NCBI GenBank assembly: GCA_017647145.1 | Contig: JAGCLD010000007.1 | Location: 62,001 to 126,000 of the forward strand | Length of the DNA: 64,000 bases | Source of the DNA: Paludibacteraceae bacterium | Lineage (GTDB): Bacteria; Bacteroidota; Bacteroidia; Bacteroidales; Paludibacteraceae | Reading direction: 5' to 3' | In this document: piece after piece, positions 1-64,000 of the stretch | Position numbering within the stretch: position 1 is the stretch's first letter | Layout of the letters: each line of letters opens with the position of its first letter | The notes under the pieces: generated by a model | Databases searched by the model: none | Seen by the model: only the letters and a program-made list of their open reading frames with translations | What the model was told of the DNA's origin: nothing | Position numbers and translations under genes: made by a program

Positions 1-37
1 TAGCACATAGTGCCACGAGATAGTAGATTTTTTTCAT
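1..37 (-). CDS. Start of an exported protein running off the left edge (partial)
   Basis: Reading the minus strand from position 37 gives MKKIYYLVALCA and then the window ends. Two basic residues followed by a hydrophobic run is how a signal peptide begins. An in-frame upstream ATG at position 67 would add ten residues (MKKINFNVYN), but the inner start gives the better signal peptide. The 118-residue gene just upstream has a paralogue at 55348-55704, which is followed at similar distance by a large T9SS cargo gene. By analogy this may be a third large cargo gene. Only 12 codons are visible, so the product cannot be identified. Confidence 0.5.
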   Translation of the reverse strand, partial: MKKIYYLVALCA

Positions 38-112
38 GTTATATACATTAAAATTGATTTTTTTCATTGATTGCGTCGTGTCATAGTGCGAAACGAGGCA
101 TAAACACAACAG

Positions 113-138
113 ATGTGAAGAGGAGTTATTCTTCACAT
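113..138 (-). terminator. Hairpin after the 118-residue gene
   Basis: An 8-bp perfect stem (ATGTGAAG at 113-120, CTTCACAT at 131-138) lies just past the stop of the gene at 164-520. A matching hairpin lies at the same place after the paralogue (55301-55322), so the element was duplicated with the gene. There is no long T run. It may terminate, or protect the mRNA end. Confidence 0.45.
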
Positions 139-163
139 TTTAGATGAGGGGAAGTAAACAGAA

Positions 164-520
164 TCAGTCAGAACAAACGCGCAGACGAATGCGATGCGCT
201 TCCGGACATGAAAAGACGCCATCAAAGAGACGAGCGGCAAGATTAGCCAACTGGCAAAGATACTCTCTGAGATGGTCAATAGTATCTTCTACATAATCAA
301 AAGAACAAACGTAAGTGTCACATGTTTTTGCTTTTTCAGCCTTGATGTCATCATCAGCACTAGCCGCATTGACTGTCTCATAGCCTGCAGACTTCCATGA
401 TTTGAATTGCTCGCGCACTCCAAACATATCGTCTTTCAGACTGACAGAACCCGCAGCTGTAAAGATGTAAATCAACAGCCAATAAAAGCGTTTTAATATG
501 GACGTTAAGATGCGTTCCAT
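164..520 (-). CDS. 118-residue protein of unknown family, copy 1
   Basis: I do not recognise the family. The start at 520 (MERILTSILKRFYW) is chosen because the paralogue at 55348-55704 has the equivalent Met and both proteins are then exactly 118 residues. The N-terminus is a basic, aromatic hydrophobic segment (KRFYWLLIYIFTAAGSVSL), probably a membrane anchor or signal. A conserved block follows (DDMFGVREQFKSWKSAGYETVNAA), then a divergent middle, then a nearly invariant C-terminus (FDGVFSCPEAHRIRLRVCSD) with two Cys. Promoter, coding ends and 3' hairpin are conserved between the copies while the middle varies, which suggests selection on both ends. In the other copy the gene precedes a T9SS cassette; here it precedes an off-window exported protein. 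Confidence 0.7.
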   Translation of the reverse strand: MERILTSILKRFYWLLIYIFTAAGSVSLKDDMFGVREQFKSWKSAGYETVNAASADDDIKAEKAKTCDTYVCSFDYVEDTIDHLREYLCQLANLAARLFDGVFSCPEAHRIRLRVCSD

Positions 521-558
521 GGTTTGTGTTATGCTATGCACACTTTTTTATTCATGTG

Positions 559-589
559 CAAAAGTACGGATATTTATCCAAAACACAAT
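559..589 (-). promoter_or_regulatory. Promoter of the 118-residue gene, copy 1
   Basis: On the minus strand ATTG is followed after 19 bases by TACTTTTG, fitting the Bacteroidota -33/-7 pattern. The spacer TTTTGGATAAATAT is almost identical to that of the paralogue promoter at 55743-55773. The stretch from about 590 to 820 holds nothing else I can support. Confidence 0.65.
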
Positions 590-821
590 GTGTTTTTTGA
601 GTTTTTTAACAGAGGAAATCACTATACAGCTGATTATCTGCTCATTGAATAAACACATCCATAGAGGCATTTTCAGCCAAGTTGTTGCGTGGATTTTAGA
701 GCAAAGTGCACCCTGTCTTCTACAAAAGCAAGAGATAACACTTTAAAAGAGAAAGAAGAAACTCAAGCACATACATACAGCAATTACGAAACTTTAGCCT
801 TTGTACCGGCGGCAATTAAAA

Positions 822-855
822 CAAAACAGGATGTGCCATACACTGACACATCCTA
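822..855 (-). terminator. Intrinsic terminator of the DUF6359 lipoprotein gene
   Basis: Perfect 8-bp stem AGGATGTG (828-835) with CACATCCT (846-853), followed on the minus strand by a T-rich run (GTTTTGTTTT). It lies about 30 bases past the stop at 883. Confidence 0.75.
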
Positions 856-882
856 TTTATAGTAAGGATTGAACAATCACTA

Positions 883-2361
883 TTATTCCACTACGAAGTT
901 TCTTGCTTCCCAGGTAGCAGACTCAGTGTTGTCGCAAGTATATTTCAATGCGATGCGGCAATTTGCAGTCAAGAAAGCATCAGGGATAGGCAATTTACCA
1001 GAAGAAACATATCCCCATGCAGTAGTTCCGTGATTTACACCTTCAACAACTTCCCAAGTAGCAGCATTAGGATCACCAGACACATAGTCGTTAGAGATCA
1101 AGACAACATAGTTAGACACATCCACTGCCATGCTACCCTTAGGTCCACGAGCATGTTCAAAACTGAAAGTTACAGCAGATTTACCAGTCAAGTCAATAGC
1201 CGGAGTGATGAACCAGTCTTCGTTTTCCAATGTAGCACCATTTACGTATCCAGACATTTTCGCTCCATATTGTTCATCAAAAGTCCAAACTTGGTCACCC
1301 TTTACGCTATAAGCAGTAAATTTATCAAAGCTTTCTTGTGTAAGCAAAGTTTCAGCAAAGATTTTACCAGTCACGTCGATAGCTCCATCCACGATTTTAC
1401 CATCCAAGTAAGCCTCATCACCATTTTTCACACCAGGCATCGTGTTGTAAGGTTCGAGTGTACCATGGATTTTGAGTTTTTTACCCAAGTTTTCACCATG
1501 CGCCACAAGATTAACACCGTCACGGATAACGCCGGCAGGCAATTGCACACAAACAGAAGTAGTGTAATCATCCGCAGCGTCAGCAATCAACACGTTGTAT
1601 TGGTTGTCAGCTGTGAGAGCCGCTTCTCCATAAACAGGAGCTTTGCTATTGCCGTATGCACCCACGATGTATCCTTCCACCCATACTTTGATTTTGTTAT
1701 CCTTAGCACCTTGGTGTTGGATAGCTTGAGCAACAGAGAAAGGCATATCCATAGAGCCAGGTTCACCATCAGAAGGTTCAGTAAGTTGTTCATCCGGGTC
1801 CATACCAAATTTTTCTCCATTCACTTCAGCAAAGAGTACAGATTTCACACCATCCACTTTGAAATATTTTTCCAAGTTACCATAGAGGAGAACTGCTTGT
1901 CCAAGCATTTGTCCGTTTTCAGGCAAGTTCAATCCCATACGTACAGGACCAGAAGGTAATTGCACAGGTACACATTTGTTGTAGTCAGTAACATCAGCCG
2001 CTTCTGCAATCATGATGTTCGTGTTGTAAGTAAGGACAGCACCCGTTTCTTGGTTTGTAGCAGTGGTGAAAGGTTCAGCAAACTCAGTTTCAGCCAAAGC
2101 CATACCCGGAACTTGTCCCACGATGTAACCTTTTACCCAATAAGGACCGGCAGCAGCACTTGCTTTAGCCATTACGTCGCTCACTGTGAAAGGATTGTTA
2201 CGCGTACCATCGCCATTGGTAGTTGTGGTATTACCACCAGTATCACCATGTCCAGGAGTAACAGTAGGACCGGTGACTCCGCCCGAAGTTTCTCCACTAC
2301 ATGCAGCAAAAGCCAAAATGCATGCAGCAGCAAACAATTTGAATAAGTTTTTCATTTTCAT
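883..2361 (-). CDS. DUF6359-type lipoprotein with C-terminal jelly-roll-like domain
   Basis: The N-terminus is a lipoprotein signal peptide with the lipidated Cys near residue 21 (LAFAAC followed by SGE), so the protein is probably anchored in the outer membrane. Two repeats of about 110 residues follow a Gly/Thr-rich linker. Each starts with NPF(T/S)V-type sequence and holds a WVxGYIVG core (about residues 55-190 and 205-325), as in Bacteroidota DUF6359 OB-fold-like domains. The last 150 residues (ENEDWFITPAIDLTGKSAVT, then FSFEHARG) resemble the choice-of-anchor J / DUF5017 type of beta-sandwich. Ligand and role are unknown; such proteins are usually surface lipoproteins. The second Met (2355) is an equally good start. 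It is a single-gene unit with its own promoter and terminator. Confidence 0.8.
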   Translation of the reverse strand: MKMKNLFKLFAAACILAFAACSGETSGGVTGPTVTPGHGDTGGNTTTTNGDGTRNNPFTVSDVMAKASAAAGPYWVKGYIVGQVPGMALAETEFAEPFTTATNQETGAVLTYNTNIMIAEAADVTDYNKCVPVQLPSGPVRMGLNLPENGQMLGQAVLLYGNLEKYFKVDGVKSVLFAEVNGEKFGMDPDEQLTEPSDGEPGSMDMPFSVAQAIQHQGAKDNKIKVWVEGYIVGAYGNSKAPVYGEAALTADNQYNVLIADAADDYTTSVCVQLPAGVIRDGVNLVAHGENLGKKLKIHGTLEPYNTMPGVKNGDEAYLDGKIVDGAIDVTGKIFAETLLTQESFDKFTAYSVKGDQVWTFDEQYGAKMSGYVNGATLENEDWFITPAIDLTGKSAVTFSFEHARGPKGSMAVDVSNYVVLISNDYVSGDPNAATWEVVEGVNHGTTAWGYVSSGKLPIPDAFLTANCRIALKYTCDNTESATWEARNFVVE

Positions 2362-2439
2362 ACTGATTATTTATTAAAATGGTTGATAATAAATCTTCTT
2401 AACAAGGTAAACAGATTAAATTCCATTAACAACAATTTG

Positions 2440-2471
2440 CAAATATAGAACAATTCAATCTTTGAAACAAA
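2440..2471 (-). promoter_or_regulatory. Promoter of the DUF6359 lipoprotein gene
   Basis: On the minus strand TTTG (2468-2471), 20-base spacer, TATATTTG (2440-2447): a full match to the Bacteroidota promoter pattern. It predicts a leader of roughly 75 bases. Confidence 0.75.
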
Positions 2472-2553
2472 TTTAGTTAACTATTTTTCTTCTGTTTCAT
2501 TATTTTTTAGAATGAGCAAGACGGATTACATATCAAACATTTTGCTGTAATAC

Positions 2554-2584
2554 TTTGTTTAAAAGGAAGAAAGCCGTACCTTTG
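2554..2584 (+). promoter_or_regulatory. Promoter of the antiporter gene
   Basis: TTTG (2554-2557), 19-base spacer, TACCTTTG (2577-2584), 33 bases before the ATG at 2618. Confidence 0.75.
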
Positions 2585-2617
2585 CAGTAGAAAAGAACAA
2601 CCCCAATCAGTCCTTAG

Positions 2618-4753
2618 ATGTTAGAAAGTTTAGAAACCATCGGATTATCCTTTCCTCTACATAATCCCACTCTGATTTTTGGCGTGGTAATGGCCATTAT
2701 TTTGCTTGCACCTTTATTATTGAAGCGTCTGCACATACCATCCATTATCGTCTTGATACTTGCCGGAGTGGCATTGGGGCCACATGGAATCAATCTGATT
2801 GCCCATGACGAAAGTTTTGAATTATTTGGTCGTGTAGGCTTATTATACATCATGTTTCTTTCCGGGCTGGAGATTGACATCAATGACTTCAAGAAAAACA
2901 GGCATAAAAGTTTTATCTTTGGTTTGTACACATTCTTAATCCCGATGGGAATTGGAATAGTGACAGGTATGCACATTCTGAACTTTTCTTTTATCGCCTC
3001 CACCCTTCTGGCCAGCATGTATGCCTCACACACGCTGATGGCCTATCCAATCGTGAGCAGATATGGCTTATCCAAGAATCAATCCGTGAATATCACCATA
3101 GGCGGTACAATGGTGACGGTGACCCTCTCATTGATTATCTTGGCCGCTATAACAGGCATGTACAAAGGAACGGTGAATGCCCTATTTTGGGTTCGCTTCT
3201 TATTGTTAAGTTGCCTATTTTGCATCTTCGTCTTGATGGTAGTGCCCAAAGTAGCCAGTTGGTTTTTCAAGCGACATCATGACAGCATCCTACAATACAC
3301 TTTTGTACTAGGAGCTGTGGCCTTGAGTTCCTATTTAGCAGAATTAGCCGGCTTAGAAGGCATTCTTGGAGCCTTTCTGGTGGGTTTGTCTTTAAACAAG
3401 CTCATACCTAACCTTTCCCCTTTGATGAATCGCATCAACTTCGTGGGTAATGCACTATTTATCCCTTTCTTCCTCATCAGCGTGGGGATGCTGGTGAACC
3501 TTCGCGTGTTTGTTCAAGGCTGGGAGACATTGATAGTAGCCCTTGTAATGACGATAGTAGCCACCTTCAGTAAGTGGCTTGCCGCATACCTCACCCAAAA
3601 GACCTTCCGTATGCAAGCCACAGAGCGCAGCATGATATTTGGATTGAGTAATGCACAAGCCGCAGCAACATTGGCTGCTGTGATGATTGGTTACGGCATC
3701 ATTCTTCCCGACGGAACTCATCTGCTAAACGAGCACGTGCTCAATGGTACGATTGTGATGATATTAATCACCTGTGCCATCAGTTCAATTGTCACCGAAA
3801 AAGCCTCTAAGCGCATTACAGAAGAACAATCAACAGACATAGACGAGAGCAAAGAAGAACGTATCCTTATACCGATATCCAATCCAAACACCTGTGACAA
3901 CCTGATAGAACTATCCATTCTGATGAAGGGGCGTAAGAACACAGGTATGTATGCACTCTCTGTGATTCATGACCGTAGTCAGAATGATTATGCCACTAAT
4001 CTGCTGGAGCACGCAGCCAAGACAGCCTCCGCCACCGACAACAGCGTAGAGATGGTAGCATGTGTTGACCCCAATACTGCCAATGGTATTAAGGTGACAG
4101 CCGAACAGAAGAACATTACAGACATTGTGATAGGCTTACACATCAAGCAAAAAGGCAATGAATCCGTATATGGCTTTATATTCAACTCACTCTTACAAAG
4201 CGTTTCACAAGGAATCTATATCTATCACCACACACAACCCCTGAACACCTTGAAACGCATCCTTGTGGCAGTTCCTCCCAAAGCCGAGAAAGAAACAGGA
4301 TTCTTGGCATGGTATGAACGCATACGCCAACTCTCCATCCAGTTGGGAGCGAAAGTGGTGTTCTACGCCTCCAAAGAGACCATCCAAATATTACATATCC
4401 TCACCAAACAAAAGCAGCGCGATATAGTAGGCGTGAAATTTATGGAACTGAATGATTGGGAAGACTTTCTCATTATAGCTAAGAACATCAAGTCAAATGA
4501 CATGTTAGCCGTGGTGCAAGCACGCCGTTCCACTGTGTCCTATCATCCTTTGTTTGAAGAAATGCCGATTATGCTGGAAAAGTTCTTTGCCGACAAATCA
4601 TTCCTTGTTGTTTATCCACATCAAGACGGCACAGGCGACGACACAGGCACATTCTTCAGTATCATCAACCAAAGTCACACAGAAGACTTCCAATTCATCA
4701 AGACTTTAAAACGCTTTGTGAAGCAAAAGTTTGGCAAAGGATTGCCGTCATAG
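2618..4753 (+). CDS. CPA2-family cation:proton antiporter with C-terminal USP-like region
   Basis: This is an inner-membrane protein of 711 residues. About residues 15-390 form the Na+/H+ exchanger fold: a dozen hydrophobic helices, with LAGVALGPHGI near the N-terminus and LAGLEGILGAFLVGLSLN near residue 245, as in KefB/NhaS-type CPA2 transporters. The C-terminal 300 residues are soluble and look like two tandem universal-stress-protein-like domains (EERILIPISNPNTCDNLIEL; LKRILVAVPPKAEKETG), which in relatives sense nucleotides or regulate transport. It probably exchanges Na+ or K+ for protons; the ion cannot be told from sequence. It stands alone with its own promoter and converges on the mutS2 operon. 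No clear terminator is visible in the 160 bases between them. Confidence 0.88.
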   Translation: MLESLETIGLSFPLHNPTLIFGVVMAIILLAPLLLKRLHIPSIIVLILAGVALGPHGINLIAHDESFELFGRVGLLYIMFLSGLEIDINDFKKNRHKSFIFGLYTFLIPMGIGIVTGMHILNFSFIASTLLASMYASHTLMAYPIVSRYGLSKNQSVNITIGGTMVTVTLSLIILAAITGMYKGTVNALFWVRFLLLSCLFCIFVLMVVPKVASWFFKRHHDSILQYTFVLGAVALSSYLAELAGLEGILGAFLVGLSLNKLIPNLSPLMNRINFVGNALFIPFFLISVGMLVNLRVFVQGWETLIVALVMTIVATFSKWLAAYLTQKTFRMQATERSMIFGLSNAQAAATLAAVMIGYGIILPDGTHLLNEHVLNGTIVMILITCAISSIVTEKASKRITEEQSTDIDESKEERILIPISNPNTCDNLIELSILMKGRKNTGMYALSVIHDRSQNDYATNLLEHAAKTASATDNSVEMVACVDPNTANGIKVTAEQKNITDIVIGLHIKQKGNESVYGFIFNSLLQSVSQGIYIYHHTQPLNTLKRILVAVPPKAEKETGFLAWYERIRQLSIQLGAKVVFYASKETIQILHILTKQKQRDIVGVKFMELNDWEDFLIIAKNIKSNDMLAVVQARRSTVSYHPLFEEMPIMLEKFFADKSFLVVYPHQDGTGDDTGTFFSIINQSHTEDFQFIKTLKRFVKQKFGKGLPS

Positions 4754-4917
4754 AGGCCTTTTCCCTTTATGGGTTATCCGACCTTCATTCACCTAAATAC
4801 AGCCATATACTCTCCCATCGTGAAGTCTTCGTAGGGAGAGGAACTATCACTATGAGAATGTTCCTTAGTCTATAAAGTTTGGTAAAATCTAATGACAGCT
4901 ATGGCGATAGAGAAGTA

Positions 4918-7320
4918 TCAGTCATCCAGTTCCACTACTGTAATTCCGACTCCTCCTAATTGAATGTGTTCATCGCGGTAGCTCTTGACACTCGCAACAG
5001 TAGATAGATATTGTCGTATGGCTTGTCTGAGTGCACCCGTACCCGTTCCATGCAATACTCTCACGGTGCCGGCACCCACCATCACGGCATCATCAATGAA
5101 ATACATTACAGCCTGTACTGCTTCATCCACGCGCATTCCCCTTAGGTCTATATCCTGCTTGAAGGAGAGTTTAGTACGTCTTATGTCATCCGACCCCGAA
5201 CGTGCAGAAGTAGTCATCTTTCCCTGCTTGCGCATTTGGTTATGGCTAATCTTTTCCACATCCGTGATGGATAGTGTCGTCTTCAATTGTCCCATAGCCA
5301 CAGTGACTTTCTTTCCTTGAATATCCAGCACATGTCCGGCAATGCTCTGTCCCTTTATGGTGACACTATCCCCTACCTTCAATACATCCTGCACCTTCTG
5401 TGTCTTTTGTTTCAAGACTTTTACAGGACGAGCAGGCGCTATTTTCTCTTTGAAGGCCTCTAAGTCTTGCCTTGCAGCCTTGGTATTCTCCTTATCCGCT
5501 TGCGATTCCTTTATTTTGCGGATTGTGTTTTCAATAACAGCATTAGACTGTTGCAAGAGGTCCATTGCCTCTTTTTTAGCTTGGCTGATAAGTTCCTTAC
5601 GCGTTTTGTGAATGGTATTCATCTCACCCTCATAACGTGCAATCGTTTCTTCCAGTTTCTTTTCTTGTTGTCTGATCTTCTGTCGTTTATTTTCCCAGTA
5701 GCGTTTATCACGTGCTATATCCTGCAAGTATTTATCATAGTCCACTTGCTCCGTACCCACAATCTCCGTAGCCGCTTGTATAATCTGCTCCGGCAGTCCA
5801 ATTTTCCTTGCAATCTCCACAGCAAACGAACTACCCGGTCGTCCAATCTCCAACTGAAAGAGCGGTTGCATATTATGTCTATCATACAGCATTGCACCAT
5901 TTTCCACCCCCTCCGTATCTTCGGCAAAGAGTTTTAGGTTTGTGTAGTGCGTGGTGATTACTCCGTAAGCACCATTCGCATTCAACTTAGCCAATATCGA
6001 TTCAGCAATTGCACCTCCGATTTGCGGTTCAGTTCCCCCTCCAAATTCATCAATCAATAGCAGTGTTTTCTCACTTGAATAGCGCAAGAAATACTTCATA
6101 TTCCTTAAGTGAGAACTATAAGTAGATAAGTCGTCCTCAATAGACTGCTCATCGCCAATATCAATAAATATATCCGAGAAAATCCCCACCACACTCTCTT
6201 CCTGTAAGGGCAGCGGCATGCCACATTGAAGCATGTACTGTAAGAGTGCCACTGTCTTTAAACAAACCGACTTACCACCCGCATTCGGACCAGAGATAAC
6301 CAGAATACGTTTATTCGATGACAATGTAATATCAAGTGGCACAACCTGCTTATTCTGTTTTTGTAGAGCCAAGAGTAGCAATGGGTGCTTTGCTCCTACC
6401 CATTGAAGCATATTCTCGTCCACTACATGCGGACGAATAGCATTCACACGTTCAGCCCATTTAGCTTTAGCCCTTAAGAAGTCAATGTGTCCCAAGAACA
6501 ACTGCGTTGCCAACAAGTCAGGAATATGAGGTCTCAATAAAGACGACACATGCGTAAGAATACGCATTATTTCTCTTCTCTCTTCCCCTTCCAGTTCACG
6601 AATACGATTATTAGCCTCCACTACCCTTGCCGGTTCAACAAAGACCGTTTTACCCGTAGCCGACTCATCATGTACAATCCCGCCCAGTTTTCTTTTGTAA
6701 GCCGGAGACACCGGAATCACCAGACGTCCTTCCCGTAATGCAGGCGAAGCATCCTTCTCAACATAACCATCCGCTTGTGCTTGTCGTAATATACCCGTTA
6801 AGAGTCTTGACACGCTTGATTGCGTAACGAGCAATTCTTTGCGGATATTCGCTAATTCAGGCGAAGCATTATCCTTTACTCGTCCAAACTTATCAAGCAC
6901 CCTATCAATCTCTCTGATGAGTCCTCCTACAGGTTGTACCTGTTGTGCCATAGCACACAGGGAAGGATAGTTTTCATTGGGAATATGCTTAAAGAACTCT
7001 AACAGAGCATGTGTAGATTCCAGTGTTTTTCTCAAGGAGAATAGTTGTTTCTCATCCAGGAACAATCCTTCCACCCTGATGCGTGCAAGATCCTCACGCA
7101 CATCATAGAAAGCCCCAGCCGGGAAGTCCAATGCAGGGTCCGTGAGAACTCTGCACATCTCTTCCGTTTCATCCAGCATCAATTCAATCTCACGAATGTT
7201 AGTGCTAAAGCACATTCTTTCCACCTCTTCTTGTCCCAGCAGGAAAGAACACAAATCATTCAGTTGTTGTCTGATAGAAACAAAATCAATCTTATGTTCA
7301 AAATTCTCTGGAAATATCAT
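4918..7320 (-). CDS. mutS2: MutS2 family ATPase/endonuclease
   Basis: A MutS homologue that lacks the mismatch-binding domains. In bacteria it acts in suppressing recombination or in rescuing collided ribosomes. The ATPase shows Walker A GPNAGGKSV (about residue 343) and Walker B LLLIDEFGGGTEP. A long coiled coil (about 510-630) follows. The C-terminal Smr nuclease domain starts at LDLRGMRVDEA and contains the HGTGTGALR motif. I place the start at 7320 (MIFPENFEHKIDF), where family members begin. An in-frame ATG at 7386 would add 22 residues and overlap murG by 17 bases. It is the last gene of the argS-to-mutS2 operon. Confidence 0.93.
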   Translation of the reverse strand: MIFPENFEHKIDFVSIRQQLNDLCSFLLGQEEVERMCFSTNIREIELMLDETEEMCRVLTDPALDFPAGAFYDVREDLARIRVEGLFLDEKQLFSLRKTLESTHALLEFFKHIPNENYPSLCAMAQQVQPVGGLIREIDRVLDKFGRVKDNASPELANIRKELLVTQSSVSRLLTGILRQAQADGYVEKDASPALREGRLVIPVSPAYKRKLGGIVHDESATGKTVFVEPARVVEANNRIRELEGEERREIMRILTHVSSLLRPHIPDLLATQLFLGHIDFLRAKAKWAERVNAIRPHVVDENMLQWVGAKHPLLLLALQKQNKQVVPLDITLSSNKRILVISGPNAGGKSVCLKTVALLQYMLQCGMPLPLQEESVVGIFSDIFIDIGDEQSIEDDLSTYSSHLRNMKYFLRYSSEKTLLLIDEFGGGTEPQIGGAIAESILAKLNANGAYGVITTHYTNLKLFAEDTEGVENGAMLYDRHNMQPLFQLEIGRPGSSFAVEIARKIGLPEQIIQAATEIVGTEQVDYDKYLQDIARDKRYWENKRQKIRQQEKKLEETIARYEGEMNTIHKTRKELISQAKKEAMDLLQQSNAVIENTIRKIKESQADKENTKAARQDLEAFKEKIAPARPVKVLKQKTQKVQDVLKVGDSVTIKGQSIAGHVLDIQGKKVTVAMGQLKTTLSITDVEKISHNQMRKQGKMTTSARSGSDDIRRTKLSFKQDIDLRGMRVDEAVQAVMYFIDDAVMVGAGTVRVLHGTGTGALRQAIRQYLSTVASVKSYRDEHIQLGGVGITVVELDD

Positions 7321-7369
7321 AGGCACTTCTTCATCATCCAAATCCTGTAGCAAGAGCAAACAAGCATTA

Positions 7370-8464
7370 CTATTCTGCCAGCGCAATTACCTCATCAGCG
7401 ATTCTATCAGCCGAATCATGTTGAGCAAGCAATGCTATGTTTTGAGCAAGCACAGATAGTTGTTGTTCATCGTTCATCACCTTTAGTGCCACATCCACCA
7501 ATTGCGCCACAGCATCAGCATCCTTCACCAGTATTGCAGCCCCCTTATTTACCAATGCCATTGCATTATGCGTTTGGTGATCTTCTGCCACATTAGGCGA
7601 AGGTACGAGTATGCTTGGTTTCTTAAGTAAGCACAGTTCAGAAATAGAACTAGCCCCCGCCCTTGAAATCACCACATCAGCAATAGCATAGGCATAGTCC
7701 ATCCGGCTGATAAAGTCAGTAGCCAGCAAGTGGTCATTCTGAGCCATTGTTGCCTCTTGTTTCGCCTGCGAATAATAGTTTTTACCCGTCTGCCATATCA
7801 CCTGTATTCCAGCATCCTTCAATTTGTCCAGTCCGGCAGCAATACTTTGATTGATGGTACGTGCTCCGAGGCTACCCCCAATAATCAATAATGTCTTCTT
7901 CTCCGGCGAGAAGTTAAAGAAACTATACGCTTCGGTCGCCTTAGGTTGAATCTTCAGCAAGTCTTGTCTGATGGGATTACCTGTCAACATTATTTTATCA
8001 GCAGGGAAGAAGCGTTCCATACCTTCATAAGCCACACAAATCTTTTGTGCTTTTTTAGCCAACAACTTATTGGTAACACCTGCAAAAGAGTTTTGCTCTT
8101 GCAGGAGTGTAGGTACCCCCGCGTTATTAGCAGCCTTGAGCGCAGCACCACTCGCATATCCTCCTACCCCTACAGCTACATCAGGCTTGAAGTCTTTCAC
8201 GACCTTACGAGCTTTATAGAGACTCTTCATTAATTTCCATGCCACCGCCACATTTCTCCATAGGCGTTGTCGGTCAAATCCAGCAATGGGTAATCCCACT
8301 ATCTTATATCCAGCAGCCGGAACCCGTTCCATTTCCATTCTTCCTTCCGCTCCGACAAAGAGTATTTCGCAATCAGGTTGTTTTCGTTTCAGTGCATTAG
8401 CAATTGAGACTGCCGGGAAAATATGTCCTCCGGTTCCTCCTCCTGATATTAAATAGCGTTTCAT
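7370..8464 (-). CDS. murG: MurG, lipid II synthase (UDP-GlcNAc transferase)
   Basis: Adds GlcNAc to lipid I to form lipid II on the inner face of the cytoplasmic membrane. The first glycine-rich loop GGGTGGHIFPA lies at residues 8-18. The second domain carries GGSLGARTINQ and the nucleotide-sugar region SRAGASSISEL. The length of 364 matches the family. It follows ftsW by 19 bases, a common division/cell-wall pairing, although the rest of the mur/dcw cluster is not in this window. Confidence 0.96.
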   Translation of the reverse strand: MKRYLISGGGTGGHIFPAVSIANALKRKQPDCEILFVGAEGRMEMERVPAAGYKIVGLPIAGFDRQRLWRNVAVAWKLMKSLYKARKVVKDFKPDVAVGVGGYASGAALKAANNAGVPTLLQEQNSFAGVTNKLLAKKAQKICVAYEGMERFFPADKIMLTGNPIRQDLLKIQPKATEAYSFFNFSPEKKTLLIIGGSLGARTINQSIAAGLDKLKDAGIQVIWQTGKNYYSQAKQEATMAQNDHLLATDFISRMDYAYAIADVVISRAGASSISELCLLKKPSILVPSPNVAEDHQTHNAMALVNKGAAILVKDADAVAQLVDVALKVMNDEQQLSVLAQNIALLAQHDSADRIADEVIALAE

Positions 8465-8483
8465 AAAGTTGTTATTTTAAAAA

Positions 8484-9779
8484 TTATACTGTGTCCAAAT
8501 CATCTGTGTCCAAATCAAGGTCGGTATCCACATCGTCTTCCAAATCTATCACCTTTAAATCTTTGTCCTCCTCTTCTTGCAATTCTTCCACCTCCTTTTC
8601 TTGTTGAGCTGCTTCATATTGCATTTCCACATCATTGCTTAGTGCCAGCAGTACCCCCATGTTCAGGCTCGTAATCAAGATAGATGTTCCCCCATGTCCA
8701 ATCAGCGGGAGACCTTGTCCGGTGACAGGCATTAAGTCCAGCACTACCCACACATTGACTAGTACTTGGAGAATCATCATGAGTGTGAGTCCTATTGACG
8801 CCAGTACCGTATAAGCACTACCTGAGCGTATGGCCATCCTACCCACTCTAAAGAACAATGCCATATAGAGCATCAGTACAAAGACCCCTCCTATCAGTCC
8901 GTATTCTTCCACTATAATCGTAAATATAGAGTCAGCAAAAGCCAAAGGCACATAGTCTCTTTGGATACTATTTCCAGGTCCCACACCAAAGAGACCTCCC
9001 CGCGCTATAGCAATCTTCCCATGTGTAATTTGCTTATGCATATCATCCATAGGATTAATTACTTTTTGGTCAGTATCCACATACTTTCTTTCCACCCGAT
9101 TGACCCATGTGTTCACACGTTCCAATGGTTCCGGAATCTTATCCGCCGGAATTACTTTGACCACGAAATAGAGTGCAAAACACAACGCAAGAGCCGACAG
9201 TACCAGGAAGGATATTCTACGCCACTTCTTCGCCAAATCAGAGAACATGAGCATCACAATCACCACAATGCCAATTAATGCCACAGTAGAGAAGTTAGAC
9301 GGCAATATAGGCATGCATATACCTATAGCGCACAGAATAACCGCCCAGTAGATTTTAGAGTCTTCGAGTTTACCAACTCTCGATAAGAGGTCGGCTATGA
9401 TCAGTACCAATCCCAGTTTAGCCCCTTCCGAAGGCTGGAAGGTCACCAATATATGTACCCAACGGAGTGCACCATTAAGCTTTACCCCAATACCCGGCAC
9501 ATACATCAGACACAATGCTACAAAGAAGGCAATGCCCACAATGTAACCAAACAGACGTATGAACTTTACTGAACACATATGTAGTGCCCATGCAAAGAAT
9601 CCTCCCAGAACCAAATAGAAGATGTGTTCCATGATAGGTTTCAAATGCGAAGTTCCGTCTTGATAGACAAAGAAACTACTTGCACTAAACATCACGATGG
9701 TAGATACCACACACAATAGCATGTAGATACCCCATATACCTTGGTCTCCCTTAAAATATTTCCTCAAGAAACTATTCAT
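8484..9779 (-). CDS. ftsW: FtsW, SEDS-family septal glycosyltransferase
   Basis: A polytopic SEDS protein that polymerises lipid II at the division site together with a class B PBP. About ten transmembrane segments span residues 15-380, and the family region LPLIGHGGTSILITSLNMG is present near residue 360. FtsW rather than RodA is inferred from murG as the next gene. The last 40 residues are extremely acidic, rich in Asp and Glu (EEEDKDLKVIDLEDDVDTD), and form a disordered cytoplasmic tail. The stop overlaps nothing downstream. The start overlaps the stop of the DUF4924 gene by one base, so the two are likely translationally coupled. Confidence 0.93.
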   Translation of the reverse strand: MNSFLRKYFKGDQGIWGIYMLLCVVSTIVMFSASSFFVYQDGTSHLKPIMEHIFYLVLGGFFAWALHMCSVKFIRLFGYIVGIAFFVALCLMYVPGIGVKLNGALRWVHILVTFQPSEGAKLGLVLIIADLLSRVGKLEDSKIYWAVILCAIGICMPILPSNFSTVALIGIVVIVMLMFSDLAKKWRRISFLVLSALALCFALYFVVKVIPADKIPEPLERVNTWVNRVERKYVDTDQKVINPMDDMHKQITHGKIAIARGGLFGVGPGNSIQRDYVPLAFADSIFTIIVEEYGLIGGVFVLMLYMALFFRVGRMAIRSGSAYTVLASIGLTLMMILQVLVNVWVVLDLMPVTGQGLPLIGHGGTSILITSLNMGVLLALSNDVEMQYEAAQQEKEVEELQEEEDKDLKVIDLEDDVDTDLDLDTDDLDTV

Positions 9780-10312
9780 TACTGTTCTTTAAGATTTTCA
9801 TTGTAAGCAGCAACCAACATAGACACTAATTTAGACACTTCTTGCTGTGTGTTCAAAGTATCTTGCGCCACTTCTTTTTGTTGTCGTTTAAGTTGCATTA
9901 TTCCATAGAGGAAGACGAAGCATATTTCCACATCGCCACATTGTGCATCTGCCGACTTGCTTTTCAGTAGTTGAAGTGCAGGCAAGAGTTGGTAGAACTT
10001 CGCATTGTATGCCGGCATTTGTCCTTCTTGCAAGCATGCCAGGTGCAGTTCTTCCAGTTCATTGAGTGTATTTTTGACCAGTTGTACATGACCTTTCTCC
10101 ATCACTCCCTCTTCCCTCATCATGTCAATCAAGCTTTCGTACCACTCATAAATTTGTTTTCTCTGTTCCCCTTGTGCCTGATATCCCTCTACAACACATT
10201 GGTCGATACGCTCCATATCTGCATTCAGCGCGCGAATCAAGTCTTCCACGTGCCACATATAGAGCAGATATTCCGCCACATTCGTTTTCTTCAGTTGCTT
10301 AGCTATTAACAT
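9779..10312 (-). CDS. DUF4924 family protein
   Basis: A cytosolic, mostly helical protein of 177 residues. The N-terminus (KTNVAEYLLYMWHVEDLIRA) matches the DUF4924 family, a Bacteroidota-specific group of unknown function. It overlaps the upstream S4-domain gene by 14 bases and ftsW by one base, so it is translated as part of the argS operon. Neighbouring ftsW and murG might suggest an envelope link, but argS and mutS2 in the same transcript show the operon is mixed. No catalytic motif is visible. Confidence 0.8.
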   Translation of the reverse strand: MLIAKQLKKTNVAEYLLYMWHVEDLIRALNADMERIDQCVVEGYQAQGEQRKQIYEWYESLIDMMREEGVMEKGHVQLVKNTLNELEELHLACLQEGQMPAYNAKFYQLLPALQLLKSKSADAQCGDVEICFVFLYGIMQLKRQQKEVAQDTLNTQQEVSKLVSMLVAAYNENLKEQ

Positions 10313-10727
10313 CTTCGTCTAGTTCAAAATCATCCATGTCATCTATCCAGTCCGTAGGGTCAATGAACATCTCCAAGTCACGTCTTTCCTTCTTTGTGGG
10401 TCTTCCTGTTCCTCTTGCCCTTCCCGCAGCGTGTGCGAGTCTGTTGAGTTCTAATAGTTGTAATTGGTCGGGAGCAGTGACATCCAGCATAAAGTCAGGC
10501 ACCAGTTTAGCTGCCATTCTATTGTGTGCCAATGCCAGTACTTTATAGGAGAAGGTGATAGGCGCACGTCTAAGATGATAGACCTCTCCCACCTTCACTA
10601 CATGTGAGGGTTTGAGCGTCTGTCCGTTGCATGAGACCTTACCTTTCTTGCATGCCTCCGCTGCCAGACTCCTTGTTTTGTAGAGTCTGACTGCCCAGAG
10701 CCATTTGTCAATGCGCACTTCTGCCAT
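10299..10727 (-). CDS. S4-domain RNA-binding protein (Hsp15-like)
   Basis: Residues 4-70 form an S4 RNA-binding domain: VRIDKWLWAVRLYKTRSLA, then a conserved block containing KVSCNGQTLKPSHVVKVGE. This is the layout of Hsp15/HslR, which binds stalled 50S subunits carrying nascent chains. A basic RARGTGRPTKKERRDLE segment follows, as in that family, and the tail is acidic. The stop of argS lies one base upstream. The role in ribosome recycling is inferred from the family. Confidence 0.85.
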   Translation of the reverse strand: MAEVRIDKWLWAVRLYKTRSLAAEACKKGKVSCNGQTLKPSHVVKVGEVYHLRRAPITFSYKVLALAHNRMAAKLVPDFMLDVTAPDQLQLLELNRLAHAAGRARGTGRPTKKERRDLEMFIDPTDWIDDMDDFELDEDVNS

Positions 10728-10728
10728 C

Positions 10729-12543
10729 TTACATACGTTCGGGTACTTCTATACCCAATAATCCCATTGCGCTCTTGATGACCTTTGCCACATTAGCAGA
10801 GAGCGTGATACGCATTTGTTTCACAGCCTCATCCGTTTCTCCCAATATGGTGTAGTCATGGTAGAATTGGTTGTATTCTTTTACCAAGTCATAGGTGTAA
10901 TTAGCGATTACAGCCGGGCTAAATTCAGTACCCGCTTCTCTGACTACTTCCGGATAGTTGCCTAATAATTGAATCAATTGTATTTCCTTTTCTTTCAAAG
11001 GCACGTTCACATCTACCTGACCTGCTTTGATGCCTTGTGTTTCAGCCTTGCGCAATACAGAACGAATACGTGCATAGGTATATTGAATAAACGGACCTGT
11101 GTTACCATTAAAGTCGATGGACTCTTTTGGATTGAACAACATGTTTTTACGTGGGTCCACTTTCAAGATGAAGTATTTCAATGCACCTAAGCCTACCACT
11201 CGAGACACTTCTGCGATTTCTTGTTCAGAACATTCTTCCAGTTTTCCGAGTTCTTGTGTAGTTTCGCGTGCAGTATCAATCATATCTTGAGCGAGGTCGT
11301 CGGCGTCAACGACTGTTCCCTCACGGCTTTTCATTTTGCCTTCCGGAAGTTCCACCATACCATACGAGAAGTGAACTAATTCCTTACCCCATTTGAATCC
11401 CAATTTATCCAAGAGGATAGACAATACTTGGAAGTGATAGTTTTGTTCATTACCCACTACATAGACCATTTTATCGATAGGATAGTCGTCAAAGCGTAGT
11501 TTAGCTGTACCGATGTCTTGTGTCATATATACCGAAGTACCATCTGTGCGTAGGAGTAACTTTTCGTCAAGTCCTTCCGGCTTAAGGTCGGCCCACACGG
11601 AGCCATCTTCACGTTGATAGAACACTCCGTTTTTAAGTCCTTCTTCCACTTTGGCTTTACCAATCAAATATGTGTCAGACTCATAGTAGATCTTATCAAA
11701 GTCAACTCCCAACAATTTATATGTAGCATCAAATCCCTCATACACCCATTGGTTCATTGTTTTCCAGAGTTCACGCACTTCTTCGTCTCCCTGTTCCCAC
11801 TTGAGCAACATTGCTTGTGCTTCCTTCATCAGCGGAGCTTCACGTTTAGCCGTTTCCTCATCCATGTGTTGTTCTTCCATGAGTTGGCGTACTTGTTTTT
11901 TGTATTCCACATCAAACTTGACGTAGTAGTCGCCCACGAGGTGGTCGCCTTTTTTTCCACTCGAAGCAGGTGTTTCGTTATTGCCAAAGAGTTTCCATGC
12001 AAGCATAGACTTACAGATGTGAATACCTCTGTCATTGACAATATTTGTTTTCACCACTTTCCATCCATTTGCTTTTTGTATTTCAGAGATACTGTATCCC
12101 AACAAGTTGTTGCGTATGTGTCCGAGGTGAAGTGGCTTATTGGTGTTAGGAGATGAGTATTCCACCATCATTAGTGGTGCTTGTTCATTAGCCTGACGAT
12201 GGCCATAATTTTCTGTTTGTGTGATGGTGTTCAGGCGGGTGTTCCAATAAGACTCTGCAATGACAATGTTCAAGAAACCTTTAATGACGTTGTATCCCGC
12301 CACATATTCCGGGTGTTGTTCTTGCAGATATGCTCCCAGTTCTTGTCCTACCTGTTCCGGTGATTTTCTTGCCATTTTGACAAATGGGAATATCACTACC
12401 GTCAAGTGTCCTTCAAACTCTTTTTTTGTTTTTTGCACTTGTACTTGATTGATTTCCACATCTGCACCATAGAGTGCTTTAACCGCAGCTTGTACCCCTT
12501 TCGCTAACAATGCTTCCATATTCTGTATGTTTTTATTATTCAA
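10729..12543 (-). CDS. argS: Arginyl-tRNA synthetase
   Basis: Class I aminoacyl-tRNA synthetase charging tRNA-Arg. The N-terminal Add1 domain covers about residues 10-110. The HIGH-type motif appears as HLGHIRNNLLG near residue 137. The KMSKS-equivalent loop is GKMKSREGTVVDADDL near 402. The C-terminal DALR anticodon-binding domain ends in GLLGIEVPERM, as usual. The second Met (MEALLAKG) could also be the start. It is the first gene of a six-gene operon and has a clear promoter. Confidence 0.96.
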   Translation of the reverse strand: MNNKNIQNMEALLAKGVQAAVKALYGADVEINQVQVQKTKKEFEGHLTVVIFPFVKMARKSPEQVGQELGAYLQEQHPEYVAGYNVIKGFLNIVIAESYWNTRLNTITQTENYGHRQANEQAPLMMVEYSSPNTNKPLHLGHIRNNLLGYSISEIQKANGWKVVKTNIVNDRGIHICKSMLAWKLFGNNETPASSGKKGDHLVGDYYVKFDVEYKKQVRQLMEEQHMDEETAKREAPLMKEAQAMLLKWEQGDEEVRELWKTMNQWVYEGFDATYKLLGVDFDKIYYESDTYLIGKAKVEEGLKNGVFYQREDGSVWADLKPEGLDEKLLLRTDGTSVYMTQDIGTAKLRFDDYPIDKMVYVVGNEQNYHFQVLSILLDKLGFKWGKELVHFSYGMVELPEGKMKSREGTVVDADDLAQDMIDTARETTQELGKLEECSEQEIAEVSRVVGLGALKYFILKVDPRKNMLFNPKESIDFNGNTGPFIQYTYARIRSVLRKAETQGIKAGQVDVNVPLKEKEIQLIQLLGNYPEVVREAGTEFSPAVIANYTYDLVKEYNQFYHDYTILGETDEAVKQMRITLSANVAKVIKSAMGLLGIEVPERM

Positions 12544-12606
12544 TATTCTATATTTAGTTATCGTTTGAGACTTTGGACAGTTCTTTTTGGTTTATCCAAA
12601 TTCATG

Positions 12607-12638
12607 CAAAGATAGTGTAAGGAGAGCGAAATGCCAAA
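12607..12638 (-). promoter_or_regulatory. Promoter of the argS-mutS2 operon
   Basis: On the minus strand TTTG (12635-12638), 20-base spacer, TATCTTTG (12607-12614): a full match to the Bacteroidota pattern, 64 bases before the argS start. Confidence 0.8.
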
Positions 12639-12688
12639 TTTATTTACTTATAGCAGTATAAATCCGTTTTTTATCCGGAGTGCATCTA

Positions 12689-12798
12689 GTTCCTATCTTT
12701 ATCCTACGTGTATCCTACGTGTATCCTACGTGTATCCTACGTGTATCCTACGTGTATCTTACGTGTATGGGAGGTAGGTGGGAGGTAGGTGTTGGTCA
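12689..12798. repeat. 11-bp-period array 1 (TATCCTACGTG units)
   Basis: Ten consecutive 11-base units. One GTTCCTATCTT is followed by five exact TATCCTACGTG (12700-12754), one TATCTTACGTG, then TATGGGAGGTA, GGTGGGAGGTA and GGTGTTGGTCA. The core TCCTA stays in register in the first units and the last units keep the 11-base step with another core. It lies between the argS promoter and cassette A. The rest of 12799-13069 holds only short TTAACAT inverted repeats and a TATATTTG -7 box at 12941. Confidence 0.9.
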
Positions 12799-12940
12799 TT
12801 CGGGGGATGTGTTTGTTGGCGTAAGGGTGGAGGGGAGGAGGTGTGTTAATGTTATTAACATTACACATGGCTTATGTTAAACATCTATAAAAGTCGTACT
12901 TTTACCCCCCCCATTAACATCTTTTAACATATACTATTCG

Positions 12941-12948
12941 TATATTTG
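12941..12948 (+). promoter_or_regulatory. Possible -7 box for cassette A
   Basis: TATATTTG fits TAnnTTTG and lies 122 bases before the start at 13070. No good -33 TTTG stands at the right distance, so the call is weak. Confidence 0.35.
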
Positions 12949-13069
12949 CAGGAATCCGAGCAGGGACTATGCCCATGCTTGAAGGAAATGTCTGCCGGCG
13001 AGCCCCTCCCTTATATGTGACTTCGCCCAAGCAGGCTTGATAAAACTAACCATCAAAAACGCCCAACCC

Positions 13070-16000
13070 ATGAAGAAACTTCGATTGTCAAGCGGTCTTG
13101 TCGTCCCCTTAAGGGTCACATTATGCCTTATTATGATAGTCCTCACCACGGATGTGTGGGGACAGTTAGTTACCAGTACCAGAACTTGGACCGGAGCAGC
13201 CAATGCTTCTTGGGACAATACACAGAATTGGGACCCGAAAACTTTGCCCGATAACAATACCGATGTGATTATTCCTGCCGGGCTTGAATACTATCCTGAA
13301 TGCACAGCGAGCAGCGTGTGTCGCAACATCTACCTTGCGGCAGGTGCACGACTGGGCAATCAATATTGGCTCACTTATGAGAAGGCATTTGTAGATGTGA
13401 GCATTCCAACCAACAGATATGTGCGCATCACCCCTCCGCTGAAGGAGACCTATTCCGGGGACTTCTTTACCCAAGAGCAAGGAGGAGAGTGGGATGAGTT
13501 CACAGCCGCTTCCTACGAACCTACCGAAGGCCCTACGGGTAAAAACCGCGTCTATCCGGGTGCGACCTATCAAAGCGTGTATTCAGAAGTAAGTGCGCAA
13601 AGAGGCAATTATGGCGAAACATCCGTTTCTACCTTAGAGAGCGGATGGTCAGATCCAAAGAATGCACTCAACACCCTCTACCAGCCTTTGCAAGCCTTAG
13701 ATGTGTGGGTGGATAATGACCAAAAAGAAACAGCCACTTTTCGTTTTCCAAGCGAAGAGACCGAATATCTCTACTTTGACCAGCACGGCAAAGCCCAAAG
13801 TTTTGGCGAAACCACGGCGCGCACTGACGCAAGCGGTAAGTTTGTGTATGACGAGGCTTACCCTGATGGAAACATGGAATTGCAGTATTGGAGAGAAGCC
13901 GGTTCGGAATTTCCATTGTTCTGCATAGGAAACCCGTCTATGGCTTACTTGGATGTAGAAGAATTTCTCAAAGAAAATAAGGACAATATTACACCCTTCA
14001 TTTACCTACATAATGATAATGAAGAAAACGAAGGTAGAGGCACCGAAACCATATTGTATTATAACGAAGTGCATAACCAACTCATCCAAGTGCCTTTTGT
14101 AGAAGACGGCACAATGCCCGAGACCAAGGATGAACCGATAGTAGCCGACAACAATCCCCTCCGCTATATAAAACCCACACAGGGATTTAGAGTGATGTCG
14201 GGAGGCACCACCTTACATGCAGTAGAACCCGGATTGATTGGAAGTACTAAAGGGGCAGAATGCACATACCGCACAAGAGAGATATATACAACAAATGGAA
14301 GTGCTAATCCTTCAAGCAACTACACTACAAGCGATTTTGTCATGTCCATCGCAGTTGATCCCAACGACCCCACACGTATTGAGATTTGCAATTTGGCAAA
14401 TCAAGGGAATGTGCTTGCTACAATTGACCCTGAGAATAAAACTATCACCATAAAGAATGGTACTCCCATTCGTTTTATAGACAATTCTTGGTCCAATCTT
14501 GAGAATACTTCTAGTGGCGATATTCTCTACATCTACGGATGTGATCCAACCATGGACGGAGCTGTGGATGGAATTAAATTTTCAGATTATGTTAACTATG
14601 GTTCAATTAAACCAAGTTGGTTTACAACTGAACAGCTATATACGAAATACGTAACCAATTTAGGTAAGGACATAGTGTTTGAGTACAACATTGAAGAAGA
14701 TAAAATTACTCTTGAGCAAATAAATCCTTTCGTCATCTACAGCAAAGAGATGTACGAGGCAATTAAGAACAATACTACACCTAATATTCCTTACAAAAAA
14801 AGCAGTACACTAGGCTTTGAAAGCCTCCAGTTATGTGTAGCGCACTTTGTGTATGATCAAATCAGATTATCTAAAGAGAACCCCGGTGACGAAGGTTTTA
14901 TTTTGTCACAAGCAGAATTAGACAAAATAGAAGGGAAGTATGAAAGTAATGTGTATACCAACAGAAGCGTTGATGGCATTACTCAAGGAAGTTATAGAGG
15001 AATCACCCTACAGCACATTAAAGGAACACGTGACCAAATATACATTAATGGTATCTTTCCCAATGCTAGAAGTAATGTAATGGGAACCATTAAACGTAAT
15101 GGTAATAGTTTTAGTTTATTTATTACCCAAGGACAAATCGTAAATCTGACCAATCCGGACGACCCATCTCAAAATTATCATTTGTATCTCCTAAACGGAA
15201 CCAACAGAACTGATTTAGAGTTGACTTGGGATGCTTCACTTTCAAAATGGTCAGCTACAAATCAAGCTCAAATCTCAAGACAAAATAGTAATGATCCACC
15301 TTATCTGTATCTAAGAGAACAAAATAACAGATATTTCTCTCTCACTCACACGGGCGGTTTAGACAGCGACGACGGGGACGCCAGTATTGAAAACGAGATA
15401 ACTGCCAGTCAGAATAAAAACCTTTTGACTTTGGAATTTACCCCGTCAATGTTTGTAACCAATCCAAGCATCAGTCCGTCAGCTACACCGCAACAAAGAA
15501 AAGTGCAGGCGAAAGAGGCATCATCCCTTATCACCATCACTGCACAAGGGGAAGAGTATAGCGGAAGCACGCTCCTCGTGAAGAGCGAGAAAGGACGCAA
15601 AGGCTACTCCAACCGAGAAGATGCACCGCTGGCGGACATCAGCGAACAAAAATTCTGCATGGCTTCACTGGCAGGAGAGCAAGTGGTGGGCGTGAACGTG
15701 TTTGACGAGATTGACATCATTCCGCTTTACATCAAAGGCGAAGCACAAGCGTTGACCCTCCACATTAACAATATAGAAGCATTGGGTTGGGAGGCTGAGC
15801 TGTATGACGCTGTGGAAGAAAGCAGCACAGCCATCAGCGCAGGGCAATGCGCGATAGAAATACAACTGTACGGCGACCAAGCGGCAGGAAGATTTTTTAT
15901 CCGCAAGAAAAGCGGTGTGAGCACACCCGGGGAAGCCACCGGTGTGGAAGAAGGAAGTGAATGGAGTCCGGCAGCATGGAGTCCGGCAAAAGGAAGCATC

Positions 16001-16183
16001 GTCATCATGAGTCAAGAAGCAGAGATGAGCACAGAGGTGATGGTGAGCAATATGTCGGGACAGACTGTGGTGTATGAAAAAGCCAACAGCATACACACCC
16101 TTAGAAACCTCCTCCCAGGTGTGTATGTCGTGCAGTTGAGAAACGGCAATAAGTATTGGAACAAGAAGTTAGTAGTGGAGTAA
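13070..16183 (+). CDS. Large T9SS-secreted surface protein, cassette A
   Basis: Start placed at 13070 (MKKLRLSSGLVV), giving a normal signal peptide that ends near VWGQ and 1037 residues in total; an in-frame ATG at 13037 lengthens it unnaturally. After the signal comes a domain opening TWTGAANASWDNTQNWDPK and continuing with DVIIPAG, a motif common at the N-terminus of secreted Bacteroidota proteins. The last 75 residues are a type A T9SS sorting domain ending in LLPGVYVVQL and KKLVVE. The first 230 and last 230 residues are strongly alike in the paralogue at 52005-55229; the middle third is unrelated or highly diverged. It is followed after 21 bases by a small protein that is also duplicated. 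The function is unknown; a surface or extracellular role is inferred. Confidence 0.85.
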   Translation: MKKLRLSSGLVVPLRVTLCLIMIVLTTDVWGQLVTSTRTWTGAANASWDNTQNWDPKTLPDNNTDVIIPAGLEYYPECTASSVCRNIYLAAGARLGNQYWLTYEKAFVDVSIPTNRYVRITPPLKETYSGDFFTQEQGGEWDEFTAASYEPTEGPTGKNRVYPGATYQSVYSEVSAQRGNYGETSVSTLESGWSDPKNALNTLYQPLQALDVWVDNDQKETATFRFPSEETEYLYFDQHGKAQSFGETTARTDASGKFVYDEAYPDGNMELQYWREAGSEFPLFCIGNPSMAYLDVEEFLKENKDNITPFIYLHNDNEENEGRGTETILYYNEVHNQLIQVPFVEDGTMPETKDEPIVADNNPLRYIKPTQGFRVMSGGTTLHAVEPGLIGSTKGAECTYRTREIYTTNGSANPSSNYTTSDFVMSIAVDPNDPTRIEICNLANQGNVLATIDPENKTITIKNGTPIRFIDNSWSNLENTSSGDILYIYGCDPTMDGAVDGIKFSDYVNYGSIKPSWFTTEQLYTKYVTNLGKDIVFEYNIEEDKITLEQINPFVIYSKEMYEAIKNNTTPNIPYKKSSTLGFESLQLCVAHFVYDQIRLSKENPGDEGFILSQAELDKIEGKYESNVYTNRSVDGITQGSYRGITLQHIKGTRDQIYINGIFPNARSNVMGTIKRNGNSFSLFITQGQIVNLTNPDDPSQNYHLYLLNGTNRTDLELTWDASLSKWSATNQAQISRQNSNDPPYLYLREQNNRYFSLTHTGGLDSDDGDASIENEITASQNKNLLTLEFTPSMFVTNPSISPSATPQQRKVQAKEASSLITITAQGEEYSGSTLLVKSEKGRKGYSNREDAPLADISEQKFCMASLAGEQVVGVNVFDEIDIIPLYIKGEAQALTLHINNIEALGWEAELYDAVEESSTAISAGQCAIEIQLYGDQAAGRFFIRKKSGVSTPGEATGVEEGSEWSPAAWSPAKGSIVIMSQEAEMSTEVMVSNMSGQTVVYEKANSIHTLRNLLPGVYVVQLRNGNKYWNKKLVVE

Positions 16184-16204
16184 AAAAAACGGAGATTAAA
16201 GAAA

Positions 16205-16864
16205 ATGCAACCCAAAAATAAATTCATCATAGCGATTGCAGGATGTGGCATCCTGCTTATGGGGATGTTGGCAGCAAGCCAGGTAATGCACCACATCTCC
16301 CCCTCCTCATCGCCTTATCAAGCCACACCGATTGTGACGCCCGTAAACGCTTATCGCGTTGGTGGGCATCACTCAACCCTGCCAGCCTCCGATGTGAGTA
16401 ATAATCTTGCTTTGGAGGCTGTAAAGGCGGAGAAAGAAATGTGGAATGCGCAGCAGAGTGCAAAGCGCCCTCAGAACACACAGCCAAGCACCAGCTATAT
16501 AGGAAAAACATTATCACAAGCCCCTATTTCATTGCCCAAGCGCGAGAAAGGAGTGCGTTCTGTGGGAGGAGGAGCCGGAATGAACATAGCAGGAAGCATG
16601 CTTAGTTCATCACCCTCACCATCCGAAAACTTGATTGCACAAGTGCACTACACATTGCCAGCCATGAGAAGCCGGCATACCGAAATAGGGCCGAGGGTAA
16701 GCGCTCCGTTTTCAGAGAGAATGGCGCATGAGGACCTGCAATTACGTGCCAGACCAGGTTCAGGTAGCGGTACGGGTACGGTGGTGCCCACGGGTGAGTG
16801 TCCATGGGTGTTGTTTCTTATTTTTCCAATTATCATTTATCTACGCCGCAGAAGAGGTGTGTGA
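16205..16864 (+). CDS. Small exported protein with Cys-Pro-Trp C-terminal tail, cassette A
   Basis: 219 residues. An N-terminal hydrophobic segment (FIIAIAGCGILLMGMLAA) acts as signal or anchor. The middle is polar and low in structure, with islands shared with the paralogue at 50634-51323: LALEAVKAEKEMW, TSY, RSVGGGAGMN, APFSE and PGSGSG. The C-terminus reads PTGECPWVLF, then a hydrophobic stretch, then YLRRRR. Motif, membrane segment and Arg cluster are the three parts of known sorting tails such as PEP-CTERM and PID-CTERM, but this motif with an invariant Cys is not one I can name. It is cotranscribed with the large cargo gene, 21 bases upstream. Confidence 0.75.
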   Translation: MQPKNKFIIAIAGCGILLMGMLAASQVMHHISPSSSPYQATPIVTPVNAYRVGGHHSTLPASDVSNNLALEAVKAEKEMWNAQQSAKRPQNTQPSTSYIGKTLSQAPISLPKREKGVRSVGGGAGMNIAGSMLSSSPSPSENLIAQVHYTLPAMRSRHTEIGPRVSAPFSERMAHEDLQLRARPGSGSGTGTVVPTGECPWVLFLIFPIIIYLRRRRGV

Positions 16865-16903
16865 GATGCATGCTCCGAGAGCGAAGGTGCTTCGTCGTGT
16901 CGG

Positions 16904-17065
16904 GGAGGATACTCCCCATTCCCGACCTTCGGATTCCCGACCTTTGGTCGCCTACCCGTTGCCTTTCGCTTAGTCGCAAATTTGAATAAATTACTCCCGC
17001 TCGGCATAATTCAAGCAAGCTTGGTTCTGCGCTCACTTACTCGCAATTTGCCCTACCGGATTTGC
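16904..17065. repeat. Dispersed hairpin-type repeats after cassette A
   Basis: 16911-16990 carries a sequence (CCCGACCT..GGTCGCCTACC and CGTTGCCTTTCGCTTA) that recurs at 28703-28760. 16985-17060 (CTCGGCATAATTCAAGCAAG, then CACTTACTCGCAATTTG) is the inverted counterpart of copies at 62562-62790. Both contain nested inverted repeats. No gene is visible between 16865 and 17080. Confidence 0.75.
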
Positions 17066-17080
17066 ATTCTTGACAGTGGA

Positions 17081-17941
17081 TTAGAGGCGTTTGTCGGCTC
17101 CCCACATGAGTTTGGTTTTTAATGTTTGAAAGAAAGAATGTCCGTCAATGCGGATAGTTTGCACTGTGTAAGGGGCTTTTTTGAGTGTGATTTTCACTGC
17201 ATCGTTCAGCACTTGCGACTGGCCATCCACTGAGAGCAAAAAAGAATTAGAACGACTCTTGACATGCAATTCAATAAGGGTGTCGTCAGCAATAACCATA
17301 GGTCGTACATTCAGACTGTGTGTAGCCACAGGGGCAAGAATGAAGTTTTGCGTTTGGGGTGTGAGGATGGGTCCGCCCACACTGAGGGCATAGGCAGTGG
17401 AGCCTGTGGGTGTGGCCACCATGAGTCCATCCGCCTGATAGGTGTGTAGGAACTGTCCATCCAGATAGACACTGACGCTAATCATAGATGAGAGGTCTTG
17501 CTTGAGGAGAGCCACTTCATTGAGTGCATGCGGGGGAAGGGCAAGTTGAACATTCTCCGCCTTAACCTCCAAGAGGGAGCGTTGCTCAAGCGCGTAGTGT
17601 CCTGCCAATAATTTAGCAAAAGCCTCTCGCATATCGTCGGGAGAAACGTCGGCCAAGAATCCCAATCGGCCAGTGTTGAGTCCGATGATAGGCATGCGCT
17701 GTCCGACGGCCGCGGCAGTGGTAAGAAAGGTGCCATCGCCCCCTACACTCAAAGCCCAGTCAGCCTCTTCCTGTGGCTGCATAGCAGTGATGGGAAGCGG
17801 AAAATGCTCCTGAGAAAGCACTCGATGGATGTTGTCGTCCAGGACTGCTTGTATGCCTTCTTGCGAAAGAAACAGCAGGAGTTCTTTAATCGTGGAAATA
17901 GTTTCCTGACGATGGGTGTTTCCAAATATAGCAACTTTCAT
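17081..17941 (-). CDS. nadK: NAD kinase
   Basis: Phosphorylates NAD+ to NADP+ in the cytosol. The signature GGDGTFLTTAA is present near residue 68, followed by GLNTGRLGFLADV, and the C-terminal beta-rich domain carries the conserved TGSTAYALSVGGPI. The length of 286 fits the family. It stands alone on the minus strand, back to back with the pdxJ operon. No consensus promoter is obvious directly upstream, where a tandem repeat region begins. Confidence 0.95.
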   Translation of the reverse strand: MKVAIFGNTHRQETISTIKELLLFLSQEGIQAVLDDNIHRVLSQEHFPLPITAMQPQEEADWALSVGGDGTFLTTAAAVGQRMPIIGLNTGRLGFLADVSPDDMREAFAKLLAGHYALEQRSLLEVKAENVQLALPPHALNEVALLKQDLSSMISVSVYLDGQFLHTYQADGLMVATPTGSTAYALSVGGPILTPQTQNFILAPVATHSLNVRPMVIADDTLIELHVKSRSNSFLLSVDGQSQVLNDAVKITLKKAPYTVQTIRIDGHSFFQTLKTKLMWGADKRL

Positions 17942-17986
17942 AGTTTTATAATTTTATCGTTTCTCTGTGGCATGAGCCATTGGGCT

Positions 17987-18305
17987 ACTCGGTTTTCAGT
18001 CCTGCACTATCTTTTAATAAGCCAGGCGGCACCTCGGCATAAAAAAATAAATGAATTTATTTTACTTCTGCACTCGGTTTGCACTAGCTTTGCCTGCGGC
18101 CAAGATTCTTGGATGAACCAAGCGAACAAGTTCGAGCGGGCTGCGGCTCGGCATAATCAAAAATTAAACAAGTTTATTTTTGCTTCTTCGCTCGGTTTGC
18201 ACTATCTTTTAATAAAATAGGCGGCGGCTCGGAAATGCAAATTCATGCAAGCATGATTTGCTATTTCGCTCGCCTTGCACTATCTTTGTCCTCGATTAGC
18301 GAGAA
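17987..18305. repeat. Tandem hairpin/promoter-like repeats upstream of pdxJ
   Basis: Four imperfect copies of a unit containing GCACTATCTTT (about 18004, 18081, 18200 and 18277). Each lies beside CTCGG-type GC-rich sequence and an AT-rich inverted repeat. The inverted repeats differ: AAATAAATGAATTTATTTT at 18046, AAATTAAACAAGTTTATTTT at 18161, and GCAAATTCATGC with GCATGATTTGC at 18237. The last copy holds the complete pdxJ promoter; the others have decayed or altered -7 boxes. No coding sequence is supported here. Confidence 0.75.
18257..18288 (+). promoter_or_regulatory. Promoter of the pdxJ-exbB-tonB operon
   Basis: TTTG (18257-18260), 20-base spacer, TATCTTTG (18281-18288): a full consensus match. 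It is embedded in the last copy of the tandem hairpin repeat, with the -33 box in the right arm of a near-perfect 11-bp stem. The predicted leader is about 100 bases. Confidence 0.8.
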
Positions 18306-18396
18306 TGTTAAACGCAAATTTCAGTGCAAAGAAACAAAAAACTTGACAACCTCGCAAAGTCTATACCATGTAAACCCAAAAAATAATATAGAGCAT

Positions 18397-19116
18397 ATGA
18401 CTCGCTTAAGTGTAAATATCAACAAAGTAGCCACCCTACGCAACGCCCGCGGAGGGAATGTGCCCAACGTTCTACAAGTAGCACTCGACTGTGAACGTTT
18501 TGGAGCAGATGGAATAACGGTTCATCCTCGTCCGGACGAACGTCACATACGTTATAGTGATGTTCGCGAACTCCGTCCTTTACTCCGCACTGAGTTTAAC
18601 ATTGAAGGTTATCCTTGTGAAAGTTTTATAGACTTGGTACTGGAAGTGTGTCCGGACCAAGTGACCTTAGTGCCCGACCCACCGGGTGTGCTGACATCAA
18701 ATGCCGGATGGGACACTGTGACTCACCAAGATTTTTTGCGTGAAGTGATTGGCACATTCAAGGCAAAGGGTATTCGTGTGTCCTTGTTTGTGGAAGCCGA
18801 CCCTGTGATGGTGGAACATGCCGCCAAAGCCGGAGCAGACCGCGTGGAACTCTACACCGAGCCTTATGCCAATGAATATCCGGCGAATCCAGCAGAAGCA
18901 ATTCGTCCGTTTGTGGCAGCAGCAGAGAAGGCCAAAGAACTGGGATTGGGTCTGAATGCCGGTCATGACTTGAGTTTGGAAAATCTCGGTTATCTGTGTC
19001 AAGAGATACCTTTCCTTGACGAAGTGTCAATAGGACATGCCCTGATAGCCGACGCGTTGTATTTAGGTTTAGAAGAAACCATCCATCGCTATCACTCTTT
19101 AGTGCAACAAAACTAA
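18397..19116 (+). CDS. pdxJ: Pyridoxine 5'-phosphate synthase
   Basis: Condenses 1-deoxyxylulose 5-phosphate with aminoacetone phosphate in the DXP-dependent route to vitamin B6. I place the start at 18397 ([20 protein letters not shown]), giving 239 residues, the usual family length. The longer frame from 18235 would run through the promoter. Conserved segments include [14 protein letters not shown], then TEFNIEGYP, and near the C-terminus [13 protein letters not shown]. It is the first gene of an eight-gene operon in which it precedes the TonB-system genes by 16 bases. Confidence 0.95.
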
Positions 19117-19132
19117 ATAACACAATAATATT

Positions 19133-19834
19133 ATGAGTTTTTTAAGTATTTTTCTACAGATTACAGACACATTGTCAATGTCGGCCACAGAGATGGTAGC
19201 CGAACCAGAAAAGATGAATCTATGGACCATGGCCACTTATGGAGGTCCGATTATGATTATTCTTGCCATCATGTTGGCACTGGCAGTGTATCTATTCATT
19301 GAGCGCATGGTAACCTTGAAAAAAGCCTCTAAAGAGGAGAAATCGTTCATGAACCGCATCAAGGACTATATCCATGAAGGAAAGATTGATTCAGCCATTC
19401 GCTTGTGTCAAGAAACTAACAACCCTACAGCCCGCATGGTGGAAAAGGGGATAAGTCGCCTGGGACGCCCCATGAGCGATGTGTTGGTAGCCATAGAAAA
19501 TGTAGGAAATATAGAGATAGCCAAATTGGAGAAAGGACTTGTGTTGTTAGCCTCCATTTCGGGGGGTGCGCCTATGCTTGGCTTCTTAGGCACAGTGACA
19601 GGGATGGTGAGCACTTTCTTTAACATGGCCCAAACAAGTGGCGGAACCATAGAGTTGAGTTCCCTCTCCACCGGTATGTATCAAGCGATGGTGACCACCA
19701 TCGGTGGTTTGATTGTGGGTATCATCTCTTATTTTGCTTACAACTACCTTGTTGCCCGCATTGATGCCGTAATGCGCAAACTGGAAACCGGCACCATGGA
19801 ATTTTTAGACTTGCTCAATGAACCCGCAGCATAG
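19133..19834 (+). CDS. exbB: ExbB/TolQ-type proton channel subunit
   Basis: A MotA/TolQ/ExbB inner-membrane protein of 233 residues. One transmembrane helix lies near residues 35-55 (PIMIILAIMLALAVYLFIE). Two more lie in the conserved C-terminal half (APMLGFLGTVTGMVSTFF and MVTTIGGLIVGIISYFAYN). With ExbD it uses the proton gradient to energise TonB. An N-terminal extension of about 30 residues precedes the family core. The next two genes encode ExbD and a TonB protein, which fixes the assignment as an Exb rather than a Tol or Mot system. Confidence 0.92.
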   Translation: MSFLSIFLQITDTLSMSATEMVAEPEKMNLWTMATYGGPIMIILAIMLALAVYLFIERMVTLKKASKEEKSFMNRIKDYIHEGKIDSAIRLCQETNNPTARMVEKGISRLGRPMSDVLVAIENVGNIEIAKLEKGLVLLASISGGAPMLGFLGTVTGMVSTFFNMAQTSGGTIELSSLSTGMYQAMVTTIGGLIVGIISYFAYNYLVARIDAVMRKLETGTMEFLDLLNEPAA

Positions 19835-19858
19835 TTTATTCACCAAAACACTCAATCA

Positions 19859-20272
19859 ATGGCTCTTAAAAGACGAAATAAAGTAGAAGCAACATTCAGC
19901 ATGTCGTCGATGACAGACCTGATTTTCCTCTTGTTGCTATTCTTCATCATGGCAAGCACGATGTCATCACCCAATGACATCAAGATAAACCTTCCCCAAA
20001 GTAAAGCCAAGACCACCACACGAGCAACAGTTGCCAAGGTATCGATTGACGAAGTGGGGAACTACTACATTGCTGTGGGCAAGGGTAAACCCATGCAAAT
20101 TGCGCCCGAAGAATTAGAAAGTCGCATTACCCAAATTGTAGCACAAGACACAACCACCTACATAGCCTTGCATGCCGATCAAGACATTGCTTACAAGGAA
20201 GTGGTGCATGTGTTGGACATAGCCAACGAGCATAAATTAAAATTGGTCATAGCCACGAAGAAAGCTAAATGA
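19859..20272 (+). CDS. exbD: ExbD/TolR family protein
   Basis: 137 residues with one N-terminal transmembrane helix. The proton-path Asp lies in MTDLIFLLLLFFIMASTM (about residue 20). A periplasmic domain ends ANEHKLKLVIATKK. It partners the ExbB encoded 24 bases upstream. Its stop overlaps the start of the TonB gene by four bases, indicating coupled translation. Confidence 0.93.
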   Translation: MALKRRNKVEATFSMSSMTDLIFLLLLFFIMASTMSSPNDIKINLPQSKAKTTTRATVAKVSIDEVGNYYIAVGKGKPMQIAPEELESRITQIVAQDTTTYIALHADQDIAYKEVVHVLDIANEHKLKLVIATKKAK

Positions 20273-21057
20273 AACAATCCGAAATATATGGTTTGATAGG
20301 TTCGATACTCACTTGTGTATTGATTTTCCTCTTGCTGTGGTTTCTCTACATGAATGTGGAGGTACCGGAAGAAGAAGAGGGCATCATGGTGAGCATAGGC
20401 AACGCAGATGCCGGAGGAGGATGGCAAGAATCGCAAATGAGCGAGAGCACCCCTGTGGCACCACCCCCAACGCCTACCATGCCCAGCCAAAACGACCTCA
20501 TGACACAAGATGACGAATCGCTCGCCCTGGCTGAACAGCGCAAGCAAGAAGCACGCAAGAAAGCCGCAGAAGAAGCAGAGCGCATTCGCAAACAGAAAGA
20601 AGAAGAGGCACGGATAGCCGCAGAAAAGGCTGCCCGCGAAGCCGCATTAGCCGAACAAAGAAGGCAGGAACAAGAAAAAATAGACAAAGCCAACAAGTTG
20701 GGCGGCCTCTTTGGCAACAACTCCAGTGGAAACGGTAGCGGAAACAGCACCGGCAACCAATTTGAAGGCAATCCTCTGGGCAAAGGAACATCAGGCGGCA
20801 ACTCATGGTCAGTGAACGGACGTAACCTGAAAGGTAACATTGTTAAGCCCTCCTACAACAGCAATATAGAGGGAAGTGTGATTGTGACCATTCGTGTGAA
20901 TGCCAGCGGACGTGTCATCAGCGCCAACGTGACCGGAGGAACTATTTCAGACCCACAACTCAGAGAAGCCGCACGTCAAGCCGCACTGAAGACCATGTTC
21001 TCAGAAGGCAAAGACGAAGTGACAGGCGTAATCACCTTTAATTTTAAATTGAACTAA
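20269..21057 (+). CDS. TonB-family energy transducer
   Basis: 262 residues. An N-terminal signal anchor (IGSILTCVLIFLLLWFLYMN) is followed by a Pro-containing segment, a long charged helix rich in Ala, Glu, Arg and Lys (about 85-150), a Gly/Asn/Ser-rich linker, and a C-terminal TonB domain (GSVIVTIRVNASGRVISANV, ending GVITFNFKLN). It spans the periplasm to energise TonB-dependent outer-membrane transporters, using ExbB/ExbD from the same operon. The layout resembles TolA as well as TonB, but there are no tolB or pal genes nearby. Confidence 0.85.
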   Translation: MKQSEIYGLIGSILTCVLIFLLLWFLYMNVEVPEEEEGIMVSIGNADAGGGWQESQMSESTPVAPPPTPTMPSQNDLMTQDDESLALAEQRKQEARKKAAEEAERIRKQKEEEARIAAEKAAREAALAEQRRQEQEKIDKANKLGGLFGNNSSGNGSGNSTGNQFEGNPLGKGTSGGNSWSVNGRNLKGNIVKPSYNSNIEGSVIVTIRVNASGRVISANVTGGTISDPQLREAARQAALKTMFSEGKDEVTGVITFNFKLN

Positions 21058-21067
21058 CAGAAGACTT

Positions 21068-21610
21068 ATGAAAGTATATGCTTTTTTAGCCGATGGCTTT
21101 GAAGAAATAGAAGCCATCACACCGATAGACCTATTGAGACGTGCCGGAGTGGACGTGTGCACCGTGTCGGTACACGCATCAAAAGCGGTAAGCGGAGCAC
21201 ACGGGATGACCTTAATGGCAGATGCGCTCTATGAAGAATGTGACTTCGCCGATGCCGACCTACTCTTCTTACCCGGAGGAATGCCCGGCACCACTAATCT
21301 GGAAGCACATGCAGGACTGTGTGAACTATTGCGTCAACACAACGAAGAAGGCAAGATGATTGCAGCTATCTGTGCAGCACCTTCCATATTAGGCAAGTTA
21401 GGGCTCTTAGCAGGCAAGAAAGCTACATGCTATCCGGGATTTGAAAACTTCTTAGGAGAGAGCGATACAGATGCAAGCGTAGTGATATGCGACAACATCA
21501 CTACCGGAGAAGGACCCGGCGCAGCCTATGACTTTGCTTTGGACCTGATAGAGCAACTCACAGACGCAGAGACAGCACAAAGAATTGCTCAAGAAACAAT
21601 GTACAGATAA
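21068..21610 (+). CDS. DJ-1/PfpI family protein (YajL-like)
   Basis: 180 residues of the DJ-1/ThiJ fold. The nucleophile elbow is AAICAAPSILGKLGLL (Cys near residue 99), and an acidic partner residue lies near the start in ADGFEEIEAITPIDLLRRAG. Relatives are reported as chaperones, glyoxalases or protein deglycases; sequence alone does not decide among these. It follows tonB by 10 bases and the next gene starts one base after its stop. Confidence 0.88.
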   Translation: MKVYAFLADGFEEIEAITPIDLLRRAGVDVCTVSVHASKAVSGAHGMTLMADALYEECDFADADLLFLPGGMPGTTNLEAHAGLCELLRQHNEEGKMIAAICAAPSILGKLGLLAGKKATCYPGFENFLGESDTDASVVICDNITTGEGPGAAYDFALDLIEQLTDAETAQRIAQETMYR

Positions 21611-21611
21611 G

Positions 21612-22334
21612 ATGTCGGCAGAGTGGACACAACGAACTGAGTCACTCATAGGCCATGCCAACAGCCTGCGACTCAAAAACGCTCATATATTGGTAGTGGG
21701 CGTAGGCGGAGTGGGCGGAGCAGCCCTTGAGATGCTGGTCCGTGCCGGAGTAGGCGAAGTGACCTTGATAGATAGTGACCTTGTTTCCATCAGCAACATC
21801 AATCGACAATTAATCGCCAACCACAAGACTGTGGGGCAAACCAAAGTGGATGTGTGGAAGGAGCGTCTGCTCAGCATCAATCCCGAAATAATCCTACATA
21901 CCCATTGTGTGTTTCTTGACGAGAACAATGTCGCCTCCATCTTGAGCGAAGCGAAGTATGACTACGTAGTGGATGCCATAGACACCTTATCGCCTAAAGT
22001 GCAGCTACTGGCCACATGTTACCGAAACGGCATTCGCGTAATTTCCTCCATGGGCTCCGGCAGCAAAATGGACCCAGCATGCATTCGCATTGCCGACATA
22101 AGCAAAACAGCCTATTGCCCCTTAGCACGCAGTGTGCGCGGAGCACTAAGCAAACAAGGAATAAAACATGGCATAAACTGTGTGTACTCCACCGAACAGC
22201 CCATCAAAGCAGGAGTGATACCCGTAGAAGGAGAACGCAACAAGAAAAGCACCACCGGAACCATATCCTATATGCCCAACCTATTCGGGTGCTGGATAGC
22301 CGGACATGTGATAGATGTACTTATAAACGAATAG
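21612..22334 (+). CDS. tcdA: TcdA, tRNA threonylcarbamoyladenosine dehydratase
   Basis: An E1-like ThiF-family enzyme that activates t6A37 in tRNA with ATP to form cyclic t6A. The start is ATG at 21612 ([14 protein letters not shown]); the frame also opens 27 bases upstream inside the previous gene. The nucleotide-binding motif [13 protein letters not shown] lies near residue 28 and is followed by [16 protein letters not shown]. The segment [20 protein letters not shown] is typical of TcdA/CsdL and separates it from ThiF and MoeB. The length of 240 matches. Confidence 0.92.
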
Positions 22335-22338
22335 CAGC

Positions 22339-22992
22339 ATGATAAAAGCTCACGACATATACAAGCGTTTTGACAACCTGGAAGTGCTCAAAGGAGTAAG
22401 TTTTGAGGTGAAAAAAGGTGAGATGGTCGCCATAGTGGGTCAGAGTGGAGCCGGAAAAACCACCCTGCTCCAAATCATTGGCACCCTGGACAAGCCCAAC
22501 AGCGGAAGCATCATCATCGGAGGACAAGACATTGCACAACTCTCAGAAAAAGAATTGTCACACTTTCGTAACCAAGAGATTGGTTTCATCTTTCAGTTTC
22601 ATCAACTATTACCGGAATTTACCGCCCTTGAAAACGTGATGTTGCCCGCCTTGATAGGCCACACAGAGCATCACGAAGCCAAACAACGCGCCACAGACAT
22701 TCTGGAACGACTCAAACTCGGAGAACGACTCCATCACAAGCCCAACGAACTCTCAGGAGGCGAACGCCAAAGAGTGGCAGCAGCACGAGCTTTAATTAAC
22801 AATCCTTCTATCATATTGGCTGACGAACCCTCAGGAAGCCTGGATAGCAACAACAAGCAAGAGTTGCACAAACTACTGTGTGACATGCGCGATCAATTCA
22901 AGCAAACTATCATCATCGTTACCCACGACAACGAACTGGCCCAAATAGCAAATCGAATTGTTAGAATGCAAGATGGAAAAATCATCTCCTAA
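22339..22992 (+). CDS. lolD: ABC transporter ATPase, LolD type
   Basis: 217 residues. Walker A is GQSGAGKTT, the signature is [15 protein letters not shown], and Walker B is [12 protein letters not shown] with the conserved LDS following. The length and sequence fit LolD/MacB-type ATPases that power lipoprotein release from the inner membrane. The matching LolC/E permease is not adjacent, so LolD is the likely but not proven assignment. It lies between tcdA and a DUF3078 gene with gaps of only a few bases. Confidence 0.83.
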
Positions 22993-22995
22993 ACA

Positions 22996-24483
22996 ATGAG
23001 AACTATTGGAATAGCCATATTATTGCTCATCACCCCCATCTGCATGTTAGCACAACAGGCAATGGATAGTGTAAATACAACACTGATGGATAGCGGGCGT
23101 ATCATTACCGACACCATACATGCCCACACCCTGCTGAACACAACCCGGTCAGAGGAACTATTAGAAGAATATTTACTACAACTACTTGAAGAACAAGGAC
23201 AACGCCTGCATGCCGACTCCACCCGGGTACACACCACCACACAAGAAGAAGACACAGCCGGCATAGTAGTGCCTACACCCCTATCAGCCATCTACAACCC
23301 CCTATGCATTGAACTCATATTCAAGCCTCTACACTTGTCAATAGGTAAGCCCAATGCACTGAGCATACACCCAACACCACCCCCAACCACAGCACTAGAA
23401 ACACACACGCAACCAAGCTTGTTTTCAGAAGAAAATCACCTATGGGAACTACGCGACAAAGCACGCAACCACCTCACAGGACATGCGGCAGACATATATG
23501 CAGGTACATTTCACGACCTACCCAAAGTGGAGTCGTTGCATAAAAAACACATTCTCCGCAACAACCCCAAACTACTCCGTCTCGGGAAAACAGAGAATTT
23601 TCAGACCAAAGCACTAGAAGTAACCAAAATCAGTAGAGCAAAATGGCTGACAAAAAGTTCTGCCTTATTGCAATTTTCCCAAAACTATGTGTCGAAAAAC
23701 TGGTATAAGGGAGGTAATAGCAACGTGGCTATTCTGGGGATAGCAGAAGGAAGCATCAACTATGACAACCACAAGAACATTCAATGGGAAAACACCGGAG
23801 AATGGCGCGCTGGATTCAATAGTGTCAACGGAGACACCCTGCGTAAAATCAACACCAGCGATGACCTACTGCGCCTACAAAGCAAATTAGGCTTTAAAGC
23901 ATTCAACAAATTCTACTATACCGGTGCCGTAGAATTTCAAACACAGTTTTTTAACTCTTACAAAGAAATTAACTCCAACGAACTCAAAACATCTACCTTC
24001 GCACCTGTCAGACTGAACATAAGCTTGGGTCTTGACTACAAACCCGACAAAAACCTATCCATCATGCTTGCACCTCTATCCTATAAATTTATCTACGTGA
24101 TGGACACCACGCGCATAGACCAAACCCAATATGGCGTAAAAAGCGACCACAAATCGCTCAACGAAGTTGGTAGCTCAGTGAAAATAACCTACTCTTACCA
24201 ACCCATCGACGGCTTACAATTAGACGGGCGCTTCTACTTCTACACCAATTATCACAAAGTGGAAGTTGAGTTGGAATTAGTGGCCAACTTTATCATCAAT
24301 CGCTACTTTAGCGCACGTCTCTCATTATACCCACGCTACGACAACACAGCCATTCTGCCCAACAAAGAAAAAGCACAACTACAATTCAAAGAATTCCTTA
24401 GCATAGGCTTCTCACACAAGTTTAAACAAGCCGGTCTGAAAAGAAAGACAACAAAGACTTGCCATGCCAAACAAGCCTTATAA
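22996..24483 (+). CDS. DUF3078 domain protein, probable outer-membrane beta-barrel
   Basis: 495 residues. It begins with a signal peptide (GIAILLLITPICMLAQQ). About 200 residues of low-complexity, Thr-rich sequence follow. From about residue 230 comes the DUF3078 region: FSQNYVSKNWYKGGNSNVAI, then alternating strands, ending with FLSIGFSHKFKQ. This family occurs in Bacteroidota and is predicted to form an outer-membrane barrel of unknown function. It is the last gene of the pdxJ operon, three bases after lolD. No terminator is evident before ftsY. Confidence 0.82.
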   Translation: MRTIGIAILLLITPICMLAQQAMDSVNTTLMDSGRIITDTIHAHTLLNTTRSEELLEEYLLQLLEEQGQRLHADSTRVHTTTQEEDTAGIVVPTPLSAIYNPLCIELIFKPLHLSIGKPNALSIHPTPPPTTALETHTQPSLFSEENHLWELRDKARNHLTGHAADIYAGTFHDLPKVESLHKKHILRNNPKLLRLGKTENFQTKALEVTKISRAKWLTKSSALLQFSQNYVSKNWYKGGNSNVAILGIAEGSINYDNHKNIQWENTGEWRAGFNSVNGDTLRKINTSDDLLRLQSKLGFKAFNKFYYTGAVEFQTQFFNSYKEINSNELKTSTFAPVRLNISLGLDYKPDKNLSIMLAPLSYKFIYVMDTTRIDQTQYGVKSDHKSLNEVGSSVKITYSYQPIDGLQLDGRFYFYTNYHKVEVELELVANFIINRYFSARLSLYPRYDNTAILPNKEKAQLQFKEFLSIGFSHKFKQAGLKRKTTKTCHAKQAL

Positions 24484-24583
24484 GAAAGGAAGACTGCACA
24501 GACCACCACATATATCTTTGAATTAAATAAGTGGCAACTCAGCATACAAAGAAGTAAAGTAATTTTTACCCCCTCACACTACT

Positions 24584-24615
24584 TTTGTATATCTTGCGCG
24601 TTTGTTGTACCTTTG
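24584..24615 (+). promoter_or_regulatory. Promoter of ftsY
   Basis: TTTG (24584-24587), 20-base spacer, TACCTTTG (24608-24615), 27 bases before the ftsY ATG at 24643. Confidence 0.8.
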
Positions 24616-24642
24616 CACACTGAAATAAAAGAAAATAGCATC

Positions 24643-25602
24643 ATGGGATTTTTTGATAAATTATTTGGCAAAAAAGAACAGTTAGACAACGGATTAGAGC
24701 GAAGCAGAGAAAGTGTATTTGGCAAGATTACACGTGCTATTGCAGGAAAATCAAAAGTAGATGATGAAGTGTTGGACAACATAGAAGAAGCACTCATCAC
24801 ATCGGATGTGGGAGTGGAGACCACACTACGCATCATAGAGCGACTGGAAGAACGCATCGCACGCGACAAATACATGAACACCGACGAACTTCACTCTATC
24901 TTGTGTGAAGAAGTGTGCACCCTGCTCGCTGAAAACACCACCAGCCAAATAAAAGAATTTGATGCACCCCTCCCACACAAACCTTATGTAATCATGGTAG
25001 TCGGAGTGAATGGAGTGGGAAAAACCACCACCATTGGAAAACTCGCACATCACTTCAAGCAAGCCGGGAAAAAAGTCTATTTAGGCGCTGCCGACACATT
25101 CCGCGCAGCAGCAGTAGACCAACTCCAAATATGGGGCGACCGCATCGGAGTTCCGGTAATCAAACAAAAAATGGGGTCAGACCCGGCATCTGTGGCATTC
25201 GACACACTCTCATCTGCCAAAGCCAATGATGCCGACGTCGTGTTGATTGACACAGCCGGACGTCTTCACAACAAAGTGAACCTGATGAACGAGTTGAGCA
25301 AAATCAAAAACGTAATGCAAAAAGTGGTGCCCGATGCTCCCCACGAAGTGTTGCTCGTCTTAGACGGTTCAACCGGACAAAACGCCTATGAACAAGCCAA
25401 ACAATTCTCAAAAGCCACACAAATCACAACCCTCGCCATTACAAAACTTGATGGCACTGCCAAAGGAGGCGTAGTAATTGGCATTTCCGACCAATTCCAA
25501 ATACCGGTTAAGTACATCGGAATTGGCGAAAAAATTGATGACCTACAGATCTTCGACAAAGAATTGTTCGTCAAATCACTTTTAGGGAAAGTACAAGAAT
25601 AG
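24643..25602 (+). CDS. ftsY: FtsY, signal recognition particle receptor
   Basis: The SRP GTPase that docks ribosome-SRP complexes at the membrane. The start at 24643 (MGFFDKLFGKKEQL) gives the short N-terminus usual in Bacteroidota, without the long acidic A domain of E. coli. The helical N domain covers residues 15-100. G-domain motifs are GVNGVGKTTTIGKLA (about 118), DTFRAAAVDQLQIW, DTAGR and TKLDGTAKGG. The C-terminus ends DLQIFDKELFVKSLLG. It has its own promoter. Confidence 0.95.
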   Translation: MGFFDKLFGKKEQLDNGLERSRESVFGKITRAIAGKSKVDDEVLDNIEEALITSDVGVETTLRIIERLEERIARDKYMNTDELHSILCEEVCTLLAENTTSQIKEFDAPLPHKPYVIMVVGVNGVGKTTTIGKLAHHFKQAGKKVYLGAADTFRAAAVDQLQIWGDRIGVPVIKQKMGSDPASVAFDTLSSAKANDADVVLIDTAGRLHNKVNLMNELSKIKNVMQKVVPDAPHEVLLVLDGSTGQNAYEQAKQFSKATQITTLAITKLDGTAKGGVVIGISDQFQIPVKYIGIGEKIDDLQIFDKELFVKSLLGKVQE

Positions 25603-25679
25603 AAACCCTAAAAAACAATAAAAAAACAGGGTTTTCTAAATTTATTCAGGAAACGCAAGGTCAATCAAAAATAATGTTG

Positions 25680-25687
25680 TATCTTTG
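25680..25687 (+). promoter_or_regulatory. -7 box upstream of infC
   Basis: TATCTTTG fits TAnnTTTG and stands 72 bases before the infC start. The -33 region shows no clear TTTG, so only the -7 box is supported. Confidence 0.5.
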
Positions 25688-25759
25688 CCAACCAATTGAA
25701 AAAACGCCATATTTGGCAACCAATAATATAATACTGAGAAAACAAAAAACGTACATTAA

Positions 25760-26290
25760 ATGGGGATTCAAAAAGGAGATAAAGATTTACCAAACAGAAT
25801 AAACGAACATATCAGAGGAGTTAAAGAAGTTCGTTTGGTAGGCGACAACGTAGAACAAGGCATTTATCCTATAGCAGAAGCTATGCGAATAGCCGACGAG
25901 TTGGAACTCGACCTTGTAGAAATTTCCCCTAATGCCGTTCCACCAGTATGTAGAGTGATTGACTACCAAAAGTTCCTTTACCAACAAAAACGTCGTGAAA
26001 AAGAACAAAAGGCCAAGTCAACCAAAGTGGTGATTAAAGAAATACGTTTCGGACCGCAAACAGACGACCACGACTACAACTTTAAGTTGAAACACGCACA
26101 AGGTTTCCTCAAAGAAGGTTGCAAAGTTAAGGCCTACGTATTCTTCAAAGGACGCTCAATTCTGTTTAAAGAACAAGGCGAATTGTTATTGCTCCGCTTT
26201 GCCAACGACCTCGAAGATGTTGCCAAAGTTGATCAATTACCAAAATTAGAAGGAAAACGCATGTTCCTCTTTCTAAGCCCAAAGAAATAA
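25760..26290 (+). CDS. infC: Translation initiation factor IF-3
   Basis: Binds the 30S subunit, prevents premature 50S joining and checks the start codon. The N-terminal domain opens with [20 protein letters not shown]. The linker is Lys/Arg rich ([17 protein letters not shown]). The C-terminal domain starts [14 protein letters not shown] and ends near the conserved [13 protein letters not shown]. The start is an ordinary ATG rather than the ATT known in enterobacteria. It heads the infC-rpmI-rplT unit. Confidence 0.96.
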
Positions 26291-26324
26291 GAAAATACAT
26301 TTATCAATTAAAATAAGTACTAAC

Positions 26325-26522
26325 ATGCCAAAAATGAAAACTAATTCCGGTGCCAAAAAGAGGTTCGCCCTTACCGGATCAGGAAAGATCAAAAGAAAAC
26401 ATGCTTTTAAAAGTCACATTCTGACTAAAAAAACCAAAAAGCAAAAACGTAATTTAACACACTCTGGTCTTATTGACACAACTAACATGAAGAGTGTTCG
26501 TGAAATGCTCTGCTTACGTTAA
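26325..26522 (+). CDS. rpmI: Ribosomal protein L35
   Basis: 65 residues, highly basic: [20 protein letters not shown] is the family N-terminus and [14 protein letters not shown] follows. A structural protein of the 50S subunit. It lies 34 bases after infC and about 100 bases before rplT, the standard order of this operon. Confidence 0.97.
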
Positions 26523-26624
26523 TTTTATCAGAATTAAACATTTAAAGTTTTCTAAGTAAATCAACAGAATCGTTAGCTTTAAGATTGTTGAAAAACAGCG
26601 CTAACATTCACAAATCATTTAATT

Positions 26625-26975
26625 ATGCCAAGATCAGTAAATCACGTTGCTTCACGTACAAGAAGAAAAAGAATTTTAAGCCTCACAAGAGGTTATTTTG
26701 GTGCTCGCCGTAACGTATGGACCGTAGCCAAAAACACATGGGAAAAAGGTTTGCAATATGCATATCGCGACCGCAAAAACAAAAAACGTAGCTTCCGCGC
26801 ATTGTGGATTCAACGTATCAATGCAGCTGCTCGCCTTGAAGGTTTCTCATATTCTCAATTGATGGGTGCTTTGCACAAATCAGGAATTGAAATTAACCGC
26901 AAAGTATTGGCTGACTTAGCTATGAATCACCCAGAAGCATTCAAAGCTATTGTTGCTAAAGCTAAAAACGCTTAA
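26625..26975 (+). CDS. rplT: Ribosomal protein L20
   Basis: 116 residues, basic N-terminus ([20 protein letters not shown]) and globular C-terminus, as in all L20 proteins. Needed early in 50S assembly and, in other bacteria, represses its own operon. The roughly 100-base gap before it could hold a regulatory site, but I see no distinct structure there. A strong terminator follows. Confidence 0.97.
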
Positions 26976-26991
26976 ACAGCCTAACATAGTT

Positions 26992-27032
26992 ATAGTAAAA
27001 AGTCCAGGCAAATTGTCTGGACTTTTTACTAT
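26992..27032 (+). terminator. Terminator of infC-rpmI-rplT
   Basis: Perfect 16-bp stem (26992-27007 with 27017-27032) with a GC-rich tip (AGTCCAG/CTGGACT) and T-rich right arm. Confidence 0.9.
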
Positions 27033-27071
27033 CCAACCAAGACACAACACACACAAAGCCACACAGTCTTT

Positions 27072-28256
27072 ATGCTCCCAATCAAAGAATTTAACTACAC
27101 GCTTAGCGACGAACAAATAGCCAAATACCCCATCTCGCCACGCGACCACTCCAAACTCCTACTATACAAAGGAGGACAAATCAGCCACGACATCTTCTAC
27201 AACATTGGGCAACACATCAAAGACAATTCACTACTCGTGTACAACAACACACGCGTAATACAAGCACGCCTTATTTTTCAAAAGAAAACAGGAGCAAGAA
27301 TAGAACTATTCTGCCTGGAGCCACTCGCACCGCGAGAATATACGCTTTCACTATCAGCCATGGAAGAATGCGAGTGGGAATGCCTTGTAGGAAACTCCAA
27401 AAAATGGAAAGACGACCCCCTAGAACTACACATCCCATCCATCGGAGTAACACTAACAGCCACAAGAATAGAAAACCTGGAATTCTCACAACGCATACGT
27501 TTCACATGGGACAATCCACAAATAAGCTTTGGAGAACTATTAGACGCAATTGGCGAACTACCCATTCCGCCCTACCTAAATCGTCCCACCGAAGATAGCG
27601 ACAAAGAAAACTACCAAACAGTCTATTCACGCATCCAAGGCTCAGTAGCAGCACCTACAGCCGGACTGCACTTCACCGAGCATGTAATCCAACAACTCAA
27701 AGAACAAGGGCTCACATTCGAGGAAATAACCCTACACGTAGGAGCAGGCACCTTCCGCCCCGTCAAAACAGAAGATGCCAACCAACACATCATGCACACA
27801 GAAACCATAATTCTGCGCAGAGAAAGCATTGAAGCCCTACAAAAAAATGCAGGCAATATCATTGCCATAGGCACCACCACAGTGCGCACATTAGAATCGC
27901 TCTACTTCCTGGGCCACCAAGACTGGGACGAACACACCACACCGGAAGTCAAGCAATTTGACCCCTATAAGACCAACTATACCATGACAGCAAGCCAGGC
28001 ACTCCAAAACGTCTTAGACACCATGACAAGAAACAACACCGACATACTGGAAGCACGCACACAAATCATGATTAAACCCGGATACACATTCCGCATAATA
28101 AAAGGAATGATCACTAACTTCCACCAGCCTCAAAGCACCCTTCTGCTACTCGTGTCAGCACTCATAGGAGAAGACTGGAAGAAAGTCTATCAATACGCCC
28201 AAGAACAACAATTCCGCTTCCTCAGCTATGGCGACAGTTCACTACTTTTACCCTAA
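27072..28256 (+). CDS. queA: QueA, S-adenosylmethionine:tRNA ribosyltransferase-isomerase
   Basis: Transfers the ribosyl part of SAM to 7-aminomethyl-deazaguanine in tRNA, making epoxyqueuosine. The N-terminus has the family's DEQIAKYPISPRDHSKLLLY and LLVYNNTRVIQARL. The centre shows VAAPTAGLHFTEHVIQQL and LHVGAGTFRPV. The end has ITNFHQPQSTLLLLVSALIG. The length of 394 is longer than the E. coli enzyme (356), with insertions typical of Bacteroidota copies. It stands alone after the ribosomal terminator; other queuosine genes are not in the window. Confidence 0.94.
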   Translation: MLPIKEFNYTLSDEQIAKYPISPRDHSKLLLYKGGQISHDIFYNIGQHIKDNSLLVYNNTRVIQARLIFQKKTGARIELFCLEPLAPREYTLSLSAMEECEWECLVGNSKKWKDDPLELHIPSIGVTLTATRIENLEFSQRIRFTWDNPQISFGELLDAIGELPIPPYLNRPTEDSDKENYQTVYSRIQGSVAAPTAGLHFTEHVIQQLKEQGLTFEEITLHVGAGTFRPVKTEDANQHIMHTETIILRRESIEALQKNAGNIIAIGTTTVRTLESLYFLGHQDWDEHTTPEVKQFDPYKTNYTMTASQALQNVLDTMTRNNTDILEARTQIMIKPGYTFRIIKGMITNFHQPQSTLLLLVSALIGEDWKKVYQYAQEQQFRFLSYGDSSLLLP

Positions 28257-28583
28257 GGCAAACACTGGATGTACACAACTTTAAAATTATAAGCAGAGAA
28301 GAACAAACAAACTGATATTTTATAGCAAAATGATATAAAAAATGTATTTTGCAACCTACAGACAAAACAAATGCAACTAAAAAGCAAAATAAATAAACAA
28401 AAGGTAAGAAACAGAAAACAAAACAGCTGGTTATAAATTTGAAGTACACCCCTAAAAAGAGCCAAAAATGTGTTGCATAACATACTTTACCCTCTTGCAG
28501 GAACGAACAAAAAACGCTTATTTTGCGACTGACAATTAAAACAACACAATCTTTTTTATACCTTAAAAAACTAATACCTATAG

Positions 28584-28615
28584 AAAGTAGGACTTTGTGA
28601 AAAGTCCTACTTTTT
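28584..28615 (+). terminator. Orphan intrinsic terminator
   Basis: 12-bp stem AAAGTAGGACTT (28584-28595) with AAGTCCTACTTT (28602-28613) followed by TT. It is 330 bases past queA, too far for a simple queA terminator, so it may end an unrecognised small RNA. Confidence 0.7.
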
Positions 28616-28702
28616 GTTTATTAAAATGACATCGCATTATCCCCTCCAACAACAATAACATCCACAGAAGATTCATTCAACGAGATTGAAAATTTTGCTC
28701 CC

Positions 28703-28885
28703 CATTCCCGACCTCCGGTCGCCTACCCGTTGCCTTTCGCTTAATTGCAAATTTGGATAAGACGGACCCCCTCCGCTCCATTTCGCTAAAGCTTCATTTC
28801 GCTCGGAACTCCGTCGTGTCGGGGACGACACTCCCCTCGCTCGGCACGAATTGACATTTAGTCAATTCTATAAATACCTCGCTAC
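28703..28885. repeat. Copy of the dispersed GC-rich hairpin repeat
   Basis: CCATTCCCGACCTCCGGTCG, then CCTACCCGTTGCCTTTCGCT, matches 16915-16975. The following CCTCGCTCGGCACGAATTGA and TTTAGTCAATTC continue as the CTCGGCA-plus-hairpin module seen at 16998 and 62770, with yet another inner stem. Confidence 0.65.
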
Positions 28886-29015
28886 GCCCCTAGTCCAGGG
28901 CGACAGTGCTTTTTTAATTACCACTTGTATGTGGCGAGTTATAGCCTTTTATTATAAATGGATCCTATAAGTACCTCGCTATTTCCTCTAAAGGGGTACA
29001 ATGCTTTTTAGTTAG
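28868..29015. repeat. Two diverged 50-base repeats
   Basis: CTATAAATACCTCGCTA (28868) and CTATAAGTACCTCGCTA (28965) each lead, after about 24 unlike bases, to CAGTGCTTTTTT or CAATGCTTTTTA. The GGCGAGTTATAG between them can pair with either repeat start. Confidence 0.6.
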
Positions 29016-29059
29016 TTTTGGGTTATTGATTGTAGGGTATTTTTACCGGACAGCTATAT

Positions 29060-29087
29060 AAAAAAGACAACCTGAAGTTGTCTTTTT
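29060..29087 (-). terminator. Terminator downstream of tsaE
   Basis: 10-bp stem AAAAGACAAC (29062-29071) with GTTGTCTTTT (29077-29086), T-rich on both sides, so it can work in both directions. It lies about 75 bases past the end of the minus-strand tsaE. Confidence 0.75.
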
Positions 29088-29119
29088 AGCTTTATTGCTA
29101 TCCTGTAAAAAAAACTTAA

Positions 29120-29150
29120 TCCTATCTAGTGGTCCCGAGATGGTCGCGGG
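29120..29150. repeat. 11-bp-period array 6 (short form)
   Basis: TCCTA at 29120, GGTCC at 29131 and GGTCG at 29142 follow one another every 11 bases, ending in CGGGGAT. The array at 55871-55922 has the same order of cores with two more units, so the two differ by whole 11-base steps. Confidence 0.75.
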
Positions 29151-29160
29151 GATTTTTGTT

Positions 29161-29580
29161 TTAGTCCTCTATAGTAAGCGTACGCGTACCATCCGGATTT
29201 TCAACAATAGAAACATGACGCGTATCATCCGGCAGGAGCGCCTCAATGTTTTGCGGCCACTCTATCAAACAGAGATTACCACTATACAGATAGTCCTCCG
29301 CACCAAAATCATACGCCTCCTCCGGAGTCTCTATGCGGTAGCAGTCGAAATGATAAATTGTTGCTTGCTCACGGGATGTATATTCATTCACAATAGCAAA
29401 AGTCGGACTATTAACTACATCTTTCACCCCCATAGATTCACAGAGAGCCTTGATAAATGTAGTTTTACCTGCCCCCATATCACCATGAAAAGCAAACACT
29501 TTCCTATGGTCAATGTGCTTTAAAAAGCTATTTGCAGCTTGCGGTAGGGCATCTATATTATTGATTTGAATACTAATCAT
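29161..29580 (-). CDS. tsaE: TsaE, t6A-biosynthesis ATPase
   Basis: 139 residues, P-loop ATPase needed with TsaB, TsaC and TsaD to make the t6A modification of tRNA. Walker A is GDMGAGKTTFIKAL (about residue 34). The family segment VNSPTFAIVNEY follows, then HFDCYR and LIEWPQN. It follows ruvB with a six-base gap, in a run of minus-strand housekeeping genes. tcdA, which acts on the same modification, is elsewhere in the window. Confidence 0.94.
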   Translation of the reverse strand: MISIQINNIDALPQAANSFLKHIDHRKVFAFHGDMGAGKTTFIKALCESMGVKDVVNSPTFAIVNEYTSREQATIYHFDCYRIETPEEAYDFGAEDYLYSGNLCLIEWPQNIEALLPDDTRHVSIVENPDGTRTLTIED

Positions 29581-29586
29581 GAGACA

Positions 29587-30609
29587 TTAAAACAGGGTAC
29601 CAAATTCAGTATTGTAAAGCGTCTTTCCTAAATGTTTATACGCAAGTTCTGTCACTTCACGTCCACGTGGGGTACGCTTCATAAAGCCTTCTTTAATAAG
29701 GAAAGGCTCATAGACTTCCTCCAATGTACCCGGATCTTCACCCAAAGCAGTAGCAATAGTAGTAAGTCCGACAGGCCCACCCTTAAACTTATCAATGATG
29801 GTAAGCAATATCTTATTATCTATTTCATCCAAGCCATGCTTGTCGATATTAAGTGCTTCAAGAGAGTAACGAGCAATCTCCAAGTCGATTTTACCTGAGC
29901 CCTTTACCTGAGCAAAATCGCGCACACGACGCAAAAGAGCATTGGCAATACGAGGAGTACCACGACTCCTTCCTGCAATCTCTTGCGCAGCATGCGAGTT
30001 AATCTCAACACCCAAAAGACGAGCCGAACGCGTAACAATAGATGTGAGCACTTCTGTGTCATAGTATTCCAAGTGACAGTTAATGCCAAAACGAGCACGC
30101 AAAGGACTTGTGAGCAATCCACTGCGTGTTGTAGCACCAATCAGCGTAAAAGGATTAAGATCTATCTGTATAGAACGTGCACTAGGTCCCTTGTCAATCA
30201 TAATATCAATACGATAGTCTTCCATAGCAGAATAGAGATATTCCTCCACCACAGGACTGAGACGGTGAATCTCATCTATAAACAACACATCATTAGTTTC
30301 AAGCGATGTGAGCAAGCCGGCCAAATCTCCGGGTTTATCTAACACAGGACCGGACGTAACCTTAAAACCTACACCGAGCTCATTAGCAACAATATTAGAA
30401 AGCGTAGTCTTACCGAGCCCAGGAGGTCCATGCAAGAGTGTATGGTCTAAACTTTCACCTCGAAGACGTGCAGCCTGAACAAAGATACGCAGGTTTTCAA
30501 CAATCTTGTTTTGCCCACTAAAGTCAGAAAAAGACAAAGGTCGCAAGGCATTTTCAACATCCCTTTCTTTCTCTAACTGTTGTGCTCGTATATTGAAGTT
30601 TTCTTCCAT
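29587..30609 (-). CDS. ruvB: RuvB, Holliday junction branch-migration helicase
   Basis: A AAA+ motor that drives branch migration with RuvA. Walker A is [14 protein letters not shown] (about residue 62), Walker [16 protein letters not shown], sensor 1 [10 protein letters not shown], and the arginine-finger region SPLRARFGI. The C-terminal winged helix ends in [16 protein letters not shown]. 340 residues, normal length. ruvA and ruvC are not nearby. Confidence 0.97.
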
Positions 30610-30614
30610 TCGTA

Positions 30615-31517
30615 TTAATCTTTATTGAGGGTAGTTTCCCTGAAAATATCCTCTATGGAGCGTGTATGCAACGATACATGCAAGAGCGGATTACCACACT
30701 GGACAGCCCATGCAAACAAAGCCTCTCGAATATCTTCCTTACTACCAATACGCCATAACTGAGAAGACATCAATCTCCTTTCATCAATCTGCGGCAATTG
30801 ATTCCACTCTTCTTCGGTAGGAGTACGCTTAAATTGGACATCAAGCATGTATCCGTTCTCTTGTTGAAGCGAAAGATCAGGCAAATCAGCCACAAAACGA
30901 CCATGATTGATTACCACAGCCCTGGTACACATTTCTTTCACTTCTTGCATGATGTGAGTACTAAGCAACACTGTTCTATTTTGTCCCACACGTTTAATCA
31001 GCGAACGTATTTCCTCCAATTGATTAGGGTCAAGGCCTGTAGTAGGCTCATCAAGAATAAGCACTTCGGGATCCGACATCAAAGCCTGTGCAATACCTAC
31101 ACGCTGGCGATAGCCTTTAGAGAGTGCACTAATCTTCTTATGACGCTCCGGTGTGAGTCCTACTTCGCGTATGAGTGTTTCAACGCGCTCATGAGCGTTA
31201 CTCACCTTCTTGAGACCTGCAGCATAGAGCAGATACTCCTGCACGTACATGTCATCATAGAGTGCATTATGTTCAGGGAGATAACCAATCTTTGCAGCAG
31301 TTGCCTGAGGACACTCACTCACCTCCATGCCACACACCTTCACACTACCTGTTTGATACTGATAAGCACCAGTAATAGTACGCATGAGTGTAGTCTTGCC
31401 TGCTCCATTAGGACCCAACAGACCCACTATCTCTCCGCTACCCGCGTAGAAATTTATATCCGTAAGAATGGTACGTTTACCAATATCCTTTTGCAGTGCT
31501 TTAATCTCTATTGACAT
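30615..31517 (-). CDS. gldA: GldA-type ABC transporter ATPase
   Basis: 300 residues. Walker [15 protein letters not shown], signature [15 protein letters not shown], Walker [16 protein letters not shown]. The extended C-terminus resembles GldA, the ATPase of the Gld ABC transporter linked to gliding in flavobacteria and kept in non-gliding Bacteroidota. No GldF/GldG permease gene is adjacent, so a different permease partner is possible. It lies between ribH and ruvB, six bases ahead of ruvB. Confidence 0.82.
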
Positions 31518-31574
31518 GTGTTGCTTGTTTTTCTATCTTTGTAAAGATGAAAACAGGGTATTCCCCCTGAGTCT

Positions 31575-32093
31575 TTATAATGCCGTATCTATATTAGCCA
31601 TTTTAATGGCCGTGATTGCTCCTTCTACCCCCTTGTTTCCGAGCACACCCCCTGCTCTATCAAGCGCTTGTTGCTTAGTAAGCGTTGTAAGCACCGAGAA
31701 TATCACCGAACCTTTGCGTTTGCTAAAGTTAATAAAATCTTCGGCATTCAGTTTAGACAGCCCATAGGATACACCCTGACAGATATAGTCAAAGTGTGGT
31801 GTATCACCTTGGATAACACAACCAATAGCAATGATTGCATCATAGGAATGTTCCTGTTGCAACTTATTGGCAGCATAGGTGAGTTCAAAAGTGCCTGGTA
31901 CATGAACCACTTTAATGTTTTGTTCCTGTACTCCATGTTTCACCAAGGTATCATAGGCACCTTCTAATAGAGCATAGGTAATTTCACTATTCCAGTCTGC
32001 TACAGCAATAGCAAAACGCTGACGTTTCAATACGTCAGCGTTAGGAAGTTCATCTGCGTTATATGCAGACAAATTATGGTATTTAGTTGCCAT
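31575..32093 (-). CDS. ribH: Lumazine synthase (6,7-dimethyl-8-ribityllumazine synthase)
   Basis: Penultimate step of riboflavin synthesis; the enzyme usually assembles into a 60-subunit or pentameric shell. Conserved segments are VADWNSEITYALLEGA, VPGTFELTYAA, and AIGCVIQGDTPHFDYICQGV with the catalytic His. 172 residues. It starts eight bases after the TPR gene. No other rib genes and no FMN riboswitch are visible here. Confidence 0.95.
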   Translation of the reverse strand: MATKYHNLSAYNADELPNADVLKRQRFAIAVADWNSEITYALLEGAYDTLVKHGVQEQNIKVVHVPGTFELTYAANKLQQEHSYDAIIAIGCVIQGDTPHFDYICQGVSYGLSKLNAEDFINFSKRKGSVIFSVLTTLTKQQALDRAGGVLGNKGVEGAITAIKMANIDTAL

Positions 32094-32101
32094 AAAGGTC
32101 T

Positions 32102-32785
32102 TTATTTAGCTTGTTCCAAACGAGCAATGTATTTCTCTATATCAGATGCTTCCATGCTTTGTGGATAGTCATTCAAAAGTGCCTTGTAAGCCTCGATAGC
32201 CTTTTGGGTTTCGCCAAGGTGTTCATAGGCAAGTCCCAACTTCTTCAAGCTCATAGGACTGATGATGCTATTGCCTGCTTCAGCAACTGTGTTATAGCAT
32301 TGAACTGCTTGTTTCAGGTTATCAGTAGCTACATAAGCATCACCCAACAATTGTTTAGCAGCCAAAGACATATTTTTGTCTTTATTACCAAATTTCTTCA
32401 GATAACTAATTGCCTCTTCATAGTTACCCAACTTATAGTGACAGATACCGGCATAGTAGTTAGACAACTTACCAGCTTTTGTGATGCCATATTGATCAGC
32501 GATAGCTTCAAAGCCAATGCATACATTATTGTCGCCTTCTAAAGCCACGCGGAATGAATCCACTTGAAAGTAAGCCTGTGCTGTATAGATTTCATTGTTT
32601 GCAGCTTCGTTTTGTGGTTCAATGTAGAAGTTACGGAATGCCAATACAGCCAATACTACCAACACAATGGCAGTAACAGTGTATATAATGGCTTTCTGGT
32701 TCTTTTCGATGAATCTTTCAGATGCAGTCAATGCTTCTTCCACATTGGCCATGCTGTCTTGTTCCAAATTGTTATTCTTTGCCAT
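32102..32785 (-). CDS. Membrane-anchored TPR protein
   Basis: 227 residues. A short cytosolic N-terminus is followed by one transmembrane helix (about 33-55, IIYTVTAIVLVVLAVLAF), then an outward-facing helical domain with tetratricopeptide-type repeats (YYAGICHYKLGNYEEAISYL; LGLAYEHLGETQKAIEAYKA). The topology resembles YfgM-type proteins. The partner is unknown. A -7-like TAAATTTG (minus strand, 32861-32868) lies upstream. Confidence 0.8.
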   Translation of the reverse strand: MAKNNNLEQDSMANVEEALTASERFIEKNQKAIIYTVTAIVLVVLAVLAFRNFYIEPQNEAANNEIYTAQAYFQVDSFRVALEGDNNVCIGFEAIADQYGITKAGKLSNYYAGICHYKLGNYEEAISYLKKFGNKDKNMSLAAKQLLGDAYVATDNLKQAVQCYNTVAEAGNSIISPMSLKKLGLAYEHLGETQKAIEAYKALLNDYPQSMEASDIEKYIARLEQAK

Positions 32786-32920
32786 AATTGTAAGGTTACG
32801 ATATAAATTGTTTCTTAATAATTTCTTTTTAATAGTGCTTATTGTTTGTTAATGCGAGTGCAAATTTAATACTTTTCTGTGTATTATTGAAATTGAAAGC
32901 CAACTATTTTGTGTGTGTAT

Positions 32921-34234
32921 TTATTTTGGTCGTACAAATATCTGTATAGGTGTTCCATTAAAGTTCCACCATTTTCTAATTTTGTTCTCCAAGAAGCGTC
33001 GATAAGGCTCTTTGACATACTGAGGCAAGTTGGCGAAGAACACGAAGGTCGGTACTTGTGTATTTGGTAATTGCGTTACGTACTTAATTTTAATATACTT
33101 ACCTTTGAGAGCCGGTGGCGGATAGTTTTGTATTGTAGGCAACAACATCTCATTAAGTTTAGCAGTGGGCACCTTGCGATTCTTATTTTCAAAGACAGCG
33201 GCTGCTGTTTCCATTACTTTAAAGATACGTTGTTTTGTGAGCGCCGAAGTGAATATAATCGGGAAATCTGTAAATGGGGCTAAACGTTCGCGTATTGCTT
33301 TTTCAAAGTGTGTTATGGTAGCTTGTTCCTTATTTTCAATAAGGTCCCATTTATTGACACATACCACTAGTCCTTTTTTATTTTTCTGTATGAGCGAGAA
33401 GATGTTAAGGTCTTGACTTTCTATTCCGCGTGTGGCGTCAATCATAAGGATACAGACATCAGAATTTTCTATTGCGCGTATTGAACGAACCACGGAATAG
33501 TATTCCAAATCTTCATTTACTTTTGCCTTCTTACGTATTCCGGCTGTATCTACCAAGTAGAAGTCATGGCCGAATTTATTGTATCGCAAATAGATAGAGT
33601 CACGCGTAGTACCTGCTATATCAGTTACGATAGTTCGTTCTTCTCCTAAAAAGGCATTGATAATAGACGATTTACCTGCATTAGGTCTTCCTACGATAGC
33701 GAAACGAGGTAGTTCCTCTTCTATTTCTTCCACCACATCCGGTTTGAAATAAGTGAGCAGTTTATCGAGCAGTTCACCTGTACCCAAACCATTGATAGCA
33801 GAAAGCATAAAAGGATCTCCAAGTCCTAGTTTATAGAATTCAGCTGCTTGGTATTGCAGGTCAAAGGTGTCCACTTTATTTGCCACCAGAATAACCGGCT
33901 TAGTGCAACGTCGCAGAATTTGTGCAACCTCAGTATCAAGATCTGTAATACCACTCACTGTGTCGAGAACGAAAAGTACAATATCCGCTTCATCAATAGC
34001 CAAGGTTACTTGACGCTTAATTTCATCTTCAAACACATCAGTTGAGTTAACCACCCATCCTCCTGTATCCACTACAGAGAACTCCCTTCCATTCCATTCT
34101 GACTTTCCGTATTGTCGGTCGCGTGTAGTACCGGCCTGTTCGTTAACGATGGCTCGTCTTGTTTTAGTAAGACGGTTAAACAATGTTGACTTTCCCACAT
34201 TAGGGCGTCCTACGATGGCAACAATATTTCCCAT
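32921..34234 (-). CDS. der: Der (EngA), double-GTPase ribosome assembly factor
   Basis: Assembly GTPase for the 50S subunit. Two G domains in tandem: [19 protein letters not shown] and NKVD in the first (residues 1-165); [27 protein letters not shown] and NKWD in the second (about 175-345). A KH-like C-terminal domain ends in [12 protein letters not shown] take 34234 ([14 protein letters not shown]) as the start; an ATG 33 bases upstream adds residues not usual in the family. Confidence 0.96.
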
Positions 34235-34352
34235 TTTAGTTTGTTTTGGGGAGTTGAACACTCCCAATTATACATTTATTAATTTCATTCAGACTGACTT
34301 TCACAAGCCTTGTCTGTGGGTTAAAATATTTTCTATTAGGCATTTTGCTTTG

Positions 34353-34384
34353 CAAAGATACACCAAAAGGATTGTTTCTGCAAA
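34353..34384 (-). promoter_or_regulatory. Promoter of der
   Basis: On the minus strand TTTG (34381-34384), 20-base spacer, TATCTTTG (34353-34360): a full match. The predicted leader is about 110 bases. The promoter lies just inside the intergenic gap after the DUF3109 gene. Confidence 0.75.
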
Positions 34385-34390
34385 TGCGAT

Positions 34391-34975
34391 TTACATATCT
34401 TTTCTTGCCTGTTTGAGTTCTTTAGCGGCCACTTCAAGTTGTGCATACCACTCAGTTCCAAAACGCCGTATGAGTGGTTCTTTTAGGAATTTATAAACAG
34501 GAAGCCCTACTTTCTGTCCGCATGTACGAGCACATTGACAGACACTCCATTGGTGGTATTGAACAGCAGTAAACTTCTTATATCTTGCTAATCGGATGGG
34601 ATAGAGATGGCAAGAGATGGGTTTGTAAAACTTTATTTTTCCTTCCCGGTATGCCTTTTCGATGGCACACTTACAAGTACCATCCTCATCCGTGTAGGTA
34701 AAAACACATTCAGCCCCATCCACAATAGAGGTAACCGGCTCACCATCTTCATCTATATAACTCACTCCATGTTGTTCAATCACTTGTTTTGCTTTCTCTG
34801 AGAGGTCATTCCAAATGACCGGGAGTATTTGTTCTATTTCTTTGATTTCCGCTGGTTCAAGAGGTGCTCCTGCATCTCCTTCTATACAACAAATGCCTTT
34901 GCAGGCGTTCAAATCACAAAGGAATTGCTCTTCAACAACGTCAAAACTTACGATAGTGTCGTCTATTTGTAGCAT
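34391..34975 (-). CDS. DUF3109 family cysteine-rich protein
   Basis: 194 residues from the start at 34975 (MLQIDDTIVSFDVVEE); the longer frame from 35017 would run into the leader hairpin. Eight or more conserved Cys are arranged as CDLNACKGICC, then CVFTYTDEDGTCKCAIE, then CHLYPIR, then CQCARTCG, as in DUF3109/YkgJ-type proteins thought to bind a zinc ion or an Fe-S cluster. The function is unknown. It is a monocistronic gene with an unusual leader. Confidence 0.85.
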   Translation of the reverse strand: MLQIDDTIVSFDVVEEQFLCDLNACKGICCIEGDAGAPLEPAEIKEIEQILPVIWNDLSEKAKQVIEQHGVSYIDEDGEPVTSIVDGAECVFTYTDEDGTCKCAIEKAYREGKIKFYKPISCHLYPIRLARYKKFTAVQYHQWSVCQCARTCGQKVGLPVYKFLKEPLIRRFGTEWYAQLEVAAKELKQARKDM

Positions 34976-34992
34976 AATAGTGTGTTTTACAT

Positions 34993-35062
34993 AAAAAGAA
35001 AGGTTGTCTCTCGACAACCCAATCTCTCAATTAACCTTAAATCTAATACTATGAAAAAATCA
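34993..35062 (-). ncRNA. Candidate small RNA or attenuator leader before the DUF3109 gene
   Basis: The promoter at 35068-35099 predicts transcription from about 35062. After roughly 45 bases the minus strand forms the hairpin GGTTGTC-GAGA-GACAACC (35002-35019), followed by TTTCTTTTT, a textbook intrinsic terminator, 20 bases before the gene start. A 70-base promoter-to-terminator unit is thus either a free small RNA or an attenuated leader. I cannot match it to a named family from memory with certainty. Confidence 0.5.
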
Positions 35063-35067
35063 CGCTG

Positions 35068-35099
35068 CAAAGATACGACTTTATTTTGAAACAGACAAA
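35068..35099 (-). promoter_or_regulatory. Promoter before the DUF3109 leader
   Basis: On the minus strand TTTG (35096-35099), 20-base spacer, TATCTTTG (35068-35075). Confidence 0.75.
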
Positions 35100-35179
35100 A
35101 AAATCATGCTTTACAACACATTTTCTCCATCATCCTGATTTATCAAACAGAGGGAAATCAAGTCTTTCAACTGATAGGA

Positions 35180-37276
35180 CTAACTGATTACGCCCCAATT
35201 AACTTGTCTTTGGTGAAGTTTGCGCAGTTGTGGAAGGAGCATGTGATGTTGTGGGTGGGCGAGGGATGGGTCTTGTTCAAGAATGTCATTTACGCAACGA
35301 CGTGCGATTTCAAGCATTTGTCCATCTGTGGCCAAATTAGCTATTCTCAATTCGAAGGGCATTCCACTTTGTGCTGTTCCCTCCATATCTCCCGGTCCAC
35401 GGAGTTGCATATCAGCCTCAGCAATCACAAATCCATCATTGCTTTGCGTCATGATGTTCATCCGTTTGCGTGTGTCAGCAGCCAGTTTGACATCAGTGAG
35501 AAGGATACAATAAGACTGCGCTGCTCCTCGCCCCACTCTTCCTCTGAGTTGATGAAGTTGTGAAAGTCCGAAACGTTCTGCATTTTCAATAATCATCACA
35601 GAGGCATTGGGCACATTAACCCCCACCTCAATGACTGTTGTGGCAACCATGATTTGCGTTTCACCTTTAGAGAAACGTTCCATCTGAGCATCTTTTTCTG
35701 CCGGTTTCATCTTCCCATGCACCATACTGATTTTGTATGTTGGAAAAGTGTCACAGATGCTCACATAGCCGGCTTCCAGATTAGCAAGGTCCATTTTCTC
35801 CGACTCCTGAATGAGCGGATAGACTACATATATCTGCCTGCCTGCCTCCACTTGCTGCCTGATGAATGTATTTAGTTTCTGTCTATTCGTGTTATAGAAA
35901 TGCATTGTTTGAATAGGCTTACGACCCGGAGGCAGTTCATCTATCACAGATACGCGCAAATCACCATATACCGTCATAGCGAGCGTGCGCGGTATGGGTG
36001 TAGCCGTCATTACAAGAATGTGAGGAGGTTGGGTGTTTTTACTCCACATTTTGGCTCGCTGGGCAACTCCGAATCGGTGTTGTTCATCAATCACAACCAA
36101 TCCAAGATTATAGAACTGCACAGCATCTTCCAAGAGAGCATGTGTACCGATAAGCAGGTGTATTTGTCCGGTGATCAATCCGTTGTGGATTCGTTCTCTT
36201 TCCGCCTTACGAGTGCTACCAGTGAGAAGAGCTGTGTTTATGCCCATATCACCCAACATTTGAGTCACAGAATGGAAGTGTTGAGTGGCCAGAATCTCTG
36301 TTGGTGCCATGATGCATGCCTGATAGTTGTTATCAGCTGCCAAGAGTGTACACATCAATGCCACCAGTGTTTTTCCACTACCCACATCACCCTGCAATAA
36401 GCGATTCATCTGACGCCCACTACCCATATCTGCTCTAATTTCTTTAATCACACGCTTCTGTGCATTAGTAAGCGGGAACGGGAGATAGTCCTTATAGAAG
36501 GTATTAAAATAATTTCCCACGACAGAGAAAGTAAAGCCTTTATATGCTTTTTCGCGCTGCTTAGCTTTCTGCAGTATGTTGAGTTGAATGTAAAACAATT
36601 CTTCAAACTTGAGGCGTTGACGCGCCCTTTTCAATTGTTCCGTATCAGTAGGGAAATGGATTTGAGAGAGTGCTTCTGCGAGAGAAGGCAACTTGTAAGC
36701 GTGTAGCAATGCAGCAGGCAGTGTCTCTGGAAGTCCTTGTTTAAGCGCAGGAAGCAAATTATGAATGATTTTTCTTATCTGCTTAGAAGTCAAATTGGAC
36801 GACTTCATTTTTTCAGATGTATTGTAATGAGGTTCAAGCCCGATAGTACCCTGCTGGTTGTAATTATGGAGAGTCTCCAACTCCGGATGTGCAAAATTCC
36901 ACTTATTGTTAAAACGGCTAGGTTTGCCAAAAAGGACATATATTTCGGAAGTTCTCAATCGATCTTGCACATAACGCAATCCCTTAAACCAGACTAACTC
37001 TACCGTGTCATATCCATCTGTAAAAACAGCAGAGAGTCTTGTTTTCCTGCCTTCGCCTTGTAATTCCATCCTGACGATTTGCCCCTTAATCTGCACATAG
37101 GTTTGTTCGTCATTTATTTCATTTATTCGATAAAAACGACTTCGATCAATGTGTTTATAAGGATAATGTCGCAATAGGTCGTCCACAGTGTGAATGTTAA
37201 GTTCGCGCTTAAGCAAATCAGCAATGCGAGGTCCCACCCCGGCAAGATAAGTTATATTTTGTTCCAAGAGGTTCAT
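35180..37276 (-). CDS. recG: RecG, ATP-dependent DNA helicase
   Basis: Remodels stalled replication forks and Holliday junctions. The N-terminal wedge/OB domain covers about 1-170. Helicase motif I is LLQGDVGSGKTLVAL (about residue 297), motif II VVIDEQHRFGVAQR, motif III MTATPIPRTLAMTVYGDL, and motif VI QLHQLRGRVGRG. 698 residues. Its start overlaps the ispD stop by four bases, so it is cotranslated as the third gene of the methyltransferase-ispD-recG operon. Confidence 0.96.
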   Translation of the reverse strand: MNLLEQNITYLAGVGPRIADLLKRELNIHTVDDLLRHYPYKHIDRSRFYRINEINDEQTYVQIKGQIVRMELQGEGRKTRLSAVFTDGYDTVELVWFKGLRYVQDRLRTSEIYVLFGKPSRFNNKWNFAHPELETLHNYNQQGTIGLEPHYNTSEKMKSSNLTSKQIRKIIHNLLPALKQGLPETLPAALLHAYKLPSLAEALSQIHFPTDTEQLKRARQRLKFEELFYIQLNILQKAKQREKAYKGFTFSVVGNYFNTFYKDYLPFPLTNAQKRVIKEIRADMGSGRQMNRLLQGDVGSGKTLVALMCTLLAADNNYQACIMAPTEILATQHFHSVTQMLGDMGINTALLTGSTRKAERERIHNGLITGQIHLLIGTHALLEDAVQFYNLGLVVIDEQHRFGVAQRAKMWSKNTQPPHILVMTATPIPRTLAMTVYGDLRVSVIDELPPGRKPIQTMHFYNTNRQKLNTFIRQQVEAGRQIYVVYPLIQESEKMDLANLEAGYVSICDTFPTYKISMVHGKMKPAEKDAQMERFSKGETQIMVATTVIEVGVNVPNASVMIIENAERFGLSQLHQLRGRVGRGAAQSYCILLTDVKLAADTRKRMNIMTQSNDGFVIAEADMQLRGPGDMEGTAQSGMPFELRIANLATDGQMLEIARRCVNDILEQDPSLAHPQHHMLLPQLRKLHQRQVNWGVIS

Positions 37277-37944
37277 AATGGCATGCCGGAGATGATTCCC
37301 TCAGCAATTATCAAGTCAAAAGGAGTTGTTAGTTTAATATTCTCTCGGTTTCCTTCCGTTAGTTCAATACATTCGCCTAAAGCCTCCACGACAGATGCAT
37401 CATCCGTATAGAGAACATTATAGGGTTGACTATAAGCCTGCCGTAAAAGAGAAGCACTAAACACTTGTGGTGTTTGCACCGCCACATAGGAACTTCTATC
37501 AACCGAGTTATTACCCATCTCAGTGAGTTGGCGCAAACTATCATACATAGGAATAACAGGAACGATGGCGGGCTTTGCATTACTATAACAACGAGCCAGT
37601 GTGTCCATCGACACAAACGGGCGCACACCATCGTGCACACCTATCAGTTCAACATCCTCCGGGAGAGCATTTATGCCATTCTTAACAGATTCAAAACGTG
37701 TAGCACCCCCCTCTGCAACCACATGAGGAATAGAGGATTGATGATGTATAAGCAATTCATTCCAGACATCAATCTGTGTAGCCGGAAGCACTACAACCAG
37801 TATCATTTGAGGGTCAAAAGTATAGAATGTTTCTATTGTACGAAGCAATACAGGTTTTCCTCCTACAGCCATAAACTGTTTAGGGAGGGCACTGCCCATT
37901 CTTTGTCCACTACCTCCTGCCACTATGATGGTTGCTCTCTTCAT
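37273..37944 (-). CDS. ispD: IspD, 2-C-methylerythritol 4-phosphate cytidylyltransferase
   Basis: Makes CDP-ME from MEP and CTP in the non-mevalonate isoprenoid route. The CTP-binding N-terminus is IIVAGGSGQRMGSALPKQFM. Further conserved parts are HDGVRPFV (near residue 110) and TDDASVVEALG. 223 residues. Overlaps both neighbours by four bases. Confidence 0.95.
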   Translation of the reverse strand: MKRATIIVAGGSGQRMGSALPKQFMAVGGKPVLLRTIETFYTFDPQMILVVVLPATQIDVWNELLIHHQSSIPHVVAEGGATRFESVKNGINALPEDVELIGVHDGVRPFVSMDTLARCYSNAKPAIVPVIPMYDSLRQLTEMGNNSVDRSSYVAVQTPQVFSASLLRQAYSQPYNVLYTDDASVVEALGECIELTEGNRENIKLTTPFDLIIAEGIISGMPL

Positions 37945-39149
37945 TGTTGGATATTTGAGTTGTTTTTCTTAGCCAAGAAATCATTACGTTTACCTTTGAA
38001 CAAGTCGTATCGACAGAATGAACAATCCAACTTACCATTAAGCAACTTGATTTTTTTAGACGGCTTAAGTCCCATTTTTTCCAAAAAAGTATCTTGCGAA
38101 CTAATCACCCATGCTGTAGAACCTGCGAATTGATGTTTCAGGCATCTGCCTATATCTTCATACAAGCCATACATGTCATCCGCCACAATACGTTCCCCAT
38201 AAGGTGGATTAGTAACAATGATACAATTTTGTGTGGGTGGAGTGAGGGATTGTATCGGGGTTACTTTTAGTTTTATGTACTTATTCAGTCCTGCGCTTTT
38301 CACATTTCTTTCCGCTATACGAATGGCATAAGCCGATTGGTCAGAGCCATACAAGGTGTGGGAGAAGTTTCTTTCATGGCTGTCATCATTATAGAGTCGG
38401 TCAAACAACTCCTCATCAAAATCATTCCATTGTTCAAAGCCAAAAGAAGAACGATAAATTCCTGGCGGAATATTCAGAGCTATCATTGCAGCCTCAATGA
38501 GTAATGTACCTGAACCACACATAGGGTCAACAAAATCACATTGCCCATCCCAACCTGCCATCAACAACATTCCTGCAGCCAAAGCCTCATTGATTGGAGC
38601 ATCATTTTGCGATACTCTCCATCCACGTTTGTGTAAAGATTCCCCTGAACTATCCAAGGAGAGTGTACAATAATTTTGAGCAATGTGTAGATTAATGCGT
38701 AAATCAGGATTTACTACATCTACCGAAGGACGCTTGTTATAACGTTCAAAAAACCAATCAGCGATAGCATCTTTGGCACGATAGGTGGCATATTGAGAAT
38801 GACGTATCTCATCAGAAAAGACCGTAGCATCAATAGCAAAGGTGTTTTTTAAGGTCATTATGCTTTCCCAATCCACCTTTTTCATTTCTTTGTAGATTTG
38901 CTCAGGATCAGTTGCCTTGAAGTGAGTAATAGGCTTGAGAACACGAGATGCAGTGCGCAAATGAAGATTAGCCTTATAAAGCAATTCTTTATTTCCACTA
39001 AAAGATACTGCGCGTCGTTCAATCTTCACGTTATCCGCACCCAAATCTATCAATTCTTTTGCTAAGATAGGTTCTAATCCTTTGAATGTCTTTGCAAGCA
39101 TCGGAAAGTTCTGTTCCGGTAACAGTTGTTTCGGAGAGGTAGTCATCAT
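37941..39149 (-). CDS. THUMP-domain class I rRNA methyltransferase (RlmL/YpsC family)
   Basis: 402 residues. The N-terminal THUMP RNA-binding domain (about 15-170) contains AKTFKGLEPILAKELIDLGA. The SAM-dependent methyltransferase domain holds FVDPMCGSGTLLIEAAMIAL (motif I) and the catalytic NPPYGERI (motif IV). This suits N2-guanine methylation of 23S rRNA as by RlmL, but the exact position is not deducible. First gene of the operon with ispD and recG; it has a clear promoter. Confidence 0.9.
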   Translation of the reverse strand: MMTTSPKQLLPEQNFPMLAKTFKGLEPILAKELIDLGADNVKIERRAVSFSGNKELLYKANLHLRTASRVLKPITHFKATDPEQIYKEMKKVDWESIMTLKNTFAIDATVFSDEIRHSQYATYRAKDAIADWFFERYNKRPSVDVVNPDLRINLHIAQNYCTLSLDSSGESLHKRGWRVSQNDAPINEALAAGMLLMAGWDGQCDFVDPMCGSGTLLIEAAMIALNIPPGIYRSSFGFEQWNDFDEELFDRLYNDDSHERNFSHTLYGSDQSAYAIRIAERNVKSAGLNKYIKLKVTPIQSLTPPTQNCIIVTNPPYGERIVADDMYGLYEDIGRCLKHQFAGSTAWVISSQDTFLEKMGLKPSKKIKLLNGKLDCSFCRYDLFKGKRNDFLAKKNNSNIQQ

Positions 39150-39189
39150 CTGCTATTACTGATTAAGAATGTACACTGTCTTTACTCTA

Positions 39190-39221
39190 CAAAGGTAGTC
39201 TTTTGTTATAAAACCTGCAAA
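39190..39221 (-). promoter_or_regulatory. Promoter of the methyltransferase-ispD-recG operon
   Basis: On the minus strand TTTG (39218-39221), 20-base spacer, TACCTTTG (39190-39197), 41 bases before the start at 39149. Confidence 0.8.
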
Positions 39222-39266
39222 AACTTTCTACACCTGAGACTTTCACAAGTAGCGATGGGCACAGCA

Positions 39267-39298
39267 TTTGGTTATGTTTTCTGCTTTGCTTACCTTTG
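39267..39298 (+). promoter_or_regulatory. Promoter of the PAP2 gene
   Basis: TTTG (39267-39270), 20-base spacer, TACCTTTG (39291-39298), 35 bases before the ATG at 39333. Confidence 0.8.
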
Positions 39299-39332
39299 CA
39301 ATGCACATTTCATGCACAAATACATCTCCACC

Positions 39333-39965
39333 ATGCGAAAGATTTTCTTGCTAATATTAGTCAGCACATTGAGTATTGGTAGTGCTTATTCACAGCACTT
39401 TGATGCGCGTTGTTTACACAGCATCAATAACCAGAGTAGCATGCATGGTTTTAGTACGGTGATTTCAGAATCCACTATCTACGTAGCAGCGGCAGTCCCG
39501 GTAGTCATGGGGATTACTTCACTTGCCACCCGTAATGACGCTTTATTAAAAGATGCTCTTTGTGTCGGTGTTGGATTGGGGCTATCAGTGGGACTGTGCA
39601 TGAGCATGAAATACATTATTGATCGTCCTCGTCCTTATGAAACATTTCCTGATTACATCCATAACATCACAACAGAGGGGAGTCCATCTTTCCCTTCAGG
39701 ACACACCACAATAGCCTTTTCTATTGCCACATCACTCACATTGGCTTATCCCAAATGGTATGTAGCTGTACCATCTTTCTTATGGGCAAGCAGTGTGGGC
39801 TATTCTCGCATGAATTTAGGAGTACATTATCCCACAGATGTATTAGCAGGTGCTGTATTAGGGGCAGGCAGTGCTTATCTGACTTACGAGCTCAACAAAT
39901 TATTGTGGAAAAAGTGTAACAACAAGCCTTTAATAGGACTCAAATCTTACCAGACCACTCCTTAA
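39333..39965 (+). CDS. PAP2-family membrane phosphatase
   Basis: Start set at 39333 (MRKIFLLILVSTLSIGSAYS), which gives a signal peptide and 210 residues; the frame is open further upstream across the promoter. The three acid-phosphatase motifs are complete: KYIIDRPRP, then PSFPSGHTTIAFS, then SRMNLGVHYPTDVLAG. Such enzymes hydrolyse lipid or soluble phosphate esters at the outer face or in the periplasm, for example undecaprenyl-PP or phosphatidate. The substrate is not evident. It converges on the CotH gene, which it overlaps by four bases at the 3' ends. Confidence 0.9.
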   Translation: MRKIFLLILVSTLSIGSAYSQHFDARCLHSINNQSSMHGFSTVISESTIYVAAAVPVVMGITSLATRNDALLKDALCVGVGLGLSVGLCMSMKYIIDRPRPYETFPDYIHNITTEGSPSFPSGHTTIAFSIATSLTLAYPKWYVAVPSFLWASSVGYSRMNLGVHYPTDVLAGAVLGAGSAYLTYELNKLLWKKCNNKPLIGLKSYQTTP

Positions 39966-41401
39966 TTCATATTTAGAACGGACTGCGTTTTTACCTCAAA
40001 AAAGTTGTTAGCACCTCTTTCCAACAGGCGATATTCATGATGATTACCCCATGATGCCGGGATGTCCTCCAATTGCATATCCTCGCCCGTGTCATTACTA
40101 ATATAAGATTGGATTCTTGCTTGCCAAGCCTCTATACGTGCAATACTAGCATCCACATGGAAGAGATTATTCTCCGGAGCAACAAGTTCCATAAGTGCTT
40201 TCTTATATATTTCTCTAAACTCTTCAAAGCGCATCAATCGTTCCATCAGCAAACCATTATCACCCCAATTGTATGGGTCTTGACGTCCCGCATCTGACTG
40301 CACACCACAGTTGAGGCTTGTGCCCAGTGTATTATCATAATCATATGGTATAAAGAAGAATTGATAATCAAACTTATCTGTAGAGTTAAAATAGACATAG
40401 AAGTTATTTGCGTTATTCCAGTGGTCATCCCACATGCCTACCACTACATTTACCGCGTATGTTTTAAGCAATAGTTCTACATCACACACTTCTTTTATCC
40501 ATTTATAAAAACTATCCTCGCTTTTTCCTTTCAGTTTAAGGATAAAATCCTCTAACTGTGCTTTAGCCACTGCAAAGTCGGCAGAGTCGCCCTTAAATTC
40601 ATATGCAAAAGTAGCGCCGTCATCCTTATCCCAGCTAAAATCCCTTGCGTTGGTGTGTTGGAAGTTGGCTCCTGAGGTACATTTCCACAAATGTCCATTC
40701 TTATTTTCAAACATTCCATCAATACGACGTTTGACATATTCATCATCAATAGATTCCATCTGCTCGTATACTCCATAATAAACAGGAGCTCCCTCCCCTA
40801 CTTGTAACCACACTCTGCAATATGTGTTATATATAGCAGTCCATATTCCATAGCGATGGAACAAATCATAACAATACATTTCTCTCACATAGCATGCGTC
40901 ATCTTTAAACCACTTTAAGTTTAGTTTACGAATGCCCTTAATGGTGTGGTCAGCATCCTTATGGTATTTACGAAAATTAATTCCGAAGTGACAATGATGC
41001 CAATCAGGATTAGTGGGGCTATGCAGATCTCCGGTTTGTCCCTCCGGTCTGCGACGTGATGTGTTACCACGCAGGCGTAGGCCTCCATCTTGGACGAAAA
41101 GCGTTTCGCCGCCTTTCTTATACGTAAAATCAGCATGGAAATAATCTACATTATGCGGGTGTTCGTCAAAACGCAGCAACAACTTATTCCATTCCTCTTC
41201 TGCTATGTGTATAGTTATTTCCGGAATAACATTTTCATCCCATACATATGCGACACCCGGTTCGTCGGGTTTTGTTTCAGGCTGATCCACAATAGAATCA
41301 TTATCTTGATTGGGTTTGTCGGATTCGGGGCCATTGCCCACTTCTGTACAAGAAGCGAATAAGAGAGCGATACTACAAAGAGAATAAAATAATCTTTTCA
41401 T
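39962..41401 (-). CDS. CotH-kinase-family lipoprotein
   Basis: 479 residues. A lipoprotein signal peptide (YSLCSIALLFASC, Cys near 18) is followed by an Asp/Pro-rich linker. The CotH-type protein-kinase-like domain covers about 60-470: GGLRLRGNTSRR near residue 107, KLNLKWFKDDACYVREMYCY, VYEQMESIDDEYVKRR, and the metal-binding FIPYDYDNTLGTS near 355. CotH in Bacillus phosphorylates spore-coat proteins; surface-exposed relatives in Bacteroidota have unknown targets. An 11-bp array lies about 80 bases upstream of the start. Confidence 0.87.
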   Translation of the reverse strand: MKRLFYSLCSIALLFASCTEVGNGPESDKPNQDNDSIVDQPETKPDEPGVAYVWDENVIPEITIHIAEEEWNKLLLRFDEHPHNVDYFHADFTYKKGGETLFVQDGGLRLRGNTSRRRPEGQTGDLHSPTNPDWHHCHFGINFRKYHKDADHTIKGIRKLNLKWFKDDACYVREMYCYDLFHRYGIWTAIYNTYCRVWLQVGEGAPVYYGVYEQMESIDDEYVKRRIDGMFENKNGHLWKCTSGANFQHTNARDFSWDKDDGATFAYEFKGDSADFAVAKAQLEDFILKLKGKSEDSFYKWIKEVCDVELLLKTYAVNVVVGMWDDHWNNANNFYVYFNSTDKFDYQFFFIPYDYDNTLGTSLNCGVQSDAGRQDPYNWGDNGLLMERLMRFEEFREIYKKALMELVAPENNLFHVDASIARIEAWQARIQSYISNDTGEDMQLEDIPASWGNHHEYRLLERGANNFFEVKTQSVLNMN

Positions 41402-41479
41402 TTTGTTGATGGTTATCTATATTATGTTAATTTATTTTCATTTATTGGCGTCAGATTTAACTCCAACGGTGCATAAAGA

Positions 41480-41545
41480 ATCCTATCTTCATCCTTGCCG
41501 AATAATCTACTAATATCCTACTAATATCCTACTAAAGTTAGCATA
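41480..41545. repeat. 11-bp-period array 2
   Basis: Six units in 11-base register: ATCCTATCTTC, ATCCTTGCCGA, ATAATCTACTA, two exact ATATCCTACTA (41513-41534), then AAGTTAGCATA. The TCCTA core of the first and the exact units is in phase. It lies 79 bases upstream of the minus-strand CotH start. Confidence 0.75.
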
Positions 41546-41636
41546 GTCTGCAGAAGGCTTTTAGCTTCATAACCATAGGAGGAAGTTCGGCTTGTGAGGT
41601 TTAGACTGATTCAGTTGGTCAAATATTTGTTAAATA

Positions 41637-41665
41637 AAAAAAAGGGACTTTGTCAGTCCCTTTTT
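41637..41665 (-). terminator. Terminator of tRNA-Lys
   Basis: Stem AAAAGGGACT (41640-41649) with AGTCCCTTTT (41655-41664), followed on the minus strand by a T run. It directly follows the tRNA 3' end. Confidence 0.8.
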
Positions 41666-41668
41666 GAG

Positions 41669-41741
41669 TGATCCGCCTGGGGCTCGAACCCAGGACCCCA
41701 TCCTTAAAAGGGATGTGCTCTACCTGCTGAGCTAGCGAATC
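41669..41741 (-). tRNA. tRNA-Lys (anticodon TTT)
   Basis: Minus strand: acceptor stem GATTCGC/GCGGATC (one G-T pair), D arm GCTCAGCAGGTAGAGC, anticodon stem CATCC/GGATG with loop CTTTTAA, T arm CTGGG-TTCGAGC-CCCAG, discriminator A. 73 bases; the CCA end is not encoded. It is followed by an intrinsic terminator. Confidence 0.95.
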
Positions 41742-41893
41742 ATGCTTTCTTTCCAAAAGCGAGTGCAAAGGTAGTCTATATTTTTCACATATACAAGTTT
41801 TTCTTCATTTTTTTCAAAAAAGAAGGTAATTTTATGTGTTTTGAGTTGTTGTAATCCCAATTTAGACGCCCTTTTATCGAATTTTCTATTGTT

Positions 41894-42442
41894 TTAGAAA
41901 TTCAGAACTGCATCTTTCAACAGTGGGTGTAATTTGTCTTTCTCAGAAATAAGAGCTTTCTCTGCAGGGATTTTCCAATCGATATTTAGGTCGGGATCAT
42001 TGAAAAGAATCCCCCCTTCTGATTCGGGATGATAGAGATTGTCACACTTGTATGTGAAAACAGCAGTCTCACTCAAGACCGAAAAACCATGAGCAAAGCC
42101 TCTTGGGATAAAGAATTGGCGGTGATTTTCAGCAGATAATTCCACTCCAAACCATTGGCCAAATGTAGGAGAGTCCTTACGTAAGTCGACCGCGACATCC
42201 CACACTTTTCCCACTGTGACTGACACCAGCTTAGCTTGACAATGCGGATTGCGTTGAAAATGCAAGCCTCTGACCACTCCATAAGAAGATTTCGACTGAT
42301 TATCTTGAACAAAGTGGGCAGTAATACCCGCTTCGGCATAGCGTTGCTCATTGTAGGTCTCACCAAAATATCCTCGTGCATCGCTGAACACTCGAGGTTG
42401 AATGATTAATAAATCCTTGATAGGCGTTGTTAATATTTCCAT
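41894..42442 (-). CDS. rfbC: dTDP-4-dehydrorhamnose 3,5-epimerase
   Basis: Third step of dTDP-L-rhamnose synthesis. 182 residues of the RmlC cupin fold: LLIIQPRVFSDARGYFGETY, FVQDNQSKSSYGVVRGLHFQ with the catalytic His, KVWDVAVDLRKDSPTFGQW and FIPRGFAHGFSVLSE. The other rml genes are not adjacent. It follows the rel/spoT gene by 10 bases on the same strand. Confidence 0.95.
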   Translation of the reverse strand: MEILTTPIKDLLIIQPRVFSDARGYFGETYNEQRYAEAGITAHFVQDNQSKSSYGVVRGLHFQRNPHCQAKLVSVTVGKVWDVAVDLRKDSPTFGQWFGVELSAENHRQFFIPRGFAHGFSVLSETAVFTYKCDNLYHPESEGGILFNDPDLNIDWKIPAEKALISEKDKLHPLLKDAVLNF

Positions 42443-42452
42443 CGTTGTTTAT

Positions 42453-44711
42453 TTATTTCTTATTATCGGATGCAATATAGCGTATAACCGAATTGACTTC
42501 TTTAAGTTTCAAGATGTTGTCACATAGGGTCTTTATTTCGTCGGTGTCGTGTACATATACCACAAATCTTCCTGTGAATATACCTGCATCTGCCACAATG
42601 TGCATTTCGCTGATATTTGTGGAATGTTGTTCGGAGATTACGTGCAGCACCTCTATCACCACACCCAATTTATCAATACCTTTGACCTCTATGGTTTCTT
42701 TAAAGGTTAATATCTTATGCGTATTCCATTGCGTAGCCACTATACGTTCTCCAAAACTTGTTTTAAGTTTAAGCGCAGTGGGACATTCACGTTTGTGCAC
42801 AATTACCACGTTAGCATCATCAATATACCCCAAAGTGTCATCACCGGGAATAGGCTGACAGCACGTTGCCAATCGGTAATTAGTATTGATATTATTTTCC
42901 GACAATATCACTGTGCGTTTCTTGTCCGGCTTTGGAAGTGTTTCCGCTGTTTGATTTGCACTATCCGACTGCACAAAAGGTTTTTTGAGATAGCGCATAA
43001 AGATATTATCTTGTTTAGGCTTAGGAAACAACTTCGGTATATCCACCTCGATGGGTAGTTTTTTAGCGGCGATCTTTTGGTAAAGTTCCTTAGGTTGCGT
43101 TATCTGATAGTGGCTCAATAAGCGATTGATTTCATAGGCATTAGCCCGACGTCCCACTTTCTCCAAACATGCATTGAGGATAGTTTCCCCCTCTGTTATT
43201 TGATTGCGTTCTTCTTTACGGAAGTATGCCCGCAATCGGCTTTTAGCCTTTGCAGTTGTAACAAAGTCTAACCAATCAGCTTGGGGATTTTGACGAGGCG
43301 ATGATAAAATCTCCACTTGGTCGCCACTTTCAAGGACATGACTAAGCGGTACAAGTTTATGATTCACCTTTGCTCCAAGACATTTACATCCCAGTTCGGA
43401 GTGGAGCATAAAGGCAAAGTCTAATGCAGTGGCACCTTGGGGGAGCATCTTAATTTCGCCTTTAGGGGTAAAAACAAATATCTCTGAGGCGAACAAGTTA
43501 AGTTTGAAGGTATCCATGAAGTCGATGGCATCAGGCTCCGGATTTTTCAGCAAGTCCTTAATTGTCTTGAGCCATTTATCCAGCTCTGAATCATCATCTT
43601 GTTCACCCGTTTTATATTTCCAATGAGCCGCCAGCCCTTTTTCAGCAATCTCATCCATTCGTTGTGTGCGAATCTGCACTTCTACCCACCTACCATCATT
43701 ACCCATTACCGTAACGTGTAGTGCCTCATAGCCATTAGCCTTTGGTGTACTAATCCAGTCACGAATACGCTCCGGATGGGGTCGATATATCCCCGTAATG
43801 GCCGAATAGATCATCCAGCATTGGTCTTTTTCCGACATATCCTCTTTCGGCGTGAAGACAATGCGCAATGCCAAAATATCATAAACCTCCTCAAAACTAA
43901 TTTGTCGGGTTGACATTTTTTTCCAGATGGAGTATTCCGACTTGATGCGTGCTTTAAGATCAAAGTCATACCCCATTTCCCTCAGCCTGCTTTTTATCGG
44001 AGAGGAGAATTGTTCATAGAATGCCAGACGAGCCGATTTATCCTTTGCTAATTTTCGTTCAATGTCGGCATAAGTTTCCGGATGTTCATATTTAAAGCTC
44101 AGATTTTCGAGTTCTGTTTTAATTGGGAATAGCCCCAATCTATGTGCCAAGGGAGCATAAATATATTGCGTTTCACCAGCTATCTTATACTGTTTAGCAG
44201 GAGGCATCGAGCCCAAGGTGCGCATATTGTGCAGTCTATCAGCAATTTTTATAAGAATCACTCGTATATCCTCCGACATAGTAAGAAGCAACTTACGGAA
44301 GTTTTCGGCCTGCAAAGATGCTTGTTCGGCAAACACACCTCCAGATATCTTTGTGAGTCCATCCACAATCTGCGCTATTTTCTTCCCAAAAAGTCGCTCT
44401 ATATCTTCCACGGTGTAGTCAGTATCCTCCACCACATCATGCAAGAGAGCAGAACATATGGAAGTTGACCCCAAACCAATCTCTTTCACTACAATTCTTG
44501 CCACTGCAATTGGGTGTAAGATATAAGGTTCACCCGACCGGCGTTTTATTCCTTTATGTGCAGCATTAGCAAAATTGAAAGCCTTTGTAATAATTTCAAT
44601 CTTTTGGCGGTGGTTAGAATTCTTATAATCCTCTAACAAGGCATCAAACTCACGTTGTATAATAACGTCGTCTGATATGATAGCCAATGTATCTTTACGT
44701 TCTTCTGACAT
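42453..44711 (-). CDS. Bifunctional (p)ppGpp synthetase/hydrolase (Rel/SpoT)
   Basis: 752 residues from the start at 44711 (MSEERKDTLAIISDD); an in-frame ATG 45 bases upstream adds an unusual hydrophobic tail. The HD hydrolase domain has RRSGEPYILHPIAVA and LLHDVVEDTDYTVED, with its metal ligands intact. The synthetase domain has RDWISTPKANGYEALHVTV and VEVQIRT. Then follow a TGS domain (FTPKGEIKMLPQGATALDFA) and a C-terminal ACT domain. Both active sites look complete, so the enzyme should make and degrade the stringent-response alarmone. A -7-like TACTTTTG (minus strand, 44730-44737) lies just upstream. Confidence 0.95.
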   Translation of the reverse strand: MSEERKDTLAIISDDVIIQREFDALLEDYKNSNHRQKIEIITKAFNFANAAHKGIKRRSGEPYILHPIAVARIVVKEIGLGSTSICSALLHDVVEDTDYTVEDIERLFGKKIAQIVDGLTKISGGVFAEQASLQAENFRKLLLTMSEDIRVILIKIADRLHNMRTLGSMPPAKQYKIAGETQYIYAPLAHRLGLFPIKTELENLSFKYEHPETYADIERKLAKDKSARLAFYEQFSSPIKSRLREMGYDFDLKARIKSEYSIWKKMSTRQISFEEVYDILALRIVFTPKEDMSEKDQCWMIYSAITGIYRPHPERIRDWISTPKANGYEALHVTVMGNDGRWVEVQIRTQRMDEIAEKGLAAHWKYKTGEQDDDSELDKWLKTIKDLLKNPEPDAIDFMDTFKLNLFASEIFVFTPKGEIKMLPQGATALDFAFMLHSELGCKCLGAKVNHKLVPLSHVLESGDQVEILSSPRQNPQADWLDFVTTAKAKSRLRAYFRKEERNQITEGETILNACLEKVGRRANAYEINRLLSHYQITQPKELYQKIAAKKLPIEVDIPKLFPKPKQDNIFMRYLKKPFVQSDSANQTAETLPKPDKKRTVILSENNINTNYRLATCCQPIPGDDTLGYIDDANVVIVHKRECPTALKLKTSFGERIVATQWNTHKILTFKETIEVKGIDKLGVVIEVLHVISEQHSTNISEMHIVADAGIFTGRFVVYVHDTDEIKTLCDNILKLKEVNSVIRYIASDNKK

Positions 44712-44760
44712 ATAGTATGATTCTTGCCACAAAAGTAAATAAAAAACATGTAACATCCAT

Positions 44761-44798
44761 ACAAGAAAGGCGGAAAGTTATCTTTCCGCCTTTCTTGT
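44761..44798 (-). terminator. Terminator of fabH
   Basis: Perfect 17-bp stem (44761-44777 with 44782-44798), four-base loop, GC-rich core GGCGGAAAG. It separates fabH from the rel/spoT gene. Confidence 0.9.
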
Positions 44799-44834
44799 AT
44801 ATTTCATGATAGGTTTATTCCGCGCTATCAGCAG

Positions 44835-45824
44835 TTAAAAACCCCATTGCAGATAAACCGCTCCCCATATAAATCCAGCCCCGAAAGCTGTCAGCAGCAA
44901 TTTATCTCCTTTTTTCAAACGATCTTGATATTCCCACAAGCATAAGGGCACGCTCGCAGCCGAAGTATTTCCTATATGTTCAATGTTAATCATCACACGT
45001 TCATGCGGTATGGCCGTACGTTTGACCACCGCATCAATAATGCGCAAGTTAGCTTGATGAGGCACCAACCAGTCAATATCCTCACCTGTCAGATTATTAC
45101 GTTCAAGAATATCTGCACACACTTGAGACATATCAGACACAGCATGTTTAAACACCGCCGAACCCTCTTGATAGATATAGTGTTCTCTACGCTCCACTGT
45201 ATCATGAGAGGCTGGACTTACCGACCCGCCCGACTTCATGTGCAAATGTTGATAACCCACTCCATCCGTATGAAGCAAGCAATCAACAATACCTATACCT
45301 TCCTCCGTAGTTGGCTCTACAAGAGCAGCAGCACCTCCATCACCGAATAGCGGGCAAGTCTGTCTATCTTGATAGTCCACCATGAAAGACATCTTTTCTG
45401 CAGCCACAACAAGGACTTTCTTGTATCTACCCGATTCAATAAATCCCGTTGCAATATTAAGTCCGACCAGGAATCCGGAGCATGCAGCCTGAATATCAAA
45501 GGCAAAGGCATTCTTGATTCCTACAGCTTCAGCTATCTTAGAAGCAGTAGAAGGGAATATGTTATCCGGTGTAGATGTAGCACAGAGTATCACCTCTATT
45601 TCTTCTGGTTTGATATTCTTTTTGCTCATCAAGTCCTTCACGGCACACGCCCCGAGATAAGAAGTCCCCAGGTGAGGGTCTCGCAGAATATGACGTTCCT
45701 TGATGCCCACGCGTGTCATAATCCACTCATCCGTGGTATCCACCATGCGACTCAGTTCTTGATTATCAAGAATATCCTCCGGCAGGTATCCCCCTATACC
45801 GGTTATCACTGCTTTTGCTTTCAT
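44835..45824 (-). CDS. fabH: FabH, beta-ketoacyl-ACP synthase III
   Basis: Starts fatty-acid synthesis by condensing acetyl-CoA with malonyl-ACP. The catalytic triad is present: Cys in [13 protein letters not shown] (about residue 113), His in VPHQANLRI, and Asn in [13 protein letters not shown]. 329 residues. It follows rpmF, the conserved ribosome/fatty-acid pairing yceD-rpmF-fabH. A terminator hairpin after rpmF implies that part of the transcripts stop before fabH. Confidence 0.96.
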
Positions 45825-45840
45825 GTATCCTTATTTATTA

Positions 45841-45864
45841 AAAAAAAGCCCTACAAAAGGGCTT
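45841..45864 (-). terminator. Terminator/attenuator between rpmF and fabH
   Basis: Stem AAGCCCT (45846-45852) with AGGGCTT (45858-45864), followed on the minus strand by eight T. It lies 27 bases past rpmF and just ahead of the fabH start, so it may set the ratio of the two products. Confidence 0.7.
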
Positions 45865-45890
45865 AAGATTTTTGAAACAATGCTTATTGC

Positions 45891-46076
45891 TTAAGCATTA
45901 GCAACTTTTTCAATAGCTAATTTACCGCGATAGTATCCACATTCGCCGCAGATAGTGTGGTAAATGTAAGTTGCACCACAGTTAGGGCATACAGCTAAAG
46001 TAGGAGCTTGTGCCTTATAGTGGGTTCTTCTTTTAGCAGTCCGTTGATTGGAGTGTTTTCGTTTAGGATGTGCCAT
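45891..46076 (-). CDS. rpmF: Ribosomal protein L32
   Basis: 61 residues. The N-terminus MAHPKRKHSNQRTAKRRTHY is the L32 signature. A zinc ribbon follows, CPNCGATYIYHTICGECGYY, with all four Cys present (the zinc-binding, C+ form). It lies between the DUF177 gene and fabH. Confidence 0.97.
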   Translation of the reverse strand: MAHPKRKHSNQRTAKRRTHYKAQAPTLAVCPNCGATYIYHTICGECGYYRGKLAIEKVANA

Positions 46077-46154
46077 TTCTCTCTAAATTTATTACAGTTA
46101 ATATATTCTATTTTATTTTTCTATTTTATTTTTTCTCTCATGGAAGAGAAAATG

Positions 46155-46673
46155 CTAATCTTCTTCTTCATAATACTCTGAATCCTCATCCTCTTCATCT
46201 CCTTCATCATTCAGACTTACAGCTATGTGGCTGCGCAACTTTGCTGCCATTGTTTTGTTACATTCCCCCGGAGCATGTACATGCTTAATTGGTATGGCCA
46301 GCGCTATCAATTCATACAAGAACCAAGCCACATTCAACACCGGGTCTCTTTCAGGCAACACCATTACTTCTCCATCATCCGTCAATTCATCGCCCAAGCG
46401 GATACGTAATTTATCATCCGCCTTGATAGCTTGCACCATATCGTCCAAACATCTATCACAAGCAATTATTGCCGTTCCCTCCACCTGAAATTTCACCTCA
46501 TATCCGGCAGCACTCGCCATTACATCCACCACAGCTGTCACATTTCCCCTTTGCACTTCTGTGCTGTCAATCTTCCCAAAATACTCATCATCCAGTGTAT
46601 ATGTATAAGAATGCTTGCCTTGTCCTAAGGCTTTCAAATCAATGTTATAGGCAGCAAACTTCGACATTTTCAC
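46155..46673 (-). CDS. DUF177/YceD family protein
   Basis: 172 residues. The central CDRCLDD motif and beta-rich layout fit the YceD/DUF177 family, implicated in 23S rRNA accumulation in bacteria and plants. The C-terminus is acidic (EGDEEDEDSEYYEEED). It sits upstream of rpmF and fabH, its usual place. A promoter-like TACCTTTG (minus strand, 46697-46704) with TTTG 18 bases upstream precedes it. Confidence 0.88.
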   Translation of the reverse strand: MKMSKFAAYNIDLKALGQGKHSYTYTLDDEYFGKIDSTEVQRGNVTAVVDVMASAAGYEVKFQVEGTAIIACDRCLDDMVQAIKADDKLRIRLGDELTDDGEVMVLPERDPVLNVAWFLYELIALAIPIKHVHAPGECNKTMAAKLRSHIAVSLNDEGDEEDEDSEYYEEED

Positions 46674-46696
46674 TTTCTGTTTGACAAAGGTGGCTG

Positions 46697-46726
46697 CAAA
46701 GGTACAAAAAAAAGCCTTATATCAAA
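46697..46726 (-). promoter_or_regulatory. Promoter of DUF177-rpmF(-fabH)
   Basis: On the minus strand TTTG (46723-46726), 18-base spacer, TACCTTTG (46697-46704). The spacer is one base shorter than most in this window. Confidence 0.6.
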
Positions 46727-46735
46727 AACATTTTC

Positions 46736-47890
46736 TTATTTTTTGTACACAGAAGATAATGGCAGTTCCACTCGTATGGTCGTTCCCACTCCAATTTCCG
46801 ATTGTTTCACATACACTTTTCCCTTGTGATATTCCTCCACAATTCTTCTCACCAAGGACAATCCCAATCCCCATCCACGCTGCTTTGTAGTATATCCGGG
46901 TCTAAACACCTTCTTGAACTCGCGATGTGTGATTCCCCTGCCTGTATCTATAAAATCCAGCACAACAATCTTTTCTTTCGGAGTCAACTGCACACACAAT
47001 TTTCCTTTGCCCTCCATAGCATCAATCGCATTTTTCACTATATTTTCCACCACCCATTCCATTAAAGGAGTATTTATATTGCAATAAACACACACCTCCG
47101 GCAATTTCATCTCAAGGTCCACTTGCTTAGAAATACGTCCTTCCATATATCGCATAGCATGCCTGAGCGTCTCCCTCAGGTCAGTAGTGAGCAGTTCCGG
47201 CTGAGAGCCTATCTTTGAGAATCTTTCCGCAATCATGTGCAGTCGTTCCACATCCTTCACTATCTCGGGCAGATACTTAGCACTATCATTATTCATTTTG
47301 AGGAGTTCCGTCCACGCCAAAAGAGAAGATATAGGAGTACCCAGCTGATGAGCCGTTTCTTTTGACAATCCCACCCACACTTTATTTTGTTCTGCATTCT
47401 TTATGCTGGCAAATGCCACAAATGCAACACACAGAAACAAGGCGATGACAGCATACTGCACATACGGATAATACTGCAACATACGCAACAAATGTGAGTC
47501 ATCGTAATAGATATACTGCATATCATCCGGCGAAATCATCACTTCAATTCTGTTACCCGCCTCTTTGAGGCGTTCAATCGCACGAGCATAAGCCTGAGGT
47601 TTCTTACTCACATTCCGCACAAAGAGTACACTATCTTTGTCATCAGTCATATACACCGGTATGGTCGTATTCCCCTCTATAATACCCGAAATAAAATCTA
47701 TATCTGTATTTTCATCTGCTGTAATAAAAAGTGTAGTGGCCTCTGCCCACACCTCAATTTTTCGCTTTTCTTCTATTGCGAGTTCATCAGCCATACGTTG
47801 CATAAAAAAGAGTGACACCATCACGATGACAGAGGCACATATCAAGAAAACATACCTAAAGGTATCCGAGGTTTGCAGTTTAATGTTCAT
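46736..47890 (-). CDS. Membrane sensor histidine kinase (orphan)
   Basis: 384 residues. Two transmembrane helices (about 11-31 and 143-163) flank a periplasmic sensor region of about 110 residues with no domain I recognise. The phospho-acceptor His lies in KETAHQLGTPISSLLAW (about 178). The ATPase domain has an N box (VVENIVKNAIDAMEG), G1 (DTGRGITHREF) and G2 (GWGLGLSLV). No response regulator gene is adjacent on either side, so the partner must be elsewhere. The stimulus is unknown. Confidence 0.92.
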   Translation of the reverse strand: MNIKLQTSDTFRYVFLICASVIVMVSLFFMQRMADELAIEEKRKIEVWAEATTLFITADENTDIDFISGIIEGNTTIPVYMTDDKDSVLFVRNVSKKPQAYARAIERLKEAGNRIEVMISPDDMQYIYYDDSHLLRMLQYYPYVQYAVIALFLCVAFVAFASIKNAEQNKVWVGLSKETAHQLGTPISSLLAWTELLKMNNDSAKYLPEIVKDVERLHMIAERFSKIGSQPELLTTDLRETLRHAMRYMEGRISKQVDLEMKLPEVCVYCNINTPLMEWVVENIVKNAIDAMEGKGKLCVQLTPKEKIVVLDFIDTGRGITHREFKKVFRPGYTTKQRGWGLGLSLVRRIVEEYHKGKVYVKQSEIGVGTTIRVELPLSSVYKK

Positions 47891-48050
47891 AGCTTGTTTT
47901 TAACAAGTAACAGAATGGAGATATTGAGACGGATTTACATCCTTTGGTTCTATTAATAAAACGTTAGAAAGTCTGAAAAATTGCCTATAAGCTCAAAAAA
48001 ATATCCTCCTTTTATGACGATATTTCTACATTTAATCCATTCGTTTCCCT

Positions 48051-48058
48051 TATTTTTG
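48051..48058 (+). promoter_or_regulatory. -7 box upstream of the GH88/105 gene
   Basis: TATTTTTG fits TAnnTTTG, 26 bases before the ATG at 48085. The -33 box is not convincing. Confidence 0.45.
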
Positions 48059-48084
48059 CATCCGTAAACAAGTAATTTTATTCT

Positions 48085-49674
48085 ATGAAAAAAAATAAAC
48101 TACTATTATTATTGTGCTTGGTGGCTTACATGGTAAGTCAAGCAGCTACCCCAGTTACATTTGATGAAAATATCCGCTATTCTCAATTGGTTATAGATGC
48201 AACCCTGTATCATTTTAAAGCCAATGAAAAGACAGCAGGATTTGCTAAATATGATGCAATGGGTACTTTGGTTAAAGAGGCTGAATCTACACGTGGTTTT
48301 GACTACGTGCCGGGATTAGTGGCTAAGGCGGTATTGGAAGCAGTGGACTACTATAAGGATGAAGAATTTGCAAAACCGTGGTTTTATAGCATACAAGATT
48401 ATGGAAATGAGTATTATGATGGCACAGGCACCAATAGATATAAAGATAAAGATGATGATGGTGTACCTAACAGCGGTGGTAGTTTGGATGATTTGAATGC
48501 GTGTAAGTTATATTTTACATTAGCTGACCTTACCAAACCAGGTGCTGTGTTTGAGAATGCTACTACCTATTCCCATTGTGCTACAGCAAAAGAGAGGACA
48601 CGTACAGCTTTGAAAGCTCATGACGAAGACTATAGTATATCTGTGGAAGGTGATTCTCCTATTTCTAATGCGGCAGCATTACCTCTTCCGGGCGGCGGTA
48701 CTTATGATGTGACCGGTGGTTGGTTTCATAAGAAAGATTATTACAATCAACTTTGGTTAGATGGACAATATATGGGACCTGCCCTATTGGCACAGTTAGT
48801 GGCAGAAGGTAAGTATATTTCCGGCTCAGCTGAAGGTGATTGGAATATTATCATGAAGCAGTTTGACATCACGTGGACTTATCTTTGGAATGAAGAAGAC
48901 AAACTACTCTATCACGCCTTTTGTGCTGATGGTGGTACAAATAGTTCATCAAGATCTACTGATTGGCAAGGTTTGAGCACTACTAAGGGTAAAGAATGCT
49001 ATCATTCGGCAGACTATTGGGGGCGTGCTGTAGGTTGGTATGTGTTGGCTTTGGTTGATGTATTGGAACAAATGGATAAAGCCGGAATGTCTAAATCTGA
49101 CGCTCGTTATCAACGTTTGTTGACTTATCTTCAAAAGTCTGCTGACGGCTTGTTAGCCCGTCAAGATGCAACTTCTGGTTGTTGGTATCAATTATTGAAG
49201 TATAACAACACTTTCTGCGTGGACAAATATGTAGATGAAAACGAAAATACAATTCAGTCAGGCAACAAATGTAATTATTTAGAGGCTTCTGCTTCGGCTA
49301 TTTTTACGGCTTTCTATCTCAAAGCTATGCGTTTAGGCTATTTAGATAAGGCTACTTATGAAGCACCTGCAAAGAAGGCTTATAAAGGTTTGGTCGAAAC
49401 ATTCCTTAAAGAAAACGTAGGTGATAATAATGATTATGGCTTGATTCAAAGTTGTAAGTCTGCTGGATTGGGAGGAAAGTCAGGTAGTGATAGACGTACT
49501 GGCTCAGCAGCGTATTATCTATTAGGTACAGACGTCGGTGTAACAACCGATTATACAGAAGGAAAAATCTTAGGTGCATTTGTCTTAGCTGCAGTAGAAT
49601 ACGAACGTGCTTATTATCGTGTACCGGAGTTATCTGACAACAACTGTCGTTGTTTATCAGTCTCTTTTCATTAA
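48085..49674 (+). CDS. Glycoside hydrolase of the GH88/GH105 type, secreted
   Basis: 529 residues with a clear signal peptide (LLLLLCLVAYMVSQAA). The remainder is the alpha/alpha-barrel of unsaturated glucuronyl/rhamnogalacturonyl hydrolases: GFDYVPGLVAKAVLEAVDYY, YWGRAVGWYVLALVDVLEQM, CWYQLLKYNNTFC and NYLEASASAIFTAFYLKAM. Such enzymes remove the unsaturated uronic acid that polysaccharide lyases leave at chain ends, as in pectin breakdown. There is no SusC/SusD pair or lyase nearby, so it is not in a visible utilisation locus. It lacks a T9SS sorting domain. Confidence 0.87.
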   Translation: MKKNKLLLLLCLVAYMVSQAATPVTFDENIRYSQLVIDATLYHFKANEKTAGFAKYDAMGTLVKEAESTRGFDYVPGLVAKAVLEAVDYYKDEEFAKPWFYSIQDYGNEYYDGTGTNRYKDKDDDGVPNSGGSLDDLNACKLYFTLADLTKPGAVFENATTYSHCATAKERTRTALKAHDEDYSISVEGDSPISNAAALPLPGGGTYDVTGGWFHKKDYYNQLWLDGQYMGPALLAQLVAEGKYISGSAEGDWNIIMKQFDITWTYLWNEEDKLLYHAFCADGGTNSSSRSTDWQGLSTTKGKECYHSADYWGRAVGWYVLALVDVLEQMDKAGMSKSDARYQRLLTYLQKSADGLLARQDATSGCWYQLLKYNNTFCVDKYVDENENTIQSGNKCNYLEASASAIFTAFYLKAMRLGYLDKATYEAPAKKAYKGLVETFLKENVGDNNDYGLIQSCKSAGLGGKSGSDRRTGSAAYYLLGTDVGVTTDYTEGKILGAFVLAAVEYERAYYRVPELSDNNCRCLSVSFH

Positions 49675-49717
49675 GCCATTATAGTGACATAAGATAGGTT
49701 TTTTAAGGTATATTGAG

Positions 49718-49757
49718 AAAGACGAGTTGTACACCACCATCCGTACAACTCGTCTTT
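49718..49757 (+). terminator. Terminator of the GH88/105 gene
   Basis: Perfect 15-bp stem AAAGACGAGTTGTAC (49718-49732) with GTACAACTCGTCTTT (49743-49757), followed by TT. Confidence 0.9.
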
Positions 49758-49920
49758 TTGCATCTATGCACCAATCAACTTCCAACAGACAAAACATCTA
49801 CCTCACCACTTAGCTATTTCTTAAGAAAGGAACTTGCATAAAAAAGAAATCTCAACCGCAAGGCTTATGCGATTGAGATTCACCTTTATGCACTGTAAGA
49901 TTTTCACCGCACACCAATAA

Positions 49921-50514
49921 TTATTTATTGAGGCGGTTCAGATAGCGTTGCTCTATGAGTTTCCAGTCGATGATACCCCAGATATGCATCAAGTGGTCTG
50001 CGCGTTGATTACGATAGTCGATGTAGTAAGCATGTTCCCACACGTCAAATGTAAGCAAAGGAATATAGCCCTTGGTCAGTGGATTGCCGGCATTGCTTTC
50101 CGACATGATGCTGACATGTCCTTTTCGGTCGCTCACCAGCCACACCCAACCCGAGCCAAAAAGTCCTAAAGCTGCTTTGTTCATTTCTTCTTTAAATGCT
50201 CCAAAACTTCCCCAACGGGTCAGAATGGCACTTCGCAGTGCACCGACGGGCTCACCTCCTCCTTCCGGAGAAAAACTTTCAAAGTAAAATGTGTGATTCC
50301 ACACTTGCGCAGCATTGTTAAATACAGCGCCTTCACTTGTGCGTACAATCTCAGCCAACTCTGCGTTTTCCCACTCAGTCCCCTCAATCAGTTTATTGAG
50401 ATTATTGATATAGGCTGGCAGATGTTTTCCATAGTGATATTCGATAGTCTGTTGACTAATAGCTGGTTCAAGTGCATTTGGTGCGTAGGGCAATGCCGGT
50501 AGAGTGAATTTCAT
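49921..50514 (-). CDS. sodB: Fe/Mn superoxide dismutase
   Basis: Converts superoxide to peroxide and oxygen in the cytosol. 197 residues from the start at 50514 (MKFTLPALPYAPNALEPAIS); the ATG 24 bases upstream adds a hydrophobic tail. Metal ligands are His in EYHYGKHLPAY, His in VWNHTFYFESFSP, and Asp and His in DVWEHAYYIDYRNQRADHL. Most family members have a Trp after HTFY where this one has Phe, which is a minor difference. The metal used cannot be told from sequence. Confidence 0.95.
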   Translation of the reverse strand: MKFTLPALPYAPNALEPAISQQTIEYHYGKHLPAYINNLNKLIEGTEWENAELAEIVRTSEGAVFNNAAQVWNHTFYFESFSPEGGGEPVGALRSAILTRWGSFGAFKEEMNKAALGLFGSGWVWLVSDRKGHVSIMSESNAGNPLTKGYIPLLTFDVWEHAYYIDYRNQRADHLMHIWGIIDWKLIEQRYLNRLNK

Positions 50515-50633
50515 AATGAATAGTATTAAAAAGTTCATAGTAACAGTTTATTTGTACGTATATAACACTATTCTCTTGCCTAAAGTTCACACTCTAAGCC
50601 ACATCACTCATTTGACCGGGATTTACTCCGGAC

Positions 50634-51323
50634 TCATGCCGTTGTTGTACGCTGACGTCGGTAGATGTAAAAAAAGAAGATAGGCAACAACACCCACGGA
50701 CAATCACCAATAGGAGTGACGCCCCCCACAGCACCACCACTACCACTCCCGGGAGGCGGAGCACGTTGTATGTCTGCAAAGGGAAGTTCATCTGAGAAAG
50801 GCTCAAGGATGTCGGATGTATTTCCTGCACGGATAGCCGTCATCTTCGGTGTAGGTAGTAAGATAGTAGCTTGTGCTATGACTTTTCCTGTAAGCACAGA
50901 AGGAGTAACACTCACTAAGGAAGACACATTAAACCCTTGTCCTCCTCCCACAGAATGCACTGAGCGCGTTCTCGGTTTGCAAGAACTCATTCCCACAGGA
51001 CTTCCGTTCATGTATGATGTAGGCAGTTGCGTGGCAATCACTTGAGGAGTGGCTTGCGCAGTCCATTCTTCGTAATCCCCTTTTATTGCCTCCAGTGCCA
51101 ATTCTCCATGCGCAGCAGGGTCCGACACATTTGTCCTTGGTGCGACGGCTTGAAAACTGTTAGTGGGAACCACCATAGGAGTTATAGGAGGAAGAAGAAG
51201 ATCAATGGCATTTGCAGCATGCTGAACGCTCCGGCTCCATTGCCGTAGCGACAGAAACAAACCACAGCCCAGCAGGGCACAACTAATCCATATATGTAAG
51301 GTTCTTTTCCGGCTTATAATCAT
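50634..51323 (-). CDS. Small exported protein with Cys-Pro-Trp C-terminal tail, cassette B
   Basis: 229 residues, paralogue of the gene at 16205-16864. An N-terminal hydrophobic segment (LHIWISCALLGCGLFLSL) is followed by a polar middle with the shared islands ELALEAIKGDYEEW, TSYMNG, RSVHSVGGGQGFN, EPFSDE and PPGSGSG. The C-terminus is PIGDCPWVLL, a hydrophobic stretch, then YRRQR. Conservation is concentrated in those islands and the tail. In this cassette the gene is separated from its large partner by a REP-associated transposase, whereas cassette A has only 21 bases between the two genes. Confidence 0.75.
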   Translation of the reverse strand: MIISRKRTLHIWISCALLGCGLFLSLRQWSRSVQHAANAIDLLLPPITPMVVPTNSFQAVAPRTNVSDPAAHGELALEAIKGDYEEWTAQATPQVIATQLPTSYMNGSPVGMSSCKPRTRSVHSVGGGQGFNVSSLVSVTPSVLTGKVIAQATILLPTPKMTAIRAGNTSDILEPFSDELPFADIQRAPPPGSGSGGAVGGVTPIGDCPWVLLPIFFFYIYRRQRTTTA

Positions 51324-51385
51324 TGATAATTTGTAAAATAAATTTCAGTTAGGTCGGTATAGTTAGGTATATATAAGGCTTTTCA

Positions 51386-51946
51386 TTAATTATAAAAACA
51401 ATCTTTTCCCCAATTAGCCACATTACTTTCAATGTATGTCGATATATGGTTTAAATCTTCCACTCCTCGTATCATGTGATCGTGGTAACGTTGTTGCCAA
51501 GCAAATTCCAAGCCACATTTGTGAGCATACTTGCTTACTGCAGATTTAAGCGATCCTACATAGGTCGATAACAAAGGAAGACGATGACACGCTATTCTTT
51601 TGAATATGCGTTCTTCTCTTGTAGGGACACGGCGTGCCGTGTCCGCCTGTTTTGTTTGGTTGCTCTCGGACACGGCACGCCGTGTCCCTACAACATCTAT
51701 AATCGCATGGAAATGATTGGGCATCACCACATGTTGTAATACGTCAATATGCATATGATGTTGCAGTGTGTTGTTTAATTCATTCTCTAAAAAAACACCT
51801 ACTTCAGTCATAGCCATTTTATTGTCATTAATTTCGCCGAAGAAATGTTTATGCTTGTGCGTACACACTGTAATAAAATACATTCCTTCGTTATAGTCTA
51901 ACCAATCAACACGAGGCGTTTTACGTTGTGTAAATTGTTTTTTCAT
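51386..51946 (-). CDS. REP-associated tyrosine transposase (RAYT)
   Basis: Y1-type single-strand transposase of the IS200/IS605-related TnpA_REP family, which mobilises short palindromes. The family N-terminus YFITVCTHKHKHFFGEI and the HUH metal site HVVMPNHFHAIID are present; the catalytic Tyr probably lies in the C-terminal half (LPLLSTYVGSLKSAVSKYAH). I set the start at the ATG at 51946 (MKKQFTQRKTPRVDW). An in-frame GTG at 51970 lies inside a REP palindrome and is a less likely start. A pair of REP palindromes is embedded in the reading frame (51621-51691), coding for GTRRAVSESN and ADTARRVPTREE. Confidence 0.88.
   Translation of the reverse strand: MKKQFTQRKTPRVDWLDYNEGMYFITVCTHKHKHFFGEINDNKMAMTEVGVFLENELNNTLQHHMHIDVLQHVVMPNHFHAIIDVVGTRRAVSESNQTKQADTARRVPTREERIFKRIACHRLPLLSTYVGSLKSAVSKYAHKCGLEFAWQQRYHDHMIRGVEDLNHISTYIESNVANWGKDCFYN
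51621..51691. repeat. Inverted REP pair inside the RAYT gene
   Basis: GTAGGGACACGGCGTGCCGT, continuing GTCCG (51621-51645), and CTCGGACACGGCACGCCGTG, continuing TCCCTAC (51665-51691), are inverted copies around a 19-base linker. The core GGACACGGC(A/G)(C/T)GCCGTGTCC is itself a palindrome. The pair has a non-coding counterpart at 62786-62869. Confidence 0.9.
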
Positions 51947-51961
51947 TTCTTTCTTTTCCTT

Positions 51962-51988
51962 CTCGGACACGGCACGCCGTGTCCCTAC
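51962..51988. repeat. REP palindrome 5' of the RAYT gene
   Basis: CTCGGACACGGCACGCCGTG followed by TCCCTAC, identical to the right-hand REP inside the gene. It lies 16 bases upstream of the ATG at 51946 and 17 bases past the stop of the large cargo gene. Confidence 0.9.
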
Positions 51989-52004
51989 ATTCTTTGTACG
52001 ATGT

Positions 52005-55000
52005 TTATTCCACCAACAATTTCACTTCTTGATAATCGGTCGGCGTGCCCACCTTTATGACATACGTTCCGGTATATAAACCTCTCACTGTATGCAGTGG
52101 CACTACCGGAGCTTGATGCACAATGCGCCCGTTCATATCGATCACATAGATTTGTGCATCCTTTTCCGTATTGCCCGCATGCACCACAGCCACACCCTTC
52201 ATGGGCGACCATGCTTGGAGCGCAGTTTCCTTCACGGCAGGCAACTCAGTAGCCGGTCCTTCCGGCAACGTAGGCGCCTGACTCACTCTGCGACGTAAGA
52301 AGAAACGTCCGGCTTCTTCACTATCCAACAAGTCAATATCTACACTGCAAGAACCCGGCGTGATAAGAACACTATCCTCCATAAATGCATCATACAATTC
52401 CACTTCTCCACCCAAAGCCTCTATATTTTCAAAGTGCAGTGTGAGCATTTGTTCTTGGCTTTGAATGTAGAGCGGAATAATGTCCGGCTCACTCACCACA
52501 TTCACCCCCACCACCTGTTCGCCTGCCAAAGTAGCAAGGCAGAACGCATAATCTTGTACATCAAAGAGTGGTGCATCTTCCGCCATGGAATAGTCATTAC
52601 GAGCAGTGCTATCCACCACAATAAGTGTGTTTCCGCTCACACCCTCTCCCGTAGCACGAATGTTCACTATGGGCGATGCGACAGTATCTTTCTGTCCTTG
52701 ACGACGAGGCGCAAGACTTGCACCACTTGTAATCGTCGGATTCGCCTTAAACATATCCGGAGTAAAGCGGAGCGAAAGACTTGTAACTTCCGGATATGTA
52801 GTTGGAACATTTTGTTCTGTGTCCGGTTCTTTTTGAAGATACACTGCTGTAGGATAAGGGGGCCAAGCGCTCGTTCCTGTTCTCCAGAAAAAGCCCTGCT
52901 TATCACCTTTAGGATCTTGATTGAGATAAGAAATCTGCACACTCCAACTTTCAGAAGTAACTGTATACCATTTCTTATTCGCCACATCCCACGTAAGTTT
53001 CAATTGATCTTTTAAATTACCCGATTCATCAGCATGAAAGTAATAATCTTGATTTCCTCCATTTCTTTTTACCAACTGACGGCTGGCAATAGTAAGGTAA
53101 TAAGACGCTCCACTTTTAGATATTTTCCCTTTTATGCTCTCGGTGCTACCCGGATAAAATCCAAAAATATCTACTTGGTCATAACTTCCCTCAACGGGGA
53201 GGAGTGTGATAGTTGCAGTACCATCAGCCTCAAATGTTTCAGTTCTATTGCTGTAAGTTTTACAATTAGCCTCTACTCCATCGGGCAAGCTATAATAAAT
53301 TGAAACTGACTTTTCTGCACGTTTTACATCTGATGTATATGTTCCTAAAGCCTCGGGTAAGATAAAATCAACTTCCTCGGTAAGTTCGTTAGGTAAGGTG
53401 CGACGCGTCTGCGTTCCCGTCATATCATTATACACCCACCAAGCAACTAAGTTACCTCGATTAGTGTTGTTGTTGTCATCTACACCATAACCATCTCCAT
53501 CAAAATAACCTTTTTTCTTAATTACATTAGAAAGATCTCCTGATTGAAGTTCTGGGTTATAGATGGCAAAGCCATTTTTTAAAGCTAAGTCTATTTGACC
53601 TTTATCTGTTATTGTATAAGTGATAACTACATTATTATTTAATTCCGTTGCATATTGTGTATAATAATCATAGCAATCTCTTTCTGCTTGCCATGATTCA
53701 TTAGGCATACCTGTAAATACGTATTGCGCTCCTTGCGTGTAGTTCCCTTCACTAAACGTGGATGTAGGTGTTAATACAGGTGATTTGGAGTTCGATCCAT
53801 AAATGTATAAGTTTTTATTGCCATTGTACCAATCATTATTGACATAACTGATATCAGTACCATTTTTGATGGTAATCGTACCATGGTTTTCATCCGTTGG
53901 TTTTACGGTAGCATTAATGCTTGTGCCCTTCCCAGCAAAATTTATAAGTATTACTTGACTGGGATTGTTCTCGTTGGGCTTGATGGTTAGCGTGTGGGAT
54001 TCTGTGGAAGCAGGTACAGTCGCATGACTAAATTTCCATTCCCATTTATACCCCCAACTAAATCGATACTCGTATTTTCTTCTATACAACTTAATCTCCG
54101 GACAACTATACGTACAACTATATTCTCCGGCTAATTTCTCAGTAGGCAGATTGACAACGTGAAATCCATGTGCAGGCGCAACATAGTACTTTTCATTACT
54201 ACTTGTTACCTGACTGCTTGTATTGTCGATTACGTAAAGGGTATGGTCTTTATAATATAGAATTGATTCATTACCTCTTCCCAATGACTGCTCATTGTGA
54301 CGATACACGTAAGGTGTAGTGTTAGCCTGTTCTGAGGAATTAATGTAAAGAAATGCTGCAATGTCAAGATATGCCATAGCCGGGTTGCCCAATGCAAACA
54401 TATTGACATTTTGTTCCGGTTTTTCAAAACGTAACATTGATATGTCCATCACCCCATTCGCATAGGCATTATCATAGACAAATCTTCCGCTTTCGGCTGT
54501 ACGGGGAGTAGTTTCTCCAAAGGACTGTTTTTTACCGTTTTGGTCGTAATAGTAATAGGTGGTTTCCTGACTTGGAAAGTGGAATGTAGCCACGCCGTCT
54601 TCCTTCGTATCCACCCACACATCAAGGGCTTGTAGGGCTTTATACTTTGTATTGAGTGCATTCTTTGGGTCAGCCCATCCACTGGTAAAGGTGGAAACTG
54701 CCGTTTCTCCATAGTTGCCACGCTGCGTGCTCGTTTCGGAAAAAAGACTTTGATAAGTACCTCCCGGATGGATGCGGTTTTTTCCGTTAGGACCATCAGT
54801 AGGCTTGTATTGCGCAGGAGTAAATTCACTCCATTCTCCTCCTTGCTCTTTTGTAAAAAAGTCACCCGAATAAGTTTCTTTCAGCGGCGGTGTGATGCGC
54901 ACATAGCGGTTGGTGTTCACACTGATGTCCACAAAGGCTTTCGTGTAGGTGAGCAAGTGTTGATTTTGCATGCGTGCTCCTGCTTCCATGTAGATATTGC

Positions 55001-55229
55001 GGCATGCGTTGCCGGAGGTCAAGACAGGATAGGTAGTACAATTAGCCGGTATGATTACGTCGGTAGAAGTATTGGGTACTCCTGCTGTCCAGTTACCGGC
55101 ATTATTCCAATCAGAAGACACTTTTCCGGTCCATGTGGTTTGTGCAGCGAGGTCTTGGCTGCTTATCAAGCCTACAAAACAAACACAGAAGAATAGGATG
55201 GTTATCTGTAAGAATTTTTTCATTCTCAA
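52005..55229 (-). CDS. Large T9SS-secreted surface protein, cassette B
   Basis: 1074 residues. The signal peptide (FLQITILFFCVCFVGLISSQ) ends near LAAQ. The N-terminal region opens TTWTGKVSSDWNNAGNWTAG and continues NACRNIYMEAGARMQNQHLL; it matches the cassette A protein closely for about 230 residues (shared RYVRITPPLKETYSGDFFT and RGNYGET). The centre (about 300-780) is different in the two proteins. The last 230 residues are again similar and end in a type A T9SS sorting domain (YTGTYVIKVG, then KLLVE). The pattern of conserved ends and variable middle suggests a scaffold carrying a changeable, possibly surface-exposed region. The function is unknown. Confidence 0.85.
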   Translation of the reverse strand: MRMKKFLQITILFFCVCFVGLISSQDLAAQTTWTGKVSSDWNNAGNWTAGVPNTSTDVIIPANCTTYPVLTSGNACRNIYMEAGARMQNQHLLTYTKAFVDISVNTNRYVRITPPLKETYSGDFFTKEQGGEWSEFTPAQYKPTDGPNGKNRIHPGGTYQSLFSETSTQRGNYGETAVSTFTSGWADPKNALNTKYKALQALDVWVDTKEDGVATFHFPSQETTYYYYDQNGKKQSFGETTPRTAESGRFVYDNAYANGVMDISMLRFEKPEQNVNMFALGNPAMAYLDIAAFLYINSSEQANTTPYVYRHNEQSLGRGNESILYYKDHTLYVIDNTSSQVTSSNEKYYVAPAHGFHVVNLPTEKLAGEYSCTYSCPEIKLYRRKYEYRFSWGYKWEWKFSHATVPASTESHTLTIKPNENNPSQVILINFAGKGTSINATVKPTDENHGTITIKNGTDISYVNNDWYNGNKNLYIYGSNSKSPVLTPTSTFSEGNYTQGAQYVFTGMPNESWQAERDCYDYYTQYATELNNNVVITYTITDKGQIDLALKNGFAIYNPELQSGDLSNVIKKKGYFDGDGYGVDDNNNTNRGNLVAWWVYNDMTGTQTRRTLPNELTEEVDFILPEALGTYTSDVKRAEKSVSIYYSLPDGVEANCKTYSNRTETFEADGTATITLLPVEGSYDQVDIFGFYPGSTESIKGKISKSGASYYLTIASRQLVKRNGGNQDYYFHADESGNLKDQLKLTWDVANKKWYTVTSESWSVQISYLNQDPKGDKQGFFWRTGTSAWPPYPTAVYLQKEPDTEQNVPTTYPEVTSLSLRFTPDMFKANPTITSGASLAPRRQGQKDTVASPIVNIRATGEGVSGNTLIVVDSTARNDYSMAEDAPLFDVQDYAFCLATLAGEQVVGVNVVSEPDIIPLYIQSQEQMLTLHFENIEALGGEVELYDAFMEDSVLITPGSCSVDIDLLDSEEAGRFFLRRRVSQAPTLPEGPATELPAVKETALQAWSPMKGVAVVHAGNTEKDAQIYVIDMNGRIVHQAPVVPLHTVRGLYTGTYVIKVGTPTDYQEVKLLVE

Positions 55230-55300
55230 TACATTACAAATTGATATACTTAATTAGTTTGCGAATGTCATTGTCATCTATAACAACAAACATAGAACAT

Positions 55301-55322
55301 GTGAAGAGTTTTTATTCTTCAC
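55301..55322 (-). terminator. Hairpin after the 118-residue gene, copy 2
   Basis: GTGAAG (55301-55306) pairs with CTTCAC (55317-55322), as at 113-138. It lies between the 118-residue gene and the large cargo gene and may stop or slow transcription. Confidence 0.4.
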
Positions 55323-55347
55323 CCTTGATAGAGGGGTATAAATAAAA

Positions 55348-55704
55348 TCAGTCGGAGCAAACGCGCAGACGAATGCGATGTGCTTCAGGACATGAGAAGA
55401 CACCATCAAAGATGCGTGAAGCGAGGGATGCCAATTGGCAAAGATTGTCCCTTAATGAGTTTATGTTGTCTTCCAGAAAATCGAATTTGCAGACGTATGT
55501 AGTGAATTTTTTATCACTTTCAGCTTTTGCGCCACCACCGGAGCTTGCCGCATTAACCGTTTCGTAACCGGCAGACTTCCATGATTTGAATTGCTCACGC
55601 ACTCCAAACATATCATCTTTCAGGCTTACAGAACCTGCAGCGGTAAAGATGTATATCAGCAGCCAATAAAAGCGTTTTAATATGGAAATAAAAATGCGTT
55701 CCAT
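55348..55704 (-). CDS. 118-residue protein of unknown family, copy 2
   Basis: Paralogue of 164-520 with the same length from the shared Met (MERIFISILKRFYWLLIYIF). It has the same conserved block DDMFGVREQFKSWKSAGYET and the same end FDGVFSCPEAHRIRLRVCSD. Differences cluster in residues 45-95 (SSGGGAKAESDKKFTTYVCK here). The longer frame to 55755 runs over the promoter and is rejected. It precedes the cassette B cargo gene by 118 bases on the same strand. I do not recognise the family. Confidence 0.72.
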   Translation of the reverse strand: MERIFISILKRFYWLLIYIFTAAGSVSLKDDMFGVREQFKSWKSAGYETVNAASSGGGAKAESDKKFTTYVCKFDFLEDNINSLRDNLCQLASLASRIFDGVFSCPEAHRIRLRVCSD

Positions 55705-55742
55705 CAATCGTTTTGCAATCTGCACAGATTTTGATTCGTGTG

Positions 55743-55773
55743 CAAAGTTACGCATATTTATCCAAAAGGCAAT
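55743..55773 (-). promoter_or_regulatory. Promoter of the 118-residue gene, copy 2
   Basis: On the minus strand ATTG, 19-base spacer (CCTTTTGGATAAATATGCG), TAACTTTG (55743-55750). It matches the copy 1 promoter in boxes and most of the spacer. Confidence 0.65.
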
Positions 55774-55870
55774 GTTTTTTCATGTTTTTTAACCTTAATA
55801 TTTGCCTATTTAATTGAATATTAATGTGGTTTGATTTTGGGTTTTTATTGCTGTCCGACAACAAACTTAT

Positions 55871-55922
55871 TCCTATCTTATTCCTATATAGTGGTCCCGG
55901 AGTGGTCCCGAGATGGTCGCGG
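55871..55922. repeat. 11-bp-period array 4 (long form)
   Basis: Cores TCCTA (55871, 55882), GGTCC (55893, 55904) and GGTCG (55915) follow every 11 bases, ending CGGGGAA. This is the same order as at 29120-29150 with one more copy of each of the first two cores. It lies about 165 bases upstream of the minus-strand 118-residue gene of cassette B. Confidence 0.8.
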
Positions 55923-55982
55923 GGAATGATAAGTCACCGCGCCACAAGGCAAAATGTGATTTGCTGATTTAGGTTGTCTGTG

Positions 55983-56021
55983 TAGGACGGCTTCGTTACC
56001 ATATCGTTACCACTCCGTTAT
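55983..56021. repeat. 11-bp-period array 5
   Basis: GTTAC at 55995 and 56006 and GTTAT at 56017 are spaced exactly 11 bases, with CCA conserved after each of the first two. TAGGA stands 12 bases before the first. The rest of 55705-56162 holds the promoter at 55743 and nothing else I can name. Confidence 0.7.
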
Positions 56022-56162
56022 CACCAAACAGGAATAAGATACAAAAACAGCTAAGATCCAAACAGCCAAATGATGTGTTAATCGACACGGAATAATTTCT
56101 AATAATAAAAAAGAGGGCACATCGTGCGTGATGTACCCTCTGAACTATTGGTCTTTGTGTCT

Positions 56163-57683
56163 TTATCGTCTGCTTCCGGATGAGCGAGTAGAGGTGGTAG
56201 TCTCTGTGCTACGGGAAGAACTTGAAGAGGTTGAAGCCGAACGCACTGAAGAGCTACTACTGCGTCTTACTGATGAGCTCGCCTTAACAGAAGACGAACC
56301 GGAGGTCATCGCCGCCTTTGATGCACTACTTGCTTTTTGAGGCGTAGAGGCAGTGCTTGATCTACGTGAGGAGGAAGTTGAAGATGTAGTCACTTTTGGC
56401 GCCGTGGTGGTAGAAACTGCCGTAGAGCTAGTTGTTCTGCGCGACGAACTTGACCCTGTTTCACTCTTAGTGGTAGTGCTTGTGGCAGGAGTGGAGCTCG
56501 TGCTTGTCCTGCGTGAGGTGGACGTACCGGTGGTTGTGGTAGTCACCTTGGGTGCCGTGGTGGCAGCACTACTGGTTGTTGTGCTTGTTCTTCTGGAAGT
56601 GCTTGACGTTGCTTCACTTTTCACCGTAGTACTTGTAGCCGGTGTGGAATCGGTTGAAGTTCTGCGCGAAGAAGAAGAGCCAGAAGTCGTGGTAGTCACT
56701 TTAGAAGCTGCAGTGCTTGACACACGACGTGAGGAGGACGAGGAGGACGACGAAGAGGAGGAAACCTCTTTTCTCACCGCATCTGTAGCTTTCACGGCCG
56801 TGCGACGTGTGTTTTCCACCTGAATATCCCTTGCATTTCTCACCTCTGTGTTACGACGGCTAAAACTTTCTTCCGGATGAGCAGTGGCATAGTCGTTGCG
56901 TGAAACCGTGTTGCGTATTCCTTCATAACGAGGACGGTAGTCATCGATGTAGTGATAGGTGTGATGATAGTTTTTGTTGTGTGCGTGAATGTGTTGGTGA
57001 TACACATTTACGTGTACGCAAGCGCGATGACGATAATACGACGGGAAATGACCCCAGTAGTAAGGCGAATGCCACACGCGGTAACTTGGTCCGTAGAACA
57101 CATTATAGATTACCGGCACATGTACATAAGTGGGGCGCAACACATAGGACGCACCATAGAGATAAGGATCTCCAATGATGGTTACGGTGTTGGTTGACCC
57201 ATAGCGTTCTACTTCAATGGTAGCCACATCTTGATAGACATTAGTGGCCAAAACCGCTTGAAGCACCACCAGGTGGGTGTATCCTTCTTGCACTTCCACA
57301 ACACGGAGATAGTCCACATAGCCATCTCGATTGAGGTCAAGGTTCGAAATTTGCGCGTCATAAGAGTTAATGCGTCTTTCAAAATCTTCCAAGGAAGAAG
57401 ACACACCAAATATGTTACCTACTGCTTGCAAATCAAGATTGTAACTAATATCTGAGCTGACTGCACTCACTGTGATGTTTTGCGTCACGGGAGCCACCGG
57501 ACGTGTAGTGACTTGTGTTACCACTTGGGTGGTGGGAACATAGGTGGTAGTGTGTACGTGTGTAGGCCTAGTGCTCACAGCAGCCGCTGTTCCTGCCACC
57601 AACAAAGCGCCACAACCGCTCATTGTCCCAAGCAATAAAACAGCCGCAAACAGCACCGAAATGTTAAATCTTACCATTTTCAT
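56163..57683 (-). CDS. Ser/Thr-rich lipoprotein with His/Tyr-rich segment
   Basis: 506 residues. The signal peptide ends in a lipobox (LLLGTMSGC, Cys near 24). About 70-175 form a compact region (FERRINSYDAQISNLDLNRD continuing GYVDYLRVVE). About 200-260 is dense in His, Tyr and Trp (YRVWHSPYYWGHFPSYYRHR), which may bind metal or pack as an aromatic sheet. From about 310 on, nearly all residues are Ser, Thr, Arg, Ala and Lys, with a 12-Ser run and about three imperfect 40-residue repeats around PKVTTTTTG, SRRTST and STPATSTT. Similar lipoproteins occur in Bacteroidota with unknown function. The start has a rare strong Shine-Dalgarno sequence. Confidence 0.75.
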   Translation of the reverse strand: MKMVRFNISVLFAAVLLLGTMSGCGALLVAGTAAAVSTRPTHVHTTTYVPTTQVVTQVTTRPVAPVTQNITVSAVSSDISYNLDLQAVGNIFGVSSSLEDFERRINSYDAQISNLDLNRDGYVDYLRVVEVQEGYTHLVVLQAVLATNVYQDVATIEVERYGSTNTVTIIGDPYLYGASYVLRPTYVHVPVIYNVFYGPSYRVWHSPYYWGHFPSYYRHRACVHVNVYHQHIHAHNKNYHHTYHYIDDYRPRYEGIRNTVSRNDYATAHPEESFSRRNTEVRNARDIQVENTRRTAVKATDAVRKEVSSSSSSSSSSSRRVSSTAASKVTTTTSGSSSSRRTSTDSTPATSTTVKSEATSSTSRRTSTTTSSAATTAPKVTTTTTGTSTSRRTSTSSTPATSTTTKSETGSSSSRRTTSSTAVSTTTAPKVTTSSTSSSRRSSTASTPQKASSASKAAMTSGSSSVKASSSVRRSSSSSVRSASTSSSSSRSTETTTSTRSSGSRR

Positions 57684-57696
57684 AATAACCTCCTTT
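57684..57696 (-). promoter_or_regulatory. Strong Shine-Dalgarno site of the Ser/Thr-rich lipoprotein
   Basis: Minus strand AAAAAGGAGGTTATTATG: GGAGG five bases before the ATG. Bacteroidota genes rarely use this signal, and most starts in this window lack it. Confidence 0.7.
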
Positions 57697-58045
57697 TTAT
57701 TTTGATTGTATTGTGTTAGTTGTTACGTTTTTCTTAGTAATGGGAAGTCAAATAGCATGCCACAATTACTACAGCAAGGCAAAGGTAGGAGGTTTGACGA
57801 AGATATGCAAGAAGAAAGCAAGAAAGAGGAAAGAACATCCACACAACATCGGCAGAACGCCCCACATCTTTCCGCGAGCAAAGCCACCACAGCTGGGGAT
57901 AACGTCAAATAATCCACAAAATCTGTTAAAGTGTGATACATCCCCTATAAATATAAGGAGTAATTTTGCCACGTTTTGTAGTGTGGCATTTTATACACAC
58001 CACCGAAGAAAAGAACAAAATTCAACCTTAAAATAATTATTTCAG
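57684..58045. other. Divergent intergenic region
   Basis: 362 bases between the Ser/Thr-rich lipoprotein (minus) and the IgGFc-type gene (plus). It holds the Shine-Dalgarno site above, a -7-like TAATTTTG at 57961-57968 for the plus strand, and a small hairpin TGCCAC/GTGGCA near 57967-57988. The small open frames in it have no coding character. Confidence 0.5.
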
Positions 58046-60655
58046 ATGAAAAAAGTTTTTTTAGCGTTCGCTTGTCTTGTAATGTGTCAAATGACATTTG
58101 CTAACAAGACAGACAATCAAACCACAGAAGGAACAGACTTCTGGGTGACATTCTTGAGAGCGGATGCGGATAGTCCCACCGTGCTATCATTGGCTATCTC
58201 AGCAAAAGAAGCAGCGGATGTGACCATCAGCAATCCTTACACCGGGTTTAACAAAACACTGCACGTGCCGGCAAACACCACTGTGATGGACACCATCAAC
58301 AGAGCGGATGCCTACTCCAGCGTGACCGGAAAAGTAACTGAAACTGCCATTCAAGTGTCGGCCACAGCACCGATATCTTTGTTCGCCTCCAACTATCGAG
58401 AAAAGTCAACAGAGGCGGCTAATATCTTGCCTACGGCTGCATTATTGGATGAGTATGTAATTTCTGCTTATCCTGCATCTGACCACGACGATGATGACAA
58501 ACCTCAAGGTACACACTTTGCAATTGTAGCTGCTGAGGATGACGTTGTAGTGGACTATGTATTGACTAACTCTGCTACAGCCGGAGGCAGTGGCGGCGGA
58601 GGTGTTGATGTAGGTGGCAGCGGCTCCGGAAGTGGTGGCGGAAATGGTGGCATCACCATCGGAATGCCCCAAAAACGTGCTGCAGCGGCCGACACACTAC
58701 AAACACCAACCTTGAAAAAAGGACAAGTGTGGTATGTGTGGACAGGATACAAAGACGGAACTGCGTCTGACCTCACCGGTAGTTACATCAAAGCACGCGA
58801 CGGAAAGAAGATCGCTGTGTTCATGGGCGACCCACACACAAACATTCCTCACGAAATACGCGACCGCGACCACTTGTACGAACAAGCCATGCCGACTGCA
58901 TACTGGGGAACATCCTTTGTTGTAACCGGCTCTATGCTACGCAACGGCGTGAAACGTAAATATGACATTTTGCGCGTGACGGCCTTAGATGACGGCACCG
59001 AATTGCGAGTTGACGGCGTGTTGCGACACACATTTGACTTTGCAAGCAATCCAAGCCGCACCTTTGAAATGAAAGTGGAAAATGCAGGTGTACACTACAT
59101 AGACGCCTCTTGTCCATGCCAACTCTACTTATACATGGTGAGCAACCGTGAAGACGGCAAGGATGCAAACGGCGAATGGCAAAATGGTGACCCCGCCATG
59201 GTATGGATTAATCCATTGGAACAACAAATCGAAGAAATTCAATTCGTTTCTTACCCTGTAATCGAGTCTGAAGCCGGTACATTGCCTGAACACTTTGTAA
59301 ACATTGTGACTGAAACTTCCAACACCGGCAGCATGACACTGGACGGAAACAGCATAGCCGGATGGCAAACGGTTCCTAATAAAGCAGAGTATTCTTATGT
59401 GCAATATTGGCTGGGCAACGGAAAGAAAGTGGGCAGCAGTTACGCTCCTGAAACACACGTACTGAAAGGAAACAAAGGCTTTATTGCTCACGCCTATGGT
59501 TATGGAGAAAAAGAAGCTTATGCTTATTCAGTGGGTGGAAAGACTGTACCTCTCGTATCATTCGTAGAAATCAATGGTGAGATATTCAGCGCCGGAGAGG
59601 AAGGAAAAGTGCTTTGCGGCGTGGACACTGTACACTTCAAACTAGACCTCTCTGCTCCGGTGGACAGTGTAAAATGGATCTTTGGTGACGGAAACGATAC
59701 CATCCAATATCCAACTGTCCCGGGCGAAGTGCAAGCCTACAAAGTGGATTACAAATATCCTGACTCTGACCTCTACAGAGCACAAGTGATATTGTGGCGC
59801 ACCACCTCCGGTCTGTGCCGTGGCGAATCTGCTGTGGATAGCATTCCTATCCCTGTAAACACACAACACTTGGCTGTGACCATCGACTCAATCTCTTCTT
59901 TAGTGTGTCCAAGTCTGAAGACCTTTAATGTTTACTACAGCCATCTGGGCGACCCACAAGCAGTGGACAATGTCTATGCTCAGTTTGACGCTGAAGCGCA
60001 AGCAGCCGGCTTCCCCGCTGAAATAGAAGTGCAATTTGACAACTCTGGTAGCAGTTATATGGCGGTTCCACTACCCGCTTCTGCCAAATCAGCTGAAGTA
60101 TATCATGCCGAATTGATTTTACACAACGACTGTATGAATGATACAGTAAACATAGATTTCCGCGTAAACTACAAAGCTGAAGATGTGATAGCACAACGCT
60201 GGAATGACGTATTAGGCGTGAAAAACAGCGCAACCAACGGTGGATTTGAGTTTATCGCATATCAATGGTATAAAGATTATCAACTCATGCCGGGCGAAAC
60301 AAATTCCTACATCTACCAAGCATTAGAAACGGCTTCTACTTATTATGTGGAATTAACCGACAAAAATGGCATGACCTTGTGCTCTTGCCCTATGTCACCT
60401 ATCAATGAAACTGCAGCCGACACCCCGGAACTGGACATCAAATTCCTACAAGAAGGTAGTGCAGCACAAGTGCAAGTGGCACAAAAAGCAGCCGCACAAG
60501 TGTATGATGTTATGGGACGATGCGTGAGCACACACACCTTAGAACCCGGAATCAACACCATCGATAACCCGGCTAATTCAGGGGTTTATGTTCTTAAAAT
60601 CATGTTTGAGGACATAAAAGATGTAAAAACATTAAGATTTATTGTGGAAAAATAA
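58046..60655 (+). CDS. IgGFc-binding-domain-type T9SS secreted protein
   Basis: 869 residues. The signal peptide (VFLAFACLVMCQMTFA) is followed by a region that starts TEGTDFWVTFLRADAD and continues ATAPISLFASNYREKSTEAA, then ILPTAALLDEYVISAY. This is the N-terminal pattern of the IgGFc_binding family found in large bacterial surface proteins. A Gly/Ser-rich insert lies near 180-210. PKD-like beta domains follow from about 500 (PVDSVKWIFGDGNDTIQYPT). The end is a type A T9SS sorting domain (VYDVMGRCVS, SGVYVLKI, RFIVEK). It is followed after 63 bases by an OmpA-family gene. A related gene starts at 63514. An adhesin or envelope-bound role is inferred. Confidence 0.83.
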   Translation: MKKVFLAFACLVMCQMTFANKTDNQTTEGTDFWVTFLRADADSPTVLSLAISAKEAADVTISNPYTGFNKTLHVPANTTVMDTINRADAYSSVTGKVTETAIQVSATAPISLFASNYREKSTEAANILPTAALLDEYVISAYPASDHDDDDKPQGTHFAIVAAEDDVVVDYVLTNSATAGGSGGGGVDVGGSGSGSGGGNGGITIGMPQKRAAAADTLQTPTLKKGQVWYVWTGYKDGTASDLTGSYIKARDGKKIAVFMGDPHTNIPHEIRDRDHLYEQAMPTAYWGTSFVVTGSMLRNGVKRKYDILRVTALDDGTELRVDGVLRHTFDFASNPSRTFEMKVENAGVHYIDASCPCQLYLYMVSNREDGKDANGEWQNGDPAMVWINPLEQQIEEIQFVSYPVIESEAGTLPEHFVNIVTETSNTGSMTLDGNSIAGWQTVPNKAEYSYVQYWLGNGKKVGSSYAPETHVLKGNKGFIAHAYGYGEKEAYAYSVGGKTVPLVSFVEINGEIFSAGEEGKVLCGVDTVHFKLDLSAPVDSVKWIFGDGNDTIQYPTVPGEVQAYKVDYKYPDSDLYRAQVILWRTTSGLCRGESAVDSIPIPVNTQHLAVTIDSISSLVCPSLKTFNVYYSHLGDPQAVDNVYAQFDAEAQAAGFPAEIEVQFDNSGSSYMAVPLPASAKSAEVYHAELILHNDCMNDTVNIDFRVNYKAEDVIAQRWNDVLGVKNSATNGGFEFIAYQWYKDYQLMPGETNSYIYQALETASTYYVELTDKNGMTLCSCPMSPINETAADTPELDIKFLQEGSAAQVQVAQKAAAQVYDVMGRCVSTHTLEPGINTIDNPANSGVYVLKIMFEDIKDVKTLRFIVEK

Positions 60656-60718
60656 AGAAATTTATGTAGCTTTGCCACCGTATAGTATGGCATCGCGTCA
60701 AATTACAAAACGAATTAC

Positions 60719-62401
60719 ATGAAAAGAACGTTTTTGATGAAGAAAATCAGCGTAGTGTTGATGATTGTTGGAACACTATGGACTGTGCAAGCGCAGAAAC
60801 CTACCCACTATGTAGGATTGTCTGCCAAATTAGGTTATTCAGCTATGCTGGATAATATGAATAAAATCGGTCTTGACACCACTTTCTATTCCGGAAAGAA
60901 CAGCGTGTTAGGAGGGGTGGCAACCGGATTAGACGCAACTTATGAGTTGCAAGTACAAAAATTCCGTTTCTACACCGGATTGAGTTTTGATTACCTTAAT
61001 GCTGCCACACGCATTGGTGATTTCACAGTGAATCGTGAATTGATTAACCCGGGTTATCCAATGTCTTATCAATACGATTACACCAAAATGAATGAAACGC
61101 GTAATGCGCTTTATTTGAGCTTGCCGGTGATGTTTGGTGCATACTTCAACAGATACTACTTCTTCGTGGGTCCTAAGGTAGGCATCAACCTGTACGGAAA
61201 CTACACCATGAAGTCAAAAGTATTGGGACAATACATCGACGACGAATTGATTGGTGACGGTCAAGGTGGATTGGGTGTAATGCCTAACCACGGAGCCGAC
61301 GAATACAAATGGAAAGAAGGCGCACAAAAGTTTAACTTCAACACCTTGAACTTGGCTGTAGCCGGAGAATTCGGTGTGAACTTGGACGAATGGTTGGCCG
61401 TAAAACCTAAACGCGGACAACGTCGTGGACGCAACTACAGAAAAACATTTAAAGAATCATTGCACTATCGCGCAGGAGTGTACTTTGAATATGGCGTGTT
61501 AAACATTAACAACTATGCAAAGAACTTGGCTGACGCTGACGCAAGAATCGCAAATGGCGCTAATACATCTGGCAACGACGTACCTGCATACGTAACCGGT
61601 GGCAACAAACCAACAGACATGGCCATGTCAACTCAATTGGGCACAAAAGCTGCAAGCAATGCCGCATTAAACCCATTGACTGTCGGAGCCAAATTTACCG
61701 TGTTGTATGAAATTCCAAAGAAAAAACCAAAACCACGTCCGAAGCCACAACCAAAACCAAAGCCACAACCAAAACCACAACCAAAACCGGTGGTAGTTCC
61801 ACCTCCTGTGATGAATGGTGTGTTAGTGGACGGAAAGACACAACGTCGTTTGAGCGATGTACAAATCCAATTCCTCGACTCAGAAGGCAATGTATTATTT
61901 GAAGGTCTAACCACCGAAGAAGGTACATTTGCAACCAAGTTGACTCCGGGTACCTACGGAGCATACATCAACAAACCGGGTTACTTACCTAACACCGACC
62001 AAGTTGTGTTCGTGAAAGACTCTGTTTACTTGATCTTGAATCCGCTGGAAGAAAAGAAAAAGATTGTTATCGAAAACTTGTTCTTCGCTACAGCTAAGAC
62101 CACAATCTTGCCAGAATCTGAACAAGCATTGGAAGACTTGTACTTCTTGATGGTTGATAATCCTAAATTGCGCATCAAGATTATTGGTCACACCGACAAC
62201 GTAGGTTCTGACGCAGCTAACCAAAAGCTCTCAGAAGGACGTGCTAAGTCTGTACGCGACAACATCATCGAACGCGGTGTAGAACGCTCACGTATCGAAT
62301 ATGAAGGTATGGGTGAACGCGAACCGGTGGCAACAAATGACACAGACGAAGGACGCGCTAAGAACCGTCGTGTAGAATTTGAAATCCTCTCAAACGAATA
62401 A
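60719..62401 (+). CDS. OmpA-family protein with beta-barrel, Pro/Lys linker and Cna-B-like domain
   Basis: 560 residues. The signal peptide (ISVVLMIVGTLWTVQA) is followed by a predicted outer-membrane beta-barrel of about 300 residues (YVGLSAKLGYSAMLDNMNKI; YLSLPVMFGAYFNRYYFFVG). A 30-residue Pro/Lys repeat linker (KPKPRPKPQPKPKPQPKP) crosses the periplasm. Then comes a carboxypeptidase-regulatory or Cna-B-like domain (GVLVDGKTQRRLSDVQIQFL). The C-terminal OmpA domain has the peptidoglycan-binding pattern (IIGHTDNVGSDAANQKLSEG and GRAKNRRVEFEIL). It should join the outer membrane to the cell wall. The IgGFc-type gene upstream is probably cotranscribed. A clear terminator follows. Confidence 0.9.
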   Translation: MKRTFLMKKISVVLMIVGTLWTVQAQKPTHYVGLSAKLGYSAMLDNMNKIGLDTTFYSGKNSVLGGVATGLDATYELQVQKFRFYTGLSFDYLNAATRIGDFTVNRELINPGYPMSYQYDYTKMNETRNALYLSLPVMFGAYFNRYYFFVGPKVGINLYGNYTMKSKVLGQYIDDELIGDGQGGLGVMPNHGADEYKWKEGAQKFNFNTLNLAVAGEFGVNLDEWLAVKPKRGQRRGRNYRKTFKESLHYRAGVYFEYGVLNINNYAKNLADADARIANGANTSGNDVPAYVTGGNKPTDMAMSTQLGTKAASNAALNPLTVGAKFTVLYEIPKKKPKPRPKPQPKPKPQPKPQPKPVVVPPPVMNGVLVDGKTQRRLSDVQIQFLDSEGNVLFEGLTTEEGTFATKLTPGTYGAYINKPGYLPNTDQVVFVKDSVYLILNPLEEKKKIVIENLFFATAKTTILPESEQALEDLYFLMVDNPKLRIKIIGHTDNVGSDAANQKLSEGRAKSVRDNIIERGVERSRIEYEGMGEREPVATNDTDEGRAKNRRVEFEILSNE

Positions 62402-62420
62402 GTTTGAATGAACCATAACA

Positions 62421-62454
62421 ATAAGGACCATCCGCTCAAGCAGATGGTCCTTAT
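62421..62454 (+). terminator. Terminator of the OmpA-family gene
   Basis: 12-bp stem ATAAGGACCATC (62421-62432) with GATGGTCCTTAT (62443-62454), followed by a T-rich run. Confidence 0.9.
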
Positions 62455-62561
62455 TCTTTTACCCCCCCCATTATCATAATAATAGAACAGACGAGGTGAC
62501 TTGCCACCAAAAGGACCAACCCAAGCAAGACCCAAAGCGCGGTTCTTATGAACGTAATGCA

Positions 62562-62790
62562 GTAGGGAAAATTGCGAGTAAGTGAGGGCAATAGAAAACT
62601 TGTTTTCTAATTGCCGAACGTGAGCAATTTATTCAAAATTGCGAGTAAGCGAGCGCAATGGAAAACTTGTTTTCTAATTGCCGAACGTGAGCAATTTATT
62701 CAAAATTGCATGTAAGCATTGTAGGGAAAATTGCGAGTAAGTGAGGGCAGAATCAAGCTTGCTTGAATTATGCCGAGCGAGAGCAATTTA
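62562..62790. repeat. Three tandem nested-hairpin repeats
   Basis: Copies at 62562-62632, 62636-62700 and 62721-62790. Each has an outer stem (AAATTGCGAGTAAG.GAG.GCA with TGCCGA.CG.GAGCAATTT) enclosing an inner stem. The inner stem is AGAAAACTTGTTTTCT or GAAAACTTGTTTTC in the first two and AATCAAGCTTGCTTGAATT in the third. The third form recurs inverted at 16985-17060. Confidence 0.8.
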
Positions 62791-62869
62791 TATAAACGGC
62801 GTGCCGTGTCCGCCAATTATATTATTACATTACTTATTTACTCTCGGACACGGCACGCCGTGTCCCTAC
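62786..62869. repeat. Mobilised inverted REP pair
   Basis: ACGGCGTGCCGTGTCCGCC (62786-62804) and CTCGGACACGGCACGCCGTG continuing TCCCTAC (62843-62869), in the same arrangement as the pair inside the RAYT gene at 51621-51691 but with a longer, unrelated linker. The remaining sequence to 63160 holds no supportable gene. Confidence 0.85.
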
Positions 62870-63167
62870 TTCCCACTGCTTCTCCCCACACAAATACTAA
62901 TCGCACTGTCACCCTTTAAGGGAGACGAGGCAATTTATTGCCGGAGGGGGTAACCTCAGCACAGCTCTTTTGAAAGCAATGCCATGTCCACCTGTTTTAT
63001 ATGCTTGTTCTCGGCATCAGCATGCAGTTTCCTCACTACCCCTACAGCAAAGCGCCCTACAGCGTAAGCGCCCTCTAAACTATCACCCATCCCCACACCC
63101 TTCCTCCGGCAAGCAAAACACCCTTCCTCAAAAAAAAGCCCTAACTTTGTAAATTTTTCCTACCGGA

Positions 63168-63310
63168 CACGTAGGATACACGTAGGATACACGTAGGATA
63201 CACGTAGGATACACGTAGGATACACGTAGGATATACGTAGGATATAGATACAAAACAGATAGGAACTAGATAGGAACTAGATAGGAACTAGATAGGAACT
63301 AGATAGGATG
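63168..63310. repeat. 11-bp-period array 3 (13 units)
   Basis: Six exact CACGTAGGATA, one TACGTAGGATA, one degenerate TAGATACAAAA, one CAGATAGGAAC, three TAGATAGGAAC and one TAGATAGGATG, contiguous and all 11 bases long (143 bases). The only columns shared by both unit types form TAGGA. CACGTAGGATA is nearly the reverse complement of the array 1 unit TATCCTACGTG. It lies about 200 bases upstream of the partial gene at 63514. Confidence 0.95.
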
Positions 63311-63430
63311 AAGATACCATAATAGTTCTTTCACCGAAAACCAACAATTAAGAACAAGGATATAATCCTATCCGCAAAAAAATAGCACTAATAGTGTCAA
63401 AAAATCCACATATAGGGTATAGTCAGATAG

Positions 63431-63438
63431 TATCTTTG
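63431..63438 (+). promoter_or_regulatory. -7 box for the partial IgGFc-type gene
   Basis: TATCTTTG, 75 bases before the ATG at 63514. No TTTG stands at the expected -33 position, so an additional activator may be needed. Confidence 0.5.
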
Positions 63439-63513
63439 TAACTGACAACGAGCACCCATACGCATAGGGTAACACGTTGTCATAACACAATGTCAATCAA
63501 TAATCTAACAGAT

Positions 63514-64000
63514 ATGAGAAAAAGTGTTCGTTTACAGCTGGCAGTTCTCAGCCTAATCCTAATGTCGCTTGGCACATCGCTGAGCATCAATGCACAAACA
63601 CCATCTACACTGGGAAAAGAGTTCTGGGTGTCCTTCATGGCAACAGAGAAAAGCCCGGACTTATCCTTGGCTATATCTGCAGAGAATGCCTGCAATCTAG
63701 TAGCTATTGAACATGTGGGAGTGAATGTATTAGGCAGCAACATTGCGGTGCCCGCAGGTCTCAACCCCATCAATGGATTGGGACACGAAGCCTATGTAAC
63801 ATCTTCAGAAGTTGTAGAGAATAAGGTTTTACGTCTGGAATTTGACGCTGAGGTAGCCTTGTTTGCATCCAACTATGTGTCAAAAGTATTTGACAATGCT
63901 GCTATATTACCAACAAGCGCATTGCTCAGCGAATATGTAGTACAGACCTACCCTAACTCTGAGGGAAAACGAGAGTTTGCTCCGGAATTTCTAATTGTTG
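63514..64000 (+). CDS. IgGFc-binding-domain-type secreted protein (partial, runs off right edge)
   Basis: The frame from ATG at 63514 is open to the window end (162 codons). MRKSVRLQLAVLSLILMSLG is a signal peptide ending near INAQ. It continues TLGKEFWVSFMATEKSPDLS, then LFASNYVSKVFDNAAILPTS and ALLSEYVVQTYPNS, clearly paralogous to residues 25-150 of the protein at 58046. The C-terminus is outside the window, so a T9SS domain is expected but unseen. The longest 11-bp array lies upstream. Confidence 0.82.
   Translation, partial: MRKSVRLQLAVLSLILMSLGTSLSINAQTPSTLGKEFWVSFMATEKSPDLSLAISAENACNLVAIEHVGVNVLGSNIAVPAGLNPINGLGHEAYVTSSEVVENKVLRLEFDAEVALFASNYVSKVFDNAAILPTSALLSEYVVQTYPNSEGKREFAPEFLIV

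Follow-up and report, generated by a model that had tools for sequence, protein, structure and literature searches.

Genes and repeats at the array locus

The window, a stretch of 64,000 nucleotides from a contig of a Paludibacteraceae genome, carries an OmpA-family gene (60719-62401) flanked by apparent paralogues at 58046-60655 and 63490-64000. The protein encoded at 58046-60655 belongs to the IgGFc_binding family (PF17517 at 4.2e-48), and its end resembles, by eye, a type IX secretion sorting domain. The gene at 63490-64000, by eye, codes for a paralogue of this IgGFc_binding-type protein; a Pfam search gave no match for the 170 amino acids that lie within the window. The array considered here is situated between the OmpA-family gene and this latter gene, and is made up of a C block and a T block, with the following features:

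63130-63165, + strand: leader AAAAAAAAGCCCTAACTTTGTAAATTTTTCCTACCG, delimited by alignment of 22 leaders and common to 22 arrays
63142-63149, + strand: TAACTTTG box within the leader, matching the TAnnTTTG -7 consensus
63166-63242, + strand: C block of seven units, namely GACACGTAGGA, five copies of TACACGTAGGA, and TATACGTAGGA
63243-63264, + strand: transition pair TATAGATACAA AACAGATAGGA, a junction that recurs at the same position at many loci
63265-63308, + strand: T block of four copies of ACTAGATAGGA, a unit with 89 copies in the genome
63309-63319, + strand: tail cap unit TGAAGATACCA, in phase
63431-63438, + strand: promoter-like -7 box TATCTTTG, found by TAnnTTTG scan, between the array and the next gene
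63490-64000, + strand: gene 3′ of the array, which continues past the window end and reads as 871 aa when a later start is taken at locus L096

The sequence-only reading had divided positions 63168-63310 into thirteen units of exactly 11 bases, with TAGGA constant at one column. Direct unit division bears out this split, and Tandem Repeats Finder independently returned a period of 11 in both array halves. TAGGA is present at its column in twelve of the thirteen units, the exception being the eighth, TAGATACAAAA (63245-63255), which contains TACAA and marks the switch point between the unit types. The phased tract is furthermore longer than was read, extending from 63166 to 63319 in the register NNNNNNTAGGA, with GACACGTAGGA as first and TGAAGATACCA as last unit. 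Eleven bases correspond to about one turn of DNA. The pattern TAGGA(N6)TAGGA(N6)TAGGA, with at most one mismatch, has 13 matches in the window and none in 100 shuffles. Among all pentamers spaced strictly 11 bp apart, the longest run has seven members, against two to three in 60 shuffles. These comparisons exclude a chance origin of the window array. A coding repeat is unlikely, since 11 is not a multiple of three and TAG recurs in all plus-strand frames.

The array family in the genome

At least 72 related arrays, comprising 519 units, are present in the 2.0-Mb draft genome of 47 contigs, a lower bound as the arrays were found by pattern searches and then counted in stretches fetched around the matches. 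The three-core pattern occurs 249 times in the genome. All 72 arrays are intergenic, with no overlap with predicted genes, and they reach up to 16 units in length. Many contigs terminate within arrays, as would be expected of short reads that cannot span a repeat. In 636 kb of stretches picked for containing arrays, 11 bp is the dominant tandem period (73 of 93 arrays), and TAGGA is entirely absent from eight of these 11-bp arrays.

One order of unit types is observed at nearly all loci: a cap, a block of TACACGTAGGA, TAAAGATAGGA, a TACAA unit, a block of ACTAGATAGGA and a TACCA cap. The opening cap is optional (e.g. CCTACCA), the closing cap is exemplified by TGAAGATACCA, and the pair between TAAAGATAGGA and the T units reads TAAAGATACAA/AACAGATAGGA. 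The C unit TACACGTAGGA is the commonest in the genome (207/519). Arrays of C units only or T units only occur, and some of the latter have further 11-bp units, CATACCGTTAC or ATCTCGGGACC, ahead of the T units; a T block is never found ahead of a C block. The strict 11-bp phase across changes of unit type, first noticed at the window array, is thus seen at many loci, and also in other species.

A leader is shared by 22 of the 72 arrays, in which TAACTTTG or TACCTTTG sits 31 bp before the first TAGGA. The promoter activity of this leader is doubtful, as a TTG at -33 is absent from all 22 leader boxes, whereas of the 38 promoter-like boxes on the downstream side of arrays, 22 have one. A right flank is common to about eight arrays, and about half of the arrays have neither leader nor right flank in common with others. 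Interior C units differ between loci by 0.8%, compared with 16% for the adjoining 36-bp leader, a 20-fold difference. Beyond the arrays, degenerate in-phase units run for about three units upstream and about four downstream, with a lag-11 identity of 0.348 and 0.318 in this genome (against about 0.29) and 0.317 and 0.368 in a second genus (against about 0.27).

Distribution and conservation of the unit

Three or more consecutive TAYACGTARGA units were found in 12 of 358 genomes of the family, namely the present genome and those of 11 species from a single other genus. Both congeners are without such arrays. Within this second genus, the C unit occurs in only 11 of about 165 genomes. A scan of a named genome collection yielded one other array-bearing genome, an uncultured Bacteroidales MAG which, given coinciding array coordinates, is apparently one of the 11 species, and whose proteins share 59-69% identity with those encoded here for the clearest pairs.

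The 37 arrays of the 11 species have TATACGTAGGA, TATACGTAAGA and variants as interior units. Across 112 such units A2, A4, C5, G6 and A11 are invariant, columns 1, 7 and 8 rarely vary, and columns 3, 9 and 10 often do, a pattern that depends in part on the search, which left columns 3 and 9 free. A safe comparison can therefore be drawn among the remaining columns only, where 12 of 18 changes fall in column 10. TAGGA had been proposed as the conserved core, a proposal that does not hold: the variants within this genome are not concentrated outside TAGGA, no part of the unit being significantly depleted of interior variants, and its GG is among the most variable positions in the second genus. 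As judged from these aligned units, the conserved part is instead ACGTA, together with A at columns 2 and 11.

Of five comparisons between close species with arrays at the same gene, two show a length difference of precisely one or two units (11-bp and 22-bp indels). The sequence-only reading had regarded ordinary minisatellites with fully conserved units in relatives as contrary to its interpretation; the gain and loss of whole units does resemble that of ordinary minisatellites. Other species of the family contain 11-bp arrays of different units, such as CATAGGAACTT, ATCACCTAGGA, TATTATTATGA and TTCCTTAGTGA. One second-genus locus (L257) contains, around position 106, a T/A-rich 11-bp array of TATTATTATGA/TATTATTAGGA, and its genome also contains TAYACGTARGA and ATCACCTAGGA arrays, giving three unit families with one period. 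The control pentamer AGTGA was found in 2 of 150 genomes, compared with 8 of 150 for TAGGA, and the AGTGA matches are themselves 11-bp arrays. A reversed-pattern control was rejected as not independent, because TAGGAT also holds AGGAT.

Genomic context of the arrays

Where both neighbouring genes could be placed, the surrounding region is codirectional for 30 arrays, divergent for 18 and convergent for four, approximately as expected from intergenic length. Array orientation within the codirectional regions (20 versus 10) is not significantly biased. A promoter-like box commonly follows an array at a distance of 40-150 bp, and boxes reading away from the array were detected in 38 of 68 downstream flanks, compared with 19 of 59 upstream flanks (p = 0.016). 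The orientation of arrays toward promoters thus amounts to a modest bias only. An apparent orientation bias in which the downstream gene lies on the same strand (38/49) was discarded, because divergent regions always yield such a result. Of four periods tried for a helical register between array and promoter, 10.5 bp gave p = 0.0135, but the signal was absent in a stricter subset and is not robust.

Neighbouring genes in the examined subset include valS, murC, purC, transporters and surface proteins, identified by eye except for purC, and no common function or regulon is obvious among the downstream genes, a subset of which is annotated. An array is situated upstream of purC (SAICAR synthetase; PF01259) in both genera, of T type here (L108) and of C type in the second genus (L292 and L310). 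At a further locus (L132), a 1492-aa reading frame, Cas9-like by eye, lies some 380 bp upstream of the array and is divergent from it.

Comparison with known repeat systems

Phased 11-bp direct repeats that are cooperatively bound, as proposed here, are found in the ParR/parC iterons of plasmid R1, which form a single plasmid centromere rather than the dozens of chromosomal sites observed here. The PhoP/PHO boxes likewise are assembled from 11-nt direct repeat units whose conservation is graded (PMC7866108). As in PHO boxes and OmpR-PhoB operators, tandem 11-nt direct repeats are located upstream of promoters and less conserved units flank the core, but the PHO boxes, which serve phosphate genes, comprise about two to six units, whereas the arrays here have up to 16 units at more than 70 loci (PMC7866108). 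A coherent target gene set, as expected of PHO boxes, was not found, the examined neighbours being a mixture of housekeeping and surface genes. The genome encodes only two regulators of the OmpR type (PF00486).

BrickBuilt of Porphyromonas gingivalis is a MITE with a minisatellite, a dispersed element of leader, repeat and tail (PMC4596501). It shares with the present family the bacterial order, an intergenic and species-restricted occurrence, multiple copies and a build of leader, tandem repeats and tail, but has a 23-nt unit, terminal inverted repeats and 19 copies, compared with 11-bp units and at least 72 copies here (PMC4596501). Convincing inverted repeats are lacking in the present arrays, in contrast to BrickBuilt: in four elements no bracketing inverted repeats of at least 10 bp were detected, save for one 10-nt A/T-run pair (L110) judged to be of low complexity. 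Leader and tail are likewise restricted to part of the copies (22 of 72 and about eight, respectively). By these tests, the array family is not a BrickBuilt-type MITE.

TAACTGA intergenic direct repeats occur in Beggiatoaceae, Cyanobacteria and some Bacteroidetes (PMC4679880). These too form many short tandem direct-repeat arrays between genes, with a patchy distribution and no functional class of neighbours (PMC4679880). Their unit is 7 bases long, the heptamer of the TAACTGA/STRR type, whereas the unit here is 11 bp, or one helical turn; in the BOGUAY genome at most a few bases separate them from start codons, while the arrays here are approximately 100-300 bp upstream; and the ordered unit types seen here have no counterpart in the abstract describing them (PMC4679880). 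With one short unit arrayed at many intergenic sites, the present family belongs to the dispersed intergenic short direct repeats, of which it is a variant form. To call the design one without a named counterpart was thus too strong, in view of PHO boxes (PMC7866108), BrickBuilt (PMC4596501) and the TAACTGA arrays (PMC4679880). Our literature search, which covered mainly papers outside subscription journals, returned nothing on 11-bp tandem repeats in Bacteroidetes or Bacteroidales.

Interpretation of the arrays

The best reading, to which we would give slightly short of an even chance, is that of a lineage-restricted, dispersing family of helically phased putative binding-site arrays. Each 11-bp unit, with ACGTA as core in the C type, would be the recognition site of a sequence-specific DNA-binding protein, copies of which would be arranged head to tail along a single helix face, polymerising with one copy per turn. 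Arrays between genes would then tune transcription or local DNA packing. Unit number changes by whole units, and the arrays have also spread between loci by a copying process, in some cases together with the shared leader. The phased binding platform of the sequence-only reading accordingly stays the best supported, although the protein itself, the cooperativity of its binding and any influence on transcription are what we infer. In its favour, the units remain uniform beside a diverging leader, and selection or exchange between loci would be keeping them alike, since slippage within loci would let the loci drift apart. Across the 11 species, columns 3, 9 and 10 account for nearly all minor variants, and the same unit has been kept despite the protein divergence noted above. 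The fixed order of unit types, the in-phase degenerate units, the excess of downstream promoter boxes, the purC array in both genera and the intergenic position of all 72 arrays also favour phased binding sites. The lack of a regulon among the neighbours, the near-random intergenic placement, the gain and loss of whole units and the patchy occurrence, with both congeners free of arrays, argue against them, as do the evenly spread interior variants in this genome and the fragile helical register, and recombination between arrays could also hold the units identical.

The main rival, a dispersed minisatellite without cell function, has a substantial probability, if one that also falls short of even. 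Its arrays would have expanded by slippage, spread between genes by duplication or recombination, and been kept alike by gene conversion. Whole-unit indels between close species, the patchy distribution among genomes, the other 11-bp units elsewhere in the family and the random-like context without a regulon are all consistent with this, as are leader and right flanks common to subsets of loci, which resemble copied segments. It accounts less readily for a unit that is uniform while the adjoining leader diverges, although conversion could do so, and the restriction of variation to few columns, the constant order of unit types and the failure to find a single transposition unit also count against it. 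A MITE-like mobile element with an internal minisatellite, whose leader, repeats and tail are moved together by a transposase in trans as in BrickBuilt, would explain the shared leaders and right flanks, the exclusively intergenic position and the promoter-like box in the leader. The lack of bracketing inverted repeats and the many arrays without a shared flank, however, render it improbable, and matches in plasmid and phage records are at chance level, with none in viral contigs; a phage or plasmid origin was thereby discarded. Less probable still is a transcribed 5′ leader that acts as RNA, for instance with repeats bound by an RNA-binding protein or the ribosome. With a TAnnTTTG box placed 31 bp ahead of their first TAGGA in 22 arrays, the repeats could be at the 5′ end of an RNA, but the missing TTG at -33 speaks against transcription from this box, most arrays lack the leader altogether, predicted folding is no better than that of shuffles (z -1.2 and -1.3), and the array has no Rfam match.

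If the arrays do bind a protein, they would provide sites phased at one helical turn across a whole genome of the little-studied Bacteroidales, and the naturally occurring differences among them in the number and type of units would permit a direct test of phasing and site number in cooperative binding. A bolder version, which we consider unlikely, is an unknown filament-forming DNA-binding protein co-evolving with dozens of chromosomal tracks, where the one-turn spacing is preserved and the sequence of the unit turns over between lineages; this would make the system a genome-wide organiser or insulator, rather than a regulon-specific operator. If, on the other hand, the arrays are only minisatellites, they would represent an 11-bp unit able to reach 70 intergenic sites and stay uniform, with a bearing on the homogenisation of bacterial repeats and on the breaks of draft assemblies at repeats.

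Additional repeats in the window

A second member of the family is found in the window, adjoined by a different 11-bp unit:

12691-12767, - strand: second family array, composed of TACACGTAAGA, five copies of TACACGTAGGA, and TAAAGATAGGA
12768-12791: different 11-bp unit TGGGAGGTAGG in 2.2 copies, in phase and adjoining the second array

Just upstream of the array at 63166-63319, within 62490-62717, a 67-bp tandem repeat is present in 2.2 copies (62568-62717). It overlaps a marginal Rfam match to group-II-D1D4-3 (32.6 bits; gathering threshold 32), and is followed by other intergenic repeats, including the near-palindromic GGACACGGCACGCCGTGTCC. A further 11-bp array, of the unrelated unit CTACTAATATC in 2.6 copies, is located at 41507-41535.
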